In this document: one piece after another, positions 1-64,000 of the stretch
Numbering within the stretch: the first letter of the stretch is position 1
How the letters are laid out: each line of letters begins with the position of its first letter
Origin: Allofournierella massiliensis
Lineage (GTDB): Bacteria; Bacillota; Clostridia; Oscillospirales; Ruminococcaceae
Length of the DNA: 64,000 nucleotides
Assembly: GCF_021531255.1 (NCBI RefSeq)
Contig: NZ_JAFBIO010000003.1
Span: forward strand, 1 to 64,000
Reading direction: 5' to 3'
Notes under the pieces: model-generated
What the model saw: only the letters and a program-made list of their open reading frames with translations
What the model was told of the DNA's origin: nothing
Databases searched by the model: none
Program-made: the position numbers and the translations under genes

Positions 1-1025
1 GCACTGCCTTACAGGGCGAGACCTTTTACGGAGGGCTGCGGGACCAGGGAATCGAGCTGCTGGGAGATTTGGAGAATAACCTTTCGGTGCTGCTGCGGGG
101 CGGGCTGTATCTGGTGAGCCGCGCTTCGTCCGGCGAAGAGCTGGAAGGCAAGGACATCGAGGACGCTTTGGTGAATGTGTGCACCGCTGCGGGTATCCCG
201 GCCATCGAGGCCCGAAGCTGGTATAAGAGCATCCGGGCCTGGGGCGAGGATATCAGCACCAGAGATTGGCTGCAGGCCGGGTATACCACCACCACGGCCA
301 ATGCGGCCGCCGCTGCGGGCAAGGCCATGCAGGAGCGCAGCTATGACCTGGAGGACGCCCAGAAGGTGGTGGATCGGTGGTACAGCGGCTGGAAAGAAAA
401 GAACCCGGACAAGGAGCCCGGGGATGCCATCAGCAGCCTGAAGGGCGTGCTGAAGAAAAAATACAAAGAGGAGTACCTGGCCGCAGACCAAGAGACCCGG
501 GAAAAGATGGCCGGGGTACTGACCGGCATCACCATCGAGGGAGAGCCGGTGCTGCCGGCTCAGCCCATGGAAGGCAGCAGTGCCGAGAGCCTGGCCGACT
601 GGGTGTTCGATGCCGACGCCGAGGCAGCACAGCCGGAGATCGGCGCCGCAGTGGCGGACAGCTATATGGATCTGCCGGCCTTTGAGCGGATGACCGAGGC
701 CCAGCAGGCCAAGGCTGAAGAGTACGCCCAAAAAGTGACCGGCTATCTGGTGGATGTGCAGATCGGAAAGAAGGACTGGGATGAGGATGCCCCCGCCAAG
801 TGGATGCGGGACATCTATGAGGACGCCGGGAAGAACCCCGATAAGGCGGCAAAGGCCTATGGGGAGGCCATCCTGGCAAAGGCCATTTGCGCCGGGGTGG
901 AAGGCGAGAAAGACCGGAATGGGAAGACCGTACCCGGAAGCGTGAAAGAGGCCAGGATTCGGGCCCTGGTGGGGGCAGGGTACAGCAGAAGCAAGGCAGA
1001 GGAGATGGTGGAGAAGTATATGTGA
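1..1025 (+). CDS. C-terminal part of an unrecognised, phage-like large protein (partial)
   Basis: The reading frame is open from the left edge (codons counted from base 3), so the true start lies outside the window; the TTG at 69 is internal. About 340 residues are visible. They are acidic and mostly helical, with no signal peptide or membrane segment. The last 35 residues (GSVKEARIRALVGAGYSRSKAEEMVEKYM region) look like a short helical-hairpin module. Alternating Ala-rich helices and charged linkers resemble C-termini of large phage or mobile-element structural proteins, but I cannot name a family. A strong terminator follows directly, so it is the last gene of its transcription unit. The GC-rich codon use matches the host backbone rather than the AT-richer island that follows. 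Function is unknown. Confidence 0.6.
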   Translation, partial: TALQGETFYGGLRDQGIELLGDLENNLSVLLRGGLYLVSRASSGEELEGKDIEDALVNVCTAAGIPAIEARSWYKSIRAWGEDISTRDWLQAGYTTTTANAAAAAGKAMQERSYDLEDAQKVVDRWYSGWKEKNPDKEPGDAISSLKGVLKKKYKEEYLAADQETREKMAGVLTGITIEGEPVLPAQPMEGSSAESLADWVFDADAEAAQPEIGAAVADSYMDLPAFERMTEAQQAKAEEYAQKVTGYLVDVQIGKKDWDEDAPAKWMRDIYEDAGKNPDKAAKAYGEAILAKAICAGVEGEKDRNGKTVPGSVKEARIRALVGAGYSRSKAEEMVEKYM

Positions 1026-1030
1026 TAGGA

Positions 1031-1062
1031 AAGAGGCAGCCTGTTAAGGCTGCCTCTTTTTG
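1031..1062 (+). terminator. Rho-independent terminator after the partial left-edge gene
   Basis: An 11-bp perfect stem (AAGAGGCAGCC paired with GGCTGCCTCTT) with a 6-nt loop runs into a T tract. It sits 5 bases after the TGA of the preceding gene and marks the end of the GC-rich block before the AT-richer island. Confidence 0.85.
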
Positions 1063-1130
1063 GGGGTTAGTAGGAGAGAAAACGACAGGTAATAGTAAAC
1101 AATGTATGGAACGCGCCCCCGCAACCACAA

Positions 1131-1287
1131 AAAAGAGCGTTGAAACGCAAAGTTTCAACGCTCTTTTCTTTTTGCTTGTTTGCAAAAATGCAAGTTTGTC
1201 CGTGGAGGGTTCGTTTCTATAAGTTTTAATGCCCTCAAGCAAACAGGCGTTTTGTAACTCTTGTTTGCTTGATATATTTGCCAATTC
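1131..1287. repeat. Structured repeat R1 (perfect hairpin plus conserved tail)
   Basis: A perfect 16-bp stem (1131-1146 with 1152-1167, loop GCAAA) is followed by a tail of about 110 bases. The tail contains AAAATGCAAGTTTGTCCGT, then TCGTTTCTA, then CCCTCAAG, then TTGCCAAT. The same order of blocks recurs at 1377-1527. No supported gene lies in 1063-1566; the short open frames across it are incidental. The arms are followed by T-rich sequence on both strands, so one function could be bidirectional termination. Confidence 0.6.
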
Positions 1288-1376
1288 TGTTGTATTAAAA
1301 CAAAATGGCACAAATCAGCAAATAGTTTTTGCAAATATGGTTGCCCCAAAATATCTTTTTTGGAACGGCACGCCAC

Positions 1377-1527
1377 TAAAAACGGTAAAACGTAAAATTT
1401 TACCGTTTTTCTTTTTGTATGTTGGGAAAATGCAGGTTTGTCCGTAGGGTGTCCGTTTCTAAAAGGTTTAACCCCTCAAGTAGCCTGTATTCTGTCGCGC
1501 CCGTTTGATTGACATATTCGCCAATGG
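1377..1527. repeat. Structured repeat R2, diverged copy of R1
   Basis: A perfect 13-bp stem (1378-1390 with 1398-1410) is followed by the same tail blocks as R1: AAAATGCAGGTTTGTCCGT, TCCGTTTCTA, CCCTCAAG and TTCGCCAAT. The stem sequence differs completely from R1 (AACGGTAAAA versus GAGCGTTGAAAC), yet both stems pair perfectly. The tail is mostly identical by eye. That pattern suggests a maintained structure rather than simple duplication. Confidence 0.6.
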
Positions 1528-1566
1528 TAAGCTGCTCCTGAATTTGTACATTTTCTGGTCATGTTC

Positions 1567-1597
1567 TTGACCTTACTATAATGGTAAGGTTTATATT
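1567..1597 (+). promoter_or_regulatory. MerR-type promoter with 19-bp spacer and internal operator dyad
   Basis: TTGACC at 1567-1572 and TATATT at 1592-1597 are separated by 19 bp. The spacer region carries a perfect 7-7-7 dyad at 1570-1590 (ACCTTAC, 7 nt, GTAAGGT). Over-long spacers with such dyads are the hallmark of promoters twisted open by MerR-family activators, and this dyad resembles those of Firmicutes MerR/TipA-type regulators. No MerR gene is visible nearby, so the promoter appears orphaned. Confidence 0.75.
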
Positions 1598-1616
1598 TAA
1601 CATATACAGCAAACGA

Positions 1617-1856
1617 TGTGCCATATATCCGTGCAAAAGGTTGAAAGCATTGGATAAGCGATACCGGACAAGGTATCACATGAGTATGCTGGAAAATCTT
1701 GCATCCATTCAGAAAAACGGTCTTGAGGAATTCATCCGGCAGCAGAATGAGCGATACCGATGCAGCCGGTGTGGAAAGCTGCGGACGGTGCATCAGGAGT
1801 TTTGCATTTACTGTGCGGCAATGGAGAAGGCCAGAAAGAAAAAAGACAGAGGATAA
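1617..1856 (+). pseudogene. DUF3795 protein remnant (C-terminal part only)
   Basis: The frame reads CAIYPCKRLKALDKRY, then MSMLENLASIQKNGLEEFI, then a zinc-ribbon-like tail (CSRCGKL...CIYCAAM) and a lysine-rich end. DUF3795 proteins have this ending: a Cys-rich N-terminal part, a CxxLKxLDKRYRTKYGMSMIENL segment and a C-terminal CxxC pair. The N-terminal Cys-rich part is missing. The open frame continues upstream into the MerR-type promoter, so the gene looks cut and fused to a foreign promoter region. The remaining 80 or so residues could still be translated, but an ordinary function is unlikely. Family membership is from recalled motif order. Confidence 0.55.
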
Positions 1857-1892
1857 AACCGTTCCCGGATATTTTTATATAAGCTTTCCTAT

Positions 1893-1932
1893 AAAAAGCG
1901 GCGATGAATTGAAATTTTGCCGCTGCTTTTTC
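1893..1932 (+). terminator. Probable terminator after the DUF3795 remnant
   Basis: AGCGGC pairs with GCCGCT around a 17-nt loop, followed by GCTTTTTC. The stem is short, so this is only probable. Beyond it, bases 1960-2029 contain a plausible promoter (TTGTGG...TACAAT) in front of the response-regulator stub. Confidence 0.45.
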
Positions 1933-2029
1933 TTCGTATGGGTATGTTGTGGAACCGAAAAAATCCTGCTACAATGTGGGCAATGCTGCACAGCAGCGGC
2001 CAAGCAGTAAAAACAGGCGAATTTGCTGT

Positions 2030-2092
2030 ATGAGAATTTTGCTTATTGAGGACGAAAGAGAATTGCTGCAGGATATTGCCAAAGGGCTGATG
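2030..2092 (+). pseudogene. Response-regulator N-terminal stub
   Basis: ATG at 2030 opens with MRILLIEDERELLQDIAKGL, the first beta-strand and acidic pocket of an OmpR-type receiver domain. Similarity stops after about 21 codons, at about 2092, where the sequence changes abruptly into relaxase coding sequence in a different frame. The phosphorylated Asp and the whole DNA-binding domain are absent, so this is a truncated relic. The junction is a recombination scar. Confidence 0.7.
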
Positions 2093-2093
2093 A

Positions 2094-3044
2094 TATCTGG
2101 AGCGCACTGGGCACGAAGAACGCATCGACCACCGCAGCCATGCCGAGCGTGGCCTGCTGGAGCGGCCTACGGTCCATGAAGGTGTGGTTGCCAGAGCCAT
2201 GGAGAAAAAGGGCATTATCACTGACCGGTGCGAACTGAACCGGCAGAGCAAGGCCGACAATGCCCTGCTCCGAGAGTTGAGGGAACAGGTCAAAAAGCTG
2301 GCGCAGGCGGTCAGGAACACCCTCCCGGCGCTTGCTGAGGCCATGGAGAATCTGCGTAAAAATCTGCTGCTGTTCTGTTATCAGCTGGGGTATCTCCGCA
2401 AGGGCAAGGAGCGTCTGAACACTTCGCTGAATACGCTTCGCCCTGCCCTCACGCAGTACAATCAGCTGGCAAAGGACATCTGGGATAAGACGAGAGAGCG
2501 CCGCAGCCTGCTCTCCGAGAAAAAGGCGCTCTCTGCTGTCCATGTGTTCCGGCACCGGGAGCTGGCGGCTAAGATTGCGGCTCTGACAGAGGATTTGGAG
2601 GAACTGCGTTCGGAGAAAAATCTGCTTCTGGTGTCTCTGGCATATTCTGAGGAAGATGCCGCCGAAAAATTTTCAAAGGACATTGCAGCCATGGAGCAGA
2701 GCCTGAAACGGTTGGAAGAACAGGAGCAGAAATATTTCGCCGAGCTGGACGCTGCCCTGAACGAGTATGCCGGGCTTCGGGAACAGGCCCAGGGCGTTGA
2801 CCCGGTGCAGCTCTACGAAGCAAGGCAGGCCATCCGCCCCGAAAAGGAACAGGAAGCGGAGAACCAAGCTCAGCAGGTTTACGGCGAGAAGTACAGCCCG
2901 CTTTTGATGTTTGACAGTAAAAAGGCGGTTTCACGGATGCTGCATGAAGATATGGAGCGGCAAGCTGTGCGGAGGATGGTGCGGCAGGCGCAGAAGGAAC
3001 AGATGATTCCCAGCAAGGAAAAGCGTAAGGAACAAGAGCGCTAA
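2094..3044 (+). pseudogene. MobA/MobL-type relaxase, C-terminal fragment
   Basis: From 2094 the frame reads through ERIDHRSHAERGLLERPTVHEG, a motif typical of the end of the nuclease domain in MobA/MobL relaxases of Clostridia elements. About 270 residues of helical coiled-coil tail follow (KADNALLRELREQVKKLAQ onward), ending in a Lys/Arg-rich tail. The N-terminal catalytic region with the Tyr and His-triad is missing, cut at the stub junction near 2093. A GTG at 2184 could initiate the remaining tail, but it could not act as a relaxase. The fragment indicates that a conjugative or mobilizable element once occupied this site and may have delivered the adjacent cobalamin operon. Confidence 0.75.
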
Positions 3045-3104
3045 TTGATGTTATAAAATATATTGAAGCTTTACTAATAAGAACTTTTATCGTCTGTTAG
3101 TTGC

Positions 3105-3133
3105 TTGACAAATATGTATTACTATGATATTTT
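3105..3133 (+). promoter_or_regulatory. Promoter of the cobalamin operon
   Basis: TTGACA at 3105-3110 is followed, after 17 bp, by TATTTT at 3128-3133; TATGAT at 3123 is an alternative. It lies in an AT-rich spacer after the relaxase fragment and immediately upstream of the riboswitch. No other function is seen in 3045-3150. Confidence 0.6.
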
Positions 3134-3149
3134 TTATTCTAAGTAAATA

Positions 3150-3350
3150 TGATATCTGAGTGCCATCAATTTCGTATAGTGTTGATGGAGAATAGTGAAT
3201 CCGGTTGGAATCCGGAACGGTACCGCCACTGTATGCGCGGAGGCACCGCACATGACGAAAGTCGGTCATTGGAAGTTGATTCTGAGAAGGCTGTGCGGAA
3301 TGCTTATGATACGCAAGTCAGGAGACCTGCTCAGATTGTTAAAGTCTATT
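3150..3350 (+). promoter_or_regulatory. Cobalamin (AdoCbl) riboswitch aptamer
   Basis: The conserved core is present: AATAGTGAATCCGG...GAATCCGGAACGG, ACCGCCACTGTA at about 3221-3232, and the B12-box segment AAGTCAGGAGACCTGC at 3315-3330. Order and spacing match class-I cobalamin riboswitches, which usually repress corrinoid or cobalt uptake and synthesis genes when cobalamin is bound. It lies about 175 bases upstream of the chelatase start, and a terminator hairpin in between forms the likely expression platform. The operon should be on when cobalamin is scarce. Aptamer edges are approximate. Confidence 0.93.
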
Positions 3351-3396
3351 TGCTCTCGAGTTATGGAGAAATGGGCTATTTTGTTGCGAAAAAACG

Positions 3397-3434
3397 GCAG
3401 CAGCAGTCATGTATGACTGCTGCTTTCTTTTTTG
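3397..3434 (+). terminator. Riboswitch expression-platform terminator
   Basis: An AGCAGCAGTCAT arm (3399-3410) pairs with ATGACTGCTGCT (3413-3424), followed by TTCTTTTTT. It sits between the B12 box and the first gene, as expected for a transcription-attenuating cobalamin riboswitch. Confidence 0.85.
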
Positions 3435-3523
3435 GCATATCTTTAGCATACTTTTCTCCATTTTACTACTGCTTTTTCGTGTCTTAAACTACAAAAAGAT
3501 ATAAATCAATGGAGGAAAGTAAA

Positions 3524-4729
3524 ATGAAGAACATGAAAAAATTTGTAGCACTCCTGCTTGCGATGTGCATTGCAACATCTCTTGCTGCCTGCGGTTCTCA
3601 GGAAAGTGAGACATCAGACAACTTAGGAGAGGTGTCTTCTACCAATCCAGTCTCTGACGATCAAGCCGCTGCTGATGAGGTGGCCAAGCTGATTGACGCA
3701 ATCTATGTGCAAGAACGAAACGAAAACACGGATGAACAATGTGAGGCTGCAAAGGCTGCTTGGGATGCCCTGACGGATGCCCAAAAGGAATTGGTTTCCG
3801 GCGAATTTGCAGATCCAGACTATTTTGGACGGGATACTGGAGATGCTTCTAAAGATGATCCCCGCAACGGTGATGAAATCGGCGAAAATGAACTGCTCGT
3901 AGTCAGCTTCGGAACCTCTTTTAATGACAGCCGTGTTGCTGACATCAAGAGCATTGAGGACGCTTTGCAGGAAGCCTATCCGGACTGGTCGGTCAGAAGA
4001 GCATTTACCGCCCAGATCATTATCAATCATGTGCAGGCTCGTGACGGAGAAAAGATCGATAACGTCCAGCAGGCGCTTGACCGTGCGGTAGAAAATGGTG
4101 TTAAGAATCTGGTGATTCAGCCTACCCATCTGATGTATGGTGCTGAGTATGATGAGCTGGCAGAAACCGTAGGAGCTTATCAGGATAAATTTGAATCGGT
4201 TCAGATCGCTGCTCCTCTTCTGGGCGATGTCGGTACCGATGCAACTGTCATCAATGAAGATAAAAAAGCTGTTGCAGAGGCTGTTACCGCAGAAGCGGTT
4301 AAGACAGCTGGATACCAGACTCTGGATGAAGCAAAGGCAGACGGCGTTGCATTCGTATTTATGGGTCACGGTACTTCCCACACAGCAAAGGTATCTTACA
4401 GCCAGATGCAGGCTCAGATGGAGGCTCTGGGATACAACAATGTATTCATCGGTACCGTTGAGGGTGAACCGGAAGAAACCGCCTGCGAAGCTGTTATTGA
4501 AAGCATCAAAGAAGCTGGTTATAAGAAAGTCATCCTTCGTCCTTTGATGGTCGTTGCAGGTGACCATGCAAACAATGATATGGCAGGCGATGATGCTGAT
4601 TCCTGGAAGAGTATGTTCAACGCATCTGGCGCTTTTGAGAGCGTTGATACTCAGATTGCAGGCCTCGGTCAGATTCCAGCCATTCAGGAGCTATATGTTG
4701 CACATACTGGTGCTGTAATCAATCAATAA
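3524..4729 (+). CDS. cbiK: CbiK-like cobalt chelatase lipoprotein (exported)
   Basis: CbiK enzymes insert cobalt into sirohydrochlorin, and the family also includes exported tetrapyrrole chelatases. This 401-residue protein starts at 3524; the ATG at 3509 lies inside the GGAGGAAAG ribosome site. Residues 1-23 are a lipoprotein signal (lipobox LAAC), so it is anchored outside the membrane. Residues about 45-90 form a helical module (AAKAAWDALTDAQKELV) of the kind common in Firmicutes surface proteins. The chelatase domain then starts at LLVVSFGTS, with likely metal-site histidines in PTHLMYG, FMGHGTSH and VVAGDHANNDMAG. It is first in the riboswitch operon. An extracytoplasmic location is odd for a biosynthetic enzyme; it may process captured tetrapyrroles or act in cobalt or haem handling instead. 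Family call is strong; substrate is open. Confidence 0.88.
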   Translation: MKNMKKFVALLLAMCIATSLAACGSQESETSDNLGEVSSTNPVSDDQAAADEVAKLIDAIYVQERNENTDEQCEAAKAAWDALTDAQKELVSGEFADPDYFGRDTGDASKDDPRNGDEIGENELLVVSFGTSFNDSRVADIKSIEDALQEAYPDWSVRRAFTAQIIINHVQARDGEKIDNVQQALDRAVENGVKNLVIQPTHLMYGAEYDELAETVGAYQDKFESVQIAAPLLGDVGTDATVINEDKKAVAEAVTAEAVKTAGYQTLDEAKADGVAFVFMGHGTSHTAKVSYSQMQAQMEALGYNNVFIGTVEGEPEETACEAVIESIKEAGYKKVILRPLMVVAGDHANNDMAGDDADSWKSMFNASGAFESVDTQIAGLGQIPAIQELYVAHTGAVINQ

Positions 4730-4744
4730 AGGAACAGATCGAGC

Positions 4745-5248
4745 ATGAAAAAAAGAACGATACTCCTGTGTATGGCTGCTTTGGTCGCTGCTTTCGCCGT
4801 TGGATGCAGCAATCAGACGGATACATCTGCTCAGGACGGCTCCAGCCCTCCAGCTGTTTCGCAGGAACAACAAACAACTCTGGAAGATGGCATCTATTCT
4901 GCTGATTTTGAAACGGACAGCAGCATGTTCCGTGTCAACGAGACATGCGATGGTAAAGGAAAGCTGACGGTTCAGGACGGTAAAATGACCATTCACATTT
5001 CGCTTACCTCTCAGAATATTGTCAATCTTTTCCCAGGCACCGCAGAGGATGCCCAGAAAGATGGGGCAGAACTTTTGCAGCCTACTGTGGATACCGTAAC
5101 TTATGAGGATGGAATAAGCGAAGAGGTCAACGGTTTTGATGTTCCAGTTCCGGTTCTGGACGAGCCGTTTAACCTTGCGCTAATCGGTACAAAGGGAAAG
5201 TGGTACGATCATGAGGTAATTGTATCGAACCCAGAAAAAATTGAATAA
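4745..5248 (+). CDS. Small surface lipoprotein, NEAT-like beta-sandwich
   Basis: 167 residues with a lipoprotein signal (MKKRTILLCMAALVAAFAVGC; lipobox AVGC). After a short Ser/Thr/Pro linker comes one domain that opens with TLEDGIYSADF, runs through GKGKLTVQDGKMTIHISLTSQN and ends with LDEPFNLALIGTKGKWYDHEVIV. The DGxY opening, the DGK-x-x-x-x-I/L strand and a YDH near the end recall the strand order of NEAT-type haem-binding domains, but I cannot confirm a haem-ligating Tyr pair. It starts 15 bases after cbiK and is co-transcribed under the cobalamin riboswitch. A role in binding a corrinoid, porphyrin or cobalt complex at the surface is inferred from context. Confidence 0.7.
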   Translation: MKKRTILLCMAALVAAFAVGCSNQTDTSAQDGSSPPAVSQEQQTTLEDGIYSADFETDSSMFRVNETCDGKGKLTVQDGKMTIHISLTSQNIVNLFPGTAEDAQKDGAELLQPTVDTVTYEDGISEEVNGFDVPVPVLDEPFNLALIGTKGKWYDHEVIVSNPEKIE

Positions 5249-5256
5249 ACCATGCT

Positions 5257-5284
5257 CTGTCCCTGCTCTTAACGGCAGGGACAG
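5257..5284 (+). promoter_or_regulatory. Intercistronic hairpin within the cobalamin operon
   Basis: A perfect 10-bp stem (CTGTCCCTGC with GCAGGGACAG) and an 8-nt loop lie between the second and third genes, followed by ATTTGT rather than a clean T tract. It could be a leaky terminator or an RNA-processing or stability element that sets different expression for upstream and downstream genes. Confidence 0.55.
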
Positions 5285-5310
5285 ATTTGTATCTGGAGAG
5301 GAGGACGAAT

Positions 5311-5856
5311 ATGAGGAGAAGTATATTTCCCTATCTGGTGAAAAAATTTTGTCTTGGGTTATTGATGGTGATGTGTATCACATCCATTATGGTATTTCCT
5401 GCCTCAGCATCTGCGGAAGCAGCAACGGTTGATCTGGAGGATGGTGAATATTCCATAGAAGTCATACTGGAGGGTGGAAGCGGACGGGCGACTATTACAT
5501 CTCCGGCAATTATGACTGTACGGGGTGGAAAGGGTTATGTTCAGATTGAATGGAGCAGCCCGAACTATGACTACATGAAGGTAGAAAATAAAACTTTTAA
5601 ACCACTCCAGGAGACTGGAAATTCCACTTTTGAACTTCCGATTATAGATTTTGATATGCCAATAGCGGTCGTTGCGAATACCACAGCAATGAGCACACCA
5701 CATGAAATCGAATATACATTAACCTTCCTCCAAGACACCATAAAACAAGACACATCTTTTGAAATGATGGCTATGGTTGCAGGAACGGTAATTGTAATTG
5801 CCATAGTCGTAATTATCTCCTTTTTTGGGCTTCATAAGAAACGGAGGAGCAAATAA
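5311..5856 (+). CDS. Membrane-anchored surface protein with one NEAT-like beta-sandwich domain
   Basis: The ATG at 5311 follows GGAGAGGAGG and is preferred over an upstream TTG at 5287. The 181 residues comprise a signal peptide (to about residue 35, ASASA), one domain of about 105 residues, and a C-terminal transmembrane helix (VAGTVIVIAIVVIISFFGL) with a KKRRSK stop-transfer tail. The domain reads DLEDGEYSIEVILEGGSGRA...WSSPNYDYMKV...TFELPI...TTAMSTPHEIEYTLTF. This arrangement occurs in surface proteins found beside metal or haem ABC importers in Clostridia and has a NEAT-like strand pattern; Tyr residues in NYDYM are candidate ligands. It shares the DLEDGxYS opening with the gene upstream. 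Its stop is one base from the next start. The ligand is inferred, not shown. Confidence 0.72.
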   Translation: MRRSIFPYLVKKFCLGLLMVMCITSIMVFPASASAEAATVDLEDGEYSIEVILEGGSGRATITSPAIMTVRGGKGYVQIEWSSPNYDYMKVENKTFKPLQETGNSTFELPIIDFDMPIAVVANTTAMSTPHEIEYTLTFLQDTIKQDTSFEMMAMVAGTVIVIAIVVIISFFGLHKKRRSK

Positions 5857-5857
5857 A

Positions 5858-7003
5858 ATGAGAAAAATGGCAGTAGTTTTATTGTGTTTTATCCTCATAT
5901 TTACTGTATCCTCCTGCGGTTCACCTTCTGAAGCTGATTTGCTGGAAACACGTAATACTGATATCAGTCCGGATTTAACCTTCGATCACAGTATGCCTCT
6001 CGATTATGCCGAGGAATTTGCAGTGGACTATTACAATGATGGATATGCGCTTATTACCATCTTCAATGGTACGCAGTATCTGGTAATCCCAGAGGGAAAA
6101 CCAGAGCCATCCGGTTTGGATGAAAACATTGTGCAGCTGCACCAACCAATCCAAAACATTTATTTAGTTGCCTCGGCTGTGATGGATATGTTTGTTTCGA
6201 TGGATGCGGTGGATACGATCCGTTTCAGTGCGCTGAAAAGCGATGGCTGGTATATTGAACCAGTGCGTGCGGCAATGGAATCTGGAAATATTCTATATGC
6301 TGGAAAATATTCCGCTCCGGATTATGAGCACCTCATTGATGAGAATTGCAGTTTGGCGATTGAGAACACTATGATTTTTCATACGCCCGAAGTGAAGGAA
6401 CAGCTGGAGAAGTTTGGAATCCCGGTTTTGGTGGATTATTCCAGTTATGAGTCTCACCCTCTCGGCAGAACAGAATGGGTAAAACTCTATGGATTGCTGA
6501 CCGGACAGCAGGAAGCTGCTGAGTCAGCGTTCAATGCAGAAAAACAGGCGTTTGAGTCTGTCAGCGGAGCACAGCCTACCGGAAAAACAGTTGCATTTTT
6601 TTATATCACAACCAATGGCGAGGCTAACGTACGCAGACCGTCCGATTATCTGGCGAAAATGATTGAAATGGCTGGTGGAACCTATATTTTGGAACAAGAT
6701 CCCGATGATGAAAGTAAATCTTCCACCATGAGCATGGAGATGGAAGCTTTTTATGCACAGGCAAAGGATGCCGATTATATCATCTATAACAGCACAGTAG
6801 ACGGGGAACTCAAATCTCGGGATGAATTATTAACGAAAAGTCAGCTTTTAGAGAACTTCAAGGCTGTGCAGAATGGAAATGTTTATTGTACAACCCAGAA
6901 CATTTACCAGTCCACTATGGAACTTGGCACCATCATCGCGGATATCCATAATATGCTGCAAGGAGATGATCAGAGCCTTACCTATATTTACAAGTTGGAG
7001 TGA
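5858..7003 (+). CDS. ABC importer substrate-binding lipoprotein (BtuF/FecB-type)
   Basis: Start ATG at 5858, after CGGAGGAGC; the upstream ATG/GTG options extend into the previous gene. 381 residues with a lipoprotein signal (MRKMAVVLLCFILIFTVSSCG; lipobox VSSC). Two lobes of the periplasmic-binding-protein class III fold are recognisable. The first includes NIYLVASAVMDMFVSMDAV and GNILYAGKYSAPDYEHLIDENCSLAIENTMI; a middle helix follows; the second includes KTVAFFYITTNGEANVRRPSDYLAKMIEMAGGTYI and ADYIIYNSTVDGE. Proteins of this type feed Fe-siderophore, haem or corrinoid to FecCD-type permeases. Riboswitch control favours a corrinoid or related tetrapyrrole as substrate. The permease gene starts 8 bases after its stop. 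Confidence 0.85.
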   Translation: MRKMAVVLLCFILIFTVSSCGSPSEADLLETRNTDISPDLTFDHSMPLDYAEEFAVDYYNDGYALITIFNGTQYLVIPEGKPEPSGLDENIVQLHQPIQNIYLVASAVMDMFVSMDAVDTIRFSALKSDGWYIEPVRAAMESGNILYAGKYSAPDYEHLIDENCSLAIENTMIFHTPEVKEQLEKFGIPVLVDYSSYESHPLGRTEWVKLYGLLTGQQEAAESAFNAEKQAFESVSGAQPTGKTVAFFYITTNGEANVRRPSDYLAKMIEMAGGTYILEQDPDDESKSSTMSMEMEAFYAQAKDADYIIYNSTVDGELKSRDELLTKSQLLENFKAVQNGNVYCTTQNIYQSTMELGTIIADIHNMLQGDDQSLTYIYKLE

Positions 7004-7011
7004 TACAACAG

Positions 7012-8025
7012 ATGAAGAAAAAACGATATTTTGCTGCATTTGTTGTTTTATTTGTGCTTCTGCTTTTGTTTCTGGTCATGAACCTATGTATCGGAAGCGT
7101 TAATATTCCATTTTCTGAGATTCCTAAAATCCTTCAAGGAATCGGAACGGATGAAACCTACACAGAAATTGTTACGCAGGTCCGAGCGCCAAGAGCATTT
7201 GCAGCGATGATTTTGGGAGGTGCCCTCGCATTATCCGGATATCTGCTGCAAACCTTTTTCCACAATCCAATCGCAACCCCGTTTACGCTGGGCGTTTCAT
7301 CCGGTGCAAAGCTGATTGTCGCATTGGTGATGGTAGCGTCCCTGCAATTTTCAGTACAGCTCGGTTCATGGCGGATGATTCTTGCGGCCTTTGCCGGTTC
7401 CATGTTATGCATGGGTTTTGTTATTCTAATGTCCAAAGTCATCAATCAGATGGCAATGCTCATTGTCAGCGGCGTCATGATCGGCTATATCTGTTCTGCT
7501 GTGACTGACTTTGTTGTTACATTTGCGGATGATGCGGATATTGTAAATCTGCACAATTGGTCTCTGGGCAGCTTTTCGGGGATTAACTGGGACAATGTAA
7601 AAGTTATGGCAATCGTAGTGCTTATTACGATGTTTTTTGTGTTTCTGTTATCCAAACCAATTAGCGCCTATCAGATGGGTGAAGCCTATGCGCAGAATAT
7701 GGGGCTTAATGTATCACGTTTCCGTATTGTGCTGGTGATCCTGTCCAGTATCCTTTCGGCCTGTGTAACTGCATTTGCCGGACCGGTATCCTTCGTCGGA
7801 ATCGCCGTTCCTCACCTTGTCAAAGGCTTGTTTGGTACAACACAGCCGATTTTAATGATTCCAGCTTGCTTCTTAGGAGGTGCGTCATTCTGCCTGTTCT
7901 GCGATTTGCTGGCAAGAACAGTATTTACTCCCACCGAGTTGTCGATCAGCACGGTAACTGCAATTTTGGGCGCTCCGGTGGTTATCTACATTATGCTACG
8001 CCGGAAAAGAGAAAAGATGGGGTAA
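7012..8025 (+). CDS. FecCD/BtuC-type ABC transporter permease
   Basis: 337 residues. The ATG at 7012 sits after a GGAG at 6997-7000; a GTG at 7000 is possible but has no ribosome site. The chain is strongly hydrophobic, with about nine to ten membrane helices. It carries the family signatures RAPRAFAAMILGGALALSGYLLQTFFHNPIATPFTLGVSSGA, split across the second helix region, and GPVSFVGIAVPHLVK near residues 255-270, which is the coupling segment contacting the ATPase. These permeases form dimers for vitamin B12, haem or ferric-siderophore uptake. It is the fifth gene of the riboswitch operon, flanked by its binding protein and ATPase. Confidence 0.9.
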   Translation: MKKKRYFAAFVVLFVLLLLFLVMNLCIGSVNIPFSEIPKILQGIGTDETYTEIVTQVRAPRAFAAMILGGALALSGYLLQTFFHNPIATPFTLGVSSGAKLIVALVMVASLQFSVQLGSWRMILAAFAGSMLCMGFVILMSKVINQMAMLIVSGVMIGYICSAVTDFVVTFADDADIVNLHNWSLGSFSGINWDNVKVMAIVVLITMFFVFLLSKPISAYQMGEAYAQNMGLNVSRFRIVLVILSSILSACVTAFAGPVSFVGIAVPHLVKGLFGTTQPILMIPACFLGGASFCLFCDLLARTVFTPTELSISTVTAILGAPVVIYIMLRRKREKMG

Positions 8026-8031
8026 TCGGGA

Positions 8032-9141
8032 ATGAATCATGGCTATCTATATACAAAAGATTTAACTGTTGGTTATAATGGTATACCGCTCATCCGCAAT
8101 ATTCAGCTTGAAATAAATAAAGGCGAAATTGTTACATTGATAGGACCAAACGGTGCAGGAAAAACAACTATTTTGCGCAGTATTATCCAGCAGTTGCCAC
8201 CCGTGTGTGGCGTTGTATGGTTAGATGGACAACAGGCGGAGAAAATGCCGGGCAAAGAAATGGCGCAAAGGCTGTCCGTTGTATTGACCGAACGGGTAAA
8301 TTCTGAGATGATGAATTGCGAAGATGTTGTGGCAACTGGCCGATATCCTTATACGGGGAAATTCGGCATTCTATCCCAAGAAGATTGGAAGATCGTGCGT
8401 GAATCCATGGAGCTGGTGCGCATAACGGAGCTGGCCAACCGAGATTTCAATAAAATCAGTGACGGACAAAAGCAGCGGGTTATGCTGGCAAGAGCACTAT
8501 GCCAGCAGCCTGATGTGATCGTTTTGGATGAACCGACTTCTTTCCTGGATATCCGTTACAAATTGGAGTTCTTATCTATTTTGCAGGAGATGTCCAGAAA
8601 GCGGAATCTGACAGTGCTTATGTCGCTGCATGAACTTGACCTTGCCGGGCGTATCTCGGACAAGATTGCTTGCGTACAGGGGGATCAAATCGACCGGTTT
8701 GGGACGCCCGAAGAAATCTTTACCCAAGGATATATTCCTCAGCTTTATCAGATGACAACCGGCTCTTATGATGAACTGACCGGCGATTTGGAACTGCCAT
8801 CGGTGCAGGAGAAACCTGAGATTTTTGTCATTGCAGGAAATGGCACCGGAACCAGCATATTTCGCAGATTGCAGCGTGAAAGAAAAGCGTTTGCAACTGG
8901 AATCCTGTGGGAAAATGATATAGACTTTGCTTCGGCTAAATCATTGGCGGCAGAAGTAATTTCTGTACCTGCCTTTCATTATATTTCAGATGAGCAAATA
9001 AAGCAGACAAAGAAATGGATCAATGAATGTGAATTCGTTATTTGTACATTAAAAGAATCAGATATGGTCGGTTTTGCGAAAGCTCTAAGCAATTTAGCAG
9101 AGTATGCAAAGATAAAGGGCAAACTGATAACGTATCCATAG
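8032..9141 (+). CDS. FecE/BtuD-type ABC transporter ATPase with C-terminal extra domain
   Basis: 369 residues. Residues 1-250 form the nucleotide-binding domain: Walker A GPNGAGKTT (about 38-46), signature SDGQKQR in place of the commoner SGGQ, Walker B VIVLDEP, and H-loop SLHELD. SDGQ-type signatures are known in this importer subclass. About 105 residues follow (IFVIAGNGTGTSIFRRLQRERKAFATGILWENDID onward), resembling a nucleotide- or ligand-sensing add-on found on some corrinoid and metal importer ATPases. It starts 6 bases after the permease and powers uptake. The extra domain may sense a ligand and gate transport; that part is inference. Confidence 0.88.
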   Translation: MNHGYLYTKDLTVGYNGIPLIRNIQLEINKGEIVTLIGPNGAGKTTILRSIIQQLPPVCGVVWLDGQQAEKMPGKEMAQRLSVVLTERVNSEMMNCEDVVATGRYPYTGKFGILSQEDWKIVRESMELVRITELANRDFNKISDGQKQRVMLARALCQQPDVIVLDEPTSFLDIRYKLEFLSILQEMSRKRNLTVLMSLHELDLAGRISDKIACVQGDQIDRFGTPEEIFTQGYIPQLYQMTTGSYDELTGDLELPSVQEKPEIFVIAGNGTGTSIFRRLQRERKAFATGILWENDIDFASAKSLAAEVISVPAFHYISDEQIKQTKKWINECEFVICTLKESDMVGFAKALSNLAEYAKIKGKLITYP

Positions 9142-9145
9142 ATTG

Positions 9146-9259
9146 ATGGATTGGCAGAAAGGTAAAGATTGTGAAATTTACGAAAAATACCTCGCGGAAA
9201 ACCGGTTATGTGTTGTTTCCACGGGGATGAATGTGATTGTTTGGAGAAAACACCCTTGA
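9146..9259 (+). CDS. Possible 37-residue ORF or gene remnant at the operon end
   Basis: An ATG at 9146, 4 bases after the ATPase stop, opens 37 codons reading MDWQKGKDCEIYEKYLAENR, then LCVVSTGMNVIVWRKHP, then TGA. The strand-turn-strand flavour of the end suggests the remains of a larger protein rather than a designed peptide. No ribosome site is obvious, though coupling to the preceding stop is possible. The AT-rich island ends in or just after it, before the GC-rich Nudix gene, so it may mark where a longer operon was cut. I recognise no family. Confidence 0.3.
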   Translation: MDWQKGKDCEIYEKYLAENRLCVVSTGMNVIVWRKHP

Positions 9260-9285
9260 CAAATCTCTTTCCAGGAAGAAAAACA

Positions 9286-9828
9286 ATGAAGGAATACCTT
9301 ACGCTTTATGATGAAAACGGGCGGGATACCGGCTTTGTGCAGCAGCGGGGCACGGGGGTCTGCCCCGGCGCCTATTACCAGGTGGTGAGCATTTTCACCC
9401 AGGATGAGGCCGGGCTCCTGCTTGCCGCCCGCCGCAGCGGGCAGAAGGTTTCCTTCCCTCATTGCTGGGAGGTCACCGGCGGCTGTGTGCAGGCCGGGGA
9501 GGACAGCCACAGCGCGGCAGCCCGGGAACTGGAGGAGGAAACCGGCCTTGTACCCTGGAAGATGGAACATCTGGGCAGCTTTTCCACCCCTACCTTTTCC
9601 GGGGGTGCCTTTTTCCGGGTGGAGGTATATGGGGCCCGGGTGCGAGGGCTGGCCCCTGCCCTGAAGATGCAGGAAGGCGAGGTGGAGGATTACCGCTGGG
9701 TAAGGCCGCAGCAGCTGGAAGAGCTGTTCCGGGGCCTGCCTGGCCGGATGATCAGCCCCCTTGCCTGGAAATATATTCAGGATCATAAGGTCGGCCCGGC
9801 CGACCAAGGAGGAAACAGACATGAGTAA
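9286..9828 (+). CDS. Nudix hydrolase (IPP-isomerase-like subgroup)
   Basis: 180 residues. ATG at 9286 follows CCAGGAAG; upstream frame codons belong to the island boundary and are not coding. A Nudix box is present: G-x5-E-x7-REL-x2-E-x-G, seen as GGCVQAGEDSHSAAARELEEETG, preceded by PHCWEVT. The MKEYLTLYDENGRDTG start is shared with Nudix enzymes near the isopentenyl-diphosphate-isomerase branch, which act on nucleoside or other diphosphates. Its last 8 bases overlap the next gene, so the two are translationally linked. Substrate cannot be told from sequence. Confidence 0.85.
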   Translation: MKEYLTLYDENGRDTGFVQQRGTGVCPGAYYQVVSIFTQDEAGLLLAARRSGQKVSFPHCWEVTGGCVQAGEDSHSAAARELEEETGLVPWKMEHLGSFSTPTFSGGAFFRVEVYGARVRGLAPALKMQEGEVEDYRWVRPQQLEELFRGLPGRMISPLAWKYIQDHKVGPADQGGNRHE

Positions 9829-10384
9829 GGTTTGTGTGTTTATTGCCCCGGGATTGGAAGAGTGCGAGGCTCTGGTACCCACGGATATCCTGCGCCGGGC
9901 CGGGGTGGAGGTGACCCTGGCCGCTGTGAGCGAGGAAAAATGGGTCACCGGCAGCCACGGCATCCGTTTTGAGACCGATTGCCTGGCCCAGGATCTGGAC
10001 CTGTCCGGGTACGATATGGTTTTTCTGCCAGGAGGTATGCCCGGCACCAAAAACCTGGAGGCCAGCGAGCTGGTGCGCCAGGCTGTCTGCGATTTTGCTG
10101 CCCAGGGCAAAAAGGTGGCGGCCATCTGCGCCGCCCCCAGTGTACTGGGGCATCTGGGCCTTCTGAAGGGGCGCCGGGCTGCCTGCTACCCCGGGTTTGA
10201 GCCGGAGCTGGAGGGGGCCCAGGTCTGCCTGGAAGAGGCTGTGGCAGACGGGCCCTTTGTCACCGGCCGGGGCCTGGGCACCGCCGTGCCCTTCGGCCTT
10301 GCCCTGGTGGAGGCGTTGGAAGGCCGGCCGGCAGCCTGCCGCCTGGCCGGGCAGATCGTTTGGATGCACGAGGAACAGGCCTGA
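9821..10384 (+). CDS. DJ-1/PfpI family protein (YajL/ThiJ-like)
   Basis: 187 residues from ATG 9821 (AGGAGGAA upstream), overlapping the Nudix stop. The fold signatures are MSKVCVFIAPGLEECEA with the conserved Glu (LEE), GYDMVFLPGGMPGTKNL, and the nucleophile elbow KKVAAICAAPSVLG with the reactive Cys near residue 106. The C-terminal FVTGRGLGTAVPFGLALVEAL closes the fold. Members act as covalent chaperones, deglycase-like or oxidative-stress proteins in the cytoplasm; the exact reaction is debated. It probably forms a two-gene operon with the Nudix enzyme. Bases 10385-10493 after it contain only AT-rich spacer with no clear terminator. Confidence 0.9.
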   Translation: MSKVCVFIAPGLEECEALVPTDILRRAGVEVTLAAVSEEKWVTGSHGIRFETDCLAQDLDLSGYDMVFLPGGMPGTKNLEASELVRQAVCDFAAQGKKVAAICAAPSVLGHLGLLKGRRAACYPGFEPELEGAQVCLEEAVADGPFVTGRGLGTAVPFGLALVEALEGRPAACRLAGQIVWMHEEQA

Positions 10385-10493
10385 GCCTTGGTAAAGGCCA
10401 GGAGGTGACAAAAAAACAACAAAACGTTTTTTGACCATGGCCCGCCTTTTGTGCATCTGGCGGAAAAAAATGGGAATTGTGCGGATTTCACAA

Positions 10494-10519
10494 TTGCTTA
10501 ACAAAAAATGTGCTATACT
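10494..10519 (+). promoter_or_regulatory. Extended -10 promoter for the HPr-like gene
   Basis: TGCTATACT (extended -10, TATACT at 10514-10519) is preceded by TTGCTT at 10494, only 14 bp upstream, so the extended element probably dominates. It gives a leader of about 150 bases, GC-rich and able to fold, before the start at 10674. I see no named regulatory RNA in 10520-10673. Confidence 0.6.
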
Positions 10520-10673
10520 GCACAGCGGAAGGAACGACAGCCCAAGGGGAAAGTGGGCTGTGCCTTCCGCCGGCGGCCCCAAAGGCCCCGGCAAAGCAAG
10601 GGAGCGCTGCAGGGCGCCCTCCGGCAAGTACCGGGCCGATGCCCGCAGCGCCCCGAAAACGGAGGCGATTGCT

Positions 10674-10895
10674 ATGGTCAAGCAAGTTACAATTTCCAAT
10701 CTGAGCGATCTGCGCAAGGTGGTGGCTGCCGCCGGCGCCTGCTTTGAAGAGGTGGGCGTTTGCGACGCCAGAGGCGCAAAGGCAGATGCCAAGAGCATTC
10801 TGGGGCTGATGAGCCTGGATTTTACTCGGCCCGTCCAGGTGGTGTGCGAAAACCGCCGAGCTCTGGAAACTGTCTGCCAGGCTCTGGCCCAGTGA
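10674..10895 (+). CDS. HPr-like protein lacking the phosphorylatable histidine
   Basis: 73 residues, ATG at 10674 after ACGGAGGCG. Length and strand/helix order match HPr, the PTS phosphocarrier: MVKQVTISNLSDLRKVVAAAGA, then ARGAKADAKSILGLMSLDF, which matches the VNGKSIMGVMSL region near Ser46 in true HPr, then a C-terminal helix ALETVCQALAQ. The active-site GLHARPA motif is replaced by LSDLRKV, so there is no His15 and it cannot carry phosphate in the usual way. Ser46 appears retained in AKSILG. Such proteins are widespread in Clostridia and may be regulatory partners (Crh-like). It is monocistronic, between its own promoter and a strong terminator. Confidence 0.82.
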   Translation: MVKQVTISNLSDLRKVVAAAGACFEEVGVCDARGAKADAKSILGLMSLDFTRPVQVVCENRRALETVCQALAQ

Positions 10896-10910
10896 TCAGA
10901 CGCGAAAAAA

Positions 10911-10948
10911 AGCCCGCCGGCCTTTCAAAAGGCCGGCGGGCTTTTTTC
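10911..10948 (+). terminator. Strong Rho-independent terminator
   Basis: AGCCCGCCGGCCTTT pairs with AAAGGCCGGCGGGCT, followed by six T. It ends the HPr-like unit and is AT-flanked on both strands, so it may act bidirectionally. Confidence 0.92.
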
Positions 10949-11060
10949 TGGATTGTGTATAGAAACAGAGAGGGAAAAGCGGCTATCTTTCCTCCCGGCA
11001 GGAAAAAGAGTATAATATCTTTTTATGGGTTCTATTTCAAAAATCGGAGGAGCGGCGTAT

Positions 11061-12860
11061 ATGAACAGGGAAAACGGGGCAAAGCGGCGGCTGACCGTGG
11101 GGATTCTGGCCCATGTGGACGCGGGCAAAACGACCCTGTCGGAGGGGCTGCTCTACCGGTTTGGGGAACTGCGCCGCCTGGGGCGGGTGGATCACGGAGA
11201 TACCCTGCTGGATTCCAACCAGCTGGAACGTGCCCGGGGCATTACCATCTTTTCCAAGATGGCCATTCTGCGGGATGAAGAGCTGGAGATCAGCCTGCTG
11301 GATACCCCCGGCCATGTGGATTTTTCCGCCGAGATGGAGCGCACCCTCTCGGTGCTGGATTATGGTATCCTGGTCATCAGCGGCACCGACGGGGTGCAGG
11401 GCCATACCGAGACCCTCTGGTCCCTTTTAAAGCAGTACGGGGTGCCGGTGTTCCTGTTTGTGAACAAGATGGATCTGCCCGGAACCGACCGGGAGAAGAT
11501 TCTGGAGGAACTGCGGGCCCGGCTGGATGAGGGGATCCAGGATTTTACCGCCCCCCTGGGGGAAAGCGCCGCCCTCTGCGATGAGGCCCTGATGGAGGAA
11601 TATCTGGAAAAAGGGGAGTTTTCTCCCCAGGCCCTGACCGGGGCAATCGCCCGGCGGGGGATCTTCCCCTGTTATTTCGGCTCTGCCCTCAAACTGCAGG
11701 GGGTGGATGAACTGATCGATGGGCTGCACCGGTATACCCGCCAGCCGGCGACCGGGGAGGCCTTTGGGGCCCGGGTATTCAAGGTGGCCCAGGATGAACG
11801 GGGCGCCCGGCTCACCTACCTGAAGGTGACTGGGGGCTGCCTGAAAGTCAAGGATACCCTCCGGGGCCGCAGGCCCAGCGGGGGAGAGTGGAGCGAAAAG
11901 GCGGACCAGCTGCGGGTTTATTCCGGGCCCCGGTATGAGCTGGCCGGCCAGATATTGCCCGGCCAGGTCTGCGCGGTGACCGGCCTGGACCAGGCCTGCC
12001 CCGGCGAAGGGCTGGGGGCGGAGGGCTGGGCCCAGCCGCCGGTATTGGAGCCGGTGCTCTCCTATAAGGTGGAGCTGCCTGAGGGGATAGACCCCCACAC
12101 CGCCCTGACCCAGCTGCGCCAGCTGGAACAGGAGGAACCTCAGCTGCGCCTGCGCTGGCAGGAGGGCAGCCGGGAGATCCAGATCCAGCTGATGGGGGAG
12201 GTACAGAAGGAAATCCTGGCCAGCCTGGTGCGGGAGCGGTTCGGCTGGCAGCCGGGATTTGGCCAGGGCAGCATCCTGTACAAGGAAAAAATCGCCAAGG
12301 AAACTGAGGGCGTGGGCCATTTTGAGCCCCTGCGCCATTATGCCGAGGTACACCTGCTCATGCGGCCGGGCAAGCCAGGCAGCGGCCTGGTTTTCCGGGC
12401 CGACTGCCGGGAGGAGGTGCTGGACAAGAACTGGCAGCGGCTGGTGCTGACCCACCTGGCCGAAAAGACCCATCTGGGGGTTCTCACCGGTTCGCCCCTC
12501 ACCGATACCGAGATCACCCTCATCGGAGGACGGGCCCATCTGAAACATACCGAAGGGGGCGACTTCCGCCAGGCCACCTACCGGGCGGTGCGCCAGGGGC
12601 TGCGAACCGCCGGCTGTCTGCTGCTGGAGCCCTGGTATCAATTCCGGCTGGAACTGCCTGCCGAAAACCTGGGCCGGGCCATGACCGATATCCAGCAGAT
12701 GGGGGGGCGCTTTTCGGCCCCGGAATCCCAGGGGGAGACCGCCCTGCTGGAAGGCGAAGCGCCGGTGGCCGGCCTGAGGGAATACCAGGCCGAGCTGACC
12801 CGGTACACCCGGGGCCGGGGCAGGCTGAACACGGCCCTGAAAGGGTACGAGCCCTGCCAC
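11061..12860 (+). pseudogene. Ribosomal-protection-type GTPase fused to an NYN domain, 5' part (interrupted)
   Basis: ATG at 11061 follows GGAGGAG; a TATAAT lies at 11011. Six hundred intact codons encode an EF-G/Tet(M)-like GTPase: AHVDAGKTT (G1), RGITI (G2), DTPGHVDF (G3), NKMD (G4), then the EF-G domain II, III, IV and V order of the family. The sequence is well diverged from Tet proteins. The frame runs to LKGYEPCHN at 12861, where the mobile element begins; element bases then add only four codons and a TAA at 12876-12878. The missing 3' part resumes in frame at 24037. The intact gene would encode about 860 residues ending in a NYN nuclease domain. The truncated product could still be made as a stand-alone GTPase. 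I do not infer tetracycline resistance for this gene. Confidence 0.88.
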
Positions 12861-12862
12861 AA

Positions 12863-12886
12863 TGCTCATGTACGGTAAGGAAGCAA
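12863..12886 (+). repeat. Left terminal inverted repeat / attL arm of the tet(W) element
   Basis: TGCTCATGTACGG continues to GAAGCAA at 12886 and matches the reverse complement of 24013-24036 at 19 of 24 bases. It lies directly inside the AA at 12861-12862. In the excised circle the two arms would flank a central AA, the expected form of a large-serine-recombinase attachment site. Confidence 0.75.
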
Positions 12887-12950
12887 GCAACCGAAAACAA
12901 GAGATAGACCGCCAGCACTACACTATTCCGAACCAAAGACCAAAAGATAA

Positions 12951-12992
12951 GCATTGTGGGAAAATCTAAACTTTTGGATTTTCCTACAATGC
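12951..12992. repeat. Long inverted repeat near the element's left end
   Basis: A 16-base arm, GCATTGTGGGAAAATC, pairs with GATTTTCCTACAATGC with one G/T wobble and a 10-nt loop. There is no T tract. It lies in the 12887-13196 stretch, which otherwise holds no gene that I can support. It could block read-through from the interrupted host gene or be a protein-binding site. Confidence 0.5.
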
Positions 12993-13196
12993 CAACTACG
13001 GCGGAATCCCTCCCACTCCTTATATCTTTCTGTATACATTGAATTTGTATTTAGTAAAATGCAGACAACACCACGGATCGGCTTTTGGTTGGACAATTCC
13101 AACCAAACACCACAGCAGACAGCAGAAAACATTCTGAACGCTAGGAAGCCGGTATGATTGTTACATATAAGGGGAAGAAAAATTTCTTTTAGGTAC

Positions 13197-13225
13197 TTGC
13201 TTTCCTAAAACTGATGTGATATAAT
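13197..13225 (+). promoter_or_regulatory. tet(W) promoter
   Basis: TTGCTT at 13197-13202, a 17-bp spacer, then TATAAT at 13220-13225. Transcription starts just before the leader peptide ribosome site (AAAAGGAG). This fits the conserved upstream region known for tet(W). Confidence 0.82.
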
Positions 13226-13253
13226 GATTTAATCCAGAAAAGGAGTAAAAAAT

Positions 13254-13277
13254 ATGCGGCAAGGTATTCTTAAATAA
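13254..13277 (+). CDS. tet(W) leader peptide MRQGILK
   Basis: Seven codons from ATG 13254 after AAAAGGAG. The end of the peptide coding sequence, GTATTCTTAAAT (13264-13275), is exactly complementary to ATTTAAGAATAC at 13349-13360. Ribosome position on the leader can therefore change the fold of the downstream leader, as in the attenuation described for ribosomal-protection tet genes. Confidence 0.7.
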   Translation: MRQGILK

Positions 13278-13445
13278 AACTATAATCAAATAGTGGGAAC
13301 AAAGGATTATGATAGCTCCTTTTGTAGGGGCTTAGTTTTTTGTACCCAATTTAAGAATACTTTTGCCTTATCAATTTTGACATATCCCCAAAAACAGCAA
13401 TCACAAACAGGTGTATGCTGTATATGTGTATGTCCGCAACTTATA

Positions 13446-13486
13446 ATCCCCAGTGGTAAAAGTATTTTACTGCTGGGGATTTTTAT
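13446..13486 (+). terminator. Attenuator terminator in the tet(W) leader
   Basis: ATCCCCAG...CTGGGGAT closes a stem that continues GTGGTAAAA/TTTTACTGC-like, followed by TTTTTA, 33 bases before the tet(W) start. Together with the leader peptide and the 13264/13349 pairing it forms the expected drug-responsive attenuator. The open frame from 13293 across this leader is not a gene. Confidence 0.8.
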
Positions 13487-13518
13487 GCCCTTTGGGGCTG
13501 TAAAGGGAGGACAATCAC

Positions 13519-15438
13519 ATGAAAATAATCAATATTGGAATTCTTGCCCATGTAGACGCTGGAAAGACGACCTTGACGGAGAGCCTGCTATATGCCAGCG
13601 GAGCCATTTCAGAACCGGGGAGCGTCGAAAAAGGGACAACGAGGACGGACACCATGTTTTTGGAGCGGCAGCGTGGGATTACCATTCAAGCGGCAGTCAC
13701 TTCCTTCCAGTGGCACAGATGTAAAGTTAACATTGTGGATACGCCCGGCCACATGGATTTTTTGGCGGAGGTGTACCGCTCTTTGGCTGTTTTAGATGGG
13801 GCCATCTTGGTGATCTCCGCTAAAGATGGCGTGCAGGCCCAGACCCGTATTCTGTTCCATGCCCTGCGGAAAATGAACATTCCCACCGTTATCTTTATCA
13901 ACAAGATCGACCAGGCTGGCGTTGATTTGCAGAGCGTGGTTCAGTCTGTTCGGGATAAGCTCTCCGCCGATATTATCATCAAGCAGACGGTGTCGCTGTC
14001 CCCGGAAATAGTCCTGGAGGAAAATACCGACATAGAAGCATGGGATGCGGTCATCGAAAATAACGATGAATTATTGGAAAAGTATATCGCAGGAGAACCG
14101 ATCAGCCGGGAAGAACTTGCGCGGGAGGAACAGCGGCGGGTTCAAGACGCCTCCCTGTTCCCGGTCTATCATGGCAGCGCCAAAAAGGGCCTTGGCATTC
14201 AACCGTTGATGGATGCGGTGACAGGGCTGTTCCAACCGATTGGGGAACAGGGGAGCGCCGCCCTATGCGGCAGCGTTTTCAAGGTGGAGTATACAGATTG
14301 TGACCAGCGGCTCATCTATCTGCGGCTATACAGCGGAACGCTGCGCCTGCGGGATACGGTGGCCCTGGCCGGGAGAGAAAAGCTGAAAATCACAGAGATG
14401 CGTATTCCATCCAAAGGGGAAATTGTTCGGACAGACACCGCTTATCAGGGTGAAATTGTTATCCTTCCCAGCGACAGCGTGAGGTTAAACGATGTATTAG
14501 GGGACCAAACCCGGCTCCCTCGTAAAAGGTGGCGCGAGGACCCCCTCCCCATGCTGCGGACGACGATTGCGCCGAAAACGGCAGCGCAAAGAGAACGGCT
14601 GCTGGACGCTCTTACGCAACTTGCGGATACTGACCCGCTTTTGCGCTGCGAAGTGGATTCCATCACCCATGAGATCATTCTTTCTTTTTTGGGCCGGGTG
14701 CAGTTGGAGGTCGTTTCCGCTTTGCTGTCGGAAAAATACAAGATTGAAACAGTGGTAAAGGAACCCACCGTCATTTATATGGAGCGGCCGCTCAAAGCAG
14801 CCAGCCACACCATCCATATCGAGGTGCCGCCCAACCCGTTTTGGGCATCTATCGGACTGTCTGTTACACCACTCCCGCTTGGCTCCGGCGTACAATACGA
14901 GAGCCGGGTTTCGCTGGGATACTTGAACCAGAGTTTTCAAAACGCTGTCAGGGATGGTATCCGTTACGGGCTGGAGCAGGGCTTGTTCGGCTGGAACGTA
15001 ACGGACTGTAAGATTTGCTTTGAATACGGGCTTTATTACAGTCCAGTCAGCACGCCGGCGGACTTCCGCTCATTGGCCCCGATTGTATTGGAACAGGCAT
15101 TGAAGGAATCGGGGACGCAGCTGCTGGAACCTTATCTCTCCTTCATCCTCTATGCGCCCCAGGAATACCTTTCCAGGGCTTATCATGATGCACCGAAATA
15201 CTGTGCCACCATCGAAACGGCCCAGGTAAAAAAGGATGAAGTTGTCTTTACTGGCGAGATTCCCGCCCGCTGTATACAGGCATACCGTACTGATCTGGCC
15301 TTTTACACCAACGGGCGGAGCGTATGCCTGACGGAACTGAAAGGGTATCAGGCCGCTGTCGGCGAGCCGGTCATCCAGCCCCGCCGTCCAAACAGCCGCC
15401 TGGACAAGGTGCGCCATATGTTTCAGAAGGTAATGTAA
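13519..15438 (+). CDS. tet(W): Tetracycline resistance ribosomal protection protein Tet(W)
   Basis: 639 residues, ATG at 13519 after AAAGGGAGG. Tet(W) is an EF-G-like GTPase that binds the ribosome and dislodges tetracycline. All motifs are intact: [31 protein letters not shown]; the C-terminal [17 protein letters not shown] holds the family's domain IV/V end. Length and sequence match my recollection of Tet(W) nearly end to end, with a few substitutions, rather than Tet(M), Tet(O) or Tet(32). It has its own promoter and leader attenuator. It is cargo of the mobilizable element and is inserted into a distant paralogue of itself. Confidence 0.95.
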
Positions 15439-15488
15439 AGATACATAATCGTCAAGACGGCAACAATCAGAAGTTATGGAGGGTAACA

Positions 15489-16256
15489 ATGGAATATAGT
15501 AAGGAAGATTTAATGGAAGCAAAAAAGCAAATTTGGGGAGTGGGAGAGAACATGGGAACAGAGGAAAGTAAAAAAATCTGGGAGGAGAACGCACAATTTT
15601 GGGATAATGCAATGGGTGACGAATCTAATGAATTTCACAGAGAGGTAGTGCGTCCCAAAGTAACGGAACTTCTATCTCCTAATCCTGCGGATTACATTTT
15701 GGATATTGCGTGTGGCAATGGAAATTATTCTTCGTATCTTGCACAAAGAGGCGCTTCGGTTGTCGCTTTTGATTACAGCAAAAAAATGATAGAATTGGCT
15801 AAAAGACGGCAATCACAATATGCAAAACAAATTGAATTTTGTGTGGCGGATGCGACCGATAGAAAAAGTATATTAGAATTAAAAAGAAATCGAGCCTTTA
15901 CGAAAGCAGTTTCTAATATGGCAATTATGGATATTACGGATATTGAACCACTTCTTATGGCTGTTTATGAACTGTTGCAGGAAAGCGGAATTTTTGTCTT
16001 TGCAACGCAACACCCTTGTTTTGTCACGTTGACTGAAAAATATATGACACCGCACAGTTACTATGATATAGCGATTGAAGGGCAACCGAAAGAGCAGATT
16101 TATTATCATCGTTCCATACAAGATATTTTTAACCTTTGTTTTAGAGCTGGATTTGTCATTGATGGATTTTATGAAGAATGTTTTAAAACCAACAAAGAAA
16201 TTCCTATGGTAATGATAGTAAGGCTTAAGAAGGTAAAACGTGATAGCTTAAAATAA
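15489..16256 (+). CDS. SAM-dependent methyltransferase with a hybrid N-terminus
   Basis: 255 residues from ATG 15489 (GGAGGG upstream); an internal ATG at 15552, also with a GGGAGAG site, is the natural start of the methyltransferase. The class-I Rossmann motif LDIACGNGNYSSYLA and the acidic VVAFDYSKKMIELA strand are present, then CVADAT and HPCF near the C-terminal part. The substrate is unknown. The first 15 or so residues (MEYSKEDLMEAKKQI) instead match the start of a small element-borne protein whose relative is encoded at 22104-21904. The gene is AT-rich compared with the element backbone, suggesting separate acquisition next to tet(W). Bases 16257-16427 after it hold no gene. Confidence 0.8.
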   Translation: MEYSKEDLMEAKKQIWGVGENMGTEESKKIWEENAQFWDNAMGDESNEFHREVVRPKVTELLSPNPADYILDIACGNGNYSSYLAQRGASVVAFDYSKKMIELAKRRQSQYAKQIEFCVADATDRKSILELKRNRAFTKAVSNMAIMDITDIEPLLMAVYELLQESGIFVFATQHPCFVTLTEKYMTPHSYYDIAIEGQPKEQIYYHRSIQDIFNLCFRAGFVIDGFYEECFKTNKEIPMVMIVRLKKVKRDSLK

Positions 16257-16427
16257 ATTCAAGTTTGTCGGGTAAATAGCAAACCCAGCCGAGCCAGTCA
16301 ACGGTCAAGATGAACGGCGCATATGCGCAGCCGTTGACAGCCCCGCCCGCCTTTGCTGGTAGGCAATCAAGGGGCGACAGCAAGAAGTGCCACCGCCCCG
16401 CACTATTATTCAGAAAGGGGAATTTCC

Positions 16428-16850
16428 ATGACCGACCAGATAGCCTATCAAGAATATATCCAGCGCAGGTACAACGCCTTTTGCAAGACTGTTATCCGCT
16501 GTGCCGCCTTGGACAAGATTTTGAAGCTTAAACGGCAATGGGAACGGCAAGTTTCCCTTGACTATCTGATGAACGAGAAGTTTGTCCAGTTTGCCGCGTC
16601 GGAGCCGGACGAGGAATACCCATTTACCGTCTGCGGTCAGACCGTCCTGCTCTGCAACGCCGCCCTTGCCGACGCGATCTCTGTTTTGCCGGAGCAGACG
16701 CGGGAAGAAATCCTGCGCTATTACTTTCTGCGCCAGCCGCAGCGCGTGATCGGCGCGTGTATTGGCCGGTCACGCAGCACAGCGGGGCGGCATATCCAGC
16801 TTGCCTTGCAGCGGCTACGCGAAGAAATGGGGGTGAGCCGGTATGAGTAG
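16428..16850 (+). CDS. Sigma-70-like factor of mobile elements
   Basis: 140 residues, ATG at 16428 after AGAAAGGGG. The N-terminal half has a conserved KTVIRCAALDKILKLKRQWERQVSLDYL segment typical of small sigma-like proteins carried by Clostridia integrative elements. The C-terminal half is region 4-like: LPEQTREEILRYYFLRQPQRVIGACIGRSRSTAGRHIQLALQRLREEM, a helix-turn-helix with Arg-rich recognition. It probably controls element genes. Its last 8 bases overlap the next ORF. Confidence 0.78.
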   Translation: MTDQIAYQEYIQRRYNAFCKTVIRCAALDKILKLKRQWERQVSLDYLMNEKFVQFAASEPDEEYPFTVCGQTVLLCNAALADAISVLPEQTREEILRYYFLRQPQRVIGACIGRSRSTAGRHIQLALQRLREEMGVSRYE

Positions 16851-17055
16851 ACTTCTCCCCTATGAAACAATCCTCAAAGCCCGTGAGGGCGACCCAGAAG
16901 CCGTGAACGCTGTCCTGCTCCACTACGCCGGATATATCCGCTATTTCTCAAAAGTGAACGGGCAGGTCAACGCCGAGGTGGAGGACTATGTAAAGCAGCG
17001 GTTAATTGACTGTCAATTCAAGTTCCGGCTTGACGAACCACCGGACAAGTCATAA
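16843..17055 (+). CDS. Helix-turn-helix conjugative-transposon-like protein
   Basis: 70 residues beginning MSRLLPYETILKAREGDPEAV, with the LLHYAGYIRYFS and KQRLIDCQFKFR segments. This is the small HTH family that sits directly after the sigma-like factor in Tn916-related and mobilizable elements. The RPYETILKAxEGDxEAI start resembles sigma region 2. It overlaps the preceding gene, so the two are co-translated and likely work together in element regulation. Confidence 0.82.
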   Translation: MSRLLPYETILKAREGDPEAVNAVLLHYAGYIRYFSKVNGQVNAEVEDYVKQRLIDCQFKFRLDEPPDKS

Positions 17056-17090
17056 AAACTGAATACCAGCCGCCACCGACGCGGCCAGCG

Positions 17091-17129
17091 AAAGCAGTAA
17101 GTCTTGAAAAAGATTTACTGCTTTTTTTG
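17091..17129 (+). terminator. Terminator after the element regulatory pair
   Basis: AAAGCAGTAA pairs with TTACTGCTTT around a 14-nt loop, followed by TTTTT. It separates the regulatory pair from the mobilization genes. Confidence 0.8.
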
Positions 17130-17479
17130 TTGTCCGGCTCCGCTCCCGGCCATTTTGCCCCCTGCCGGTTGTAGTAGTAAGCGAGGAGGGAATTTTTCTG
17201 CCCTGGTGTTTGGCATTTGGAGCATTTACCCGTAGTAGAGGGCAAAGAGAAAGGATTTCTCCAACACCGGGTAGAAACCACTGCGTCCGGTGTCATTTTA
17301 GCGAAAGCGGGCAGGAATGCCCTTTACAGGATTAGTAGTAGCAGAAAAAGAGAAACAAACTTTTGTGGTTGCAGTTTTCCAAAAAAGTGGCGGACGGAAG
17401 TGAGAGAAAGTTTGCAGTCACGGAGAGCAAGTTTCTACCACGGTGCCAAAATCCGCAATTCTGCAGTTTTGCCCCTCGC

Positions 17480-17536
17480 GGGAAACTTGTTGGGGAGTGC
17501 CTTCCCCAAACCCTGCTCATGCGCCCTTACGGGCGA
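17480..17536 (+). other. Candidate origin of transfer (oriT) region
   Basis: Within the 497-base gap before mobC lie a perfect 7-bp hairpin TTGGGGA/TCCCCAA (17490-17496 with 17503-17509), the sequence CCCTGCTCATGCGCCC, and a second hairpin CGCCC/GGGCG (17522-17535), just upstream of mobC and the relaxase. Inverted repeats immediately before mobC are where nick sites of this relaxase class usually lie. The rest of 17130-17480 shows no gene that I can support. The exact nick site cannot be told by eye. Confidence 0.5.
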
Positions 17537-17552
17537 GAAAGGAGGTCACACC

Positions 17553-17951
17553 ATGCGAAAGAAATACAACACGCCCCACCGCAGCCGCGTTGTGAAAACC
17601 CGGCTGTCCGAAGATGAGTATGCCGACTTCACAGCGCGGCTTGCGCCCTATGGTATCAGCCAGTCCGAATTTCTCCGGCAGGCGATACGGCGGGCGACCA
17701 TACGCCCGGTTGTCCATGTGTCGTCGGTCAATGACGAGTTGCTTTCCGCTGTCGGGAAGCTGACAGCCGAGTACGGCAGGATCGGCGGCAACCTCAATCA
17801 GATTGCCCGGTATCTGAACGAATACGGCGTACCCTACAACACCCTTTCCGGCGAGGTACGCGCCGCCATATCCGACCTTGCCGTCCTCAAGTATGAAGTC
17901 CTCAAGAAAGTAGGTGACGCGGTTGGCAACACTCAAGCATATCAACTCTAA
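17553..17951 (+). CDS. mobC: MobC-type relaxosome accessory protein
   Basis: 132 residues, ATG at 17553 after AAAGGAGG. The N-terminus is a ribbon-helix-helix-like DNA-binding part (VVKTRLSEDEYADFTARLAPYGISQSEFLRQAIRR). The C-terminus carries the MobC hallmark IGGNLNQIARYLNEYG followed by a helix. MobC binds oriT and opens the nick region for the relaxase. It overlaps the relaxase start by 38 bases in another frame, an arrangement typical of these elements. Confidence 0.9.
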   Translation: MRKKYNTPHRSRVVKTRLSEDEYADFTARLAPYGISQSEFLRQAIRRATIRPVVHVSSVNDELLSAVGKLTAEYGRIGGNLNQIARYLNEYGVPYNTLSGEVRAAISDLAVLKYEVLKKVGDAVGNTQAYQL

Positions 17952-19548
17952 AAACGCCGACTACGGAGCCGCCGAGCAATATCTTCTCTTTGAGCATGAC
18001 GAGTTTACCATGAAGCCCGTCCTTGATGAAACCGGCAGGCTTATCCCCCGCGAGGACTACCGGCTGTCCACGCTGAACTGCGACGGGGAGGATTTTGCCG
18101 TTGCGTGTATGCGGGCCAATCTCCGCTATCAGAAAAACCAGCGGCGGGAAGATGTGAAAAGCCACCACTACATCATCAGCTTTGACCCGCGGGACGGGCC
18201 GGACAACGGCCTGACCGTAGACCGGGCGCAGGCGTTGGGGGAACAATTCTGTAAAGAGCATTTTCCCGGCCACCAGGCCCTTGTCTGCACCCACCCGGAC
18301 GGGCATAACCACAGCGGCAACATTCATGTGCATATCGTCATAAACAGCCTGCGGATTGAGGAAGTGCCGTTCCTGCCCTACATGGACAGGCCGGCCGATA
18401 CGAAAGTCGGCTGCAAGCACCGATGTACCGACGCTGCCCTGCGCTACTTCAAATCCGAAGTCATGGAGATGTGCCACCGGGAGGGGCTTTATCAAATCGA
18501 CCTCTTGAACGGCAGCAAGAACCGCGTCACCGACCGGGAGTATTGGGCGCAGAAAAAGGGACAGGCCGCGCTGGACAAGCAGAACGCCCCCATGATTGCC
18601 GATAGTATCACGCCCCGGCAGACCAAGTTTGAAACGAACAAGGAGAAGCTGCGGCAGACCCTACGGAAAGCCCTTGCCACCGCCGCCAGCTTTGACGAGT
18701 TTTCCTCTCTGTTGCTGCAGGAGGGTGTGACCGTCAAGGAGAGCCGGGGGCGGCTTTCCTACCTCACGCCGGACAGGACAAAGCCAATTACCGCCCGGAA
18801 GCTGGGCGACGATTTTGACCGCGCCGCTGTCTTTGCCGTTTTAGAGCAAAACGCCGCCAGAGCAGCCGAAGCGCCAGCCAGATCCCCCGATCCCCCACGC
18901 ACCATAAAAGACCGCTTGCAGGTTGCCAGAGCCGAGATAGCCGCCCCGAAACAGGACGGAGTGCAGCGGCTTGTGGACATTGAGCAGAAAATGGCCGAGG
19001 GCAAAGGCCGGGGCTATGAACGCTGGGCGAAGATACACAATCTGAAGCAGGCCGCCAAAACGCTGTCCGTCTACCAGCAATACGGCTTTACTTCCCCGGA
19101 GCAGTTAGAAGCCGCCGTTGACACCGCCTATCAGAAAATGCGCCAGACCAGCGGCGAACTGAAAGCACTGGAAACGAAGCTGCAAGGGAAAAAGAAGTTG
19201 CAGCGGCAGGTGTTGGCCTACGCCCAGACCAAGGCCGCCCGCGACGGGCTGCGGGCACAGAAATCCGAGAAAGCCCGCGCCGCATACCGGCAGGCCCATG
19301 AGAGCGATTTTATCATAGCCGACGCAGCAGCCCGGTATTTCAAGGCGCATGGCATTACCAAGCTGCCCGCCCGGAAAGCGTTGCAGGCCGAGATCGAGCA
19401 GCTTATCTCCGAGAAAGACGGCCTGTATAACACCTATCACGAACAGAAACAGCGGTTCAAGGAGTTGCAGACCGTCAAGCGGAACATCGACCAGATTTTG
19501 CGCCGGGACGAGCCGCACCGCAGAAAGGAGCAGAGCCATGAGCGATAA
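17914..19548 (+). CDS. Relaxase/mobilization nuclease (MobP type)
   Basis: 544 residues from GTG 17914, the usual short-overlap start (MTRLATLKHINSKNADYGAAEQYL). The N-terminal nuclease domain contains the conserved YIISFDPRD strand and the metal-binding histidines in HPDGHNHSGNIHVHIVINS (about residues 128-146); catalytic Tyr candidates lie near the N-terminus. The C-terminal half is a long charged helical region rich in Lys, Gln and Ala. It nicks oriT and pilots the strand to a helper conjugation channel. It is complete, unlike the relaxase fragment at 2094-3044, which belongs to a different relaxase branch. Confidence 0.92.
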   Translation: MTRLATLKHINSKNADYGAAEQYLLFEHDEFTMKPVLDETGRLIPREDYRLSTLNCDGEDFAVACMRANLRYQKNQRREDVKSHHYIISFDPRDGPDNGLTVDRAQALGEQFCKEHFPGHQALVCTHPDGHNHSGNIHVHIVINSLRIEEVPFLPYMDRPADTKVGCKHRCTDAALRYFKSEVMEMCHREGLYQIDLLNGSKNRVTDREYWAQKKGQAALDKQNAPMIADSITPRQTKFETNKEKLRQTLRKALATAASFDEFSSLLLQEGVTVKESRGRLSYLTPDRTKPITARKLGDDFDRAAVFAVLEQNAARAAEAPARSPDPPRTIKDRLQVARAEIAAPKQDGVQRLVDIEQKMAEGKGRGYERWAKIHNLKQAAKTLSVYQQYGFTSPEQLEAAVDTAYQKMRQTSGELKALETKLQGKKKLQRQVLAYAQTKAARDGLRAQKSEKARAAYRQAHESDFIIADAAARYFKAHGITKLPARKALQAEIEQLISEKDGLYNTYHEQKQRFKELQTVKRNIDQILRRDEPHRRKEQSHER

Positions 19549-19924
19549 CCTGCCCCACATGGACTACCGCCAGCACCGGCGGGCGCGGCGGCTGGTACAT
19601 GAGTGCTGTAACTACGATGAGGGGAACTGCCTGCTATTGGACGACGGGGAGCCTTGCGTGTGCGTCCAGAGCATTTCCTTTTCCCTCATGTGCCACTGGT
19701 TCCGTGTGGCTGTCCTGCCCCTTGACGGGGAGCTGGCCGCAGCCCTCTTGTGCCGGGGAAGCCGGAAACGGTGTGCCGTCTGCGGGGCGGCCTTTGTCCC
19801 CAAATCCAACCGGGGAAAATACTGCCCCGACTGCGCCGGGCGCATGAAGAAAATCAAAGCCGCCGAGAGAAAGCGGAAACAAAGGCAGAGATGTCACGCT
19901 TTAGAGCCTTTCAAACCCGCATAA
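19538..19924 (+). CDS. Cysteine-rich element protein of unknown function
   Basis: 128 residues, ATG at 19538 with AAAGGAG upstream, overlapping the relaxase stop. Features are HECCNYDEGNCLLLDDGEPCVCVQ and a zinc-ribbon CAVCGAAFVPKSNRGKYCPDCAGRMKKIKAAERKRKQR with a basic tail. Cysteine-rich proteins with this layout recur after relaxase genes in Clostridia mobilizable elements. The paired CxxC motifs and basic tail suggest nucleic-acid or relaxosome binding, but no function is established. Confidence 0.75.
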   Translation: MSDNLPHMDYRQHRRARRLVHECCNYDEGNCLLLDDGEPCVCVQSISFSLMCHWFRVAVLPLDGELAAALLCRGSRKRCAVCGAAFVPKSNRGKYCPDCAGRMKKIKAAERKRKQRQRCHALEPFKPA

Positions 19925-19996
19925 ATCAAGGCTTTTTTCGTGGGTGTCAAAGGGTACGCGATACATTTATCCTTTTCCCCCGGAAACGGCGTTTTA

Positions 19997-20791
19997 ATGC
20001 GTGACAATACGCCAAAATCAACCCGAACACAGGGAGGTGATCCTATCGCTGATTATATCAGGGCAGACACGCGGCTGCCCGCCTATCTGCCGTATCCCCG
20101 TTTCCTGCTGAAAATGGAGATTTCACAGACCGCCAAGCTGCTGTATTCGCTGCTGTTAGACCGTTCCACCCTCTCCCAGAAAAACAAGTGGCTGGACGAC
20201 GAGGGCAGGATTTATATTATCTATCCCATCGCGGAGATAGCAGAAATACTGGATAAAGGCAGCACCACCATCAAGGGGGCGCTTAATGAACTGGACACGG
20301 CGGGGCTGTTGGAACGGGAACGGGGCGGCTTCTCCGCACCGAACCGGCTTTATGTCAAAGTACCGCCAGTGCCACAGGTACAGTTTTCAGACCAACTGAT
20401 GGCCGGAAGTCCGCCCCTCATAGAGCCGGAAAACCGTCCTACTGATGGTCAGAAAACCGACCTTATGATGGTCGGAAAACCGTCCCCTAACCAAACTACT
20501 ATAAACAACCTTACAGAGAGCCAAACAAAGGGAGTGAGTGGGGGGCCGTCCGCGCCCTATGGCCGATATGGAAATATTTTTCTGTCACAGACCGAATACG
20601 ACGAGTTGCAGGCAGAGTACCCTGACAGGCTGGAACGGTTCATCGAGGAAATGAGCCGCTACCTTGCCGCCAACGGGAAAAGCTACCAGAACTATGCCGC
20701 CGCCCTGCGGATATGGGCGGGGAACGACAAAAAGGAAGCCCCTAAAAAGGGCATACCAGACTACTCATGCAAGGAGGGCGAGAGTTTATGA
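19997..20791 (+). CDS. Replication initiator protein A (RepA_N-like)
   Basis: 264 residues from ATG 19997; the frame extends upstream to a GTG at 19940, but homology starts at IADYIRADTRLPAYLPYPRFLL. The core RepA_N winged-helix motif is seen in MEISQTAKLLYSLLLDRSTLSQKNKWLDDEGRIYIIYPI and KGSTTIKGALNELDTAGLLERER. A Pro/Asn-rich linker and a small C-terminal domain (IFLSQTEYDELQAEYPDRLERFIEEMSRYLAANG) follow. It would start theta-type replication of the excised circle. It overlaps the DnaC-like gene by 4 bases. Confidence 0.85.
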   Translation: MRDNTPKSTRTQGGDPIADYIRADTRLPAYLPYPRFLLKMEISQTAKLLYSLLLDRSTLSQKNKWLDDEGRIYIIYPIAEIAEILDKGSTTIKGALNELDTAGLLERERGGFSAPNRLYVKVPPVPQVQFSDQLMAGSPPLIEPENRPTDGQKTDLMMVGKPSPNQTTINNLTESQTKGVSGGPSAPYGRYGNIFLSQTEYDELQAEYPDRLERFIEEMSRYLAANGKSYQNYAAALRIWAGNDKKEAPKKGIPDYSCKEGESL

Positions 20792-21630
20792 AGAATGAAA
20801 TCAACGCGGTTTTGGAGAATATGACGACCACCATCCCGGAGCCGGAGGACTACACCGGCGAGGACGGTTTACTGTACTGCGGCAAGTGCCGCAAGCCGAA
20901 AGAAGCCTATTTTGCGCCGGATAAGGCCGCTATCTTCGGGCGCGACCGCCACCCGGCAGAGTGCGACTGCCAGAGAACCGCCCGCGAGGAACGGGAAGCC
21001 GCCGAAAAGCGGCGCAGACACCTTGACACCGTGGAAGAACTGAAACGCCGGGGCTTTACCGACCCCACCATGCGGGACTGGACTTTCGAGAACGACAACG
21101 GCAGGAACCCGCAGACCGGGCTTGCCCGCCGGTATGTGGAGCATTGGGAAGATATGCGGACAGACAATATCGGCTGCCTGTTCTGGGGCGGCGTAGGCAC
21201 CGGCAAAAGCTACCTTGCAGGCTGTATCGCAAACGCCCTCATGGAGAAAGAAATCCCCGTCCGCATGACGAACTTTGCTCTTATCCTCAATGACCTTGCC
21301 GCCAGCTTTGAGGGGCGCAACGAGTACATTTCCCGCCTTTGTCGTTATCCGCTGCTGATCCTTGACGACTTCGGCATGGAACGCGGGACGGAATACGGGC
21401 TGGAACAGGTGTTCAATGTGATTGACAGCCGTTACCGCAGCGGCAAGCCGCTGATCGTCACGACCAACCTTACGCTGGACGACCTGCACAACCCGGAGGA
21501 CACCGCCCATTCCCGGATTTATGACCGCCTGCTTTCCATGTGCGTCCCGGTACGCTTTACCGGCGACAACTTCCGGCAGGAAACCGCCAAGCGGAAAATG
21601 GAGAGCATGAAGAAACTGATTACCGACTGA
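20788..21630 (+). CDS. DnaC/IstB-like ATPase (helicase loader)
   Basis: 280 residues, ATG at 20788 after AAGGAGGGCG. The N-terminus has a zinc-knuckle-like CGKCRKPKEA...CDC. The AAA+ core has Walker A GGVGTGKSYLAG (about residues 134-145), Walker B LLILDDFGMER, sensor-1 IVTTNLT and an Arg finger region HSRIYDRLLSMC. It loads the replicative helicase at the element origin together with the upstream Rep. Translation is coupled to Rep by overlap. Confidence 0.9.
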   Translation: MKNEINAVLENMTTTIPEPEDYTGEDGLLYCGKCRKPKEAYFAPDKAAIFGRDRHPAECDCQRTAREEREAAEKRRRHLDTVEELKRRGFTDPTMRDWTFENDNGRNPQTGLARRYVEHWEDMRTDNIGCLFWGGVGTGKSYLAGCIANALMEKEIPVRMTNFALILNDLAASFEGRNEYISRLCRYPLLILDDFGMERGTEYGLEQVFNVIDSRYRSGKPLIVTTNLTLDDLHNPEDTAHSRIYDRLLSMCVPVRFTGDNFRQETAKRKMESMKKLITD

Positions 21631-21644
21631 AAGGAGTATTGCCT

Positions 21645-21839
21645 ATGGCAGATAACAAGCAGCACGACACCCGCACCACCCGCCGCCCTGACTGTGTGAC
21701 GGAAATCCGCATGGGCAATTCCGTCCTTGTCGTGTCCGGCTATTTCAAGAAAGACACCACAACCACAGCCGCCGACAAAATGGCGCGGGTACTGGAAGCG
21801 GAAGCCGCTGCTACACAGGAGCCGACTTATCCGGCGTGA
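21645..21839 (+). CDS. TnpW-type transposon-encoded protein
   Basis: 64 residues, ATG at 21645 after GAAAGGAG. It matches the small TnpW family of Tn4451-like elements: RRPDCVTEIRMGNSVLVVSGYFKKD followed by TAADKMARVLEAE. The role is unknown. It ends the forward mobilization-replication operon. Bases 21840-21903 contain a short GC-rich inverted segment (GCATGGAAAAGCGGCCATGC). Confidence 0.85.
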   Translation: MADNKQHDTRTTRRPDCVTEIRMGNSVLVVSGYFKKDTTTTAADKMARVLEAEAAATQEPTYPA

Positions 21840-21903
21840 ACCGGGGCATGGAAAAGCGGCCATGCCAGGGAGCATGACCGCTGGAACGAAAATCGGAAGT
21901 GCT

Positions 21904-22104
21904 TTAGCAATTCTTAATCTCATTCTCTATAAAATAATTTGCAATTTCAAAGGCTTTTATTCTTCTCTTTGCCAATGTGATTTGTGATTTATAACGCTCG
22001 GAATTATCCTTTGATTCAAATGTTTTTACTGTTTCTCTTAGCTTGTGCAGAGTTGAATCAATTTGCCTTTTGGCCGCGGTTAATTCATCTATTGTATACT
22101 TCAT
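21904..22104 (-). CDS. Small element protein (MKYTIDELTAAKRQID family)
   Basis: 66 residues on the reverse strand; the start at 22104 is set by a good TAAAGGAG site, and longer upstream frames lack one. The sequence is a single helical hairpin: a basic amphipathic helix (AAKRQIDSTLHKLRETVKTFES) and a second helix (YKSQITLAKRRIKAFEIANYFIE). It recurs in Clostridia integrative elements with no assigned role. Its N-terminus resembles the foreign first 15 residues of the methyltransferase at 15489. The adjoining 22105-22260 is AT-rich and holds its promoter. Confidence 0.7.
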   Translation of the reverse strand: MKYTIDELTAAKRQIDSTLHKLRETVKTFESKDNSERYKSQITLAKRRIKAFEIANYFIENEIKNC

Positions 22105-22254
22105 GTTTTCTCCTTTAACTTCTGATTTTTTTGTTAAATCAGAGTATACCACGGAGTTATGAACTTTTCTACTGCAAATATGGGACGACAACCCATACCA
22201 TAAAAATCGGAAAATTGAAAAGCTGTAAAGAAGCAAATTTAACGCTTTTGCCGC

Positions 22255-22296
22255 TGTACAGCCCCCGCCGTTCCGTGGTACAATGAAACCACGGAA
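22255..22296 (+). promoter_or_regulatory. Recombinase promoter with operator-like dyad over the -10
   Basis: TGTACA at 22255-22260, an 18-bp spacer, and TACAAT at 22279-22284. The -10 is framed by a perfect 8-bp inverted repeat, TTCCGTGG (22271-22278) and CCACGGAA (22289-22296). Such placement would let a bound protein block the recombinase promoter. Confidence 0.6.
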
Positions 22297-22329
22297 TAGT
22301 GGGGCTGGCTGTCGGAAACGGAGGATTTT

Positions 22330-23946
22330 ATGTTAAGACAAGCCACCCAAAACCTCATTACCGCCCTTTATCCGAGATTGTCCCACGAGGATGAATTGCA
22401 AGGCGAGAGTAATTCCATATCGAACCAAAAAAGGATACTCGAAACCTACGCAAAACAGAACGGCTTTACCAATCTGCGCTGGTACACCGACGACGGTTTT
22501 TCCGGCGCGAACTTCCAGCGGCCCGGATTTCAAGCCATGCTTGCGGACATTGAAGCCGGGAAAGTGGGTACGGTCATCGTCAAGGACATGAGCCGGTTAG
22601 GGCGAAACTACTTGCAGGTAGGGTTTTACACGGAAATGCTGTTCCCTCAAAAGGGTGTGCGTTTTATCGCTGTCAACGATAATGTGGACAGTGCCAGCGA
22701 GGGCATGGACAACGATTTTACCCCGCTGCGAAATCTGTTCAATGAATGGCTGGTGAGAGATACGAGCAAGAAAATCAAGGCAGTGAAAAAGTCAAAAGGC
22801 ATGAGCGGCAAGCCTGTTACCAGCAAGCCGGTTTACGGCTATGTGATGGACGAGGACGAGAATTTTATTATAGACGAGGAAGCCGCCCCGGTGGTGCAGC
22901 AGATTTACCAGCTTTGCCTTGCCGGGAACGGCCCGACCAAGATTGCCCGTATGCTGACGGAGCAGCAAATCCCCACGCCGGGGACGCTGGAATATCAGCG
23001 GACAGGCAGCACCCGCCGTTATCACCCAGGCTATGAGTGCAAATGGGCGACCAACACCGTCGTTCATATCCTCGAAAACCGAGAGTACACCGGATGTCTG
23101 GTGAACTTCAAAACGGAAAAGCCTTCTTATAAGGTCAAGCACAGCATAGAGAACCCCGTCGAGAAGCAGGCCATTTTCGAGAACCACCATGAGCCGATCA
23201 TCGACAAGGAAACATGGGAACGGGTGCAGGAGTTACGCAAACAGCGCAAACGCCCGAACCGCTACGATGAAGTGGGGCTGTTCTCCGGGATTTTGTTCTG
23301 CGCCGACTGCGGCCATGTGCTGTATCAGCAGCGGTATCAGAACAAAGACCGCAAACAGGACTGCTACATCTGCGGCAGCTACAAGAAGCGCACCCGCAAC
23401 TGTACGGCGCACTTTATCCGCACCGATCTGTTGACCGCTGGTGTCCTGGCAAATCTCCGGCAAGTGACCGAATACGCAGCCAAGCATGAGAGCCGGTTTG
23501 TGAAACTACTTGTCCAGCAGAACGAGATCGGCGGCAAGCGAAAGACCGCCGCAGCCATCAAGCAGCTTGAACAGGCGCAGGAACGCATTTCTGAAATCAG
23601 CCGCATTATCAAGCGGCTGTATGAGGACAATGTAAACGGCAAAATCAGCGATGAGCGTTTCATGGAACTGTCGGCTGACTACGAAGCCGAGCAAGCGGAG
23701 CTGAAAAAGAGAGCCGCCGCCCTGCAAGCCGAACTGGACAAGTCACAGGCAGCTACCGTCAACGCCGAGAAATTTATGGGCATTGTCCGCAAGCACCTTG
23801 CCTTTGAAGAACTGACCCCCACTCTCTTGCGGGAAATGATCGAGAAAATTGTGGTGCATGAGTGCAGCTATGATGAGAACGGCACCCGCAGGCAGGACAT
23901 TGAGATTTATTACAGCTTTGTCGGCAAGATTGACTTGCCCGAATAA
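22330..23946 (+). CDS. Large serine recombinase (TnpX-like)
   Basis: 538 residues, ATG at 22330 after CGGAGGAT. The N-terminal resolvase-type catalytic domain has the nucleophile Ser within PRLSHEDELQGESNSISNQK, and VIVKDMSRLGRNYLQVG. A recombinase domain follows (YGYVMDEDENFIIDEEAAPVVQQIYQL), then a zinc-ribbon (CADCGHVLYQQ...CYICGSYKKRTRNC) and a long coiled-coil (KQLEQAQERISEISRIIKRLYEDN onward). It excises and integrates the element by exchange at a central dinucleotide. It lies at the right end, 67 bases from attR-side sequence, as is normal. The window's att structure fits its mechanism. Confidence 0.95.
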   Translation: MLRQATQNLITALYPRLSHEDELQGESNSISNQKRILETYAKQNGFTNLRWYTDDGFSGANFQRPGFQAMLADIEAGKVGTVIVKDMSRLGRNYLQVGFYTEMLFPQKGVRFIAVNDNVDSASEGMDNDFTPLRNLFNEWLVRDTSKKIKAVKKSKGMSGKPVTSKPVYGYVMDEDENFIIDEEAAPVVQQIYQLCLAGNGPTKIARMLTEQQIPTPGTLEYQRTGSTRRYHPGYECKWATNTVVHILENREYTGCLVNFKTEKPSYKVKHSIENPVEKQAIFENHHEPIIDKETWERVQELRKQRKRPNRYDEVGLFSGILFCADCGHVLYQQRYQNKDRKQDCYICGSYKKRTRNCTAHFIRTDLLTAGVLANLRQVTEYAAKHESRFVKLLVQQNEIGGKRKTAAAIKQLEQAQERISEISRIIKRLYEDNVNGKISDERFMELSADYEAEQAELKKRAAALQAELDKSQAATVNAEKFMGIVRKHLAFEELTPTLLREMIEKIVVHECSYDENGTRRQDIEIYYSFVGKIDLPE

Positions 23947-24012
23947 CCGCCCGACCTATCCGACACAATGGCCAAGTGTCGGATAGGAACGGCAAAATTT
24001 TTTGCACTTCTA

Positions 24013-24036
24013 TTGCTTCTTTATCACACATAAGCA
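24013..24036 (-). repeat. Right terminal inverted repeat / attR arm of the tet(W) element
   Basis: The reverse complement of 24013-24036 begins TGCTTATGTGTG and ends GAAGCAA, matching the left arm at 19 of 24 positions. The AA at 24037-24038 lies immediately outside. Between the recombinase stop and this arm lies a GTCGGATAG pair (GCCCGACCTATCCGACA/TGTCGGATAGG) that may form a terminator-like hairpin. Confidence 0.75.
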
Positions 24037-24822
24037 AATGCCCAGGAGATCATCCAGGCCCTGGGCTATGACCCGGACGCCGACACCGAGAACCCGGCGG
24101 ATTCGGTGTTCTGCTCCCACGGGGCGGGCCATACGGTGAAATGGGACCAGGTGCGGGACCATATGCACCTGGATACCGGCTGGGGCCGCCCCAAGGAACC
24201 GGAGTTTACGGCCCCGACGCCCCGGGAGATGGCCCGCCGGGCAGGAGGATATATTTCCAGCCTGGCCCAGGACAAGGAACTGATGGCCATTTTTGAGCGG
24301 ACCTACGGCCCCCTGAAAAAGGACCCCCGCCGGGCTTTCCGCCCGGTGGAAAAGCCCGCGGCCCAGGCTGCGGCGCCCCAGCCACAGGGCCCGGAATATC
24401 TGTTGGTGGACGGCTACAACATCATTTTTGCCTGGCCGGATCTGAAAGAGCTGGCCCGGCAGAACCTGGAAGCGGCCCGCCAGCGGCTGACGGATATCCT
24501 GTGCAATTACCAGGGCTTTGCCCGGTGCGAGGTGATCCTGGTATTTGATGCCTACAAGGTCAAGGGCAACCCCGGCACAGTGGAAAAACTACACAACATC
24601 AGCGTGGTGTATACCAAGGAAGCCGAGACGGCCGACATGTATATCGAGAAGGTGACCCACCAGCTGGGCCGCAAGCATCGGGTGCGGGTGGCCAGCTCGG
24701 ACGGGCTGGAACAGATCATTATCTTGGGCGCGGGGGCCATGCGGCTGTCGGCCCGGGCCTTCCGGGAAGAGGTGGACGCGGCCGAAAAGGCCATCCGCTC
24801 CTATCTGGCCGGGGAGGAATAA
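24037..24822 (+). pseudogene. GTPase-NYN fusion gene, 3' part with YacP-type NYN domain
   Basis: The frame resumes the host gene exactly: AQEIIQALGYDPDADTENPADSVFCSHGAGHTVKWDQV, a linker rich in Pro and Ala, then EYLLVDGYNIIFAWPDL, the first acidic strand of a NYN/YacP (PIN-like) RNase domain. The other acidic positions lie in ILVFDAYKVKG, ETADMYIEKV and RVASSDGLEQIIILGAGAMRLSA. The piece has no ribosome site of its own; GTG at 24106 is the first in-frame alternative start. In the intact gene a ribosome-binding GTPase would carry a nuclease at its C-terminus, suggesting a ribosome-linked RNA-processing or rescue role. That role is inferred. Confidence 0.85.
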
Positions 24823-24848
24823 CTTGAGACAGGGAAGGGAGAACAGGA

Positions 24849-26291
24849 TTGAAACGAGCCAAAACCATCCTCTGGCTGCTGATGCTGGCGGCCCTGTGGG
24901 CCCTGGTGGGGCTGCTGGTCTGGTCAGCCTATGGCGGACTGCGGGAGGGCGAGCCGGACCGGAGCCTGCCCCTTTCGGAATGGCCGGGGGAGGATTTTCC
25001 CTTCGTTTCCAGCCTGCCGGTATTGTATTTTTCGGTGGAGGACCTGGATAAGCTCTACCCGGACTGGTCCTGGAGCCCGGACGGCCCCCTTATGCCGCCC
25101 CGGGAGGAAACAAAAGCGGACCTCTATGTGTTTGACCGGGAGGAAAACCGCCTGACCGACAACCCTACCCAATTGTTCCAGAGGGCCAGCCTCTGCCTGC
25201 GGGGGCGCACCAGCTCCTATATGCAGGAGAAAAAGCCTTTTTTGCTGGAACTGCGGGATGAATACAACAACCCCGCCGATCTTTCTCTCCTATCCTTTGC
25301 GCCGGATTCGGACTATGTGCTCCACGCGCCCTATATCGACCGATCCCTCATCCGCAACTATCTGGCCTATACCCTGGGGGCTCAGGTGCTGGAGTATTCC
25401 CCCGGTTGCGCCTTTGTTGAGGTGTTTGTCAACCAGGCGGGCCAGCCGGTGACCCAGGCCGCTTATGCGGGGGTGTACCTGGCGGTGGAAAAGATCAAGG
25501 CCTCCCCCTGCCGGGTGGATGTGGGGGAGTACCGGGTGGCTCCCGAGCTGGGCCGGCAGTTTGAGGATGGGGGCGGCTTCATCTTCAAGCGGGATACCTA
25601 TACCGAGGGCTATGACGATGCCCTGCGCCTGGGCCCCACCGAGAGAGGGCGGGAGTACAGCCTGGTCAAGCCCAAGGCCGACGAGGTGAGCCAGGCGCAG
25701 GTGGACCGGCTGGAACAGGAACTGCAGTTCTTTGAGGACATCCTCTATGAGGGCAGCGACCAAGAGCTGGAAAAGTACTTCGATACCGATTCCTTTGTGA
25801 ATTTCCTTCTGCTGAATGAATTTTTAAAGAATATGGAGGGCTTTTCCTCCTCCACTTATTTTTATCGGGAGGAGGGCGGCAAACTCAAGGCCGGTCCGCC
25901 CTGGGATTTTGATATCGCCATGGGCAATTCCGATTATCTGGGGAATCTCTCCAACGCGGACGGCTTCTTTGTGCTGACCGGGGAATATGCGGCCCCCTAT
26001 CTGGAACACCCTGCCTTTGTCCGGAAACTGAAGGATCGCTGGAAAGAACTGCGGGGGGAGGGCGGAGCCTTTTCGGAGGAAAATATCGACGCCCTGATCG
26101 ATTCGCTAAACCAGTTCCTGGAAGAACCGGCCCGGCGAAACGATGCCGCTTACCCGGAGCTGTGGAGCGAGACCATCTTTGGCAACGCGGAAGGCTATGT
26201 GATCGAAAACAGCGAAGAGGACCGGAAAATGATCCGGGAATTTCTGCGTCGGCGGGGCAGCTGGCTGGATGAAAATATTGATTTGCTGTAA
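24849..26291 (+). CDS. CotH-kinase-family membrane-anchored protein
   Basis: 480 residues from TTG 24849, 26 bases after the NYN part, with GGGAGAAC upstream. One N-terminal membrane helix (ILWLLMLAALWALVGLLVW) anchors it, with the rest outside. CotH family features are LCLRGRTSSYMQEKKPFLLEL, DYVLHAPYIDRSLIRNYLAYTLG, YAGVYLAVEKIK, GFIFKRD and the catalytic PPWDFDIAMGN. CotH proteins are atypical protein kinases first known from spore coats. Here the outside location suggests surface-protein phosphorylation or another transfer. Its transcription may have depended on the now interrupted gene upstream. Confidence 0.87.
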   Translation: MKRAKTILWLLMLAALWALVGLLVWSAYGGLREGEPDRSLPLSEWPGEDFPFVSSLPVLYFSVEDLDKLYPDWSWSPDGPLMPPREETKADLYVFDREENRLTDNPTQLFQRASLCLRGRTSSYMQEKKPFLLELRDEYNNPADLSLLSFAPDSDYVLHAPYIDRSLIRNYLAYTLGAQVLEYSPGCAFVEVFVNQAGQPVTQAAYAGVYLAVEKIKASPCRVDVGEYRVAPELGRQFEDGGGFIFKRDTYTEGYDDALRLGPTERGREYSLVKPKADEVSQAQVDRLEQELQFFEDILYEGSDQELEKYFDTDSFVNFLLLNEFLKNMEGFSSSTYFYREEGGKLKAGPPWDFDIAMGNSDYLGNLSNADGFFVLTGEYAAPYLEHPAFVRKLKDRWKELRGEGGAFSEENIDALIDSLNQFLEEPARRNDAAYPELWSETIFGNAEGYVIENSEEDRKMIREFLRRRGSWLDENIDLL

Positions 26292-26304
26292 AATATTCTA
26301 TTTT

Positions 26305-26347
26305 GCCCCGCCCTGGCTGCCTTTTGTCGGGGGCGGGGCCTTCTTGT
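26305..26347 (+). terminator. Probable terminator after the CotH-like gene
   Basis: GCCCCGCCC pairs with GGGCGGGGC around a 17-nt loop, followed by CTTCTTGT. The T tract is imperfect. Confidence 0.6.
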
Positions 26348-26353
26348 ATTCCC

Positions 26354-26381
26354 TTGCCCCCTGTGGTAGGATAAATATAGA
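26354..26381 (+). promoter_or_regulatory. brnQ promoter
   Basis: TTGCCC at 26354-26359, a 16-bp spacer and TATAGA at 26376-26381, then a 75-base leader before brnQ. No T-box or other leader RNA is recognisable in it. Confidence 0.55.
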
Positions 26382-26456
26382 CTGCAGATAAAAGAAAAAG
26401 GAAAGGAATGGCCCCGGCAGGCACCCGAAAGGGCAGGCCGAGGCAGGCATGGCAAG

Positions 26457-27650
26457 ATGAAAAAACTGAGCATAAAAGAGCTGCTGCTGGTGGGCGTCAC
26501 CCTGTTTTCGATGTTCTTCGGGGCAGGCAACCTGATCTTCCCGCCCTATGTGGGGTACCAGGCCGGTTCCGAGGGGCTGGCTGCCTTCGGCGGCCTCCTG
26601 CTCACGGCGGTCTGCTTCCCGGTTTTGGGGGTGGTGGCGGTGGCCAAGGTGGGCGGCACCGATCAGCTCTGCGCCAAGATCCACCCCAAGTTTTCCCTGA
26701 TTTTCACCATTCTGGTATTTCTGTGCATCGGCCCCATGCTGGCCATCCCCCGCACGGCCAGCACCTCCTATTCCATGTTTGCCTTCCTGACCAATGGGCT
26801 GGAAGGGATGAAATGGGCGGGCGTTTCCGCCGAGCTGTGGGTGCGGGTGCTCTTCTCCCTGGCCTTTTTTGCCGGGGCTTACCGGCTGGCCCAGTACCCC
26901 GGCCGCTTTAAGGACGTGATGGGCAAATGCCTCACCCCCCTTCTGCTGGCCCTGATTGCCGTCATGTTTGTGGCGGGCCTGGTCTATCTCAAGGAGCCGG
27001 CGGCCCCGGCCCTGGCCACCTACCAGGGGCGGGCGGCCCTGCAGGGCTTTGAGGACGGCTACCAGACCATGGATACCCTGGCGGCCGTTGTGTTCGGCAT
27101 TGTCATCGCCCTGAACGTGAAGGCCTGCGGGGTGGAAAAGGACGGGGATGTGGCCAAGGAGACCATGAAGGCCGGCCTGATCGCCGGCATCCTGCTGGGC
27201 GTGGTGTACGGTTCCCTGGCCTGGCTGGGGGCAAAATCCAGCGCCCTTTTGGAAGACGCCGCCGACGGCACCCAGATCCTTTCCGGCCTCTGCCTGGATT
27301 TCTTCGGCCCCTTCGGGGCGCTGTTCCTGGCGGTCATCTTCTTTGTGGCCTGCTTCAATGTGTGCACCGGCCTGCTTTCCAGCTGCGCGGCCTTCTTTGA
27401 AAAGGCATTTCCCCGGTTTTCCTTTTTGTGGTGGCTGCGGGCCTTTACCCTGGCCAGTTTCCTGGTCTCCATCCTGGGGCTGGGGCTGATCCTGAAGATC
27501 TCGGTGCCCATCCTGACCCTGCTTTACCCGGTGGCCATCGCGGTCATCCTGGTAAACCTGCTGCCCTTTGCCTGGGCGGCAAAGCCGGTGGTGCACCGGA
27601 CCGTGACCGTGCTGGCCTTCTGCATCAGCATCTGGTCCATCCTGACCTGA
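26457..27650 (+). CDS. brnQ: Branched-chain amino acid transporter BrnQ (LIV-II)
   Basis: 397 residues, ATG at 26457. BrnQ imports Leu, Ile and Val with a cation in the LIVCS family. Hallmarks are the N-terminal LLLVGVTLFSMFFGAGNLIFPP, GPMLAIPRTASTSYSM, DTLAAVVFGIVIALNVKA and a final pair of helices. About twelve membrane segments are visible; length is slightly short of the usual 430. It is monocistronic between its own promoter and a convergent terminator. A long reverse-strand frame across it is only a shadow of GC-rich codons. Confidence 0.92.
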   Translation: MKKLSIKELLLVGVTLFSMFFGAGNLIFPPYVGYQAGSEGLAAFGGLLLTAVCFPVLGVVAVAKVGGTDQLCAKIHPKFSLIFTILVFLCIGPMLAIPRTASTSYSMFAFLTNGLEGMKWAGVSAELWVRVLFSLAFFAGAYRLAQYPGRFKDVMGKCLTPLLLALIAVMFVAGLVYLKEPAAPALATYQGRAALQGFEDGYQTMDTLAAVVFGIVIALNVKACGVEKDGDVAKETMKAGLIAGILLGVVYGSLAWLGAKSSALLEDAADGTQILSGLCLDFFGPFGALFLAVIFFVACFNVCTGLLSSCAAFFEKAFPRFSFLWWLRAFTLASFLVSILGLGLILKISVPILTLLYPVAIAVILVNLLPFAWAAKPVVHRTVTVLAFCISIWSILT

Positions 27651-27663
27651 AAAAAGAAACAAA

Positions 27664-27696
27664 AAAGGCGGGCGCGTTCAGCGCCCGCCTTTTTGC
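27664..27696. terminator. Bidirectional terminator between brnQ and the amidotransferase gene
   Basis: AAAGGCGGGCGC pairs with GCGCCCGCCTTT around GTTCA, with an A tract on the left and a T tract on the right. It serves two convergent genes. Confidence 0.9.
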
Positions 27697-27705
27697 TGCG
27701 AAAAT

Positions 27706-28824
27706 TTATTTTTCTTCCCAGATGGGCTCTTTCAGGACCCAGCGGCCGTACTCATCCTTCTTGAAGATGTCACGGTTATAGAACTTGTCGATGATGGCCC
27801 AGAACTCCTGCTCGGTGTAGCCGCAGAACTGGCAGAAATCCCGTACGCAGAGGGGATCCAGCGCGCCGTCCCGCTCCTTGATGATGGGCAGAGCCTCTTC
27901 CCGGGTCATCATGCCGTAGCGGATATACCGGGCGGTGTAGTCGGTGGCGGCGGCATGGCCGAACTTGGGGTACTTCAGCCAGGAGTGTACCAGGTAGGCC
28001 CGGCTGTCGATCTGGTCAAAGTTTTCGGCGTGATGGGTGCGGTCCCACTCATGGGTCAGGTCATGGAAGCCGCGGCTCTTGGCCAGCTGATAGTTGCGGT
28101 AGCTGTTCCAGGGGAAGAAGTAGCTCATATAGAAGGGATCCAGCTTGGCCAGTTCCTCCTTGCTGGGGGCCAGGGTCAGGCTCAGGTCGTTCTCGGTGAC
28201 CCCGTCGCCCAGCAGTTCCTCCATGGGCATGCCCACGGCCACACCGTTCTCGATCTGATCCCGGGCGCTGTAGGTCTCCTTATCGGCGTTGCCGCCGTAC
28301 TCAAAGCTCACGTTTTCCCCGTAGCAGAGCATGGGGGTGTTGAATTTCAGGGCCATGTGCAGGGGGAAGGTGTAGATCAGCCGGTCCACATACCAGGTGG
28401 GCTTGCCGTACTTCTCAAAGAATTTCCGCATCAGGATCTTCTGTACCCGGATGTTGGGCTTGCAGCTGATGATGGTACAGCCGAAGGCCTCGGAAATGTT
28501 CTTCAGGTTGTGCTTGCCCGCCTCGGTCATGGGGAAGTTGTCCTCCACGCTGAACAGGATCGGGTTCATGTGGTAGACTTCCTTGAGCATATAGACCTGG
28601 TAGTGGCTGTCCTTGCCGCCGGATACCGCCACGGCGCAGTCATAGCCGCCGGGGCCGTTGCAGCCCCGGTACTTGTCGCACAGGGCAGCGAATTCCTTTT
28701 CACGGGCAGCCCAGTCCACCTTGGTGCGGCTCTCATAATGGCGGCAGGCGCTGCAGACGCCCTCTTCGTCAAAAGTGATGCCGGGCCGGGTGTCGGGCAT
28801 GGTGCACTTCTTGCAGTATTTCAT
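27706..28824 (-). CDS. N-acetyl sugar amidotransferase (PseA/PtmG/WbpG family)
   Basis: 372 residues; start set at 28824 by AGGAGG and by the conserved opening MKYCKKCTMPDTRPGI. The zinc-type cysteines (CKKC, CSAC) are followed by the PP-loop AVSGGKDSHYQVYML, which activates the substrate carbonyl with ATP, and a Cys-containing C-terminus (DFCQFCG). Family members turn an N-acetyl group of pseudaminic or legionaminic acid or a related sugar into an acetamidino group, using ammonia from a partner. PtmG is the proposed legionaminate version in Campylobacter. The neighbouring legionaminate genes make that substrate likely. It has its own promoter and ends at the shared terminator. Confidence 0.85.
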   Translation of the reverse strand: MKYCKKCTMPDTRPGITFDEEGVCSACRHYESRTKVDWAAREKEFAALCDKYRGCNGPGGYDCAVAVSGGKDSHYQVYMLKEVYHMNPILFSVEDNFPMTEAGKHNLKNISEAFGCTIISCKPNIRVQKILMRKFFEKYGKPTWYVDRLIYTFPLHMALKFNTPMLCYGENVSFEYGGNADKETYSARDQIENGVAVGMPMEELLGDGVTENDLSLTLAPSKEELAKLDPFYMSYFFPWNSYRNYQLAKSRGFHDLTHEWDRTHHAENFDQIDSRAYLVHSWLKYPKFGHAAATDYTARYIRYGMMTREEALPIIKERDGALDPLCVRDFCQFCGYTEQEFWAIIDKFYNRDIFKKDEYGRWVLKEPIWEEK

Positions 28825-28884
28825 AGGAAATCCTCCTGTTTTGTTAAGGGTCTCGGGCACAGCCCAAGGGGCTGATCCTCATTC

Positions 28885-28913
28885 AGTATACCACGGCGCG
28901 GCCGCTATTGCCA
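28885..28913 (-). promoter_or_regulatory. Promoter of the amidotransferase gene
   Basis: Reading leftward: TGGCAA, 17-bp spacer, TATACT with an upstream TGG, i.e. close to an extended -10. It lies in the 119-base gap after the flippase gene, so the amidotransferase can be expressed apart from that operon. Confidence 0.65.
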
Positions 28914-28943
28914 GAAAAGGCCGGCAATTTTCAAAAAGCCTTC

Positions 28944-30182
28944 TCAAATATCGGCCATGGCAAACTGGCCCCGGGCCCGGGCCAGCAAAAAGACCAGCAG
29001 GGCCAAGGCCTGTACCGCCAGCCCCGCCAGGGTGGCAAAGGCGGTGCCCCAGAGCCCGAAGGCCCGGATGAAGGGGGAACTCAGCACCAGGGCGGCCGCC
29101 AGGCCGGCCAGGTTGCCCAGGATCAGGCCCTTCATCTCCCGGGCGATGGTGAGCAGGTTGCACAGCACCGTGACCAGCACCGTGAGCACGGTGCAGACCA
29201 CCAGCGGCTGAAGCAGGCCGGTCCATTCCAGGATCTCGGGGGTGGTGGGGTACAAAAGCCCCAGCCCCCACCGGCCCAGCAGGGCCACCCCGGCCGCACC
29301 GGCGGCCCAAAGGGCCAGAAGGCAGAGGGCAAGGGCCCGCAGGCCCCGGAAATAGCCCTTCTTATCCCGGTCATCCCACAGGCGGGCAAACAGGGTGATA
29401 AAGGGCACAAAAAGATACACGGCGGCTACCTGCAAAAGCATGATCGGCAGGAACACGTTGGCGAAATAGTTCAGCTGTACCTCGCCCAATATCCGCTCGC
29501 AGAAATAGCGGGGCACCGAGGAGATGGAGGTGTTCAGGCTGGCGTATACGGCCAGGGGCAGGCATTCCCACAAAAGAGAAAACAGCCCCGCCCCGCCCCG
29601 GCGGCCCAGGTCGGCCCGGCGCAGGGCCAGGGGCAGATCCACCGCCAGCACATACCCCAGATTCAGCAGGAACAGAAGGCCCAGGGTAAAGACCAGGTCA
29701 TGGGTGAGCCAGAGCCCGCCGCTCACCGACAGGGCGGTGACCAGGCCCCGGATCCCGAAGCTGATGCCCACGATGTCCATTCGCTCGGCCTTCTGGAGAA
29801 AGCCGTGCCACACATCGCTGATACTCTCCACCAGCCGGTAGCCGGTGTAGAAGAAGATGACCCAGCGCTGCTGGGCCGAATAGGCATTGAAAAAGGCAAA
29901 GGCCATGCAGGCCAGCCAGGCGATGGCCACCGTCACAAAACGGCTGGCCAGATAGGTGCGGTCGGCATATTTGCCCCGCAGGTCGGATACCTGGAAGGTG
30001 CGCATGCCGTAGCTGGCAAAGCTCAGCCCCACGTTGGCAATGGTCATGGCGGTGGCCAGCAGCCCGTTGGCCGCCGCCCCCGACAGGGCCGTGACCAGCA
30101 GGTTCATGGAGGCCTGGCAGATGTAAAACAGCAGGCTGCCCGCCGTGTTGAAGATCAGGTTTTTGCGCAGCTGCCCGTTCAT
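28944..30182 (-). CDS. Wzx-like polysaccharide flippase
   Basis: 412 residues; start at 30182 (MNGQLRKNLIFNTAGSLLFYICQASMNLL), overlapping the previous gene's stop by 4 bases. Twelve or so hydrophobic segments are spread through the length, with the MATE/Wzx-like layout of polysaccharide exporters. It likely flips lipid-linked glycan units across the membrane. It is the last gene of the leftward operon MBOAT - SGNH - surface-carbohydrate protein - flippase. The glycan unit is unknown; legionaminate is a candidate component. Confidence 0.83.
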   Translation of the reverse strand: MNGQLRKNLIFNTAGSLLFYICQASMNLLVTALSGAAANGLLATAMTIANVGLSFASYGMRTFQVSDLRGKYADRTYLASRFVTVAIAWLACMAFAFFNAYSAQQRWVIFFYTGYRLVESISDVWHGFLQKAERMDIVGISFGIRGLVTALSVSGGLWLTHDLVFTLGLLFLLNLGYVLAVDLPLALRRADLGRRGGAGLFSLLWECLPLAVYASLNTSISSVPRYFCERILGEVQLNYFANVFLPIMLLQVAAVYLFVPFITLFARLWDDRDKKGYFRGLRALALCLLALWAAGAAGVALLGRWGLGLLYPTTPEILEWTGLLQPLVVCTVLTVLVTVLCNLLTIAREMKGLILGNLAGLAAALVLSSPFIRAFGLWGTAFATLAGLAVQALALLVFLLARARGQFAMADI

Positions 30183-31507
30183 GCCTGTTCCCTGCCTTCC
30201 ACAAAGGGACGGATCCGCTCCTCCATGGCCCGCACCTGGTCGGGCGTCACATGGGCTTTTTCCACATAGCCGTAGATGCGCTGTGCAAAATCCGCCAGCC
30301 CTTTGTGGAAGAAAAAGACCTTTTTGGGTTCCAGCCGCAGGGCAAACAGCAGATGAACCCCCCACAGGGCAAAAAACTTCAGCCAGTTGAAATGGGGGGT
30401 AAAACCGGGCCCCATGGGCTCATCCCGGGGCGGCTGGGTGTATACCTCTTCCAGCAGGTCGGCCATCCGCAGATAGGCCGGCCGGGGGCTGGGGTCAAAA
30501 TATCCCTCGATGACCTCTTTGGGGATGGGAAATTCCGGGTTTTCCTCCGCCATGCCGGCGGCAAATTCCTCATAGGTGGTCAGGTACCGCCCGCCCTTGT
30601 AGATCACCGGGTCATACTCGTGTTCGATGGGTACCGGCCGCAGGATATGGCAGCTCTTGCCCGCCATGTACACCTCGGCAATGGAGGTGCTCATCCAGAT
30701 GCTGATGCTGTCGGCGGCCACGATCCAGTCCTTGACGCTGCCGGCAAAGATCACATGGAAATTGGGCCGGCGGGCGGCCAGTTCCTCCAGCTGGGGGCTG
30801 TTCCACTCGCTGGGGTGGCGGCGGTAGACCAGCTCTACCTCCGGGTGGTCGGTCAGATACCGGTCAAACCAGGCCAGGGTCTGCTCCATGCTCACCCGGT
30901 TGGTGCGGGCAAATCCGGAAAAATCGGTGCCCGCCATCTCGCTCAGGCTCTTTACTTCCTCCTCAGTCATGCTGGCATAGCCGAAGCTGGAAATATACAG
31001 GTGCAGGTGGTGGCTGGGGTCCAGCCCGAACCGGCGGCAGAGGGCCTCCTTGCCCTCAAAATACCCCCGGAACTCCGGCCGCAGGAAATCCATCATCACC
31101 GCCCCGGTCACCGGGCAGTTCTTTCCCTCCATGCCGTGGTCCATAAGGCGCTTGGCGGTGCGGCTGCCCCAGCAGGTCTGGACGCACTTCTTGGCGTTGC
31201 CGCCGAAGTTGAACCAATCCCCCTCCTCCTGGGTATCGCTGAGCATCTGCTCCCAGTGGAGGTTCACGATCCGGTTACAGCGGCCGATGTTGTTGTACAC
31301 ATGGCTGTTGATGGCCTCGTTGTCATACATGCAGCTGCTTACCAGCACCCTGGGCTTTTTCCAGGTGAAGTATTTCAGCCGCTTGGGGTCCAGCAGCTGG
31401 CGGATCTCGGCGGTATAGCCCCGCTTTTCCAGTTCCAGCTTGAGCAGAAGATCACTCTCATATTCCCGCACCGTGTGTTCGTACAGGATCAAAAAGTCGA
31501 GACTCAT
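30179..31507 (-). CDS. Surface carbohydrate biosynthesis protein (GT-B-like)
   Basis: 442 residues; start at 31507 after AAAGGAGCG. The sequence VLVSSCMYDNEAINSHVYNNIGRCNRIVNLHWEQMLSD, GGNAKKCVQTCWG and LYISSFGY with a C-terminal VYRRHPSEWNS...VIFAGSVKDWIVAADSISIWMSTSIAEVYMAG fits the 'surface carbohydrate biosynthesis protein' family. That family has a GT-B fold related to CDP-glycerol and Kdo-type transferases. The IAEVYMAGK loop resembles the nucleotide-sugar site of such enzymes. There is no signal peptide; it is cytoplasmic. A transferase role for a nonulosonic acid is possible, but the family's reaction is not established. Confidence 0.75.
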   Translation of the reverse strand: MSLDFLILYEHTVREYESDLLLKLELEKRGYTAEIRQLLDPKRLKYFTWKKPRVLVSSCMYDNEAINSHVYNNIGRCNRIVNLHWEQMLSDTQEEGDWFNFGGNAKKCVQTCWGSRTAKRLMDHGMEGKNCPVTGAVMMDFLRPEFRGYFEGKEALCRRFGLDPSHHLHLYISSFGYASMTEEEVKSLSEMAGTDFSGFARTNRVSMEQTLAWFDRYLTDHPEVELVYRRHPSEWNSPQLEELAARRPNFHVIFAGSVKDWIVAADSISIWMSTSIAEVYMAGKSCHILRPVPIEHEYDPVIYKGGRYLTTYEEFAAGMAEENPEFPIPKEVIEGYFDPSPRPAYLRMADLLEEVYTQPPRDEPMGPGFTPHFNWLKFFALWGVHLLFALRLEPKKVFFFHKGLADFAQRIYGYVEKAHVTPDQVRAMEERIRPFVEGREQA

Positions 31508-31532
31508 AGGCGCTCCTTTTTCGTTTGGGCCC

Positions 31533-32516
31533 TCAGGCCAGCCGGCTGAACAGATCCTGGGTGAAAAGGGGCAGGCCTTTTTCGGTATCCAGGTGGAAAC
31601 CGTCGAAATACTGCCATTCCTCCAGCTCCAGCGGGATGCCGCCCCACTCGTAGTCCAGCACTTCCACCCCGTCCAGCTGATCGGCCAAGGCGTACAGCTC
31701 TTCCAGCACCGGGGCCATGCCCTCTTCGATGCCCTTCTGGCGGCACAATTCGGTGACGCTCTCATGCATGGGGGGCAGCACCAGGGTCAGCCGGATGCCC
31801 CGGCGGGAACATTCTTCCATGGCATCCCGCAGCCGGGCCAGCTGTTTCTCGTTCACCGACCAGCCGGTGATCACCGGGTCGATGATCTGTACATATTCCC
31901 GCAGCTTTTTGTGCAGGGGGCTGCGGGTGCCGTCCTCCAGAATATAGTCCTCTTCCGGCCAGTCGGCAGTCTCGGTCTCCTGCTGAGCCTGGGCCCAGGT
32001 GTCGGTGGTCTCGCCCCGGCGCACCTGCCCCTGCCAGATCAGCCAGTTGCGGAAGGAGGTGAAGGCGTTCACGTTGTATTCCAGGTTGAAGAGGTAGGCG
32101 AGGGGATTGTCCAGGGTATCCTGCAGCGCGCTCATCCGGTCGGTGTCATACTTGGCGTTCAGGGTGTAAAAGCTCACTTCCAGCAGGATCTGGCTGGTAT
32201 CGGGCTGGGTTTCCAGGCAGTATTCCAGCAGATCCAGGGTTTCCCGCAGGCTGGCGCCGCCGAAGGCCAGGTTCTGCCAGCCCTCACCGCCCCATTCTGC
32301 CACCTCGTCCATATCAAAATGGGCCAGCCGGCTGTCCCCCAGGATCAGGCGGGTGTGGGGGTCCTGGGCAAAAGCCTTGACCCGGCCGATGGGGGCGGTG
32401 CCTGCCGCGCTTTCCTTAAGGCCAAAATAGTTGTTGGGCTCAAAATACAAAAAGAAGGCAAAGTAAAGGGCCACCGGCACAAAGAGCAGGGCCAGTTTTT
32501 TCAGGATCTTTCCCAT
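31533..32516 (-). CDS. SGNH-hydrolase-like partner of MBOAT O-acyltransferase (DltD/AlgX-like)
   Basis: 327 residues with an N-terminal membrane anchor (LALLFVPVALYFAFFLYFEP). A GDSR motif at about residue 60 (ILGDSRLAHFDM) provides the Ser nucleophile, and DGFHLDTEKG near the end holds the Asp-His pair of SGNH enzymes. Proteins of this layout accept an acyl group passed through the membrane by an MBOAT partner and place it on an extracellular polymer. It is 50 bases downstream of the MBOAT gene in the same operon. The acceptor is probably the surface glycan encoded around it. Confidence 0.8.
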   Translation of the reverse strand: MGKILKKLALLFVPVALYFAFFLYFEPNNYFGLKESAAGTAPIGRVKAFAQDPHTRLILGDSRLAHFDMDEVAEWGGEGWQNLAFGGASLRETLDLLEYCLETQPDTSQILLEVSFYTLNAKYDTDRMSALQDTLDNPLAYLFNLEYNVNAFTSFRNWLIWQGQVRRGETTDTWAQAQQETETADWPEEDYILEDGTRSPLHKKLREYVQIIDPVITGWSVNEKQLARLRDAMEECSRRGIRLTLVLPPMHESVTELCRQKGIEEGMAPVLEELYALADQLDGVEVLDYEWGGIPLELEEWQYFDGFHLDTEKGLPLFTQDLFSRLA

Positions 32517-32566
32517 GGCGGGTTACTGTCCTCCTTTCCCGCAGGCCCCGGGGGCCTTTTGTAAAA

Positions 32567-34132
32567 TCAGAAATTCGCGTAGGCAAAGCTGGCGCCGCCG
32601 CCGAAGCCGCCGTTCTGGATGATAAGCCCGGCCAGGATGCCCAGCACCAGCCCGTAATAGATCAGCCAGCGCACCGGCCCTTTCTGGCCGGCCAGCACTA
32701 CCTCGGCGGGCTTGTCTTTATAATGGAAAAACCGCTGATGGTCCAGATACCCCACCAGGACAAAGCCGAAGGCCGCAAAGGCCAGCCAGGCGGCCGCCAT
32801 CATGGGGTCATCGTAAAAGCCGGCATACAGGGCCTGGATCAGCTGGCTGCCGAAAAGCCGGGGCGACCAGTTCCGGCACATCCCGGCCAGGTAGGCAAAC
32901 CCTTCCCCCAAGGCGGAGGTGTCCGGCCCGGAGCCCACCCGGAAAAAGACCATGCTGAAACTCCACAGAACAAAAACGCCCAGGCGTTTGGCCCAGAGCA
33001 CCCGGGGCTTGACCCCCTTTTTCCGGGGCTTACCCAGTTTCTGGTGGCAGATCTCTTCCCCCACCCGGTACAGGGCCTGGAGCAGACCCCACACCACAAA
33101 GGGCAGAGTGTTGCCGTGCCAGAAGCCGGAGAGGAAAAAGACCACAAATACGCAGAAGGTGGCGGGCAGGCGCTCGTATTTTTTGCCGATCAGGGGCAGG
33201 CGGGAGGCATCCGCCCAGACCAGGGGCATGAACAGGTAATCCTGCAGCCAGCTGGAAAGGGAGATGTGCCAGCGGTTCCAGAAGCCGGAAAAGTTGGTGG
33301 AAAAGAAGGGGGTCTTGAAGTTTTCCGGCAGCTCGATGCCCAAAAGCAGGGCCGAGGCCCGGGCCATCTCGGAATAACCGCAGAAATCAAAATAGAGCTG
33401 GAAGGTGTAAAGCACCAGGGCCAGGGTGAGCACGCCGCCCCCGTACCCAGCCATATTCCCGAACACCTCGTTGACAAAAAGGCCCAGCAGGTCGGCCAGG
33501 GCTGCCTTTTTAAAGAGGCCCAGGGCAAACAGCCGCAGGGCGTCCACCGTGCGCTGGGCTTCAAACCGATGCTCCTGCTTCAGCTGGGGCAGGACCTTGC
33601 CCGCCCGGCAGATGGGGCCCGAGGTGACGGTAGCAAAGAAGAAGAGAAAAACACCCAGCCGGGCCGGGCTTTCCTCGGCCGTTACATCCCCCCGGCCCAC
33701 GTCCACCAGATAGCCGATGGCCGCAAAGGTGAAAAAGCTGATGCCCAGAGGGAAGGGCAGCTTCTGCAGGAGGCCGGGCCCGAACAGGGCGGGCAGGAAG
33801 GAGAGGTTATAATATTTGAAAAGGGCCAGCATGACCAGCAGCCCCACCACGCCCCGGCGCACCAGCCGCCGCCGGCGGGCTTCCTCGGCCCGGGAAATGG
33901 CCAGGCCCAGCCGCCACAGCCCCAGCAGGACCGCCGCCGCCAGCAAAAGGGGCAGGAAATGATAGAAGACTCCGGCCAGGGGGCTCAGATGATTCCCCGA
34001 GGGCAGGGCCTGCCAGTAGAAAAAGAGGCTGGCTGCCAGCAAAATGGGCGTTTGGAACCGGGCAGGGGCCAGCAGATACACCAGGGCCACCAGCGGCAGA
34101 AAGCCGAAATAACCAAAACTCTGCAGGCTCAT
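32567..34132 (-). CDS. MBOAT-family O-acyltransferase (AlgI/DltB-like)
   Basis: 521 residues, about 11 to 12 membrane helices. MBOAT landmarks are LGISFFTFAAIGYLVDV, TVTSGPICRAGKVLPQL, YFDFCGYSEMARASALLLG, FWNRWHISLSSWLQDYLFMPLV and the catalytic histidine in FFLSGFWHG. It would move acetyl or another acyl from a cytoplasmic donor to the outside for polysaccharide acylation. It is the first gene of the leftward operon, 81 bases from its promoter at 34213-34241. Confidence 0.92.
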   Translation of the reverse strand: MSLQSFGYFGFLPLVALVYLLAPARFQTPILLAASLFFYWQALPSGNHLSPLAGVFYHFLPLLLAAAVLLGLWRLGLAISRAEEARRRRLVRRGVVGLLVMLALFKYYNLSFLPALFGPGLLQKLPFPLGISFFTFAAIGYLVDVGRGDVTAEESPARLGVFLFFFATVTSGPICRAGKVLPQLKQEHRFEAQRTVDALRLFALGLFKKAALADLLGLFVNEVFGNMAGYGGGVLTLALVLYTFQLYFDFCGYSEMARASALLLGIELPENFKTPFFSTNFSGFWNRWHISLSSWLQDYLFMPLVWADASRLPLIGKKYERLPATFCVFVVFFLSGFWHGNTLPFVVWGLLQALYRVGEEICHQKLGKPRKKGVKPRVLWAKRLGVFVLWSFSMVFFRVGSGPDTSALGEGFAYLAGMCRNWSPRLFGSQLIQALYAGFYDDPMMAAAWLAFAAFGFVLVGYLDHQRFFHYKDKPAEVVLAGQKGPVRWLIYYGLVLGILAGLIIQNGGFGGGASFAYANF

Positions 34133-34212
34133 GGGGCACCCTCCTCTCCCTTGGCGAAACCGCCTGTTTTGTGCTTCTGAATGCCAAAAACGGCATGTTG
34201 ACTCAATCTACA

Positions 34213-34241
34213 ATTATAACGGGAAACAGGGGGGCTGTAAA
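34213..34241 (-). promoter_or_regulatory. Promoter of the leftward glycan operon
   Basis: Reading leftward: TTTACA, 17-bp spacer, TATAAT (34218-34213). It serves the MBOAT gene at 34132. Confidence 0.8.
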
Positions 34242-34340
34242 GGCGGCAAAAGGGCCGAAAAGTGGGGGACAGGCCGGCAAAAATAGGCCTAAAATCCCCA
34301 AAAAAGGGCGTCGGGCAGCACCCCGGCAGGGGCCCCTTGG

Positions 34341-34369
34341 TTGAAATCCGGCCCTGATTATAGTATACT
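34341..34369 (+). promoter_or_regulatory. Promoter of the rightward glycan operon
   Basis: TTGAAA at 34341-34346, exactly 17 bp, TATACT at 34364-34369, followed by a 48-base leader to legB. The two divergent promoters lie 100 bases apart. Between them is a GC-rich stretch with a CCCCGGCAGGGG near-palindrome. Confidence 0.82.
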
Positions 34370-34417
34370 AAACAATAATTATCGGGCCATGGGCCCGGCG
34401 GGAAGGATGGACCAAAT

Positions 34418-35401
34418 ATGGCCAATACTGTACTGGTTACCGGCGCCGACGGTTTTATCGGCAGCCACCTCACCGAAGAACTGGTGAAAAAAGGCGAGAA
34501 GGTCAAGGCTTTCTGTTATTATAATTCTTTTGGCACCTGGGGCTGGATCGATACCCTGCCCAAGGAGATCAAGAACGAGATCGAAGTGTTCATGGGGGAT
34601 ATCCGGGACCCCAACGGGGTGCGCACCGCCATGAAGGGGATGGATGTGGTCTACCACCTGGCGGCCCTCATCGCCATTCCCTTCAGCTACCACAGCCCCG
34701 ACAGCTATGTGGATACCAACATCAAGGGCACCCTGAATGTGCTGAACGCCGCCCGGGACCTGGAGGTAAAGCGGCTGCTGGTCACCTCCACCAGCGAGGT
34801 GTACGGCACGGCCCAGTATGTGCCCATCGATGAAAAGCATCCCTTCCAGGGCCAGAGCCCCTATTCGGCCACCAAGATCGGGGCCGACCGGCTGGCTGAA
34901 AGCTTCTGGCGCAGCTTCAACCTGCCGGTCACCATTGTGCGGCCCTTCAACACCTACGGCCCCCGGCAGAGCGGCCGGGCCGTCATCCCCACCATCATTA
35001 CCCAGCTGCTGGCCGGCCAGACCGAGATCAAGCTGGGCAGCCTGACCCCCACCCGGGACTTCAACTATGTGAAGGACACCGCCGCGGGCTTCATGGCCAT
35101 TGCCGACTGCCCCGAGGCCATCGGGCAGGAGCTGAACATCGCCACCGGGGTGGAGCATTCCATCGGGGACCTGGCCAAGGAGCTGATCGCCCAGATCAAC
35201 CCCGAGGCCCGGATCGTCTGCGATGAGGAGCGGCTGCGCCCCGAAAAGAGCGAGGTGAACCGGCTGCTGGGCGATTCCACCAAGCTGCGCCAGCTCACCG
35301 GCTGGGCGCCCAAGTATACCTTTGCCCAGGGCCTGGCCGAGACCATCGCCTTCCTGCGGGATAACCTGAACAAGTACAAGCCCGATACCTATCTGCTGTA
35401 A
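34418..35401 (+). CDS. legB: LegB-type NDP-N-acetylglucosamine 4,6-dehydratase
   Basis: 327 residues, ATG at 34418. Extended SDR: NAD-binding GADGFIGSH at residues 9-17, STSEVYG, and the catalytic YSATK (about residues 149-153) with the Thr/Ser partner before it. LegB converts GDP-GlcNAc to its 4-keto-6-deoxy form, the first committed step to legionaminic acid. The VRPFNTYGPRQSGRAVIPTIITQLL segment and C-terminal RPEKSEVNRLLGD are typical of LegB-like enzymes. It leads the rightward operon. The rest of the pathway lies at 43-50 kb, separated by five membrane-protein genes and one small ORF. Confidence 0.87.
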   Translation: MANTVLVTGADGFIGSHLTEELVKKGEKVKAFCYYNSFGTWGWIDTLPKEIKNEIEVFMGDIRDPNGVRTAMKGMDVVYHLAALIAIPFSYHSPDSYVDTNIKGTLNVLNAARDLEVKRLLVTSTSEVYGTAQYVPIDEKHPFQGQSPYSATKIGADRLAESFWRSFNLPVTIVRPFNTYGPRQSGRAVIPTIITQLLAGQTEIKLGSLTPTRDFNYVKDTAAGFMAIADCPEAIGQELNIATGVEHSIGDLAKELIAQINPEARIVCDEERLRPEKSEVNRLLGDSTKLRQLTGWAPKYTFAQGLAETIAFLRDNLNKYKPDTYLL

Positions 35402-35479
35402 ACCCTGAATTTCGATGCCTTGCCCGGCCGGCCCCTTTGCGCCCAGCCGGGCAGCGTCCGTTTATACTCGAGGTCTTTT

Positions 35480-37144
35480 ATGGAACATACCCCTGCGCTG
35501 ACGCCCAAAAAACGGCCCGCTCCGGGCCTTTTCTGGCTGGCGGGGGCGGCGGCTGCCGTCCTGGCCAGCGGGGTGCTGGTCTATGCCTGGCGGGTCTTTT
35601 ATTCCCTGGATGCCCGGGGCTGGCCCGCCCTGCCCCTCTTCTGCGCCGGGGCCGTCCTGGCCCTGGCCTTAGTAGGGGCCGCCTGGCTCATCAGCCGGCT
35701 GGGCAGCCTGCCGGCCCGGGCCGCCGGCTGCATCCTGGCGGCGGGGGTGCTTTTCTGCTTTGCCAACCCGCCCATGCAGGCGCCGGACGAATACAACCAC
35801 TACCTGCGCAGCTATTCCATCAGCCAGGGGCACCTGGATTTTGACGCCGACCGGCAGTACCCCGAAGACGTCTGCCGGCTGTACCAGGCCTTCCCCGGGG
35901 CCTGGGTATCCGCCCATACCAGCCAGGGCCTTACCCAGGACGGGGGGGGCAACACGGTGGCCTATTCCACTGAGGGGTACGCCCTCAAGCAGCGGGGAGA
36001 GGACGGCCCGGTGGAGTCGGTGCTGGACAGCTTCCGGGAATATCTGGCAGCCGAAGAAGAACCGGAGGCGGTGGGGGAGCCCATCCTGTTCATGGTGCTG
36101 CCCTTCCTGCCCCAGGCGCTGGGGATGTTCCTGGCCCGGCTGCTGGGCTTTGGGGCCCTGGGCTGCCTTTACGGCGGGCGGCTGGTGAACCTGTGTGTCT
36201 ACGCCTTTTTGTGCTATAAGGCCCTGGGCTTTTGCCGGCGGGGGCGGGGCGTGCTGCTGGCCCTCACCCTCAATCCCCTGAGCCTTTATATGGCGGCCTC
36301 CCTCAGCTATGACGCCCATCTGCTGGGCTGCTATTACCTCTGCGCCAGCTTTTTGGGCAAGGAGGAGTTCACCCGGCGGGATGCCGCCTGGTTTATGGGG
36401 GCCTTCCTTCTGATGAATGTGGCCAAGCCCTATATCAACCTGCTCTGGCTGCTGCTCATCTTCTTTTTGCCGGGTTCTTCCCTGCGCCGGCGGCAGTTCT
36501 GGCTGCGGCGGGGCGGCTTTGCCCTGGCAGGGCTGGTATTGGCCCTGGTTGTCACCTGGTTTACCAGCTGGTACGGGGTGGCCATGCGGCAGAATTACGG
36601 GGAGATCGGCCGGATGCTGGGCGAGGATGTGCAGCAGCTGCCCCAGCTGCTCTTTGTGCTGAAAAATCCCCTGCGGTATCTGGCCGTATTCCTGGGAACC
36701 TTGTACGAAAACAACTTCTTCCTGGGCCAGCTGGGCCTGTTCGGGGCGCTGGATCTGCCGGTGGATTTCCTCAACCTGGCAAGCCCCCTGGTGCTGGCCC
36801 TGGCCGCGGCCCTTTGCTGCGGGCAGGGGCTGGGCAAACGCCAGGGCATCGGGGCCCTGCTGTTCGCCCTTCTCTACCTGGCCGGGGCGGCCACCGCCAT
36901 GTATATCACCTATACGCCGGTGGGCATGGTGCGGGTCATCGGGCTGCAGGCCCGGTATTTCCTGCCGGTCTTCCTGATGCTGTTCTGGCTGCTTTCGGCC
37001 CTGCTGGGCCGGGCCCTGGCCCCGGCGGCGGGGGAGCAAAGGCGGGAAAATATCTGCCTTGTCCTCTGCGGCTGCTTTGGGGCGGTGGGTGCCATCCTGC
37101 TGTTCCAGCACTACTTTGTGGGGCCGGTCTATCTGATCCCATGA
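35480..37144 (+). CDS. DUF2142-type polytopic membrane protein (GT-C-like)
   Basis: 554 residues from ATG 35480; an earlier ATG at 35420 has no ribosome site and adds a poorly conserved stretch. It has ten or more membrane helices. After the second or third helix the loop FCFANPPMQAPDEYNHYLRSYSISQG carries the acidic DE of DUF2142 and GT-C glycosyltransferases, which use polyprenyl-phosphate sugars outside the membrane. Length fits the family. It follows legB by 78 bases. It probably adds a sugar to the surface glycan; donor and acceptor are unknown. Confidence 0.75.
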   Translation: MEHTPALTPKKRPAPGLFWLAGAAAAVLASGVLVYAWRVFYSLDARGWPALPLFCAGAVLALALVGAAWLISRLGSLPARAAGCILAAGVLFCFANPPMQAPDEYNHYLRSYSISQGHLDFDADRQYPEDVCRLYQAFPGAWVSAHTSQGLTQDGGGNTVAYSTEGYALKQRGEDGPVESVLDSFREYLAAEEEPEAVGEPILFMVLPFLPQALGMFLARLLGFGALGCLYGGRLVNLCVYAFLCYKALGFCRRGRGVLLALTLNPLSLYMAASLSYDAHLLGCYYLCASFLGKEEFTRRDAAWFMGAFLLMNVAKPYINLLWLLLIFFLPGSSLRRRQFWLRRGGFALAGLVLALVVTWFTSWYGVAMRQNYGEIGRMLGEDVQQLPQLLFVLKNPLRYLAVFLGTLYENNFFLGQLGLFGALDLPVDFLNLASPLVLALAAALCCGQGLGKRQGIGALLFALLYLAGAATAMYITYTPVGMVRVIGLQARYFLPVFLMLFWLLSALLGRALAPAAGEQRRENICLVLCGCFGAVGAILLFQHYFVGPVYLIP

Positions 37145-37190
37145 CCGGGCCAAAAAACAAAAAATCAATGGAAAAAGGAGGCGGGATGCC

Positions 37191-39254
37191 ATGAACTGGG
37201 GGGACGGATTGCTGGCCCTTTTGGGCATCTGCGCCTTTTCCCTTTTATGGGCCAGAAAATGGGAGCTGAACGCCGCCCTGCTGCCCCTGCCGGTATTGGG
37301 GGCCTCGGTGGTCTGGCTCTGGCTTTTCGGCATGGCCGATCAGCTGGCCCTGGGCGGCTGGCTCTGGTTTGCCGGGGCGGCGGCGGCCCTCTGCCTGCTG
37401 CTGGTGGGCGGCCATAAGGGCCAAAGCCTGCCGGCCCGCCTCAAAGCGGGCGGGCTGGACGCCCTGCACCGGGCGGCAGTGCCGGGATTTGTCTTTTTTG
37501 TGGGGGCGGCCCTCTTTTTCTGGATCCTGTTTGCCCTCACCCAGCCCATGTTCATCCGGTGGGATGAATTTACCTTCTGGGGCACCGCCTGCAAGATGAC
37601 TAAGGAGGCAAACCAGCTCCACGCGGTAGCGCCGGGCAACCTGTCGGCCCGGGCCTACCTGCCCGGCATGATGCTGGTGAGCTACCTGTTCCAGTTCCTG
37701 GGGGCGGGCTTTGCCGAGTGGAAGACCCTGGCCGCTTACGATATTCTGGCCGCGGCGGTGTTTGCCGCCTTTGCCGCCCAGGAGAAAAAACGCTGGCCCT
37801 TTGCGGTGCTTACCTTGGCAGGGGCGGTGCTGCTGCCCTATCTCTTCACCCCGGCAGGGGATGAAACCGTCTCCACCATCCATCTCACCGCCATGGGGGA
37901 TCTTTCCCTGGGGCTGGTGTTCGGCGGGGTGCTCTGCCTGTATTTCCGCCTGCCCCGCTCTCCCAAAAACCTCACCCTGGTGGGCCTGAGCCTTTTGCTG
38001 CTCACCCTCATCAAGGATATGGGAATGGCCTACGCCCTGATTGCGGCGGCCCTTATCGCCCTGGATATTCTGATTTACCCCCGGCTCTGCCTGCCCAGCC
38101 TGGGCAGGGCTGCCGCGGCGGGTATCGGCCTGGGGGTGCCGGTGGCGGCGGCCTATCTGGGCTGGAGCCGGTATGTACTGGCGGCGGCGGATATAGAAAA
38201 GAACGTGGTGGGCAACAGCGAAAAGAGCTATGGCTACGGCTATATGTTCACCGATGGGCTCAAGCAGTTTTTGGGCAGGGGCAGCGAGGAGAACGCCGAA
38301 AAATTCAATACAGTGCTGGGGCTGATGAAAAACGCCCTGGTACACACCCCTCTTTCCCTGGCCGGTTCGGCCCTGGCTGTACTGGCGGCCCTGGCAGCGG
38401 TGCTGGGGCTGTGCCTGGTGATGGCCCCGGCGGGGCAGCGGCGCAGGCCGGCCCTGTTCGGGCTGGCGGGCCTGGGGGCTTTCGGGGCTTTCGTGCTCTT
38501 CCACCTGCTGCTCTATGTTTACAGTTTTTCGGACCGGGAGGCCCTTATCCTCAAGGATTATGAGCGCTATATCGGCACTTATCTGATGGGCTGGATGATG
38601 GCAAGCCTGGGCCTGCTGGGCCTGTTGGCCCCGGAGGGCCGCTGGCCCCGCCTGGGGCAGGGGGCGGGCATCCTCTGCAGCGGGGCCATGGCGCTGGTGT
38701 TCTGCCTGAAAGGGGTGCCCAGCGCCGGGTTCTGGAATTATCCCCATGAAAATTACGCGGTGCGCCAGGAGGTGGCCTACCGGGCCTCCCTGGTGAACCC
38801 GGAGCTGGATTGGGATGACGAGGTGCTTCTTATCAGCCAGGGGGATGACGCCACCCGCTGGTACTACTACAGCTACGAACTGAACGCCCAGCTGGCCCAC
38901 GGTTTCGGGGGCTTCGGCTATGCGGAGGAGGACGACTGGGCCTGGGAGACCACCTTCATGACCCTGGTGAGCCCCTATCAGGACGAATACAACAAGGAGT
39001 TTTACGCCTACCAGTCGGAATACCAGTATACCGCCGAGTGCAGCCGGGATGACCTGGTGGCCTTTTTGCGGGATACCGGCTATGGGTATATCCTGCTGGA
39101 CCAGAGCGACAAATACGTTTACTATGAATTCGGGCCCCTTTTCACCGAGAAGGTGCCCATCGACCGGGCCGACGCCGCCTACCTGTACAAGGTGGTGGAT
39201 GACGGCGTGGAGATGCGTTTTGAACCGGTGGGGGAGGTGCGCTATGTCTCTTAA
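37191..39254 (+). CDS. Large GT-C-like membrane protein, copy A of a duplicated module
   Basis: 687 residues, ATG at 37191 after AAAGGAGGCGG. Eleven or more membrane helices fill the first 480 residues. The first large loop holds PMFIRWDEFTFWGTACKMTK, with an acidic DE typical of GT-C enzymes. A soluble C-terminal domain of about 170 residues starts at DDEVLLISQGDDATRWYYYSYELN and ends LLDQSDKYVYYEFGPLF. The gene at 39886 has the same plan and matching motifs (DFDEFSFWGTAAKLTK; SQGEDGKTWFEYSYDF). A transfer reaction outside the membrane is inferred. It overlaps the next gene by 11 bases. Confidence 0.75.
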   Translation: MNWGDGLLALLGICAFSLLWARKWELNAALLPLPVLGASVVWLWLFGMADQLALGGWLWFAGAAAALCLLLVGGHKGQSLPARLKAGGLDALHRAAVPGFVFFVGAALFFWILFALTQPMFIRWDEFTFWGTACKMTKEANQLHAVAPGNLSARAYLPGMMLVSYLFQFLGAGFAEWKTLAAYDILAAAVFAAFAAQEKKRWPFAVLTLAGAVLLPYLFTPAGDETVSTIHLTAMGDLSLGLVFGGVLCLYFRLPRSPKNLTLVGLSLLLLTLIKDMGMAYALIAAALIALDILIYPRLCLPSLGRAAAAGIGLGVPVAAAYLGWSRYVLAAADIEKNVVGNSEKSYGYGYMFTDGLKQFLGRGSEENAEKFNTVLGLMKNALVHTPLSLAGSALAVLAALAAVLGLCLVMAPAGQRRRPALFGLAGLGAFGAFVLFHLLLYVYSFSDREALILKDYERYIGTYLMGWMMASLGLLGLLAPEGRWPRLGQGAGILCSGAMALVFCLKGVPSAGFWNYPHENYAVRQEVAYRASLVNPELDWDDEVLLISQGDDATRWYYYSYELNAQLAHGFGGFGYAEEDDWAWETTFMTLVSPYQDEYNKEFYAYQSEYQYTAECSRDDLVAFLRDTGYGYILLDQSDKYVYYEFGPLFTEKVPIDRADAAYLYKVVDDGVEMRFEPVGEVRYVS

Positions 39255-39855
39255 GACCGGCCGTCTGCTGGCCCTGTGTTATGCCGCCGCCCTGGCTCTC
39301 TGGCTGCTGGTGGTGGGGGCGGGGGCTGTTCAGACCGCCTATTACCGCCATACCGGCTTGGGGGCGACCGAGAGCCTTGGCTTGGAAGATTTCACCCTCA
39401 CCAGCATCAAGGACTATGAAAACGAGGATGACCCGGAGGGTGCCTGGTTTGTTTCCACCGATTCCGACCCCCAGATGATCTGGGAGGGAAAGGCCTACCT
39501 GAATCGGGTGGTGCTGAAGATCCGCCACGAAAAACCGGGCAACGGAGTGGAGCTGTACTACCGGCTGGGAGGGCAGGAACAGTTCAGCGAAAAACAGGTG
39601 GTCTATGCCAAGCAGACCCCGGAAGGCTGGTACAGCTTTGATCTGCGGGGCAAAAAGGTCAGCGGCCTGCGCCTGGACCCGGACAGCCTGGGCGGCGTAC
39701 CCACCCGGTTTGAGGGTGTGGAACTGAACGCCCCCTGGCCCTGGTGGAAGCGCTTGATCCCCACTGGTGCCGAGGCACTGCTGCTGGTGGGGCTGCCCCT
39801 GGGGGTGGCGGCCCTTCTGCGGCAGATCGCCCAGTGGCAGGGCAAGGAACTGTAA
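39244..39855 (+). CDS. Bitopic membrane protein with beta-rich domain, copy A of the module
   Basis: 203 residues from ATG 39244, overlapping the GT-C gene; longer upstream frames are shadows. One N-terminal membrane helix and one C-terminal helix (EALLLVGLPLGVAALL) flank an outside domain of about 130 residues. Its landmarks are FTLTSIKDYENEDDPEGAWFVSTDSDPQMIW, VVLKIRHEKPGNGVELYYR, and VSGLRLDPDSLGG, a beta-sandwich-like pattern similar to carbohydrate-binding discoidin domains. The gene at 41916 has the same plan. The pairing suggests an accessory subunit for the GT-C protein. Confidence 0.65.
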   Translation: MSLKTGRLLALCYAAALALWLLVVGAGAVQTAYYRHTGLGATESLGLEDFTLTSIKDYENEDDPEGAWFVSTDSDPQMIWEGKAYLNRVVLKIRHEKPGNGVELYYRLGGQEQFSEKQVVYAKQTPEGWYSFDLRGKKVSGLRLDPDSLGGVPTRFEGVELNAPWPWWKRLIPTGAEALLLVGLPLGVAALLRQIAQWQGKEL

Positions 39856-39885
39856 GCCCAACTCACAGCGAAAGGAACACCATCC

Positions 39886-41919
39886 ATGCAGTTTTTTGAC
39901 GTGATTCTCAGTCTGGCGGCCCTGTTCGGGCTGGGGGCTTTCCTTACCCTGCGCTGCCGGCTGCCGGGGGCACTGGCACCGCTGGCAGGCCTTAGCCTGG
40001 TGAGCCTCTGGTTTACCCTGGCGGGCATGGCCGGGCTGCTGCGGCCGGCCGGCTGGCTGGCTCTGGCCCTGGGTTTTGGGCTGTGGATCTGGGCCTTTTG
40101 GCCCCGGCGGGGGCAAAAGCTCTCTGCCCGGCAGGCGCTGGGGCAGATCTTCACCCCCGGCGCGGCTCTTTTCTGGGGGCTTACTCTGGCTTTTCTGGTC
40201 TACTTTGCCATCCGTCAGCCCCTTTTCAGCGATTTTGACGAATTTTCCTTCTGGGGCACCGCGGCCAAGCTCACCAAGGTGAACGACACCCTGTACACCG
40301 AGTGCGAGGTGGGCTGGGCCTGGCAGGCCACCCAGAACCCGGGGCTCATCACCCTGAGCTATTTCCTCCAGTTCCTGGGTAGTTTCGCCCCCTGGAAGGT
40401 CTACCTGGCCTATGATGCCCTCCTGTTTGCCTGCTTTGGGGCGGTGCTGGGGGCCACCGGCTGGAAAAAATACGAAAACGCGGTGGCTCTGGGCCTCATC
40501 TGCTGGTGCGTGCCCTGGTTCTTCACCACCTACTGCCGCACCATCTACCTGAGCGGCGTATATATGACCAGTTACGGGGATATCCCCGCCGGCGTGGTGC
40601 TGGGGGGCGCCGTGGCCTTCTGGCTCTGCCTGCGCCAGGCGGAAAAGGCCCCTTTCTGGACCCTGCTGCCTGTGCTGGCCCTTACCGGCAACATCAAGAG
40701 CAATACCTTTGTATTGAGCCTGGTGGCGGCAGGTCTGGTGGCCGCTGATTGCTTCTTCTTCCCCAAAGGCCCCTTAAAAAAAGGGCTCTTGCGGCGGGTG
40801 GGTGGCTGCGCCGCCTGCTTTGCGGCCCCTCTGGCCCTGTACCTGGGCTGGAGCCGGTACATTGCCGGCCTGGTGGCGGCCAATGCCGGCGCCGGGGGCA
40901 TGGGCGAAACCAGCGAGAATGTGGTGACGGTGGCCATCAGCGGCATCCGCATTCTGCTGGGGCTGCCGGTGGGGGATTACTACACCCAGCGGCTGGACCG
41001 GCTGGAACAGGCTGGCCGGGATATGACCACCGCCTTCTGGAGCATGGAGACCGGCAACCTTACCGCCATTGGCTGCGGAGCCATTGTGGTGGCCTTTATC
41101 TGGATCACCTTCCTGGCTGCCTTTGTGGTGGCGGGGGAGAAAAGGCTGCGGCTGCGCACCGGCCTGGCGGCCCTGCTCTCCACCGGGGGATTTGTGGCCT
41201 ACAACTTTATGCTGGTGCTGAGCTATGCCTTTATCTTCAAGGAATTCCAGTGTGAAGCCCTGGAAGACTACAACCGCTATATCTATACCTACTACATTGC
41301 CTGGTTCCTCATTGCTCTGGCCTTTTTGAGCCTGGCGCTGCAGAAATCCCGTCTGCCTCTTCTGGGGGGCGCGGGGGCTCTGGCCCTGGCCCTGGTCATG
41401 ATGCTGCGGGTAAACCAGCTGGTGCTGCCCCAGTTCAGCGTGCTGGGCTTTTCGGACGCTTCCTTTGCCGACCAGCGGATCAGCCAGGCCCGGGCTGACG
41501 CCGTGGCCGAGGCGGTGGAACCGGACAGCCGGATCTTCCTGGTGAGCCAGGGGGAGGACGGCAAGACCTGGTTTGAGTACAGCTATGATTTTCTGCCCCT
41601 GATCGTGGATTACAGCGGTGATCTGACCCGGGGCGGGGGCGGCGGCACCTTCGGGCTGCCCGAACTGCGCCCCGAGGAGAACGAAAACTACAACGGCTGG
41701 CTGTACTACCACCCCTACACCGCCCAGGAATGGGCAGATACGGTGCGTTCCAGCGGCTGCAGCTATATCTTTATCGATGAGCTGGACGAGATCTTCATCG
41801 AGAGCTATGCCGACCTCTTCAGCGACGGGCTCCAGGCAGCCCGTTCCGGTTCCACCCTGCTGTACCGGGTGACCGAGAGCGGCCCCTTTACCCCGGTGGA
41901 GATGGAGGTACCCCAATGA
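39886..41919 (+). CDS. Large GT-C-like membrane protein, copy B of the duplicated module
   Basis: 677 residues, ATG at 39886 after GAAAGGAAC. The layout matches copy A: many membrane helices, a first loop with PLFSDFDEFSFWGTAAKLTKVND, the LYLGWSRY segment also seen in copy A (YLGWSRYVLAA), EALEDYNRYIYTYYIAW (cf. LKDYERYIGTYLMGW in A), and a soluble end with LVSQGEDGKTWFEYSYDF and YIFIDELDEIFIESYADLF. Divergence is large enough that the duplication is old and functions may differ. Its stop overlaps the next start by 4 bases. Confidence 0.75.
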   Translation: MQFFDVILSLAALFGLGAFLTLRCRLPGALAPLAGLSLVSLWFTLAGMAGLLRPAGWLALALGFGLWIWAFWPRRGQKLSARQALGQIFTPGAALFWGLTLAFLVYFAIRQPLFSDFDEFSFWGTAAKLTKVNDTLYTECEVGWAWQATQNPGLITLSYFLQFLGSFAPWKVYLAYDALLFACFGAVLGATGWKKYENAVALGLICWCVPWFFTTYCRTIYLSGVYMTSYGDIPAGVVLGGAVAFWLCLRQAEKAPFWTLLPVLALTGNIKSNTFVLSLVAAGLVAADCFFFPKGPLKKGLLRRVGGCAACFAAPLALYLGWSRYIAGLVAANAGAGGMGETSENVVTVAISGIRILLGLPVGDYYTQRLDRLEQAGRDMTTAFWSMETGNLTAIGCGAIVVAFIWITFLAAFVVAGEKRLRLRTGLAALLSTGGFVAYNFMLVLSYAFIFKEFQCEALEDYNRYIYTYYIAWFLIALAFLSLALQKSRLPLLGGAGALALALVMMLRVNQLVLPQFSVLGFSDASFADQRISQARADAVAEAVEPDSRIFLVSQGEDGKTWFEYSYDFLPLIVDYSGDLTRGGGGGTFGLPELRPEENENYNGWLYYHPYTAQEWADTVRSSGCSYIFIDELDEIFIESYADLFSDGLQAARSGSTLLYRVTESGPFTPVEMEVPQ

Positions 41920-42575
41920 GAAAAATCATCGACGCCTGGAAACGGCGGGTACCGGCCCCGCTGCCGGTCTTCTGCTATGCGGTCTGCCTGGTGGGCTGGC
42001 TGCTGGCCAGCTGCTTTGGGCTGGGGCGGGACCTGATCCTGGAAGCCACCGGGAAGCTGGAACCCTTCACCCTGGGCTTTCCCGTGGAGGATCAGCCGGC
42101 CACAGACACCCAGTTTACCCTGGTGGACATCGTGAACAACGGGCAGAGCACCTGGCGCACCCTTTCGGACGATCCCCAGATGCACTGGCAGAACCCGGAC
42201 GGCCGGGCTGTGCGCACCCTGCGGATGGAAGCGGCATTTTCCAAGAGCCCCCGGGAGATGTGCCTGTATTACACCACCCGGCCCGGGGAGGATTTCAGCC
42301 AGGAAAAGCGGGTTTTTGCGGCCCAGCAGGATGACGGCAGCTATCTGTACACCCTGCCCGCCGGCAACATCACCGCCCTGCGGCTGGACCCCTGCAGCGC
42401 CCGGGACTTGGATATGACGGTCACCGGCATCTTCCTGAACGAACCGGCGGGGGTGCTCAGCTATTTTGCCCCCGGCTGGTACGGGGCTTTCCAGATGATC
42501 CTCTGGCCGGCGGTGGCCGCCTCGGCCCTGAAACTGGCCGGGCGGTTCTGGCAGAAAATTCGCCATAAGCAATAA
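41916..42575 (+). CDS. Bitopic membrane protein with beta-rich domain, copy B of the module
   Basis: 219 residues, ATG at 41916 overlapping the stop of copy B GT-C. The plan equals that of 39244: N-terminal helix (VFCYAVCLVGWLLASCFGL), outside beta-rich domain (FTLVDIVNNGQSTWRTLSDDPQMHWQNPDG, RMEAAFSKSPREMCLYYTTRPG, ITALRLDPCSARDLD) and C-terminal helix. The DDPQM-x-W and LRLDP motifs are shared between the copies (SDPQMIW; LRLDPDS). It is likely a partner of its GT-C neighbour. Confidence 0.65.
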   Translation: MRKIIDAWKRRVPAPLPVFCYAVCLVGWLLASCFGLGRDLILEATGKLEPFTLGFPVEDQPATDTQFTLVDIVNNGQSTWRTLSDDPQMHWQNPDGRAVRTLRMEAAFSKSPREMCLYYTTRPGEDFSQEKRVFAAQQDDGSYLYTLPAGNITALRLDPCSARDLDMTVTGIFLNEPAGVLSYFAPGWYGAFQMILWPAVAASALKLAGRFWQKIRHKQ

Positions 42576-42669
42576 GCCTTTTTCGCCGGCAGGCGGCTTT
42601 CTGGTTTACGCCCGGCGATAAGCAACAAAGAGATATAGCCGGAAAAGCTCATCCTGCGGAGGATTTACC

Positions 42670-43008
42670 ATGAAAAAAAGGGCAATTCCTTTATTGTGCG
42701 CCGTGGCTGTGCTTCTGGCTCTGGTCTTGGGGTATGCCGCGCTGCAAAACCGGTATACCTTTACCCTTTCAGAGGGGGAAGACGGGATCAGAACCGAGCA
42801 GATACAGCCGGTATTCGGAACAGTGGAAGTGCGCAGTGATTGCGATACGGACGTGGTTTTTACCGATGTGGAAACAGGCCGGAGATATACCGTAGGCTAC
42901 ATTACACCGGGCATGTCCGGAAAAATCCAGCTGGAAAATAATAGCTGGTATAGGGTGGAAGGCGGAGGCAATCTGACGATAGGGCCGGTTCATGTCAGGG
43001 TGGATTGA
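42670..43008 (+). CDS. Small exported or membrane-anchored protein of unknown function
   Basis: 112 residues, ATG at 42670 after GGAGGAT. One N-terminal hydrophobic segment (IPLLCAVAVLLALVLGYAAL) acts as signal or anchor. About 85 outside residues follow with a beta-rich look: YTFTLSEGEDGIRTEQIQPVFGTVEVRSDCDTDVVFTDVETG...SWYRVEGGGNLTIGPVHVRV. Codon use is less GC-extreme than its neighbours, suggesting a later arrival. I recognise no family. Gaps on both sides (42576-42669, 43009-43113) hold no other gene. Confidence 0.55.
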   Translation: MKKRAIPLLCAVAVLLALVLGYAALQNRYTFTLSEGEDGIRTEQIQPVFGTVEVRSDCDTDVVFTDVETGRRYTVGYITPGMSGKIQLENNSWYRVEGGGNLTIGPVHVRVD

Positions 43009-43113
43009 GTCGCGGTGCAGATGCGCCCGCATACAGCCCGGACAGAGCCTTCATAAAACAGAAAACAAACCCAGGGGCCCAAAACCCCGCATCCTGAAAG
43101 GTGGTAGGAAACA

Positions 43114-44277
43114 ATGGCAAAGTTTATCCCGTTGAGCGTGCCCAATTTTGAGGGCCATGAAAAGGAATATGTGAGCGACGCCGTGGTCAGCGAATGGGTC
43201 TCCACCGGCGGCAGCAAGGTGGGGGACTTTGAAAAGGTCTTCGCCGACTATGTGGGCATGCCCCGGGCTGTGGCCTGCAACAGCGGTTCTTCCGCCATGC
43301 ACCTCACCGCCCTGGTGGCCGGCATCGGCCGGGGGGATGAGGTGATCGTGCCTACCCTTACCTTTATCGCTTCCATCAACCCGGTGACCCGGTATGTGGG
43401 GGCCGAGCCGGTCTTTATCGGCTGTGATGATTCCCTCTGCATCGACCCGGCCGCCGTGGAGGCATTCTGCCGGGATAAGTGCGAACTGCGCCCGGAAGGC
43501 CTTTTCGACAAGGCCACCGGCGCCCATGTAAAAGCCCTGGAAGTGGTGCATGTCTTCGGCAACCTGGCCGATATGGAAGCCCTCATGGATATTGCCGAAA
43601 AATATCATCTGATCGTCATTGAGGACGCTTGCGAGGCGGTGGGCAGCTACTTCACCAAGGGCCGGTACGCGGGCAGGATGGCCGGCACCATCGGCGATGT
43701 GGCCGGCTACAGCTTCAACGGCAACAAGATCATCACCACCGGCGCCGGCGGCATGGTGGTCTCCAACCACCCGGACTGGGCCGAGCATGCCAAACATCTT
43801 TCCACCCAGGCAAAGTCGGATGAATTGCAGTTCTTCCACGACGAGGTGGGCTACAACTACCGCCTCACCAACCTGCAGGCGGCCCTGGGTCTGGCCCAGA
43901 TGGAGACCCTGGAAACCTTCATCACCCGCAAAAAGGAGTTCTACGACCGGTATGTCCAGGCGCTGGACGGCAAGAACGGCTACCGGATCCTGCCCTTCAA
44001 AGAGGATGTGAGCCGCTCCAACCACTGGTTCTACAGCCTGTATCTGGAAGATGACCGCCATAAGCGGGACGAGGTGATCGGCGCCCTCAAGGAGGGCTCC
44101 ATCCAGGCCCGGCCGGTCTGGGCCCTCATCCATGAGCAGGCGGATTACGGCAGCTGCCAGGCCTACAGCCTGGAAAAGGCCCAGGATTACCGGGCCAGGA
44201 TCGTCAACCTGCCCTGCTCCACCAATCTCACCCAGGAGGATCAGCAGAGGGTCATTGATCTGCTGCTGAGCCTGTGA
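43114..44277 (+). CDS. legC: LegC-type PLP aminotransferase (DegT/DnrJ/EryC1)
   Basis: 387 residues, ATG at 43114 after GAAAGGTGG. PLP-dependent sugar aminotransferase: ACNSGSSAMHLTALVAG at the cofactor phosphate site, VIVPTLTFIASINP, EDACEAVGSY with the cofactor-contacting Asp, and the Schiff-base Lys in YSFNGNKIITTGAGG (about residue 207). LegC puts an amino group on C4 of the keto sugar from LegB. The family's LegC branch is longer than most DegT enzymes, as here, and carries an insert (PEGLFDKATGAHVKALEVVH). It lies at the head of the compact run legC - ptmE - neuB - neuC. Confidence 0.88.
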   Translation: MAKFIPLSVPNFEGHEKEYVSDAVVSEWVSTGGSKVGDFEKVFADYVGMPRAVACNSGSSAMHLTALVAGIGRGDEVIVPTLTFIASINPVTRYVGAEPVFIGCDDSLCIDPAAVEAFCRDKCELRPEGLFDKATGAHVKALEVVHVFGNLADMEALMDIAEKYHLIVIEDACEAVGSYFTKGRYAGRMAGTIGDVAGYSFNGNKIITTGAGGMVVSNHPDWAEHAKHLSTQAKSDELQFFHDEVGYNYRLTNLQAALGLAQMETLETFITRKKEFYDRYVQALDGKNGYRILPFKEDVSRSNHWFYSLYLEDDRHKRDEVIGALKEGSIQARPVWALIHEQADYGSCQAYSLEKAQDYRARIVNLPCSTNLTQEDQQRVIDLLLSL

Positions 44278-44291
44278 GCGAGGAAAAGGCC

Positions 44292-45338
44292 ATGCTGAAA
44301 GTGGAAGAATTCTGCATCGGGGAGGATCTCACCGTCCTGGAAGCCATGAAAAAGCTGGATGAGACGGGGCAGAGGATCCTGTTTGTGGCGCCCGAGGGCG
44401 TCCTGAAAGGGGTCGTCACCGACGGGGATATCCGCAAGTTCATCCTGCGGGGCGGCCAGCTGGAGGACGCGGCCAGCCAGGCCTACAATTACCATCCCAT
44501 CAGCCTGCCCCTGGCCCGCCGGGGGGAGGCCAAGCGGGTGCTGGAAGAAAAGGGCATCGACGCCCTGCCCATTCTGGACACCCGGGGCCGGATCGCGGAT
44601 ATCGTCTTTGCCACCGGCCTGGATGTGGATAACCGCAAGCGGGCCGGCCTGCCGGTGGTGATCATGGCGGGGGGGCTGGGCACCCGGCTCTACCCCTATA
44701 CCAAGATCCTGCCCAAGCCCCTGATCCCGGTGGGTGAGGTGCCCATCCTGGAACATATCATCAACCGGTTCCACGAGTTTGGCTGCCAGGATTTCCACCT
44801 GGTGGTGAACTATAAAAAGAACATGATCAAGTCCTATTTCAATGACCTGGACAAGAGCTACCAGGTACATTATGTGGACGAGGAAGAGCCCCTGGGCACC
44901 GGGGGCGGGCTTTGCCTGCTCAAGGGCAAGATCGATTCCACCTTCTTTCTTTCCAACTGCGATATCCTGCTGGACGCGGATTTCGGGGATATCTACGAGT
45001 ACCACAAGAAGATGGGCAATCTGATCACCATGGTCTGCGCCTTCAAGCACTTCACGGTGCCCTATGGGGTCATCGAGCTGGGCGAGGGCGGGGAAATCCG
45101 CCAGATGCGGGAAAAGCCGGAGATGAACTTCCTCACCAACACCGGGGTGTATGTGGTGGAACCCCGGGTGGTGGAGGAACTGGAAGACGGCAAAAAACAG
45201 GGCTTTACCGATATCATCGACAAGTACCGGGCCGCCGGCCAGCGGGTGGGGGTATACCCCATCAGCGAAAACAGCTGGATGGACATGGGCCAGATCGAAG
45301 AGCTGGAGGCCATGCGCCGCAAGCTGGAAAATCAGTGA
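44292..45338 (+). CDS. PtmE-like nucleotidyltransferase with N-terminal CBS domains
   Basis: 348 residues. ATG at 44292 has GAGGAAAAGG upstream; a GTG at 44274 overlaps legC but lacks a site. Residues 1-115 form a CBS pair (ILFVAPEGVLKGVVTDGDIRKFILRGG; DALPILDTRGRIADIV). Residues 120-348 are a sugar-phosphate nucleotidyltransferase: IMAGGLGTRLYPYTKILPKPLIPVG, SNCDILLDADF, GVYVVEP. In Campylobacter PtmE activates glucosamine-1-phosphate with GTP so the pathway runs on GDP sugars. CBS domains suggest regulation by adenine nucleotides. Substrate is inferred from the cluster. Confidence 0.83.
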   Translation: MLKVEEFCIGEDLTVLEAMKKLDETGQRILFVAPEGVLKGVVTDGDIRKFILRGGQLEDAASQAYNYHPISLPLARRGEAKRVLEEKGIDALPILDTRGRIADIVFATGLDVDNRKRAGLPVVIMAGGLGTRLYPYTKILPKPLIPVGEVPILEHIINRFHEFGCQDFHLVVNYKKNMIKSYFNDLDKSYQVHYVDEEEPLGTGGGLCLLKGKIDSTFFLSNCDILLDADFGDIYEYHKKMGNLITMVCAFKHFTVPYGVIELGEGGEIRQMREKPEMNFLTNTGVYVVEPRVVEELEDGKKQGFTDIIDKYRAAGQRVGVYPISENSWMDMGQIEELEAMRRKLENQ

Positions 45339-45354
45339 GAGAAGGAGAAGGAAG

Positions 45355-46350
45355 ATGAGCGTGTTCATCATCGCCGAGGCGGGCGTGAACCACAACGGCA
45401 GCCTGGAACTGGCCAAAAAGCTGGCCCTGGCCGCCAAGGAGTGCGGGGCGGACGCGGTGAAGTACCAGACGGCCGTGCCCGAGCTGGTGGTTTCCCGCTT
45501 TGCCCCCAAGGCCGAGTATCAGAAAGTGCAGACCGGCGCGGGGGAAAACCAGCTGGAAATGGTCCGCCGGCTCCACTTCGATTTTGAGGGCCACCGCCAG
45601 CTGAAGGAATACTGCGATTCCATCGGCATCCAGTATCTTTCCGCCCCCTTCGACATCCCCAGCGTGAAGTTCCTGGCAAGCCTGAACCTGCCCCTCATGA
45701 AGATCCCCTCCGGGGAGATCACCAACCTGCCCTATCTGGAGGCAGTGGCCGACACCAAGATGCCGGTCATCCTGTCCACCGGTATGAGCAATCTCAGCGA
45801 GATCGAGGACGCGGTGAGCGTGTTGGAAAACGGCGGCTGCCCGGATATCACCCTGCTCCACTGCAACACCGAGTACCCCACCCCCTATGAGGACGCCAAC
45901 CTCACCGCCATGCTGGATATGGAGGAGCAGTTTGGCCTGAAGGTGGGTCTTTCGGATCACACCCAGGGCTGGGAGTGCGACGTGGCTGCGGCGGTACTGG
46001 GCGCGGCGGTGATCGAAAAGCATTTCACCCTGGATAAGAACATGGAAGGCCCCGACCACAAGGCCAGCCTGGAGCCGGCGGAACTGGCCGCCATGGTGAC
46101 GTCAGTGCGGAATGTGGAAAAAGCCCTGGGCAGCGGCCACAAGGCGGTGAGCGCCAGCGAGGCCAAGAACAAGCCCATCGCCCGCAAGAGCATCGTGGCC
46201 GCCCGGCCCATCCGGAAGGGCGAGGTGTTCACCGAGGAAAACCTCACCACCAAGCGCCCCGGCGACGGGATCAGCCCCATGAAATGGCACCAGGTGCTGG
46301 GGCAGAAGGCGGTGCGGGACTTTGCCCTGGACGAACAGATCCAGCTGTGA
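45355..46350 (+). CDS. legI: NeuB-family N,N'-diacetyllegionaminic acid synthase
   Basis: 331 residues, ATG at 45355 after GAAGGAGAAGG. A TIM-barrel condenses PEP with the hexosamine: IIAEAGVNHNGS, KYQT, SAPFD, KIPSGEITNLPYL, STGMS, HCNTEYPTPYEDANL, GLSDHT, EKHFTLDK. A C-terminal SAF/antifreeze-like domain (ARKSIVAARPIRKGEVFTEENLTTKRPGDGISPM) completes the family. With LegB and LegC beside it, the substrate is more likely 2,4-diacetamido-2,4,6-trideoxymannose (product legionaminic acid) than ManNAc. Eleven bases separate it from the next gene. Confidence 0.9.
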   Translation: MSVFIIAEAGVNHNGSLELAKKLALAAKECGADAVKYQTAVPELVVSRFAPKAEYQKVQTGAGENQLEMVRRLHFDFEGHRQLKEYCDSIGIQYLSAPFDIPSVKFLASLNLPLMKIPSGEITNLPYLEAVADTKMPVILSTGMSNLSEIEDAVSVLENGGCPDITLLHCNTEYPTPYEDANLTAMLDMEEQFGLKVGLSDHTQGWECDVAAAVLGAAVIEKHFTLDKNMEGPDHKASLEPAELAAMVTSVRNVEKALGSGHKAVSASEAKNKPIARKSIVAARPIRKGEVFTEENLTTKRPGDGISPMKWHQVLGQKAVRDFALDEQIQL

Positions 46351-46360
46351 GGGCAGGGAG

Positions 46361-47566
46361 ATGGAAAAAAAGACCCTGGCCGTTTTCACCGGCACCCGGG
46401 CGGAGTACGGATTGCTCCGACCGGTGATTTTCAAATTGTTGAAATCCGATAAAATTATACCAAAAGTTGTAGTCACCGGGGCCCATCTGGCCCCGGAATT
46501 CGGCAATACCGTCCAGGAGATCGAGGCGGACGGGGTGCCCATTGCGGTGCGCATCCCCATCCTGAAGGTTCTGACCCAGCCCGCCACTACCGCCGACACG
46601 GTAGCCTATGCCCTGTCGGCCTTTTCCGGCTGGCTGCAGATGGAAAAGCCGGACGGGGTGCTGCTGCTGGGGGATCGGTACGAGATCTTTGCCGCGGCCC
46701 AGGCGGCGGCCTTTGCGGGCATCCCCATCGCCCACATCAGCGGGGGCGACGTGACCCAGGGCGCGGCGGACGACTGGTACCGCCACTGCGTCACCAAGAT
46801 GGCCCATCTGCACTTCCCCAGCTGCGAGGTCTATGCCCGGCGGCTGGTGCGGATGGGGGAATTCCCCGAGACCGTCTTTAATGTGGGAGGCCTGGGGGAT
46901 GAAAACATCCGTACCCTGCCCAAGATGAGCCGGCAGGAGCTGAGCGAAAGCCTGGGCTTTGACCTGAGCGGGCCCTTCGGCCTGGTCACCTTCCACCCGG
47001 AAACGGCGGGCGGGGTCAGCCCTACCGCCCAGATGGATCAGCTGCTGAAGGCCATGAGCCAAATCGGCCAGGACAGCCCCATCCGCTGGCTTATCACCAA
47101 GGCCAACGCCGATGCGGGCGGAGCCGAGATCAACCAGAAAATCGATGAATGGGTGGCCCGGCGGCAGGGAAGAGCCATCGCCTTCACCAGCCTGGGGGTC
47201 AAGCGGTATCTTTCCGCCATGGCCCTGGCAGCGGTGGTGGTGGGCAATTCCTCCAGCGGCGTGGTGGAGACCCCCACCTTCGGGGTGCCCACGGTGAACA
47301 TCGGCCGTCGGCAGGAGGGCCGGCTGATCTGCGAGAATGTGTACTGCTGCCCCGCCGAGGCGGGGGCCATCACCCAGGCCCTGAACCGGGTCCTCAGCCC
47401 CGAGTTCGCGGCCCGGGCCCGGGCCGCCAAAAGCCCCTACAACGGGGGCGATACCAGCGGCCGCATTGTGAAGATCCTGGAAGAAAAGCTGTTTGAGCCG
47501 GGCTTCGGGGCCCCCAAGGGGTTCTACGACGGGCCGGTGCGGCTGCAAGGGGAGGAAACAAGATGA
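46361..47566 (+). CDS. legG: NeuC/LegG-type hydrolysing NDP-sugar 2-epimerase
   Basis: 401 residues, ATG at 46361 after GGCAGGGAG. GT-B-fold epimerase: FTGTRAEYGLLRPVI, GDRYEIFAAAQAAAF, HISGGDVTQGAADDWYRHCVTKMAHLHF, FHPET, and the C-terminal VVVGNSSSGVVETPTFGVPTVNIGRRQEGR. It removes the nucleotide and inverts C2, giving the mannose-configured substrate of the synthase. Its stop overlaps the next start by 4 bases. Confidence 0.9.
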   Translation: MEKKTLAVFTGTRAEYGLLRPVIFKLLKSDKIIPKVVVTGAHLAPEFGNTVQEIEADGVPIAVRIPILKVLTQPATTADTVAYALSAFSGWLQMEKPDGVLLLGDRYEIFAAAQAAAFAGIPIAHISGGDVTQGAADDWYRHCVTKMAHLHFPSCEVYARRLVRMGEFPETVFNVGGLGDENIRTLPKMSRQELSESLGFDLSGPFGLVTFHPETAGGVSPTAQMDQLLKAMSQIGQDSPIRWLITKANADAGGAEINQKIDEWVARRQGRAIAFTSLGVKRYLSAMALAAVVVGNSSSGVVETPTFGVPTVNIGRRQEGRLICENVYCCPAEAGAITQALNRVLSPEFAARARAAKSPYNGGDTSGRIVKILEEKLFEPGFGAPKGFYDGPVRLQGEETR

Positions 47567-48552
47567 AGATTCTGATCGTGGGCCTGGGCAGCATGGGCAA
47601 GCGTCGGGCCCGGCTGGCCAAGGGCATTGACCCCAGCCTGGAGATCTGGGGCGTGGATATGAGCGAGAGCCGCCGGGCCGAGGCCGAGGGCCTGGGCATC
47701 CGGGCCTTCCCCTCCATCCCACAGGCGCTGGCGGCGGGCAGGCCGGACGCGGGCCTTGTCTGCACCGCCCCCCTCACCCACAGCGGTATTATCCGCCAGC
47801 TGCTGGAAGCCGGGCTGCCGGTGTTCACCGAGCTGAATCTGGTGGAGGACGGCTATGAGGAGAATATGGCCCTGGCCAGAGAGAAGGGGCTGCCCCTGTT
47901 TTTGTCCAGCACCATGCTCTACCGGGGAGAGACCCGGTATATCAAGGAGCAGGTGGCGGCCTTCCGGGCATCCACCGGCAAGGCGGTGAACTACATCTAT
48001 CACATCGGGCAGTATCTGCCCGACTGGCACCCCTGGGAGAATTACAAGAACTTCTTTGTGGGGGATAAGCGCACCGGCGGGGTGCGGGAGATCTTCGGCA
48101 TCGACCTGCCCTGGCTGGTGGACGCCTTCGGGCCGGTGACTTCGGTGCATACCGAGAAGGATAAGATCTCGGCCCTGGAGGTGGATTACCCGGACAGCTA
48201 TTTTGTGACCCTGCGCCATGAGGGCGGGGTAAAGGGGATCCTGGCGGTGGACGTGGTGAGCCCCAAGGCCGTGCGGAACTTCGAGTGCTTCGGCGAAGGG
48301 ATGCATCTGTTCTGGGAGGGCAACCCCAAGGCCCTCTACCGGTACGACCCCCAGAGCGGCCAGAAGGAGCCGGTGGATACCTACGCCAGCTTTGAACACG
48401 ACAGCCGCTACAGCGACAATATTGTGGAAAACGCCTATGTGGATGAACTCACCAACTTCTTTGGCTTTTTGAAAGGGGAGGAAAGCCCCCGCTGGAGCTT
48501 TGAAAAGGACAAAGAGGTCATCCGGCTGATCGAGCAGATCGAGGAGGGCTGA
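47563..48552 (+). CDS. Gfo/Idh/MocA-family oxidoreductase (first of two)
   Basis: 329 residues, ATG at 47563 overlapping the epimerase gene, GGGGAGG upstream. Rossmann opening MKILIVGLGSMGKRRARL; the usual EKP motif is replaced by TELNLVEDGYEENM, so the catalytic Lys is not in its usual place. A C-terminal dimer domain follows (YIYHIGQYLPDWHPWENYKNFFVGDKRTGG; EVDYPDSYFVTLRHEGG). Similar enzymes sit next to nonulosonic-acid genes and act on sugars with NAD(P). The missing EKP Lys may mean a different activity from the second copy. It pairs tightly with 48555. Confidence 0.78.
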   Translation: MKILIVGLGSMGKRRARLAKGIDPSLEIWGVDMSESRRAEAEGLGIRAFPSIPQALAAGRPDAGLVCTAPLTHSGIIRQLLEAGLPVFTELNLVEDGYEENMALAREKGLPLFLSSTMLYRGETRYIKEQVAAFRASTGKAVNYIYHIGQYLPDWHPWENYKNFFVGDKRTGGVREIFGIDLPWLVDAFGPVTSVHTEKDKISALEVDYPDSYFVTLRHEGGVKGILAVDVVSPKAVRNFECFGEGMHLFWEGNPKALYRYDPQSGQKEPVDTYASFEHDSRYSDNIVENAYVDELTNFFGFLKGEESPRWSFEKDKEVIRLIEQIEEG

Positions 48553-48554
48553 GG

Positions 48555-49505
48555 ATGGACGCCAGAAATCTGAACGTGCTTTTTGTGGGCCTGGGCAGCA
48601 TTGGCACCCGCCATCTGCAGAACCTGACCGCCATCGCCAAAAAGCGGGGCTACGGCCTGCAGATCGACGCCCTGCGCAGCAGCATTGCCCGGCCCCTGCG
48701 CCCCGGGGTGGAGCCCCTGCTCCGCCGCCAGTACCTGGACCCGGAGCAGGTGGGGGAATACGACCTCATCTTTGTCACCAACCCCACCAGCCTCCACGAC
48801 GAGGTGCTGGAATGGCTGAAGGGCAAGGGGGAGTGCCTCTTTATCGAGAAGCCCATCTTTGACAAGCCCGATTACAACCTGGAAAAGATGGGGCTTGGTC
48901 AAGCCCAGAAGGCCTATGTGGCGGCCCCCATGCGCTGGTGCGGCGTCATGCTGGCCCTCAAGGAAAAGCTGCCCGCCCTGCACCCCTATTCGGCCCGGGC
49001 CATCTGCTCTTCCTATCTGCCGGACTGGCGCCCCGGAGTGGATTACCGCCAGGTATACAGCGCCCATAAAGATATGGGGGGCGGGGTGTCCATCGACCTG
49101 ATCCACGAGTGGGATTACCTGGCCGACCTCTTCGGCATGCCCCTGGAAACGGCCAACTTCCGGGGCACCTACAGCGAGCTGGAAGTGGATTCGGACGATC
49201 TGAGCGTCTATATTGCCCGGTACCCCAGCCTCTTGGCCGAGCTGCATCTGGATTATTTCGGCCGAACCTACCGGCGCACCCTGGAACTGTTCTGTAAGGA
49301 CGGCACTCTCACCGCCGATTTCGGCGAGGGCACCCTGACCCTGCCGGACGGCCGGGTGGAGCGGTATGAGGAGGACGTGAACCAGCGGTACTTGCGGGAG
49401 ATGGAGTATTTCCTGGATTATGCCCTCACCGGCAGCGGCGAAAGTCTGAACAGCCCCCGCATGGCCCTGAGCGTACTGCGCCTGGCCCAGGGGCTCAAGC
49501 CCTGA
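48555..49505 (+). CDS. Gfo/Idh/MocA-family oxidoreductase (second of two)
   Basis: 316 residues, ATG at 48555, two bases after the previous stop. Rossmann NVLFVGLGSIGTRHLQNL; the classical EKP is present (CLFIEKPIFDKPDYNLE); substrate-domain markers are MRWCGVMLALKEKL, SSYLPDWRPGVDYRQVYSAHKDMGGGVSIDLIHEWDYLADLFG. The HEWDY pair fits catalytic His/Asp of the family. It shares the YLPDW and DMGGG/RTGG segments with its neighbour, so the two are paralogues. It may oxidise or reduce a legionaminate-related sugar. The 73 bases after it are a GC-rich spacer. Confidence 0.83.
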   Translation: MDARNLNVLFVGLGSIGTRHLQNLTAIAKKRGYGLQIDALRSSIARPLRPGVEPLLRRQYLDPEQVGEYDLIFVTNPTSLHDEVLEWLKGKGECLFIEKPIFDKPDYNLEKMGLGQAQKAYVAAPMRWCGVMLALKEKLPALHPYSARAICSSYLPDWRPGVDYRQVYSAHKDMGGGVSIDLIHEWDYLADLFGMPLETANFRGTYSELEVDSDDLSVYIARYPSLLAELHLDYFGRTYRRTLELFCKDGTLTADFGEGTLTLPDGRVERYEEDVNQRYLREMEYFLDYALTGSGESLNSPRMALSVLRLAQGLKP

Positions 49506-49578
49506 AAACGGGAATCCGGTTCCCCGGCGGCCGCCCGGCCGGCGGGGACTTTTTGAAAAAGAATGAGGAGAGGATCTC

Positions 49579-50340
49579 ATGAAAAGACTGCTTATCACCA
49601 TCTGCGGCCGGGCCGGCAGCAAGGGGTTCAAAAACAAGAACCTCAAGACCTTCTGCGGGCTGCCCCTGGTCTATTACACCCTTTCGGCGGCCCAGCTCTT
49701 TATCCAGAGCCGGCCGGACCTGACGGTGGATATCTGCCTTAACACCGACAGCCAGCTCCTGGCGGACCTGGTGGCGAAGAAGTACCCGGAGGTGGTCTAT
49801 CTGCCCCGGCCCGAGGCCCTGGGCGGGGATACGGTGCCCAAGATGGCGGTCTTCCACGACTGCCTGAACCGGATGGAGGAGCGGGCCGGCCAGAAGTATG
49901 ACGCGGTGATGGATCTGGATATCACCAGCCCCCTGCGCACGGCCCAGGATATTGCCAATGCGGTGGCCCTCAAGGAGGAGCGGGAGGATCTGGACCTGGT
50001 GTTCAGCGTAACCGAGGCCCGGCGCAACCCCTACTTTAATATGGTGCGGGATTGCGGCGACCATGTGGAAAAGGTGATCGAAAGCCCCTACACTGCCCGC
50101 CAGCAGGCCCCCGCCATCTATGACCTGAACGCCAGCATTTATGTGTTCCGCCGGGACTTTTTGGCCGGCAACACCAGCGGCATTTTGTGGGAAGGCAAGA
50201 TTGGCGTATCCACCATGATGGATACCGGCATCCTGGATATTGACAGCGAGGAGGATTTTGCCCTGATGGAGGTCATTGCCGACCATCTCTACCGGAACTA
50301 TCCGGCCTTTGCCCAGGTACAGGAGAATGTCCGCCGATGA
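49579..50340 (+). CDS. legF: CMP-legionaminate/CMP-nonulosonate synthetase (LegF/NeuA type)
   Basis: 253 residues, ATG at 49579 after GAGGAGAGG. The CMP-sugar synthetase core is recognisable: CGRAGSKGFKNKNLKTFCGLPLVYYTL (the usual IPARGGSKG is altered to ICGRAGSKG), RPEALGGDTVPK, MDLDITSPLRTAQDI, FSVTEARRNPYFNMV, YDLNASIYVF and DTGILDIDSEEDF. It activates legionaminic acid with CTP for transfer to glycans. This ends the visible pathway; LegH, the N-acetyltransferase, is not in the window. Its stop overlaps the next start. Confidence 0.88.
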   Translation: MKRLLITICGRAGSKGFKNKNLKTFCGLPLVYYTLSAAQLFIQSRPDLTVDICLNTDSQLLADLVAKKYPEVVYLPRPEALGGDTVPKMAVFHDCLNRMEERAGQKYDAVMDLDITSPLRTAQDIANAVALKEEREDLDLVFSVTEARRNPYFNMVRDCGDHVEKVIESPYTARQQAPAIYDLNASIYVFRRDFLAGNTSGILWEGKIGVSTMMDTGILDIDSEEDFALMEVIADHLYRNYPAFAQVQENVRR

Positions 50341-51239
50341 ATACCCGCCAAAGGCGTCAGGGCGTTTTTTGCGCTCTGCTGAGCGCCGTGATCTTCGGCA
50401 CCATGCCCCTGGCCGCCAGTGTCTTTTATGAGAGGGGCGGCAATGCGGACAGCCTGGTGTTTTACCGCAACTTCCTGGCACTGCCCTTCCTGTTTCTGCT
50501 CATGCGCCGGGAGGGCTGCGCCCCGCTGGGGGCCAAAAGGCTCCTTTCTCTGGCTCTGCTGGCCTTTTTTAATACCGTGACGCCCCTGCTGCTTTTCAAT
50601 TCCTACAGCAGCATCCCTACCGGCATGGCCACCACTCTGCATTTCAGCTATCCGATTTTTGTGCTGCTGGGGGCAGCGCTTTTCTGCGGGGAACGAATTA
50701 CCTCCCTCAAGGCTCTCTGCGTGGGGCTGTGCACCCTGGGGGTGGCCCTCTTTTACAGCCCGGGCCAGTCTGTAGCCCTGATCGGTATGATCATCGCCTT
50801 TGTTTCCGGCATTACCTATGCGGCCTATGTGGTCTACCTGGATAAAAGCGGCCTCAAGGGCCTGCCTCCCTTTCAGATGGTCTTCTGGACCTGCCTGTTT
50901 GCCTCAGCCTTTGCGGGGTCCTACAGCCTGTGGCAGGGGCGGATGCGGGCGAGCTTTTCCCTGCCGGTGTGGGGGCTGCTGGCGGGCTTTGCGGTGATGG
51001 TGTCGGTGATCTCCCTGGTGCTGTTCCAGCTGGGGGTGAAAAAGATCGGCCCTTCCCAGGCTTCCGTTTTCAGCACTTTTGAGCCCCTGGCCAGCATTTT
51101 ATGGGGCGTGACCCTGTTGGGGGAGCGTTTCACCCTTCGCACCGGGCTGGGGGTGGGGGCCATCCTGGCGGCTGTGCTCCTGCTGGCCCTGAAGGGGGAT
51201 GCGGAAAAAAGCCCGGCCCAAGAAAGCTCTGCCCGGTAA
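50337..51239 (+). CDS. DMT-superfamily (EamA) transporter
   Basis: 300 residues, ATG at 50337 overlapping legF by 4 bases. Ten membrane helices in two EamA repeats: LLSAVIFGTMPLAASVFYERGG, NSYSSIPTGMATTLHFSYPIFVLLGAALFCGE, and the second repeat ending KKIGPSQASVFSTFEPLASILWGVTLLGE. Members export or import small metabolites, often amino acids or nucleotide-linked compounds. Coupling to legF raises the idea of a role linked to the sugar pathway, but position alone does not prove it. Confidence 0.88.
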   Translation: MNTRQRRQGVFCALLSAVIFGTMPLAASVFYERGGNADSLVFYRNFLALPFLFLLMRREGCAPLGAKRLLSLALLAFFNTVTPLLLFNSYSSIPTGMATTLHFSYPIFVLLGAALFCGERITSLKALCVGLCTLGVALFYSPGQSVALIGMIIAFVSGITYAAYVVYLDKSGLKGLPPFQMVFWTCLFASAFAGSYSLWQGRMRASFSLPVWGLLAGFAVMVSVISLVLFQLGVKKIGPSQASVFSTFEPLASILWGVTLLGERFTLRTGLGVGAILAAVLLLALKGDAEKSPAQESSAR

Positions 51240-51272
51240 ATCGTTTTTTATTGATGGTAAGGAGAGATAAAA

Positions 51273-52208
51273 ATGAACCATACCCCGCAGCAGATCTGCC
51301 AGGCCCTGGAAGAAGCCTATCAGTACGCGGCCCAGTGGGTGGGCAAAGGGAAGATGCCGGATTTCATCCCGGCGCTGGAGCATGAGGACCCCCGCCGCAT
51401 CTCGGTATGCGTTACCGATCTGGAGGGCAACACCTACACGGCAGGCAGCTACCAGGGGCGGTTTTCCCTCCAAAGCATATCCAAGATCATCCTGTTGGAA
51501 CAGGCTCTCCAGGATTCCGGGGAGGAAGTGGTCTTTTCCCGGGTAGGGGTGGAACCCAGCGGCACCAGTTTCAATTCCGTATATCGGCTGGAATTGATCG
51601 AAAAGGTACCGGCCAACCCGCTCATCAATCCGGGCGCCATTGCCAGCGCCAGCTGCCTGACCGGCAGGAATAAGGAAGAAAAATACCAGAAGTTCCGCGC
51701 CCTGGCGGGGGAACTGCTGAATGATCCCACGGTGGACTATGACCCGGTGGTCTGCGACTGTGAGATGAAGACCGGCCACCGGAACCGGGCCCTGGCCAGC
51801 ATGATGCTGCACAACGGGGTCTATACCGGGGACCCGGAGGAGTATCTGGAACTGTACTACCGGGGCTGTGCCCTGCGGGTCACCGCTGCCCAGGTGAGCT
51901 ATTTCGGGGCGGTGCTGGCCGGGGACGGCCTTTGCCCCAAAACCGGGCGCCGGCTGCTGAGCCGGGAACACAGTGAATTGTACCGGGCCCTGATGGCCAC
52001 CTGCGGCATGTACAACACCACCGGCCGGTATGCGGTGCAGGTGGGCATCCCCGGCAAAAGCGGCAGCGGCGGCGGCATCGTGGCGGCGGCCCGGGGCAAG
52101 ATGGGCCTTGGCGTGTATGGGCCGGAACTGGACGGGAACGGAAACAGCGTCTGCGGCATGAAGGCGCTGGAATATCTCTCCCGGGCGCTGGATCTGCGCT
52201 CTTATTAA
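51273..52208 (+). CDS. glsA: Glutaminase
   Basis: 311 residues, ATG at 51273 after AAGGAGAG. Glutamine to glutamate plus ammonia, with a serine beta-lactamase-like fold: nucleophile Ser and Lys in FSLQSISKIILL (SxxK at about 66-69), EPSGTSFNSVYRLE, NPLINPGAIAS, HRNRALASMML, and VGIPGKSGSGGGIVAA. Length and motifs match GlsA. Ammonia could in principle support the amidotransferase, but the gene is also common alone. The 104-base gap after it holds only a promoter-like AT-rich segment (CTGTTGATTTG...GGTATACTGG). Confidence 0.93.
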   Translation: MNHTPQQICQALEEAYQYAAQWVGKGKMPDFIPALEHEDPRRISVCVTDLEGNTYTAGSYQGRFSLQSISKIILLEQALQDSGEEVVFSRVGVEPSGTSFNSVYRLELIEKVPANPLINPGAIASASCLTGRNKEEKYQKFRALAGELLNDPTVDYDPVVCDCEMKTGHRNRALASMMLHNGVYTGDPEEYLELYYRGCALRVTAAQVSYFGAVLAGDGLCPKTGRRLLSREHSELYRALMATCGMYNTTGRYAVQVGIPGKSGSGGGIVAAARGKMGLGVYGPELDGNGNSVCGMKALEYLSRALDLRSY

Positions 52209-52312
52209 GCCTGTTCATAAAATCCTGTTGATTTGGGGTTCCGGAACTGGGTATACTGGCACTGTTCACCCACAACAGAACAGCCGCTTTTGGCGGAGAG
52301 GGGAAGAGTAAC

Positions 52313-54100
52313 TTGAAACAGAAATCCTATGGAGCCAAAAAAGGGTTCCACATGCCCACCAGCCGGGTGGGGCAGATCCTTTTGAATCTGCTGGTCACCG
52401 GGGTGGTGGGGCTCATCGTCTTTTATGTGACCCTGCCGGCGCTCAACCTGCATTCCGGTGATTTTTACAGCTTTGTCATCACCCTGTGCGTGGTCTATCT
52501 GCTCTGCGCTCTGGTCACCTCCGGCTTCCGGTCGGGCCACGGTGCCCAGGCCCCAGCCGACCAGCTGAAGGAATACCTGGGCTTTATCAAAAAGCAGTGC
52601 ATGCCGGTGGCGGCGCTGCTGGTGCTGCTGGCCCTGGTGGCCCTGGTGGGCCTTGTCACCTCCCTGCCCATCTTCCGGGCTTCGGCTTACCGGGACCTGC
52701 TCACGGTGGAGGACGGGGATTTTGCCTCGGATATCGCCGAAATCTCCTTCAATGAGATCCCCACCCTGGACAGGGCCTCGGCGGAATACCTGGGCGACCG
52801 GCAGATGGGTACCCTCAGCGATATGGTCAGCCAGTTTGAGTATTCCAACGATTCCACCCAGATCAATTACCAGGGCCGGCCGGTGCGGGTGGCCCCCATC
52901 ACCTATGCGGACCTGATCAAGTGGTTCACCAACCGCTCCGAGGGCCTGCCCGCCTATGTGGTGGTGGATATGGTCACCCAGGAGGCCCAGGTGGTGCGGC
53001 TGAGCGAGGGGATGAAGTACTCCTTCTCCGAGCCTCTCAACCGGAATATCCAGCGGCATCTGCGCTTCCAGTACCCCACCTATATGTTTGACGAGCCCCA
53101 GTTTGAGATCGACGAGGAGGGCCAGCCCTGGTGGATCGCCCCCCGGGTGGTCAAGACCATCGGGCTGTTCGGCGGCACCGATATCCAGGGGGCCGTGCTC
53201 TGCAATGCCATTACCGGCGAGAGCCAGTACTATGACATTGCGGATGTGCCCAGCTGGGTGGACAACGTGTGCACCGCCAGCCTGGTGATGGAGCAGTATG
53301 ATTACCACGGCACCCTGGTGAACGGCTTCTTCAACTCGGTGCTGGGCCAGCGGGATGTGACCGTCACCACCGACGGCTACAACTATATCGCCCTGAATGA
53401 TGACGTGTATGTGTACACCGGCATCACCTCGGCCAACGCCGACCAGTCCAACCTGGGATTTTTGCTGAGCAACCAGCGCACCAAGGAGACCAAGTTCTAC
53501 TCGGCCCCCGGCGCCACCGAGCGGGCTGCCCAGGCTTCGGCCGAGGGCGTGGTGCAGGACCTGGGCTATAAGGCCACCTTCCCCCTGCTCATCAATGTGG
53601 CGGGCGAGCCCACCTATTTCATCCCCCTGCAGGATAATACCCTCCTGGTCAAGAGCTATGCCATGGTGAATGTGGCCCAGTACCAGATCGTGGCTACCGC
53701 CAGCACCGTCTCCCAGTGCGAGCAGGAGTATATCCGGATGCTCAGCGAAAAAGGCATCACCCAGCCCGAGGACCTGCCTCAGACCGAGGCCTCCGGCCAG
53801 GTGGCCGAGATCCGCTCCGCCGTTTTGGAAGGCAACACCTACTATTTCCTGCGGCTGGAAGGGGAGGAGATCTTCTATTCCATCAACGCCGCCAAAAATT
53901 CCCTGGCGGTGATCCTGAACGTGGGGGATACGGTCACCATCCAGCACGCGGTGGGGGAGGATACCTCCATCCTGGAAGGCTATACCCTCACGGTGCAGGG
54001 CAAGGCCGCGCCCCAGGAGCCCCTGGTGAGCGAGACCCCCGCTGAGGAGGAGGCCGGGCCGGCCGATCCCCAGCAGGAACAGCCCCAAAGCGAGGGCTGA
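52313..54100 (+). CDS. Conserved Clostridia membrane protein of unknown function
   Basis: 595 residues from TTG 52313 with GGAGAGGGG upstream. Three membrane helices lie near residues 20-45, 50-65 and 105-130; the remaining 460 residues are outside or cytoplasmic and end in an acidic Pro/Gln/Glu-rich tail. The body has repeated blocks such as DMVSQFEYSNDSTQINYQGRPVRVAPI, LNRNIQRHLRFQYPTYMFDEPQFEIDEEGQPWWIAPRVVKTIGLFGG and KEYIRML-like helices. I recall similar proteins as 'hypothetical' or Tat-signal-like in Ruminococcaceae, without a known role. A transporter or cell-envelope function is possible, not shown. Confidence 0.65.
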   Translation: MKQKSYGAKKGFHMPTSRVGQILLNLLVTGVVGLIVFYVTLPALNLHSGDFYSFVITLCVVYLLCALVTSGFRSGHGAQAPADQLKEYLGFIKKQCMPVAALLVLLALVALVGLVTSLPIFRASAYRDLLTVEDGDFASDIAEISFNEIPTLDRASAEYLGDRQMGTLSDMVSQFEYSNDSTQINYQGRPVRVAPITYADLIKWFTNRSEGLPAYVVVDMVTQEAQVVRLSEGMKYSFSEPLNRNIQRHLRFQYPTYMFDEPQFEIDEEGQPWWIAPRVVKTIGLFGGTDIQGAVLCNAITGESQYYDIADVPSWVDNVCTASLVMEQYDYHGTLVNGFFNSVLGQRDVTVTTDGYNYIALNDDVYVYTGITSANADQSNLGFLLSNQRTKETKFYSAPGATERAAQASAEGVVQDLGYKATFPLLINVAGEPTYFIPLQDNTLLVKSYAMVNVAQYQIVATASTVSQCEQEYIRMLSEKGITQPEDLPQTEASGQVAEIRSAVLEGNTYYFLRLEGEEIFYSINAAKNSLAVILNVGDTVTIQHAVGEDTSILEGYTLTVQGKAAPQEPLVSETPAEEEAGPADPQQEQPQSEG

Positions 54101-54283
54101 AAATCGCCCTTACCCGGCACTCTGCCCAAAAAGCTTCTTTCCTATGAATAAACCGCCCCGCTTTGCCGCACAATAAGGGCAAAACAAAAAGCCGGGGCAC
54201 CCCTTCCCTTCGCAAAACGGCGCTCCGGACTGAAAATCACGGGCGGCTGTCCAGGCAGCCGGCCAACAGAACGGAGCGATACG

Positions 54284-55018
54284 ATGAACAGGGTATTGGC
54301 GTTTTTCAGAGGAAAAGGCTTCTATCTCGCCCTGATGGCCTGCATTCTGGCGGCTGCGCTGTGCAGTTTCTGGGCCATCCGCACGGTGACACAGCAGCTT
54401 GGCAGCAAGGATGAAGTCCTGCCGGGAGGGGATGACACATGGAATTTGCCGGGAGAATCGGTGGAACAAAAGGTGGAAGACGTGCCGGTAACCGAGCCCG
54501 ATGGGCTGAGCGGCACCGAGCCGCAGGTCTCGCAGGCGCCCTCTGCCTCCTCGTCTACGGCATCTTCGCCTTCCGCCGCGGCCAGCGAATCTACCGAGCA
54601 GGCCGCTGCGCCGGATTCTGGCTTTGTGCAGCCTGTCAGTGGGCAGGTGATCGCTGAATACAGCGGCACCGAGCTGGTGTACAACGAGACGCTGGGCGAC
54701 TGGCGCACCCACAACGGGGTGGATATTTCCTGCGCCGACGACGCCTCGGTGAAGGCCTGCTGTGAGGGCCAGGTAAGCGCCGTGTACGACGATGGGCTGT
54801 ACGGCACCATCGTGGAGGTGACCAGCGGCGATATGGTGTACCGCTACTGCGGCCTTGCCCATGACACTGACGTAAAGACCGGCGACACGGTCAAGTCGGG
54901 CAGCCGGCTGGGCAGCATCGGCAAGGTGAACGCCGAGGCAAGCCTGCCCACCCATCTGCACTTTGAGGTGCTGAGGGGCGGCGCCTATCAGGACCCCATG
55001 GCCACCCTGGCCGGTTAA
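54284..55018 (+). CDS. LytM/M23-type protein, SpoIIQ-like
   Basis: 244 residues, ATG at 54284 after ACGGAGCG. One N-terminal helix (FYLALMACILAAALCSFWAI), a Ser/Ala/Glu-rich linker of about 90 residues, then a LytM domain: TELVYNETLGDWRTHNGVDISC and THLHFEVLRGG, with the HxGxD and HxH zinc motifs both present. In Clostridia, SpoIIQ-type LytM proteins work in the forespore membrane during engulfment. Whether this one cuts peptidoglycan or acts as a scaffold cannot be told. Bases 54101-54283 before it show no gene. Confidence 0.83.
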   Translation: MNRVLAFFRGKGFYLALMACILAAALCSFWAIRTVTQQLGSKDEVLPGGDDTWNLPGESVEQKVEDVPVTEPDGLSGTEPQVSQAPSASSSTASSPSAAASESTEQAAAPDSGFVQPVSGQVIAEYSGTELVYNETLGDWRTHNGVDISCADDASVKACCEGQVSAVYDDGLYGTIVEVTSGDMVYRYCGLAHDTDVKTGDTVKSGSRLGSIGKVNAEASLPTHLHFEVLRGGAYQDPMATLAG

Positions 55019-55027
55019 ACAGAAAAA

Positions 55028-55065
55028 CGCCCGCCCGGAGCGAGAGCCCCGGGCGGGCGTTTTGA
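55028..55065. terminator. Bidirectional terminator after the LytM gene
   Basis: ACGCCCGCCCGG pairs with CCGGGCGGGCGT, with AAAA on the left and TTTT on the right. It is shared by the LytM gene and the reverse-strand small gene. Confidence 0.9.
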
Positions 55066-55082
55066 TTTGCAGAGGAAAAGAT

Positions 55083-55367
55083 TCAGCCCAGATATTTCTT
55101 CCAGTTGCGGCGCAGCAGCAAAAGCCCTGCCAAAAAGATGACCAGGGCGGCCGCCCAGAAAAAGATAGACATGCCGTTGGAGCCGATCAGCCCCACCACA
55201 ATGCCGTCCAGCCCCATCACCGCATAGGGCATCACGCTGCCCTGCTGCATATCCTTGCGGAAGGGCGCGTTGCGATATTTCTGGCTTACCATATACTTAC
55301 AATCCAAAGCGGAAAGGATCGCTGCCGCCAGCAGCAGGATACCGGCCAGGAACGGAATCAGGTTCAT
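55083..55367 (-). CDS. Small two-to-three-helix membrane protein
   Basis: 94 residues; start at 55367 with GGAGGAAAAC upstream. Hydrophobic stretches: NLIPFLAGILLLAAAILSALDC, VVGLIGSN region, and FFWAAALVIFLAGLLLLRR. A charged central loop (KYMVSQKYRNAPFRKDMQQG) lies between. Ends in a basic tail (NWKKYLG). No family recognised. It has its own promoter and is the only gene on this strand here. Confidence 0.7.
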   Translation of the reverse strand: MNLIPFLAGILLLAAAILSALDCKYMVSQKYRNAPFRKDMQQGSVMPYAVMGLDGIVVGLIGSNGMSIFFWAAALVIFLAGLLLLRRNWKKYLG

Positions 55368-55430
55368 ACTGTTTTCCTCCTTCGGCGCTGGCCGTTTTTG
55401 CGCGGTCCAGCTCATATTTCTTACCTTTAC

Positions 55431-55457
55431 ATTATCACATAGTGCCCCCGATTGCAA
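55431..55457 (-). promoter_or_regulatory. Promoter of the small membrane-protein gene
   Basis: Reading leftward: TTGCAA, 15-bp spacer, GATAAT preceded by TGT, an extended -10. It is divergent from the promoter at 55483. Confidence 0.55.
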
Positions 55458-55482
55458 CGGAAGGCTTTTTGGGGTCCCTTTG

Positions 55483-55511
55483 TTGCGCCCAAGGGGGCTT
55501 TGCGGTATAAT
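55483..55511 (+). promoter_or_regulatory. Promoter of the second glycan operon
   Basis: TTGCGC at 55483-55488, 17-bp spacer, TATAAT at 55506-55511, 71 bases before the first gene at 55583. The upstream strand is GC-rich with a CCAAGGGGGC stretch. Confidence 0.72.
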
Positions 55512-55582
55512 AACAATGTATATCTATGTGATTTTTGCGGGCCTTTCGGGCCTGATCCCGGCAGGGAAGAAAGGAAACACCC

Positions 55583-56503
55583 ATGGCAAGGGACGTATTG
55601 GTGGGAAGCACCGGTTTTGTGGGGGGCAATCTGCTGGCCAGCCATGCCTTTGAGCGGGCCTGCCATTCCACCGATATCGAAACGGCTTTCGGCGAGCCCA
55701 ATGATCTGGTGGTCTACGCGGGGGTACCGGCGGCCATGTTCCTGGCCAACCAGGACCCGGCGGCCGACCTGGCCGTGATGGAACAGGCCCGCCAAAATCT
55801 GCGCCGTCTGCGGCCGGGCAAGGCGGTGCTCATCTCCTCCATTGCGGTGTATCCGGACAGCCGGGGCCGCACCGAGGCGGACCAGCCGGACCCCGCCGGC
55901 CTTGCCCCCTATGGGGCAAACCGGCTCCAGCTGGAAAAATGGGTGCGGGAGGATTTCCCCGACGCCCTCATCCTGCGGCTGCCCGCTTTGTACGGGCTGG
56001 GCCTGAAAAAAAATTTCCTGTACGACCTGCACACCCTTACCCCTGCCCTGCTGCGGCCGGACAAATACCGCCAGCTGGCGGCCCAAAGCGAAGAGGTGGC
56101 CAAGGGATATTCCGATGCCGGCAACGGCTTTTACCGGCAGAACGGCCAGGTGGATGCCGGCCGGCTGCGGGCCTTCTTTGAGGCCAGCGATTTCAATGCC
56201 CTGGCCTTTACCGACAGCCGCAGCCGGTACCAGTTCTATGACCTGCGCCTGCTTTGGGGGCATATCCAGGCGGCGCTGGGGCAGGGGCTCACCCTGCTCA
56301 ATCTCACCACGCCCCCCATTTCGGCGGGGCAGCTTTACCGGGAACTCACCGGCCGGGAATGGGAAAACCAGCTGACCGCGCCCCCCTATGATTATGACCT
56401 GCGCAGCCTGCATGCCGGGCTGCTGGGCGGGCAGGACGGCTATCTGTGCAGCCTGGAGGAGGAAGTAGCCTCCATCCGGGATTTTATGAAGAACTGGCGG
56501 TAA
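55583..56503 (+). CDS. SDR-type NAD-dependent epimerase/dehydratase-like protein with altered catalytic residue
   Basis: 306 residues, ATG at 55583 after GGAAAGGAAA. The Rossmann motif VGSTGFVGGNL and SSIAVYPDSRG are typical of extended SDR sugar enzymes. The catalytic Tyr-x3-Lys is Tyr-x3-Arg here (PYGANRLQLE), so activity may be lost or changed. A C-terminal substrate domain continues to residue 306. It leads an operon of sugar or lipid-glycan genes: isomerase, GT2, flavoprotein, GT2, GT-C. Confidence 0.75.
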   Translation: MARDVLVGSTGFVGGNLLASHAFERACHSTDIETAFGEPNDLVVYAGVPAAMFLANQDPAADLAVMEQARQNLRRLRPGKAVLISSIAVYPDSRGRTEADQPDPAGLAPYGANRLQLEKWVREDFPDALILRLPALYGLGLKKNFLYDLHTLTPALLRPDKYRQLAAQSEEVAKGYSDAGNGFYRQNGQVDAGRLRAFFEASDFNALAFTDSRSRYQFYDLRLLWGHIQAALGQGLTLLNLTTPPISAGQLYRELTGREWENQLTAPPYDYDLRSLHAGLLGGQDGYLCSLEEEVASIRDFMKNWR

Positions 56504-56527
56504 GCCCGCCGATGGGAGGAAACAGTC

Positions 56528-57319
56528 ATGCCGGAATGGAAGCTCAGCGCCAGCAATATCGGCTGGACAAGGCAGGAGGATGAAACGGTCTGGGGTTGGA
56601 TGAAGGAACTGGGCTACCAGGGCCTGGAGATCGCCCCCACCCGGGTGTTTTCCAGCGAGCCCTACGCCCAGCTTTCGGGCGCGGCCCTCTTTGCCGGCGT
56701 GATGTACCAGCAATACGGCTTTACCATCCCCAGCATCCAGAGCATCTGGTATGGGAAAGAGGGCTCGATCTTTGAGGAGAGCCAGCGGCAGGAGCTGGAG
56801 GATTACACGGTGGAGGCCTTTGAGTTTGCCCGGGCCTGCCGCTGCCCCAGCCTGGTGTTCGGCTGTCCCCGCCAGCGGAACATCCCTCAGGGCCATACCG
56901 CCGGGGAGGCGGACGGCTTTTTTGCCCGGATGGCCTATGAGGCGGCCAGCCGGGGGGTACGCCTGGCTATCGAGGCCAACCCCACCCTGTACGGCACCAA
57001 CTTCCTGAATACCACGGCCGATGCGGCGGCCCTGGTAAAGCGGCTGGCTTCGCCCGGCCTTTCCCTCAACCTGGATGTGGGCACCCTGCTGGCCAACGGC
57101 GAGCGGGTGCGGGACCTGACCGGGGTGATGGGGCTGGTGAGCCATGTGCATATCAGCCGGCCGGGCATGGCCCCGGTGGAACCGGATCCCATCGATCGGG
57201 AGATGGCCCTTCTGCTGGGGGCCGTGGGGTACAAGGGCTTTGTATCGCTGGAAATGAAGGCGGCCGAGCCGCAGGTGCTGCGGCGCAGCCTGGAATATGT
57301 GGCGGAGGTGTTTGGATGA
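56528..57319 (+). CDS. Sugar phosphate isomerase/epimerase-like TIM barrel
   Basis: 263 residues, ATG at 56528 after TGGGAGG. A xylose-isomerase-like TIM barrel (AP-endonuclease-2 type): KLSASNIGWTRQEDETVWGWMKELGYQGLEIAPTR, QSIWYG, VFGCPRQRNIP, LAIEANP with a metal-site Glu, LNLDVGTLLANGE with an Asp, VSHVHISRPG with a His, and FVSLEMK with the final Glu. The substrate could be a ketose, inosose or a nonulosonate relative. It overlaps the next gene by 4 bases. Confidence 0.82.
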   Translation: MPEWKLSASNIGWTRQEDETVWGWMKELGYQGLEIAPTRVFSSEPYAQLSGAALFAGVMYQQYGFTIPSIQSIWYGKEGSIFEESQRQELEDYTVEAFEFARACRCPSLVFGCPRQRNIPQGHTAGEADGFFARMAYEAASRGVRLAIEANPTLYGTNFLNTTADAAALVKRLASPGLSLNLDVGTLLANGERVRDLTGVMGLVSHVHISRPGMAPVEPDPIDREMALLLGAVGYKGFVSLEMKAAEPQVLRRSLEYVAEVFG

Positions 57320-58107
57320 CCTTTACGGGGCTTTCCGGCGTGCCGGATTACCGAATCGATCCCTACCAGGATAAAAAAAGCGAATACTGCCTGCTGATCC
57401 CGGTGATCAATGAGGGGATGCGGATCCTCAAGGAGCTGCAGCGGGCCCAGAAGGCCGGGGTGGATAAGCTGTGCGATATCCTCATCTGTGATGGGGGCAG
57501 CACCGACGGCAGTATGGAGCCGGAGCGGCTGAAAAAGCTGGGGGTGAACGGCCTGCTCACCAAACTGGGGCCCGGGCGGCAGGGGGCCCAGCTGCGCATG
57601 GGCATCAGCTATGCCCTGGGCAGGGGCTATGCCGGGGTGCTCACCATCGACGGCAACAACAAGGATTCCATCGAGAGCGTGCCTCTCTTTATCAAGAAAC
57701 TGCGGGAGGGCTACGACCTGGTGCAGGGCAGCCGGTTCATCCCGGGCGGGATGGCCGTGCATACCCCGCCCAGCCGGTACCTGGCGGTGCGTCTCATCCA
57801 CGCCCCCCTGATCAGCCTGGCGGCCGGCCAGAAATTCACCGATACCACCAACGCTTTCCGGGCTTACAGCCGGGCCTATCTGATCCATCCCCAGGTACAG
57901 CCTTTGCGGGATGAATTCCAGGGCTATGAGCTGCTGGCTTACCTGAGCGTGCGGGCCACCCAGCTGGGGCTGCGGGCCTGCGAGGTGCCGGTGGTGCGGG
58001 AGTACCCGGCCAAGGGCGGGGTGCCCACCAAGATCAGCCCCTTCAAGGGCAACGCCAATCTGATGGGGGTACTGCTCAAGGCCATGGCGGGGCGGTACAA
58101 CCCCTGA
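57316..58107 (+). CDS. Family 2 glycosyltransferase (polyprenyl-phosphate-sugar synthase-like)
   Basis: 263 residues, ATG at 57316 (ATGA overlap). GT-A fold: CLLIPVINEGMRILKELQ, DILICDGGSTDGSMEPE with the nucleotide-binding Asp, GYAGVLTIDGNNKDSIESV with the DxN/DGN metal site, QGSRFIPGG and NAFRAYSR. Similar to DPM1-type enzymes that charge polyprenyl phosphate, supplying GT-C transferases such as the one at 60269. It is soluble or peripheral, with no clear membrane helix. Confidence 0.85.
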   Translation: MTFTGLSGVPDYRIDPYQDKKSEYCLLIPVINEGMRILKELQRAQKAGVDKLCDILICDGGSTDGSMEPERLKKLGVNGLLTKLGPGRQGAQLRMGISYALGRGYAGVLTIDGNNKDSIESVPLFIKKLREGYDLVQGSRFIPGGMAVHTPPSRYLAVRLIHAPLISLAAGQKFTDTTNAFRAYSRAYLIHPQVQPLRDEFQGYELLAYLSVRATQLGLRACEVPVVREYPAKGGVPTKISPFKGNANLMGVLLKAMAGRYNP

Positions 58108-58131
58108 GCCCGGGCAGGAAAGGAAATTGGA

Positions 58132-59247
58132 ATGGTTTACGATAAGATCATTCTGGGGGCGGGGCTCTATGGCCTGTATGCCGCCCAGAAATGCGGGGCC
58201 CGGGGCCAGCGGGTGCTGGTGCTGGAAAGGGACGAGACCCCTTTTCGCCGGGCCACCTATATCAATCAGGCGCGGGTGCATCAGGGGTACCATTACCCCC
58301 GCAGCTTTTCCACGGCCATCAAGAGCGCCCACTATTTTGAGCGGTTCTGCCGGGATTACTCCTTTTGCCTGCTCACCGAGTTTGACCAGGTGTATGCCAC
58401 CAGCGCCCGTTTTTCCTGGACCAACGGCCCAGAATTTGAAAAATTCTGCCGGGCGGCTTCCATCCGCTGCGACGAGGTGGCCCCCAGCCGGTATTTCAAC
58501 CCGGGCATGTGCGACGGGGCCTTCCTGACCCGGGAATATACCTATGACGCTCAGCTGCTCAAGGAACATTTCCTGGGCCAGCTGGCCGGGTTCTCCAATG
58601 TGGAGATCCGCTACGGCAAAAAGCCCCTGGCCCTCACCCGGGCGGGCAGCGCCTGGAAGGTGCGCACCGAGGGCGCCGAGGACGAGGCGCCCTTCCTGCT
58701 CAACGCCACCTATGCGGGGGTCAACGACATCCACGCCCTGGCAGGGCTGGAACCCTTCGGCATCAAATACGAATTGTGCGAGATCATTCTGTGCACCGTG
58801 AATGAAAAATTGAAGGATACCGGCATCACCGTGATGGACGGGCCCTTCTTTTCCATCATGCCCTTCGGCCGCACCGGCCTGCACAGCCTGACCAGTGTCA
58901 CCTTCACCCCCCACGCCACCAGCTATGATTCCCTGGCCCGCTTTGAGTGCCAGGAGCGCAGCGGCGGGCTCTGCGGGCCGGGCAACCTGTACAACTGCAA
59001 CGACTGTCCCGCCCGCCCGGCCAGCGCCTGGCCCTATATGAGCCAGCTGGCCCGCAAATACCTGAAGGAAGAATTCGGCTTTGCCTACCATTCCAGCCTG
59101 TTCAGCATGAAGCCCATCCTGAAGGCCAGCGAGATCGACGATTCCCGCCCCACCCTCATCCGCCGGTATTCCGATGAACCGGCCTTTTACAGTGTGCTCA
59201 GCGGCAAGATCAACACGGTCTATGACCTGGATGAAATTTTGGCTTAA
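58132..59247 (+). CDS. FAD-dependent oxidoreductase (DAO/amine-oxidase-like)
   Basis: 371 residues, ATG at 58132 after GGAAAGGAAATTGG. FAD-binding KIILGAGLYGLYAAQKCGARGQRVLVLERDETPFRRATYINQARVHQGYHYPR, a substrate-domain Cys cluster CGPGNLYNCNDCP, and a C-terminal SGKINTVYDLDEIL that closes the FAD pocket. Related flavoproteins sit in surface-glycan operons and may act on sugars or amino sugars. The reaction is unknown. Confidence 0.78.
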   Translation: MVYDKIILGAGLYGLYAAQKCGARGQRVLVLERDETPFRRATYINQARVHQGYHYPRSFSTAIKSAHYFERFCRDYSFCLLTEFDQVYATSARFSWTNGPEFEKFCRAASIRCDEVAPSRYFNPGMCDGAFLTREYTYDAQLLKEHFLGQLAGFSNVEIRYGKKPLALTRAGSAWKVRTEGAEDEAPFLLNATYAGVNDIHALAGLEPFGIKYELCEIILCTVNEKLKDTGITVMDGPFFSIMPFGRTGLHSLTSVTFTPHATSYDSLARFECQERSGGLCGPGNLYNCNDCPARPASAWPYMSQLARKYLKEEFGFAYHSSLFSMKPILKASEIDDSRPTLIRRYSDEPAFYSVLSGKINTVYDLDEILA

Positions 59248-59293
59248 ATTACGAAAAGAAATATTATCTTGAATTATACAAAGAGGAGAAACT

Positions 59294-60211
59294 ATGACGG
59301 CAGCCAGGGAGAAGAACTTTATCTCGGCGGTGGTCTACCTGCACAATGAGGAGGGCCGGGCCGCGGGCTTTCTGGAAATGCTCCGGAAAGTGCTGGAGGA
59401 GCGGTTTGAGCAGTACGAGATCGTGGCGGTGGACGATGCCAGCAGCGACGGCACCGCCCAGGAGGTGCGCCGGTTTGCGGCCGAACAGATGGAAAAACCC
59501 CTGACCCTGCTGCACATGAGCCTGCGCCAGGGCCGGGAAAAATGCATGAACGCCGGGCAGGACTGTGCCATCGGCGATTTTGTCTATGAGTTTGATTCCA
59601 TCCTCACCCCCTACCCGGAAGCGCTGATCTTCCAGGCCTACCAGACCGCCCTGCAGGGCAGCGATGTGGTGACGGTGGGGCCCAGCCGGGTGCGGGCCGG
59701 CAGCCGGCTGTTTTATGGGGTGTTCAACCGGTTCAGCCGGTCGGCCTATCCCCTGGGCACGGATGCCTTCTGTCTTTTGAGCCGCCGGGCCATCAACCGG
59801 GTGCATGCCCAGAGCGCCGGGCTGGCCTACCGCAAGGCGGCCTATGCGGCCTCGGGCCTGCGGGTGAGCAGCCTGACCTTTGAGGGGGCGCTCCAGGGGA
59901 GCCGGGGCGGCGACCTGGACCTGGCGGTGGACAGCCTGGCCCTGTATACCGACGCGGGGTATCGGGTGAGCCTGGCGGTCACCGGGTGCATGTTCTGCCT
60001 GGCTCTGGCCGAGCTGCTCTATACCCTGGCGATCTTTTTCCGGGGGGATTTTGTGGAGGGCTGGGTTACCACCATGTTTGTGCTCACCCTGGGGCTGGCC
60101 GGGCTGTTCCTGGTGCTGACCATTGTGGTCAAGTACCTGAGCCTGATCCTGAAGCTCACCTTTGAAAAACAGGATTACCTGGTGGAAAGCATCGAGAAGT
60201 TCCAGAAATAA
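59294..60211 (+). CDS. Family 2 glycosyltransferase with C-terminal membrane helices
   Basis: 305 residues, ATG at 59294 after AAAGAGGAG. GT-A motifs: ISAVVYLHNEEGRAAGFLEML, IVAVDDASSDGT, GDFVYEFDSILT (cf. DxD), GTDAFCLLSRRAINRVH. Two C-terminal helices (LAVTGCMFCLALAELLYTLAIFF; TMFVLTLGLAGLFLVLTIVVKYLSLILKL) give a DPM1/GtrB-like build. It is preceded by an AT-rich 46-base spacer that may hold a weak internal promoter. It likely makes a polyprenyl-linked sugar for the GT-C protein downstream. Confidence 0.83.
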   Translation: MTAAREKNFISAVVYLHNEEGRAAGFLEMLRKVLEERFEQYEIVAVDDASSDGTAQEVRRFAAEQMEKPLTLLHMSLRQGREKCMNAGQDCAIGDFVYEFDSILTPYPEALIFQAYQTALQGSDVVTVGPSRVRAGSRLFYGVFNRFSRSAYPLGTDAFCLLSRRAINRVHAQSAGLAYRKAAYAASGLRVSSLTFEGALQGSRGGDLDLAVDSLALYTDAGYRVSLAVTGCMFCLALAELLYTLAIFFRGDFVEGWVTTMFVLTLGLAGLFLVLTIVVKYLSLILKLTFEKQDYLVESIEKFQK

Positions 60212-60268
60212 GGGCTCCGCCCGGCCGAATGCAGGCCCAGCGGCAGCCCGGGGAAGGAAAACCGGATT

Positions 60269-61987
60269 TTGCTGAAAAACAAGCTGTTCCAAAAAGAAAT
60301 GTCCCGCCGCAGGTTTTGGCTTTGGGTGCTGGCGCTTATCGCCCTGCGCCTGGCCCTGTGCAGCCAGCAGCGGGTTTATACCTGGATCGACGGCGCCCCG
60401 CTGGACGATGAGCTCATGTTCCAGTGGGCCCAAAGCATCTCGGCCGGCCAGTGGCTGGGGCCCTACGATTTCCTCACCCTCTCCAAACGGCCCTTCTTTG
60501 CCGTCTGGCTGGCGCTCCTGAACCGGCTGGGGATACCCTATCTGCTGGGCGGCCAGGCCCTCTGGTGCGCCGCGGCCCTGGCGGGGGCCCTGGCTTTTGC
60601 GCCCGTAATCAAGAAATACCGGGCCCGGCTGGTTCTGTTCGGCTTTCTGTGCTGGAACCCGGCGGCCTGCGCCTCCTTTACCTGGCGGGTCTACCGGGAT
60701 AACATTTATCCCGCCCTCTGCCTGCTCTTTTTCGCGGGGCTGATCGGCTGGCTGCTGCGCTGCCCCGGCCCCTTGAAAAAAAGCCTGGGCTGGCTAGCCC
60801 TGGCCGGGGTGGGCCTGGGCTGCGGCTGGCTCTGCCGGGAGGACGGGGTCTGGGTGCTTCCCTTTGGGCTGGCGGCTCTGGCTGCCGGCCTGGTGGTGTT
60901 GTGGAAAAAGCGGGAGACCCGGCACAAGGCCCTGAAAAGTCTGGCCGCCCTGCTGCCTTTTGGGATGCTGGCGGCCTCGATCGGGGTGGTCTGCGCCCTG
61001 AATCAGAGCTGGTACGGGGTGGCTGTGCTGAGCGATTTTTCCGAGGGCAGCTTTGCGGACGCCATCGGCGCCATGACCCGGGTCAAGGAAGAGGACTGGC
61101 AGCCCCTGGTAAGCGTGCCCACCTCGGTGCGCCGGCAGCTGTACCAGGCGGTGCCCCAGCTGCAGCCCCTGGAATACTGGCTGGAAGAGGACGAGGACCT
61201 GCAGAACAGTTACCGCAACCCGGAATTGGATGACTATCAGTCCGGCAGTTTTTACTGGGCCCTGCGCCAGGCCGCCCAGAACGAGGGGGTCTATGAGACG
61301 CCTCAAAAGGCCGAGGAGTATTGGGCCGGGGTGGCCCAGGCCATCAATACCCTCTGTGAGGAGGGGGCCCTGCCCAGCGAGGGAGGCAGAAGAAGCAGCA
61401 CCACGCCCCCCATCCGGGCCGAGTATGTGCCCGGAGTCCTGGCCGAGAGCCTGCGCAGCCTGGGCTATGTGCTCACCTGCGGCGGCTGCCAGCCCTATGA
61501 AGCCGAACGGACTATCGGCACCACCGAGGATCTGTCGGTCTGGGAAGAATACCTGCACACCCCCACCAATGTGGCGGCGGTGGCCGGCACCGATGATCCC
61601 TATTACAATCCCCTGCAGAAGGGGGCCTTTGCTCTGCTGGCCGGGGTGCGCTGGCTGTATGCCCTGGCCCTGCCCCTGAGCTTTGCGGCCGGCACCCTTC
61701 TCTGGCTGCGGGCCGGCTGGGTTCTCTGGAAAAACTGGCGGCGGACGGGAGGAGAATCTCCCCTGGTCTGGTTCATCCTGCTGGCGGTTCTTGCCATGGC
61801 GGCTCTGCGCATTGGAATGATCGCCTTTGTGGAGGTAGCCAGTTTCAACATCGGTACCTATGTGATGTACCTGGCCACGGTGCATCCCCTGCTCATCCTG
61901 TTCAGCGGGGTGGCCTGCCTGCATTGGGGCCCCGGCGCCCTCAGGCGGAAAGATTCAGCCCGGCCCCAACAGCCGGAATCGGTATAA
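60269..61987 (+). CDS. GT-C-like polytopic membrane glycosyltransferase
   Basis: 572 residues from TTG 60269 (GGGAAGGAAA upstream). About eleven membrane helices. After the first helix, WIDGAPLDDELMFQWAQSISAGQWLGPYDFLTLSKRPFFAVWLALLN holds the acidic DD motif and a sugar-lipid substrate loop typical of GT-C enzymes. A later outside domain of about 220 residues (ADAIGAMTRVKEEDWQPLVSV to EEYLHTPTNVAAVAGTDDPYYNPLQ) is followed by three more helices. It ends the second glycan operon. Donor and acceptor are unknown; the two GT2 genes just upstream may supply its polyprenyl sugar. Confidence 0.75.
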   Translation: MLKNKLFQKEMSRRRFWLWVLALIALRLALCSQQRVYTWIDGAPLDDELMFQWAQSISAGQWLGPYDFLTLSKRPFFAVWLALLNRLGIPYLLGGQALWCAAALAGALAFAPVIKKYRARLVLFGFLCWNPAACASFTWRVYRDNIYPALCLLFFAGLIGWLLRCPGPLKKSLGWLALAGVGLGCGWLCREDGVWVLPFGLAALAAGLVVLWKKRETRHKALKSLAALLPFGMLAASIGVVCALNQSWYGVAVLSDFSEGSFADAIGAMTRVKEEDWQPLVSVPTSVRRQLYQAVPQLQPLEYWLEEDEDLQNSYRNPELDDYQSGSFYWALRQAAQNEGVYETPQKAEEYWAGVAQAINTLCEEGALPSEGGRRSSTTPPIRAEYVPGVLAESLRSLGYVLTCGGCQPYEAERTIGTTEDLSVWEEYLHTPTNVAAVAGTDDPYYNPLQKGAFALLAGVRWLYALALPLSFAAGTLLWLRAGWVLWKNWRRTGGESPLVWFILLAVLAMAALRIGMIAFVEVASFNIGTYVMYLATVHPLLILFSGVACLHWGPGALRRKDSARPQQPESV

Positions 61988-62002
61988 ATGTAAGGAAGAA
62001 AC

Positions 62003-63217
62003 ATGGAATTTCTGATTATCGGGGCCGGCGCGGCCGGCCTGATGGCAGCGGGGGCCGCCCTGGAAGCGGGCCATACCGTGACCCTGCTGGAACACGGCAG
62101 GCGGCCGGGCCAGAAGCTGCTCATCACCGGCAAGGGCCGGTGCAATCTCACCAACGACTGCGACGAGCGTACCTTTCTGAGCAATGTGCGCTCCAACCCC
62201 CGCTTTCTCTATTCCAGCCTGTACGCCTTTCCCCCGGCGGCAGCCATGGAGCTGTTTGAGCGGCTGGGGGTGCCCCTCAAGACCGAGCGGGGCCGCCGGG
62301 TCTTCCCGGTGAGCGACCGGGCCGAGGATGTGCGTGCCGCCCTGCTGCGGTATGCCCAGGGGGCCAGACTCTGCCAGGGCCGGGCGGTCAAGCTGATCCT
62401 GGAAGAGGGGGAGTGCAGGGGCGCAGTCTGTGAGGATGGCCGGGAATACCGGGCCGATGCCACCCTGGTGGCCACCGGCGGGCTCAGCTACCCCACCACC
62501 GGCTCCACCGGCATCGGGTACCAGCTGGCCCGGCAGGCGGGGCATGCCATCCGTACCCCCCAGCCCAGCCTGGTGAGCATCCTGGCCAAAAACCGGGAGG
62601 AATGCCGCCGGATGATGGGCCTGGCCCTGAAAAATGTCACCCTCACCCTCACCGAGGAGGGCAAACCCATCTTTGAGGAGCAGGGGGAGATGCTGTTTAC
62701 CCATTTCGGCATCTCCGGCCCCCTGGCCCTCAGCGCCTCGGCCCACCTGGGAGATATGACCCGCCGGGCCTATTCGGCCCGCATCGACCTGAAGCCGGCC
62801 CTGAGCCCGGAGCAGCTCTATGACCGGATCACCCGGGACTTTACGGCTCTTTCCAACCGGGAGGCCGCCCATTGCCTGGTCAAGCTGCTGCCGGCCTCCC
62901 TGCAGCCGGTCATGCTGGAGCGGTGGGGGATGGATCCCCACCGGAAGGTGAACCAGATCACTCGGGAGGAAAAGCGGGCCCTGGCCGAGCTTATCAAGGG
63001 CTTTGAGATCCCCTTGAAAGAACGGGGCGACCTGGAACATGCGGTGATCACCAGCGGCGGGGTGGATGTGAAAGCGGTCAACCCCAAGACCATGGAGTCC
63101 AAACTCTGCCCCGGCCTGTATTTTGCCGGGGAGGTGCTGGATCTGGATGGCTATACCGGCGGCTACAACCTGCAGATCGCCTGGTGCACTGCCCAGGCTG
63201 CGGCCCGGGCATTATAA
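62003..63217 (+). CDS. HI0933/YhiN-family flavoprotein
   Basis: 404 residues, ATG at 62003 after AAGGAAG. FAD-binding EFLIIGAGAAGLMAAGAALEAGHTVTLLE, the family-specific GRRPGQKLLITGKGRCNLTN, VATGGLSYPTTGSTGIGY, LFTHFGISGPLALSAS, and the ending FAGEVLDLDGYTGGYNLQIAWCTA. The biochemical role is not settled. In many Clostridia it precedes cmk, and that order is kept here, which supports a chromosomal backbone call. Confidence 0.92.
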   Translation: MEFLIIGAGAAGLMAAGAALEAGHTVTLLEHGRRPGQKLLITGKGRCNLTNDCDERTFLSNVRSNPRFLYSSLYAFPPAAAMELFERLGVPLKTERGRRVFPVSDRAEDVRAALLRYAQGARLCQGRAVKLILEEGECRGAVCEDGREYRADATLVATGGLSYPTTGSTGIGYQLARQAGHAIRTPQPSLVSILAKNREECRRMMGLALKNVTLTLTEEGKPIFEEQGEMLFTHFGISGPLALSASAHLGDMTRRAYSARIDLKPALSPEQLYDRITRDFTALSNREAAHCLVKLLPASLQPVMLERWGMDPHRKVNQITREEKRALAELIKGFEIPLKERGDLEHAVITSGGVDVKAVNPKTMESKLCPGLYFAGEVLDLDGYTGGYNLQIAWCTAQAAARAL

Positions 63218-63231
63218 AATAAGGAATAGAT

Positions 63232-63270
63232 CTCCCCCGGCAGGCCGGGGGAGCCCGCCCAGGGCGGGCG
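63232..63270 (+). promoter_or_regulatory. Paired GC-rich hairpins upstream of cmk
   Basis: CTCCCCCGGC...GCCGGGGGAG (63232-63252) and GCCCGCCC...GGGCGGGC just after it form two back-to-back stems with little loop and no T tract. They may be a leader or transcript-stability element; they are not a typical terminator. Confidence 0.45.
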
Positions 63271-63295
63271 AAAAAACAGGAAACGAGGAAACAAT

Positions 63296-63970
63296 ATGAG
63301 TATCTCTGTCGCCATCGACGGCCCTTCCGGGGCCGGTAAATCCACCCTGGCCCGGCGCCTGGCCGCCGAGATGGGGTTTGTCTATGTGGATACCGGGGCC
63401 ATGTACCGCTCTATCGGGCTGTACGCCCTGGAATCGGGCACCGACCCCCACGACGCCGCCGGGGTGGAGGCCCTGCTGCCCCAGATCCGGCTGGAAGCCC
63501 GCCCGGTGCCCGGCGGCCAGCAGATGCTGCTGAATGGCCGGGATGTGACCGAGCAGGTGCGCCGGGAAGAGGTGGGCATGGCCGCCAGCGCCGTATCCGC
63601 CCTGCCGGCGGTCCGGGCTTTCCTGCTGGAAAAACAGCGCCAGATGGCCGCCAGCCAGAACGTATTGATGGATGGCCGGGATATCGGCACCGTGGTGCTG
63701 CCGGGGGCCACCGTCAAGATCTTTTTGACCGCCGCGCCCCAGGCCCGGGCCCTGCGCCGCCAAAAGGAGCTGGAGGCCAAGGGCCAGGCCCGGCCCTACA
63801 GCGAGGTGCTGGCCGATGTGATGCAGCGGGATGAACAGGATTCCACCCGGGCTTCGGCCCCCCTGCGCCAGGCGGAGGACGCCGTCCGGCTGGATACCAC
63901 CTATCTGAATTTTGAGGAAAGCTTTGTCCGTCTGCGGGAGATCATCTGCCGCAGGGCCGGGCTGCTGTGA
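63296..63970 (+). CDS. cmk: Cytidylate kinase
   Basis: 224 residues, ATG at 63296 after ACGAGGAAAC. Phosphorylates CMP and dCMP. P-loop VAIDGPSGAGKSTLARRLA, DTGAMYRSIG, the CMP-binding NVLMDGRDIGTVVLPGA, KIFLTAAPQARALRRQ, and the lid RDEQDSTRASAPLRQAEDAVRLDTT are all present. Length is normal. CMP salvaged from CMP-sugar use by the glycan genes would feed back through this enzyme, though it is housekeeping. Confidence 0.95.
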   Translation: MSISVAIDGPSGAGKSTLARRLAAEMGFVYVDTGAMYRSIGLYALESGTDPHDAAGVEALLPQIRLEARPVPGGQQMLLNGRDVTEQVRREEVGMAASAVSALPAVRAFLLEKQRQMAASQNVLMDGRDIGTVVLPGATVKIFLTAAPQARALRRQKELEAKGQARPYSEVLADVMQRDEQDSTRASAPLRQAEDAVRLDTTYLNFEESFVRLREIICRRAGLL

Positions 63971-63980
63971 GGGATGCGGC

Positions 63981-64000
63981 ATGGTATATGTGATCGTGGT
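63981..64000 (+). CDS. Start of the next gene (partial, six codons)
   Basis: ATG at 63981, 10 bases after the cmk stop, with GAGGGATG upstream; only MVYVIV is visible. In related genomes cmk is often followed by a 1-acyl-glycerol-3-phosphate acyltransferase (plsC), which would suit a short hydrophobic start, but the visible part is too short to assign. Confidence 0.4.

Follow-up and report, generated by a model that had tools for sequence, protein, structure and literature searches.

A cobalamin riboswitch-controlled operon encoding an exported CbiK-family chelatase, predicted NEAT-fold proteins and an ABC importer: a candidate uptake system for B12 precursors in gut Bacillota

INTRODUCTION

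Bacteria that salvage tetrapyrrole precursors, a class that Shelton et al. (2018) defined from genomes and verified for ALA, are mostly Firmicutes (PMC6461909). A review puts the precorrin-2 salvager class at 0.6% (PMC8123684). A gut survey describes an anaerobic B12 variant that begins at CbiK/CbiX, without Hem genes (PMC6593275), so that an exported CbiK could be scored there as a pathway enzyme. Porphyromonas gingivalis, the host of the Iht system, is listed as being without the steps to precorrin-2 (PMC6461909), and its IhtB is reported as not regulated by PgFur (PMC10913741). Here we describe an operon of Allofournierella massiliensis that shares features with the Iht system, haem relays and cobalamin importers.

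RESULTS

A cobalamin riboswitch precedes six closely packed genes

We analyzed a stretch of 64,000 nucleotides (contig NZ_JAFBIO010000003.1, positions 1 to 64,000; hereafter the window). The preliminary description of this DNA placed a cobalamin aptamer and a terminator ahead of six tightly spaced genes, and this layout was borne out. The Rfam search returned a single cobalamin riboswitch that passes the RF00174 covariance model score, aptamer and terminator together span 3142-3424, and the six genes follow on the same strand, no two neighbours being more than about 60 nt apart.

3105..3133, + strand: sigma-70-like promoter, TTGACA-17-TATTTT (consensus match only)
3142..3348, + strand: cobalamin riboswitch aptamer RF00174 (Rfam, 92.2 bits; gathering score 31.5)
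3399..3424, + strand: intrinsic terminator of the expression platform (hairpin with an 11-bp stem, then a T-run)
3524..4729, + strand: P1, exported CbiK-family chelatase lipoprotein (PF06180; lipobox read from the sequence, in relatives by script)
4745..5248, + strand: P2, NEAT-A lipoprotein (predicted NEAT fold; no YxxxY)
5311..5856, + strand: P3, NEAT-B with a C-terminal helix of transmembrane length (predicted NEAT fold)
5858..7003, + strand: P4, substrate-binding lipoprotein in a BtuF-like position (Peripla_BP_2, 101.4 bits)
7012..8025, + strand: P5, FecCD/BtuC-type permease (ATG at 7012 taken as the start; the mechanical ORF begins at GTG 7000)
8032..9141, + strand: P6, ABC ATPase extended at its C terminus by about 110 aa (passes the ABC_tran Pfam cut-off)

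As promoter and terminator counts in the region are close to shuffle expectation, it is the position of these sites, not their number, that constitutes the evidence for them.

The recurrence of the operon was followed in 80 loci, the best matches of a larger scan for relatives. All six parts were found together in 58 of them and, in one locus (L098), in a different gene order behind the same riboswitch class, which shows that the gene set is not a chance assembly. NEAT-A occurred without NEAT-B in 10 of 87 loci. A riboswitch core was present upstream of the chelatase in 74/80 loci, eight of which had also been used in building the model; three of the six loci without a match begin less than 120 nt from a contig end. 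The set thus sits under cobalamin riboswitches elsewhere too, in line with the initially suggested control of cobalamin type, as opposed to iron type. The window's own copy of the operon looks horizontally acquired.

P1 is a surface chelatase with an intact catalytic triad

P1 scored 242.4 bits against PF06180 (CbiK; cut-off 26.2) and 200.3 bits against the NCBIfam CbiK equivalog NF047852, below the cut-off of 400. It consists of a lipobox, an N-terminal region of about 100 aa that matched no Pfam or NCBIfam family above cut-off, and a chelatase domain at residues 124-399. The catalytic residues are E208, H282 and H348, and this Glu/His/His triad was invariant in the alignment of 81/81 chelatases; its counterparts in CbiK are E89, H145 and H207. 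Unlike the cytosolic CbiK enzyme, P1 carries a signal peptide with a lipobox, and in the 80 full-length ORFs of the family a script detected a lipobox in 66, the other 14 having a signal peptide recognized by eye. Export signal and intact catalytic residues together uphold the view of P1 as an exported CbiK-like chelatase. With the lipoprotein P2 and the transmembrane-anchored P3, it makes up the three outward-facing proteins predicted in addition to the binding protein.

Among PDB entries, P1 is related to 9b86 (E 2e-35), named haem-binding protein FetB, which we take to be IhtB, and to the CbiK-family entries 2xvx-2xvz (E 4e-31), presumably the periplasmic CbiK of Desulfovibrio vulgaris. The latter organism reportedly has two functional CbiK proteins, and we know of no NEAT or importer partners of its exported CbiK.

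The two small surface proteins are predicted to adopt a NEAT fold

The two small proteins scored 17.6 and 16.9 bits against PF05031 (NEAT), below the cut-off of 32.8, a value that an A-B relative in locus L016 reaches exactly (32.8 bits). AlphaFold2 modeled them with mean pLDDT of 88.0 (A) and 90.4 (B). With these predicted folds as queries, the top 15 (A) and top 44 (B) Foldseek matches were all NEAT/Shp. NEAT-A matched 4myp_A (Z 11.4, 103 aligned residues, 2.7 A) and NEAT-B matched 3sik_B (Z 12.3, 105 aligned residues, 2.4 A), and HHalign against a canonical NEAT set gave probabilities of 89.5% (A) and 95.5% (B). The structure prediction, which might have revealed an unrelated fold, thus returned NEAT domains as best PDB matches for both proteins that had been called NEAT-like. 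Since the folds match NEAT while the Pfam scores stay below threshold, the models indicate NEAT folds with divergent sequence; a chance resemblance is ruled out by predicted fold and profile comparison.

NEAT-A keeps the S-S-M-F lip and has W-Y-D-H in its last strand, where NEAT-B has P-H-E-I-E-Y. The haem motif YxxxY of this strand was found in 0/88 A and 2/79 B domains, the latter two carrying YEIEY, versus 13/16 canonical NEAT domains, whose haem binding is assumed (16 of 18 matches from two genomes, with one weak partial match and one lacking a stop-free cut excluded). A conserved His of NEAT-B fell exactly on the axial Tyr in a first mapping, and HHalign, like the end points of the structural alignments, displaces it by two residues. 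Our sole claim for the last strand is the loss of YxxxY, not the placement of His on the axial Tyr.

Gene fusions suggest the order of a relay

The best NCBIfam match of P5 was BtuC (NF003001; 226.5 bits, below the cut-off of 334), with the FecCD Pfam cut-off passed, and that of P6 was the corrinoid ABC ATPase (NF007082; 209 bits, below the cut-off of 537). Fusions among components were frequent in the 80 best-matching loci: CbiK-A in 20, CbiK-A-B in 5, A-B in 30, B-binding protein in 17, A-B-binding protein in 4, ATPase-CbiP in 11 and ATPase-CbiD in 2, three of the ATPase fusions having been confirmed with Pfam. The reverse order, A-CbiK, was seen in one fusion. To judge from the encoded sequences, the fusions order the putative components as CbiK-A, A-B, B-binding protein, and ATPase-CbiD or ATPase-CbiP, and they support the relay architecture proposed at the outset.

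Genomes with the system often lack early tetrapyrrole genes

We surveyed 38 chelatase-bearing genomes, picked from the 80 loci for long contigs or named strains; several are MAGs whose completeness is not established, and one (G421) is without CbiD, CbiL, HemC and SUMT. CbiD was present in 37/38. No HemC was found in 18/38, and SUMT (uroporphyrinogen methyltransferase) was below cut-off in 16/38, every one HemC-less. In 15 of the 18 HemC-less genomes, precorrin-2 dehydrogenase gave no match better than E 1e-20. The weak PF13241 matches in the 15 key genomes, which have CbiD without HemC, SUMT or precorrin-2 dehydrogenase, were rejected as dehydrogenases, the best being TrkA, glutamate synthase or dipicolinate synthase proteins (judged by eye in two of the 15). 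These 15/38 genomes have corrin genes without HemC and SUMT, as in the precorrin-2 salvager class of Shelton. A named strain, Faecalibacterium longum, has CbiL, F, G, H, J, ET and A in the same cluster. CbiL was missing (E > 1e-30) in 11/38 genomes, 6 HemC-less and 5 HemC-bearing, so that there either the imported ring would need to be a later one (cobalt-factor III) or CbiL has been replaced.

No CbiX was found outside CbiK frames in the 38 genomes. A second CbiK was present in 13/38, and none of the 12 that were read has a signal peptide; that of G428 is degenerate (AGET versus AGDH in the others) and has no NCBIfam match. The exported chelatase is thus the only CbiK/CbiX found in 14 of the 15 key genomes and the only intact CbiK in the fifteenth, G428. 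A second CbiK was missing from 17/18 HemC-less versus 8/20 HemC-bearing genomes, with a Fisher p of 5e-4 that is optimistic because the genomes are related.

The genome to which the window belongs encodes HemC, carries an operon with a cytosolic CbiK, and lies outside the precorrin-2 salvager class. HemC was present in just 16 of 100 relatives of the window. Among the relatives, 24 bear CbiK without a NEAT-B match; 19 were examined, the other five being partial CbiK matches, and no NEAT protein was found in the stretch examined in any of the 19. Their CbiK looks cytosolic by eye, save in L163, which is HemC-bearing. HemC was absent from 10 of these 19, four of the ten having FecCD permeases nearby, versus 6/9 relatives with NEAT-B. 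A tie between HemC loss and the exported chelatase as such therefore fails, and the HemC-less relatives with a cytosolic-looking CbiK indicate that a HemC-less cell does not require the exported form. What does hold is the lack of any other intact CbiK in chelatase-bearing genomes without HemC.

DISCUSSION

A proposed route for an early B12 precursor

We consider it very probable that the NEAT relay serves uptake of a B12-pathway tetrapyrrole and not of haem. The relay more likely carries an early precursor of B12, either sirohydrochlorin or the cobalt form of it, than a finished corrinoid or haem. Our preferred reading, a tentative one at close to even odds, is an extracytoplasmic, cobalamin-riboswitch-controlled uptake of such a precursor with cobalt inserted outside. 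At low cobalamin the terminator would not form and the operon would be made, as expected if this RNA class with its terminator works as an OFF switch. The lipid-anchored CbiK, given its export signal and triad, may then put Co2+ into a scavenged sirohydrochlorin-type ring outside the membrane, or swap its metal. The product would pass from NEAT-A to NEAT-B and on to the binding protein with its FecCD/ABC importer, a path modeled on the predicted folds and on the colinear fusions. Inside, CbiL/CbiH/CbiF/CbiD and the rest would finish the corrin ring, as operon continuity and the ATPase-CbiD and ATPase-CbiP fusions of relatives suggest. Several findings weigh against this reading: the lack of CbiL in 11/38 genomes, the HemC-less relatives whose CbiK looks cytosolic, the general rarity of HemC among relatives of the window, the HemC and cytosolic CbiK of its own genome, and the loci with NEAT-A alone.

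Capture of finished corrinoid or cobinamide is an unlikely though serious alternative, in which NEAT-A and NEAT-B would bind corrinoids, the CbiK-like protein would act at the surface as a corrinoid receptor or in remodelling, and an ordinary BtuFCD would do the import. The cobalamin riboswitch class agrees with it, as do the sub-threshold matches of permease and ATPase to BtuC and the corrinoid ATPase, and CobT, CobU, CobS or CbiP, each within 20 to 28 of the 80 best-matching loci, would fit salvage. However, the corrin-ring genes of nearly all host genomes would be needless for salvage alone, the chelatase triad is invariant, and no second intact CbiK occurs in the HemC-less genomes that bear the system. 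A role chiefly in cobalt import, with the chelatase and NEAT proteins at the surface capturing Co2+ in complex with a tetrapyrrole, is improbable. The absence of CbiM from 22/38 genomes, including 10 of the 18 HemC-less ones, would favor such a role, but CbiM, the one cobalt transporter covered, coexists with the system in the other 16 (three weak matches counted as present), and the absence of ring synthesis would be left unexplained.

Isd-like uptake of haem or iron-porphyrin, in which the chelatase would release the iron, is very improbable despite the NEAT fold of both surface proteins and the haem-binding name of 9b86; the riboswitch, the missing YxxxY and the linkage and fusion of the operon to corrin enzymes led us to reject it as the main reading. 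The relay and the exported chelatase of the preliminary description are retained, but the stripping of metal-porphyrin that it suggested is unlikely, because the genes occur together with those of corrin-ring synthesis and the haem motif is almost absent.

Implications

Uptake of an early B12 precursor through this operon fits into a broader picture that is possible, if somewhat doubtful: the cobalt insertion step of B12 synthesis may have shifted to the cell exterior. Several genera of gut Bacillota (including Faecalibacterium), unable to make the ring, would scavenge one, load it with metal through an exported CbiK and take it up via a NEAT relay switched from haem to a B12 precursor. This would supply the uptake route that is missing for precorrin-2-type salvagers, and Porphyromonas Iht may be a Gram-negative counterpart, not an iron system. 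Through the operon, gut bacteria that have lost the ability to synthesize the early portion of vitamin B12 probably obtain it from their surroundings. In genera of the human gut, the operon is thus a concrete candidate system for taking up late (post-uroporphyrinogen) precursors. If so, NEAT domains carry something besides haem, a B12 biosynthetic step sits outside the membrane, the census of B12 producers changes, and cross-feeding of a B12 ring precursor is predicted. Its billing as the best candidate for an undescribed system seems fair, as no description of the gene set was found among the matches listed in open-licence PMC literature, mostly titles and the starts of abstracts.

Comparison with known systems

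The exported CbiK of D. vulgaris belongs to the same family as P1. Like the operon, Iht of P. gingivalis (IhtA-E) combines an exported CbiK-like lipoprotein with binding protein, permease and ATPase. Iht, however, is proposed to take iron from haem and has an outer-membrane TonB receptor, whereas the operon has NEAT proteins instead and Pfam detected no TonB-dependent receptor among its six genes. With the Isd/Hbp haem relays it shares NEAT folds, tandem or single, anchored outside and delivering to a binding protein with an ABC importer; it differs in being nearly without YxxxY, in having a cobalamin riboswitch where those relays have an iron setting, and in counting a chelatase among the relay proteins. 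Isd is defined by iron-controlled NEAT proteins with sortase anchors, while here the anchors are lipobox and transmembrane helix, and no LPXTG/NPQTN sortase motif was seen by eye in the window's NEAT proteins. Like some hosts of the system, the salvagers of Shelton et al. keep corrin and loop genes and miss early tetrapyrrole genes; they are a phenotype class, for which the accessible part of the report names no uptake system (PMC6461909). BtuFCD likewise comprises a binding protein, FecCD permease and ATPase under a cobalamin riboswitch, to which the present system adds an exported chelatase, NEAT-B, which in some loci forms one protein with the binding protein, and, in some relatives, ATPase-CbiD or ATPase-CbiP fusions.

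The operon and its genomic setting

The operon begins with the sole cobalamin riboswitch of the window, and the six genes downstream of its terminator lie on one strand and extend as far as position 9141.

Features of the operon
3105-3133, +, promoter-like site
3142-3348, +, cobalamin riboswitch
3399-3424, +, terminator
Gene 1, +, P1, exported CbiK-family chelatase
Genes 2 and 3, +, P2 and P3, two small surface proteins
Gene 4, +, P4, Peripla_BP_2 lipoprotein
Gene 5, +, P5, FecCD permease
Gene 6, +, P6, ABC ATPase bearing a C-terminal extension

The whole chelatase domain of P1 aligned with three structures: the Salmonella cobaltochelatase 1qgo (E 3e-41), FetB of P. gingivalis, a haem-binding protein (9b86, E 2e-35), and 2xvx of Desulfovibrio, a putative chelatase (E 4e-31). 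The catalytic triad of exported CbiK was invariant in 81/81 sequences.

A stretch of approximately 6.6 kb with the operon (window about 2641-9277) is 98.5% identical to L010, a Ruminococcaceae MAG locus, and to G038, a genome of another genus; its ends fall within flanking genes. As judged from this shared stretch, the window's copy was probably acquired by recent horizontal transfer. The upstream gene (2184-3044) resembles a relaxase C-terminus by eye and had no match in an NCBIfam search. Two genes just downstream of the operon are connected with the TetM/W/O/S family: the one at 13519-15438 (+) is a ribosomal protection gene of this family (1293 bits against a cut-off of 1100), whereas the one at 11025-12878 (+) is more distantly related (394 bits against 775).

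Conservation, riboswitch control and gene fusions

Counts from a genome scan with P1 rest on its best 80 loci, labelled mostly Lachnospiraceae and Oscillospiraceae, from guts and rumens. The complete six-part set was present in 58 of these, a P2-type protein (NEAT-A) in 77 and a P3-type protein (NEAT-B) in 68. Rfam identified a cobalamin riboswitch at 8/8 loci tried, and a model trained on those eight plus the window placed one upstream of P1 in 73/80 loci by script; L032 was added because its assigned ORF start had been too far upstream. Among loci with no match, the sequence begins at most 120 nt from the P1 gene in L067, L083 and L085, and the model found no riboswitch near P1 in L053, L061 and L080. 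At L098 the riboswitch is followed by the same parts in a changed order: first B, then the binding protein, the permease and the ATPase, and last the CbiK lipoprotein and A.

The fusions among the 80 loci were CbiK-A in 20 proteins and CbiK-A-B in 5, A-B in 30, B-binding protein in 17 and A-B-binding protein in 4, and, on the inner side, ATPase-CbiP in 11 and ATPase-CbiD in 2 (Faecalibacterium, Gemmiger). The ATPase fusions were checked with Pfam in L073, L023 and L025, and one protein, in L068, has the reversed order A-CbiK. Read off the sequences, these fusions give a putative relay order of CbiK, A, B and binding protein, with the ATPase-Cbi fusions at the inner side. In L138 the operon continues into CbiD, F, G, H, J, ET, A, B, CobD, CbiP and CbiC, and in Faecalibacterium longum into CbiL, F, G, H, J, ET, A and CobT, then lower-scoring U, S and C, and CbiB.

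Two types of NEAT-like domain

Sequence scores of P2 and P3 against the NEAT family were under threshold. Iterative profiles over 89 loci (80 reached via P1 and 9 via P3, a few being near copies of the window) yielded 169 NEAT-like domains, of which 167 were kept after removal of two short ones. They form two types, A (P2-like, n=88) and B (P3-like, n=79), in the order A then B in 72/87 domain-bearing loci. Structures predicted from alignments of 76 (A) and 74 (B) sequences had mean pLDDT values of 88.0 and 90.4, and the B model ends in a C-terminal helix of transmembrane length. The top PDB matches of both predicted folds were NEAT domains (B to 3sik_B, Z 12.3; A to 4myp_A, Z 11.4), non-NEAT folds first appearing at Z 5.7 for B and 4.6 for A.

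The YxxxY haem motif, present in 13/16 canonical domains, was found in 0/88 A and 2/79 B domains. The S-M lip of NEAT pockets, searched with a loose pattern, occurs in 81/88 A, 11/16 canonical and 5/79 B domains. The B terminus instead carries P-H-E-[IV]-E-Y, with the His in 75/79.

Additional NEAT proteins were observed elsewhere. L017 encodes a 1595-aa protein (12272-17059) that combines a binding-protein part with several NEAT domains, three A-type and one B-type being retained after filtering by length; a separate second riboswitch (11936-12067) precedes it. L079 and L022 have NEAT-B proteins apart from the main operon, and in L079 positions 3909-4048 hold a second riboswitch. Four NEAT matches, in frames of 288-1633 aa, were found in another genome from this order (G073:C7:7879-17291), some of them also touched weakly by the A profile.

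Corrinoid synthesis genes and the probable cargo

Gene content was surveyed in 38 genomes from the 80 loci. CbiD was present in 37, HemC in 20 and CbiM in 16. The uroporphyrinogen methyltransferase (SUMT) was above cut-off in 22, all 16 others lacking HemC. The precorrin-2 dehydrogenase profile PF13241 touched 38/38 genomes, with nothing better than E 1e-20 in 15 of the 18 without HemC. A second CbiK occurs in 13/38; the 12 read have no signal peptide, and that of G428 is degenerate (989184-989945 of C1, L148, adjoining trkA, with AGET where CbiK has AGDH). No CbiX was found outside CbiK frames at E 0.001.

Fifteen genomes keep CbiD without HemC, SUMT or dehydrogenase (G397, 407, 409-413, 417, 419, 422, 423, 428, 430, 431, 433), and in 14 of them exported CbiK is the only CbiK. 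Seven carry the label of a named strain rather than of a MAG: Faecalibacterium longum, Gemmiger formicilis, Pseudoflavonifractor MSJ-37, Kineothrix MSJ-39, Hominifimenecus microfluidus, AC2031 and AC2012. G413 is seemingly identical to G001, a relative of the window, the coordinates being the same. The best PF13241 matches in the 15 were rejected as dehydrogenases, being TrkA in 11 (two assigned by eye), glutamate synthase in 3 and dipicolinate synthase in 1.

The pathway looks trimmed from its front: HemC, SUMT, dehydrogenase and cytosolic CbiK are gone, and sometimes CbiL too, a pattern that uptake of an early intermediate would permit. From this gene content and the invariant triad, we infer that the ring would be taken in from outside as sirohydrochlorin, with or without cobalt, and that exported CbiK would be the site of cobalt insertion. 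The main rival is that the cargo is a finished corrinoid. CbiL, detected at E 1e-30 in 27/38 genomes, was not recognisable at that cut-off in G397, G398, G400, G401, G409, G418, G421, G423, G427, G430 and G432. These 11 have no second CbiK, five of them have HemC, and G421 is without CbiD as well. Either CbiL has been replaced there or the imported ring is a later one; these genomes fit poorly with sirohydrochlorin specifically as the cargo and may hint at cobalt-factor III.

HemC was found in just 16/100 relatives of the window genome, so its absence by itself is hardly informative. CbiK without a NEAT-B match was seen in 24 relatives; 19 of these were fetched and examined, and no NEAT protein was found in the fetched stretches. 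Ten of the 19 lack HemC, and four of these (L153, L158, L159 and L162) have cytosolic CbiK and FecCD permeases in one stretch, possibly an inside-chelation variant of the same scavenging. Hence a scavenged ring seems usable in two ways, with the chelatase inside or outside the cell. The CbiK of L163 (G007:C10, HemC-bearing) has a hydrophobic N-terminal segment and may also be exported; NEAT partners are absent from its fetched stretch.

The window's own genome has HemC as a fragment at a contig end and, on another contig, a CbiK-D-L-F-G-H-J-ET operon, named by reading the sequences, with further support for CbiK and CbiD. The exported system may merely supplement synthesis in this genome. The CbiK-D-L-F-G-H-J-ET operon, which includes the host's cytosolic CbiK, lies on the short contig C41 of G000 (L096), where positions 83-153 show a riboswitch-like core.

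Relation to known systems

No account of the present gene set was found among the results of our literature searches. Tetrapyrrole precursor salvagers are a category defined by Shelton et al. 2018 (PMC6461909), and a review puts the precorrin-2 salvager type at 0.6% (PMC8123684). The Iht system is described as hardly characterised (PMC10913741); according to the same paper, IhtB is thought to remove iron from haem and lies outside PgFur regulation.
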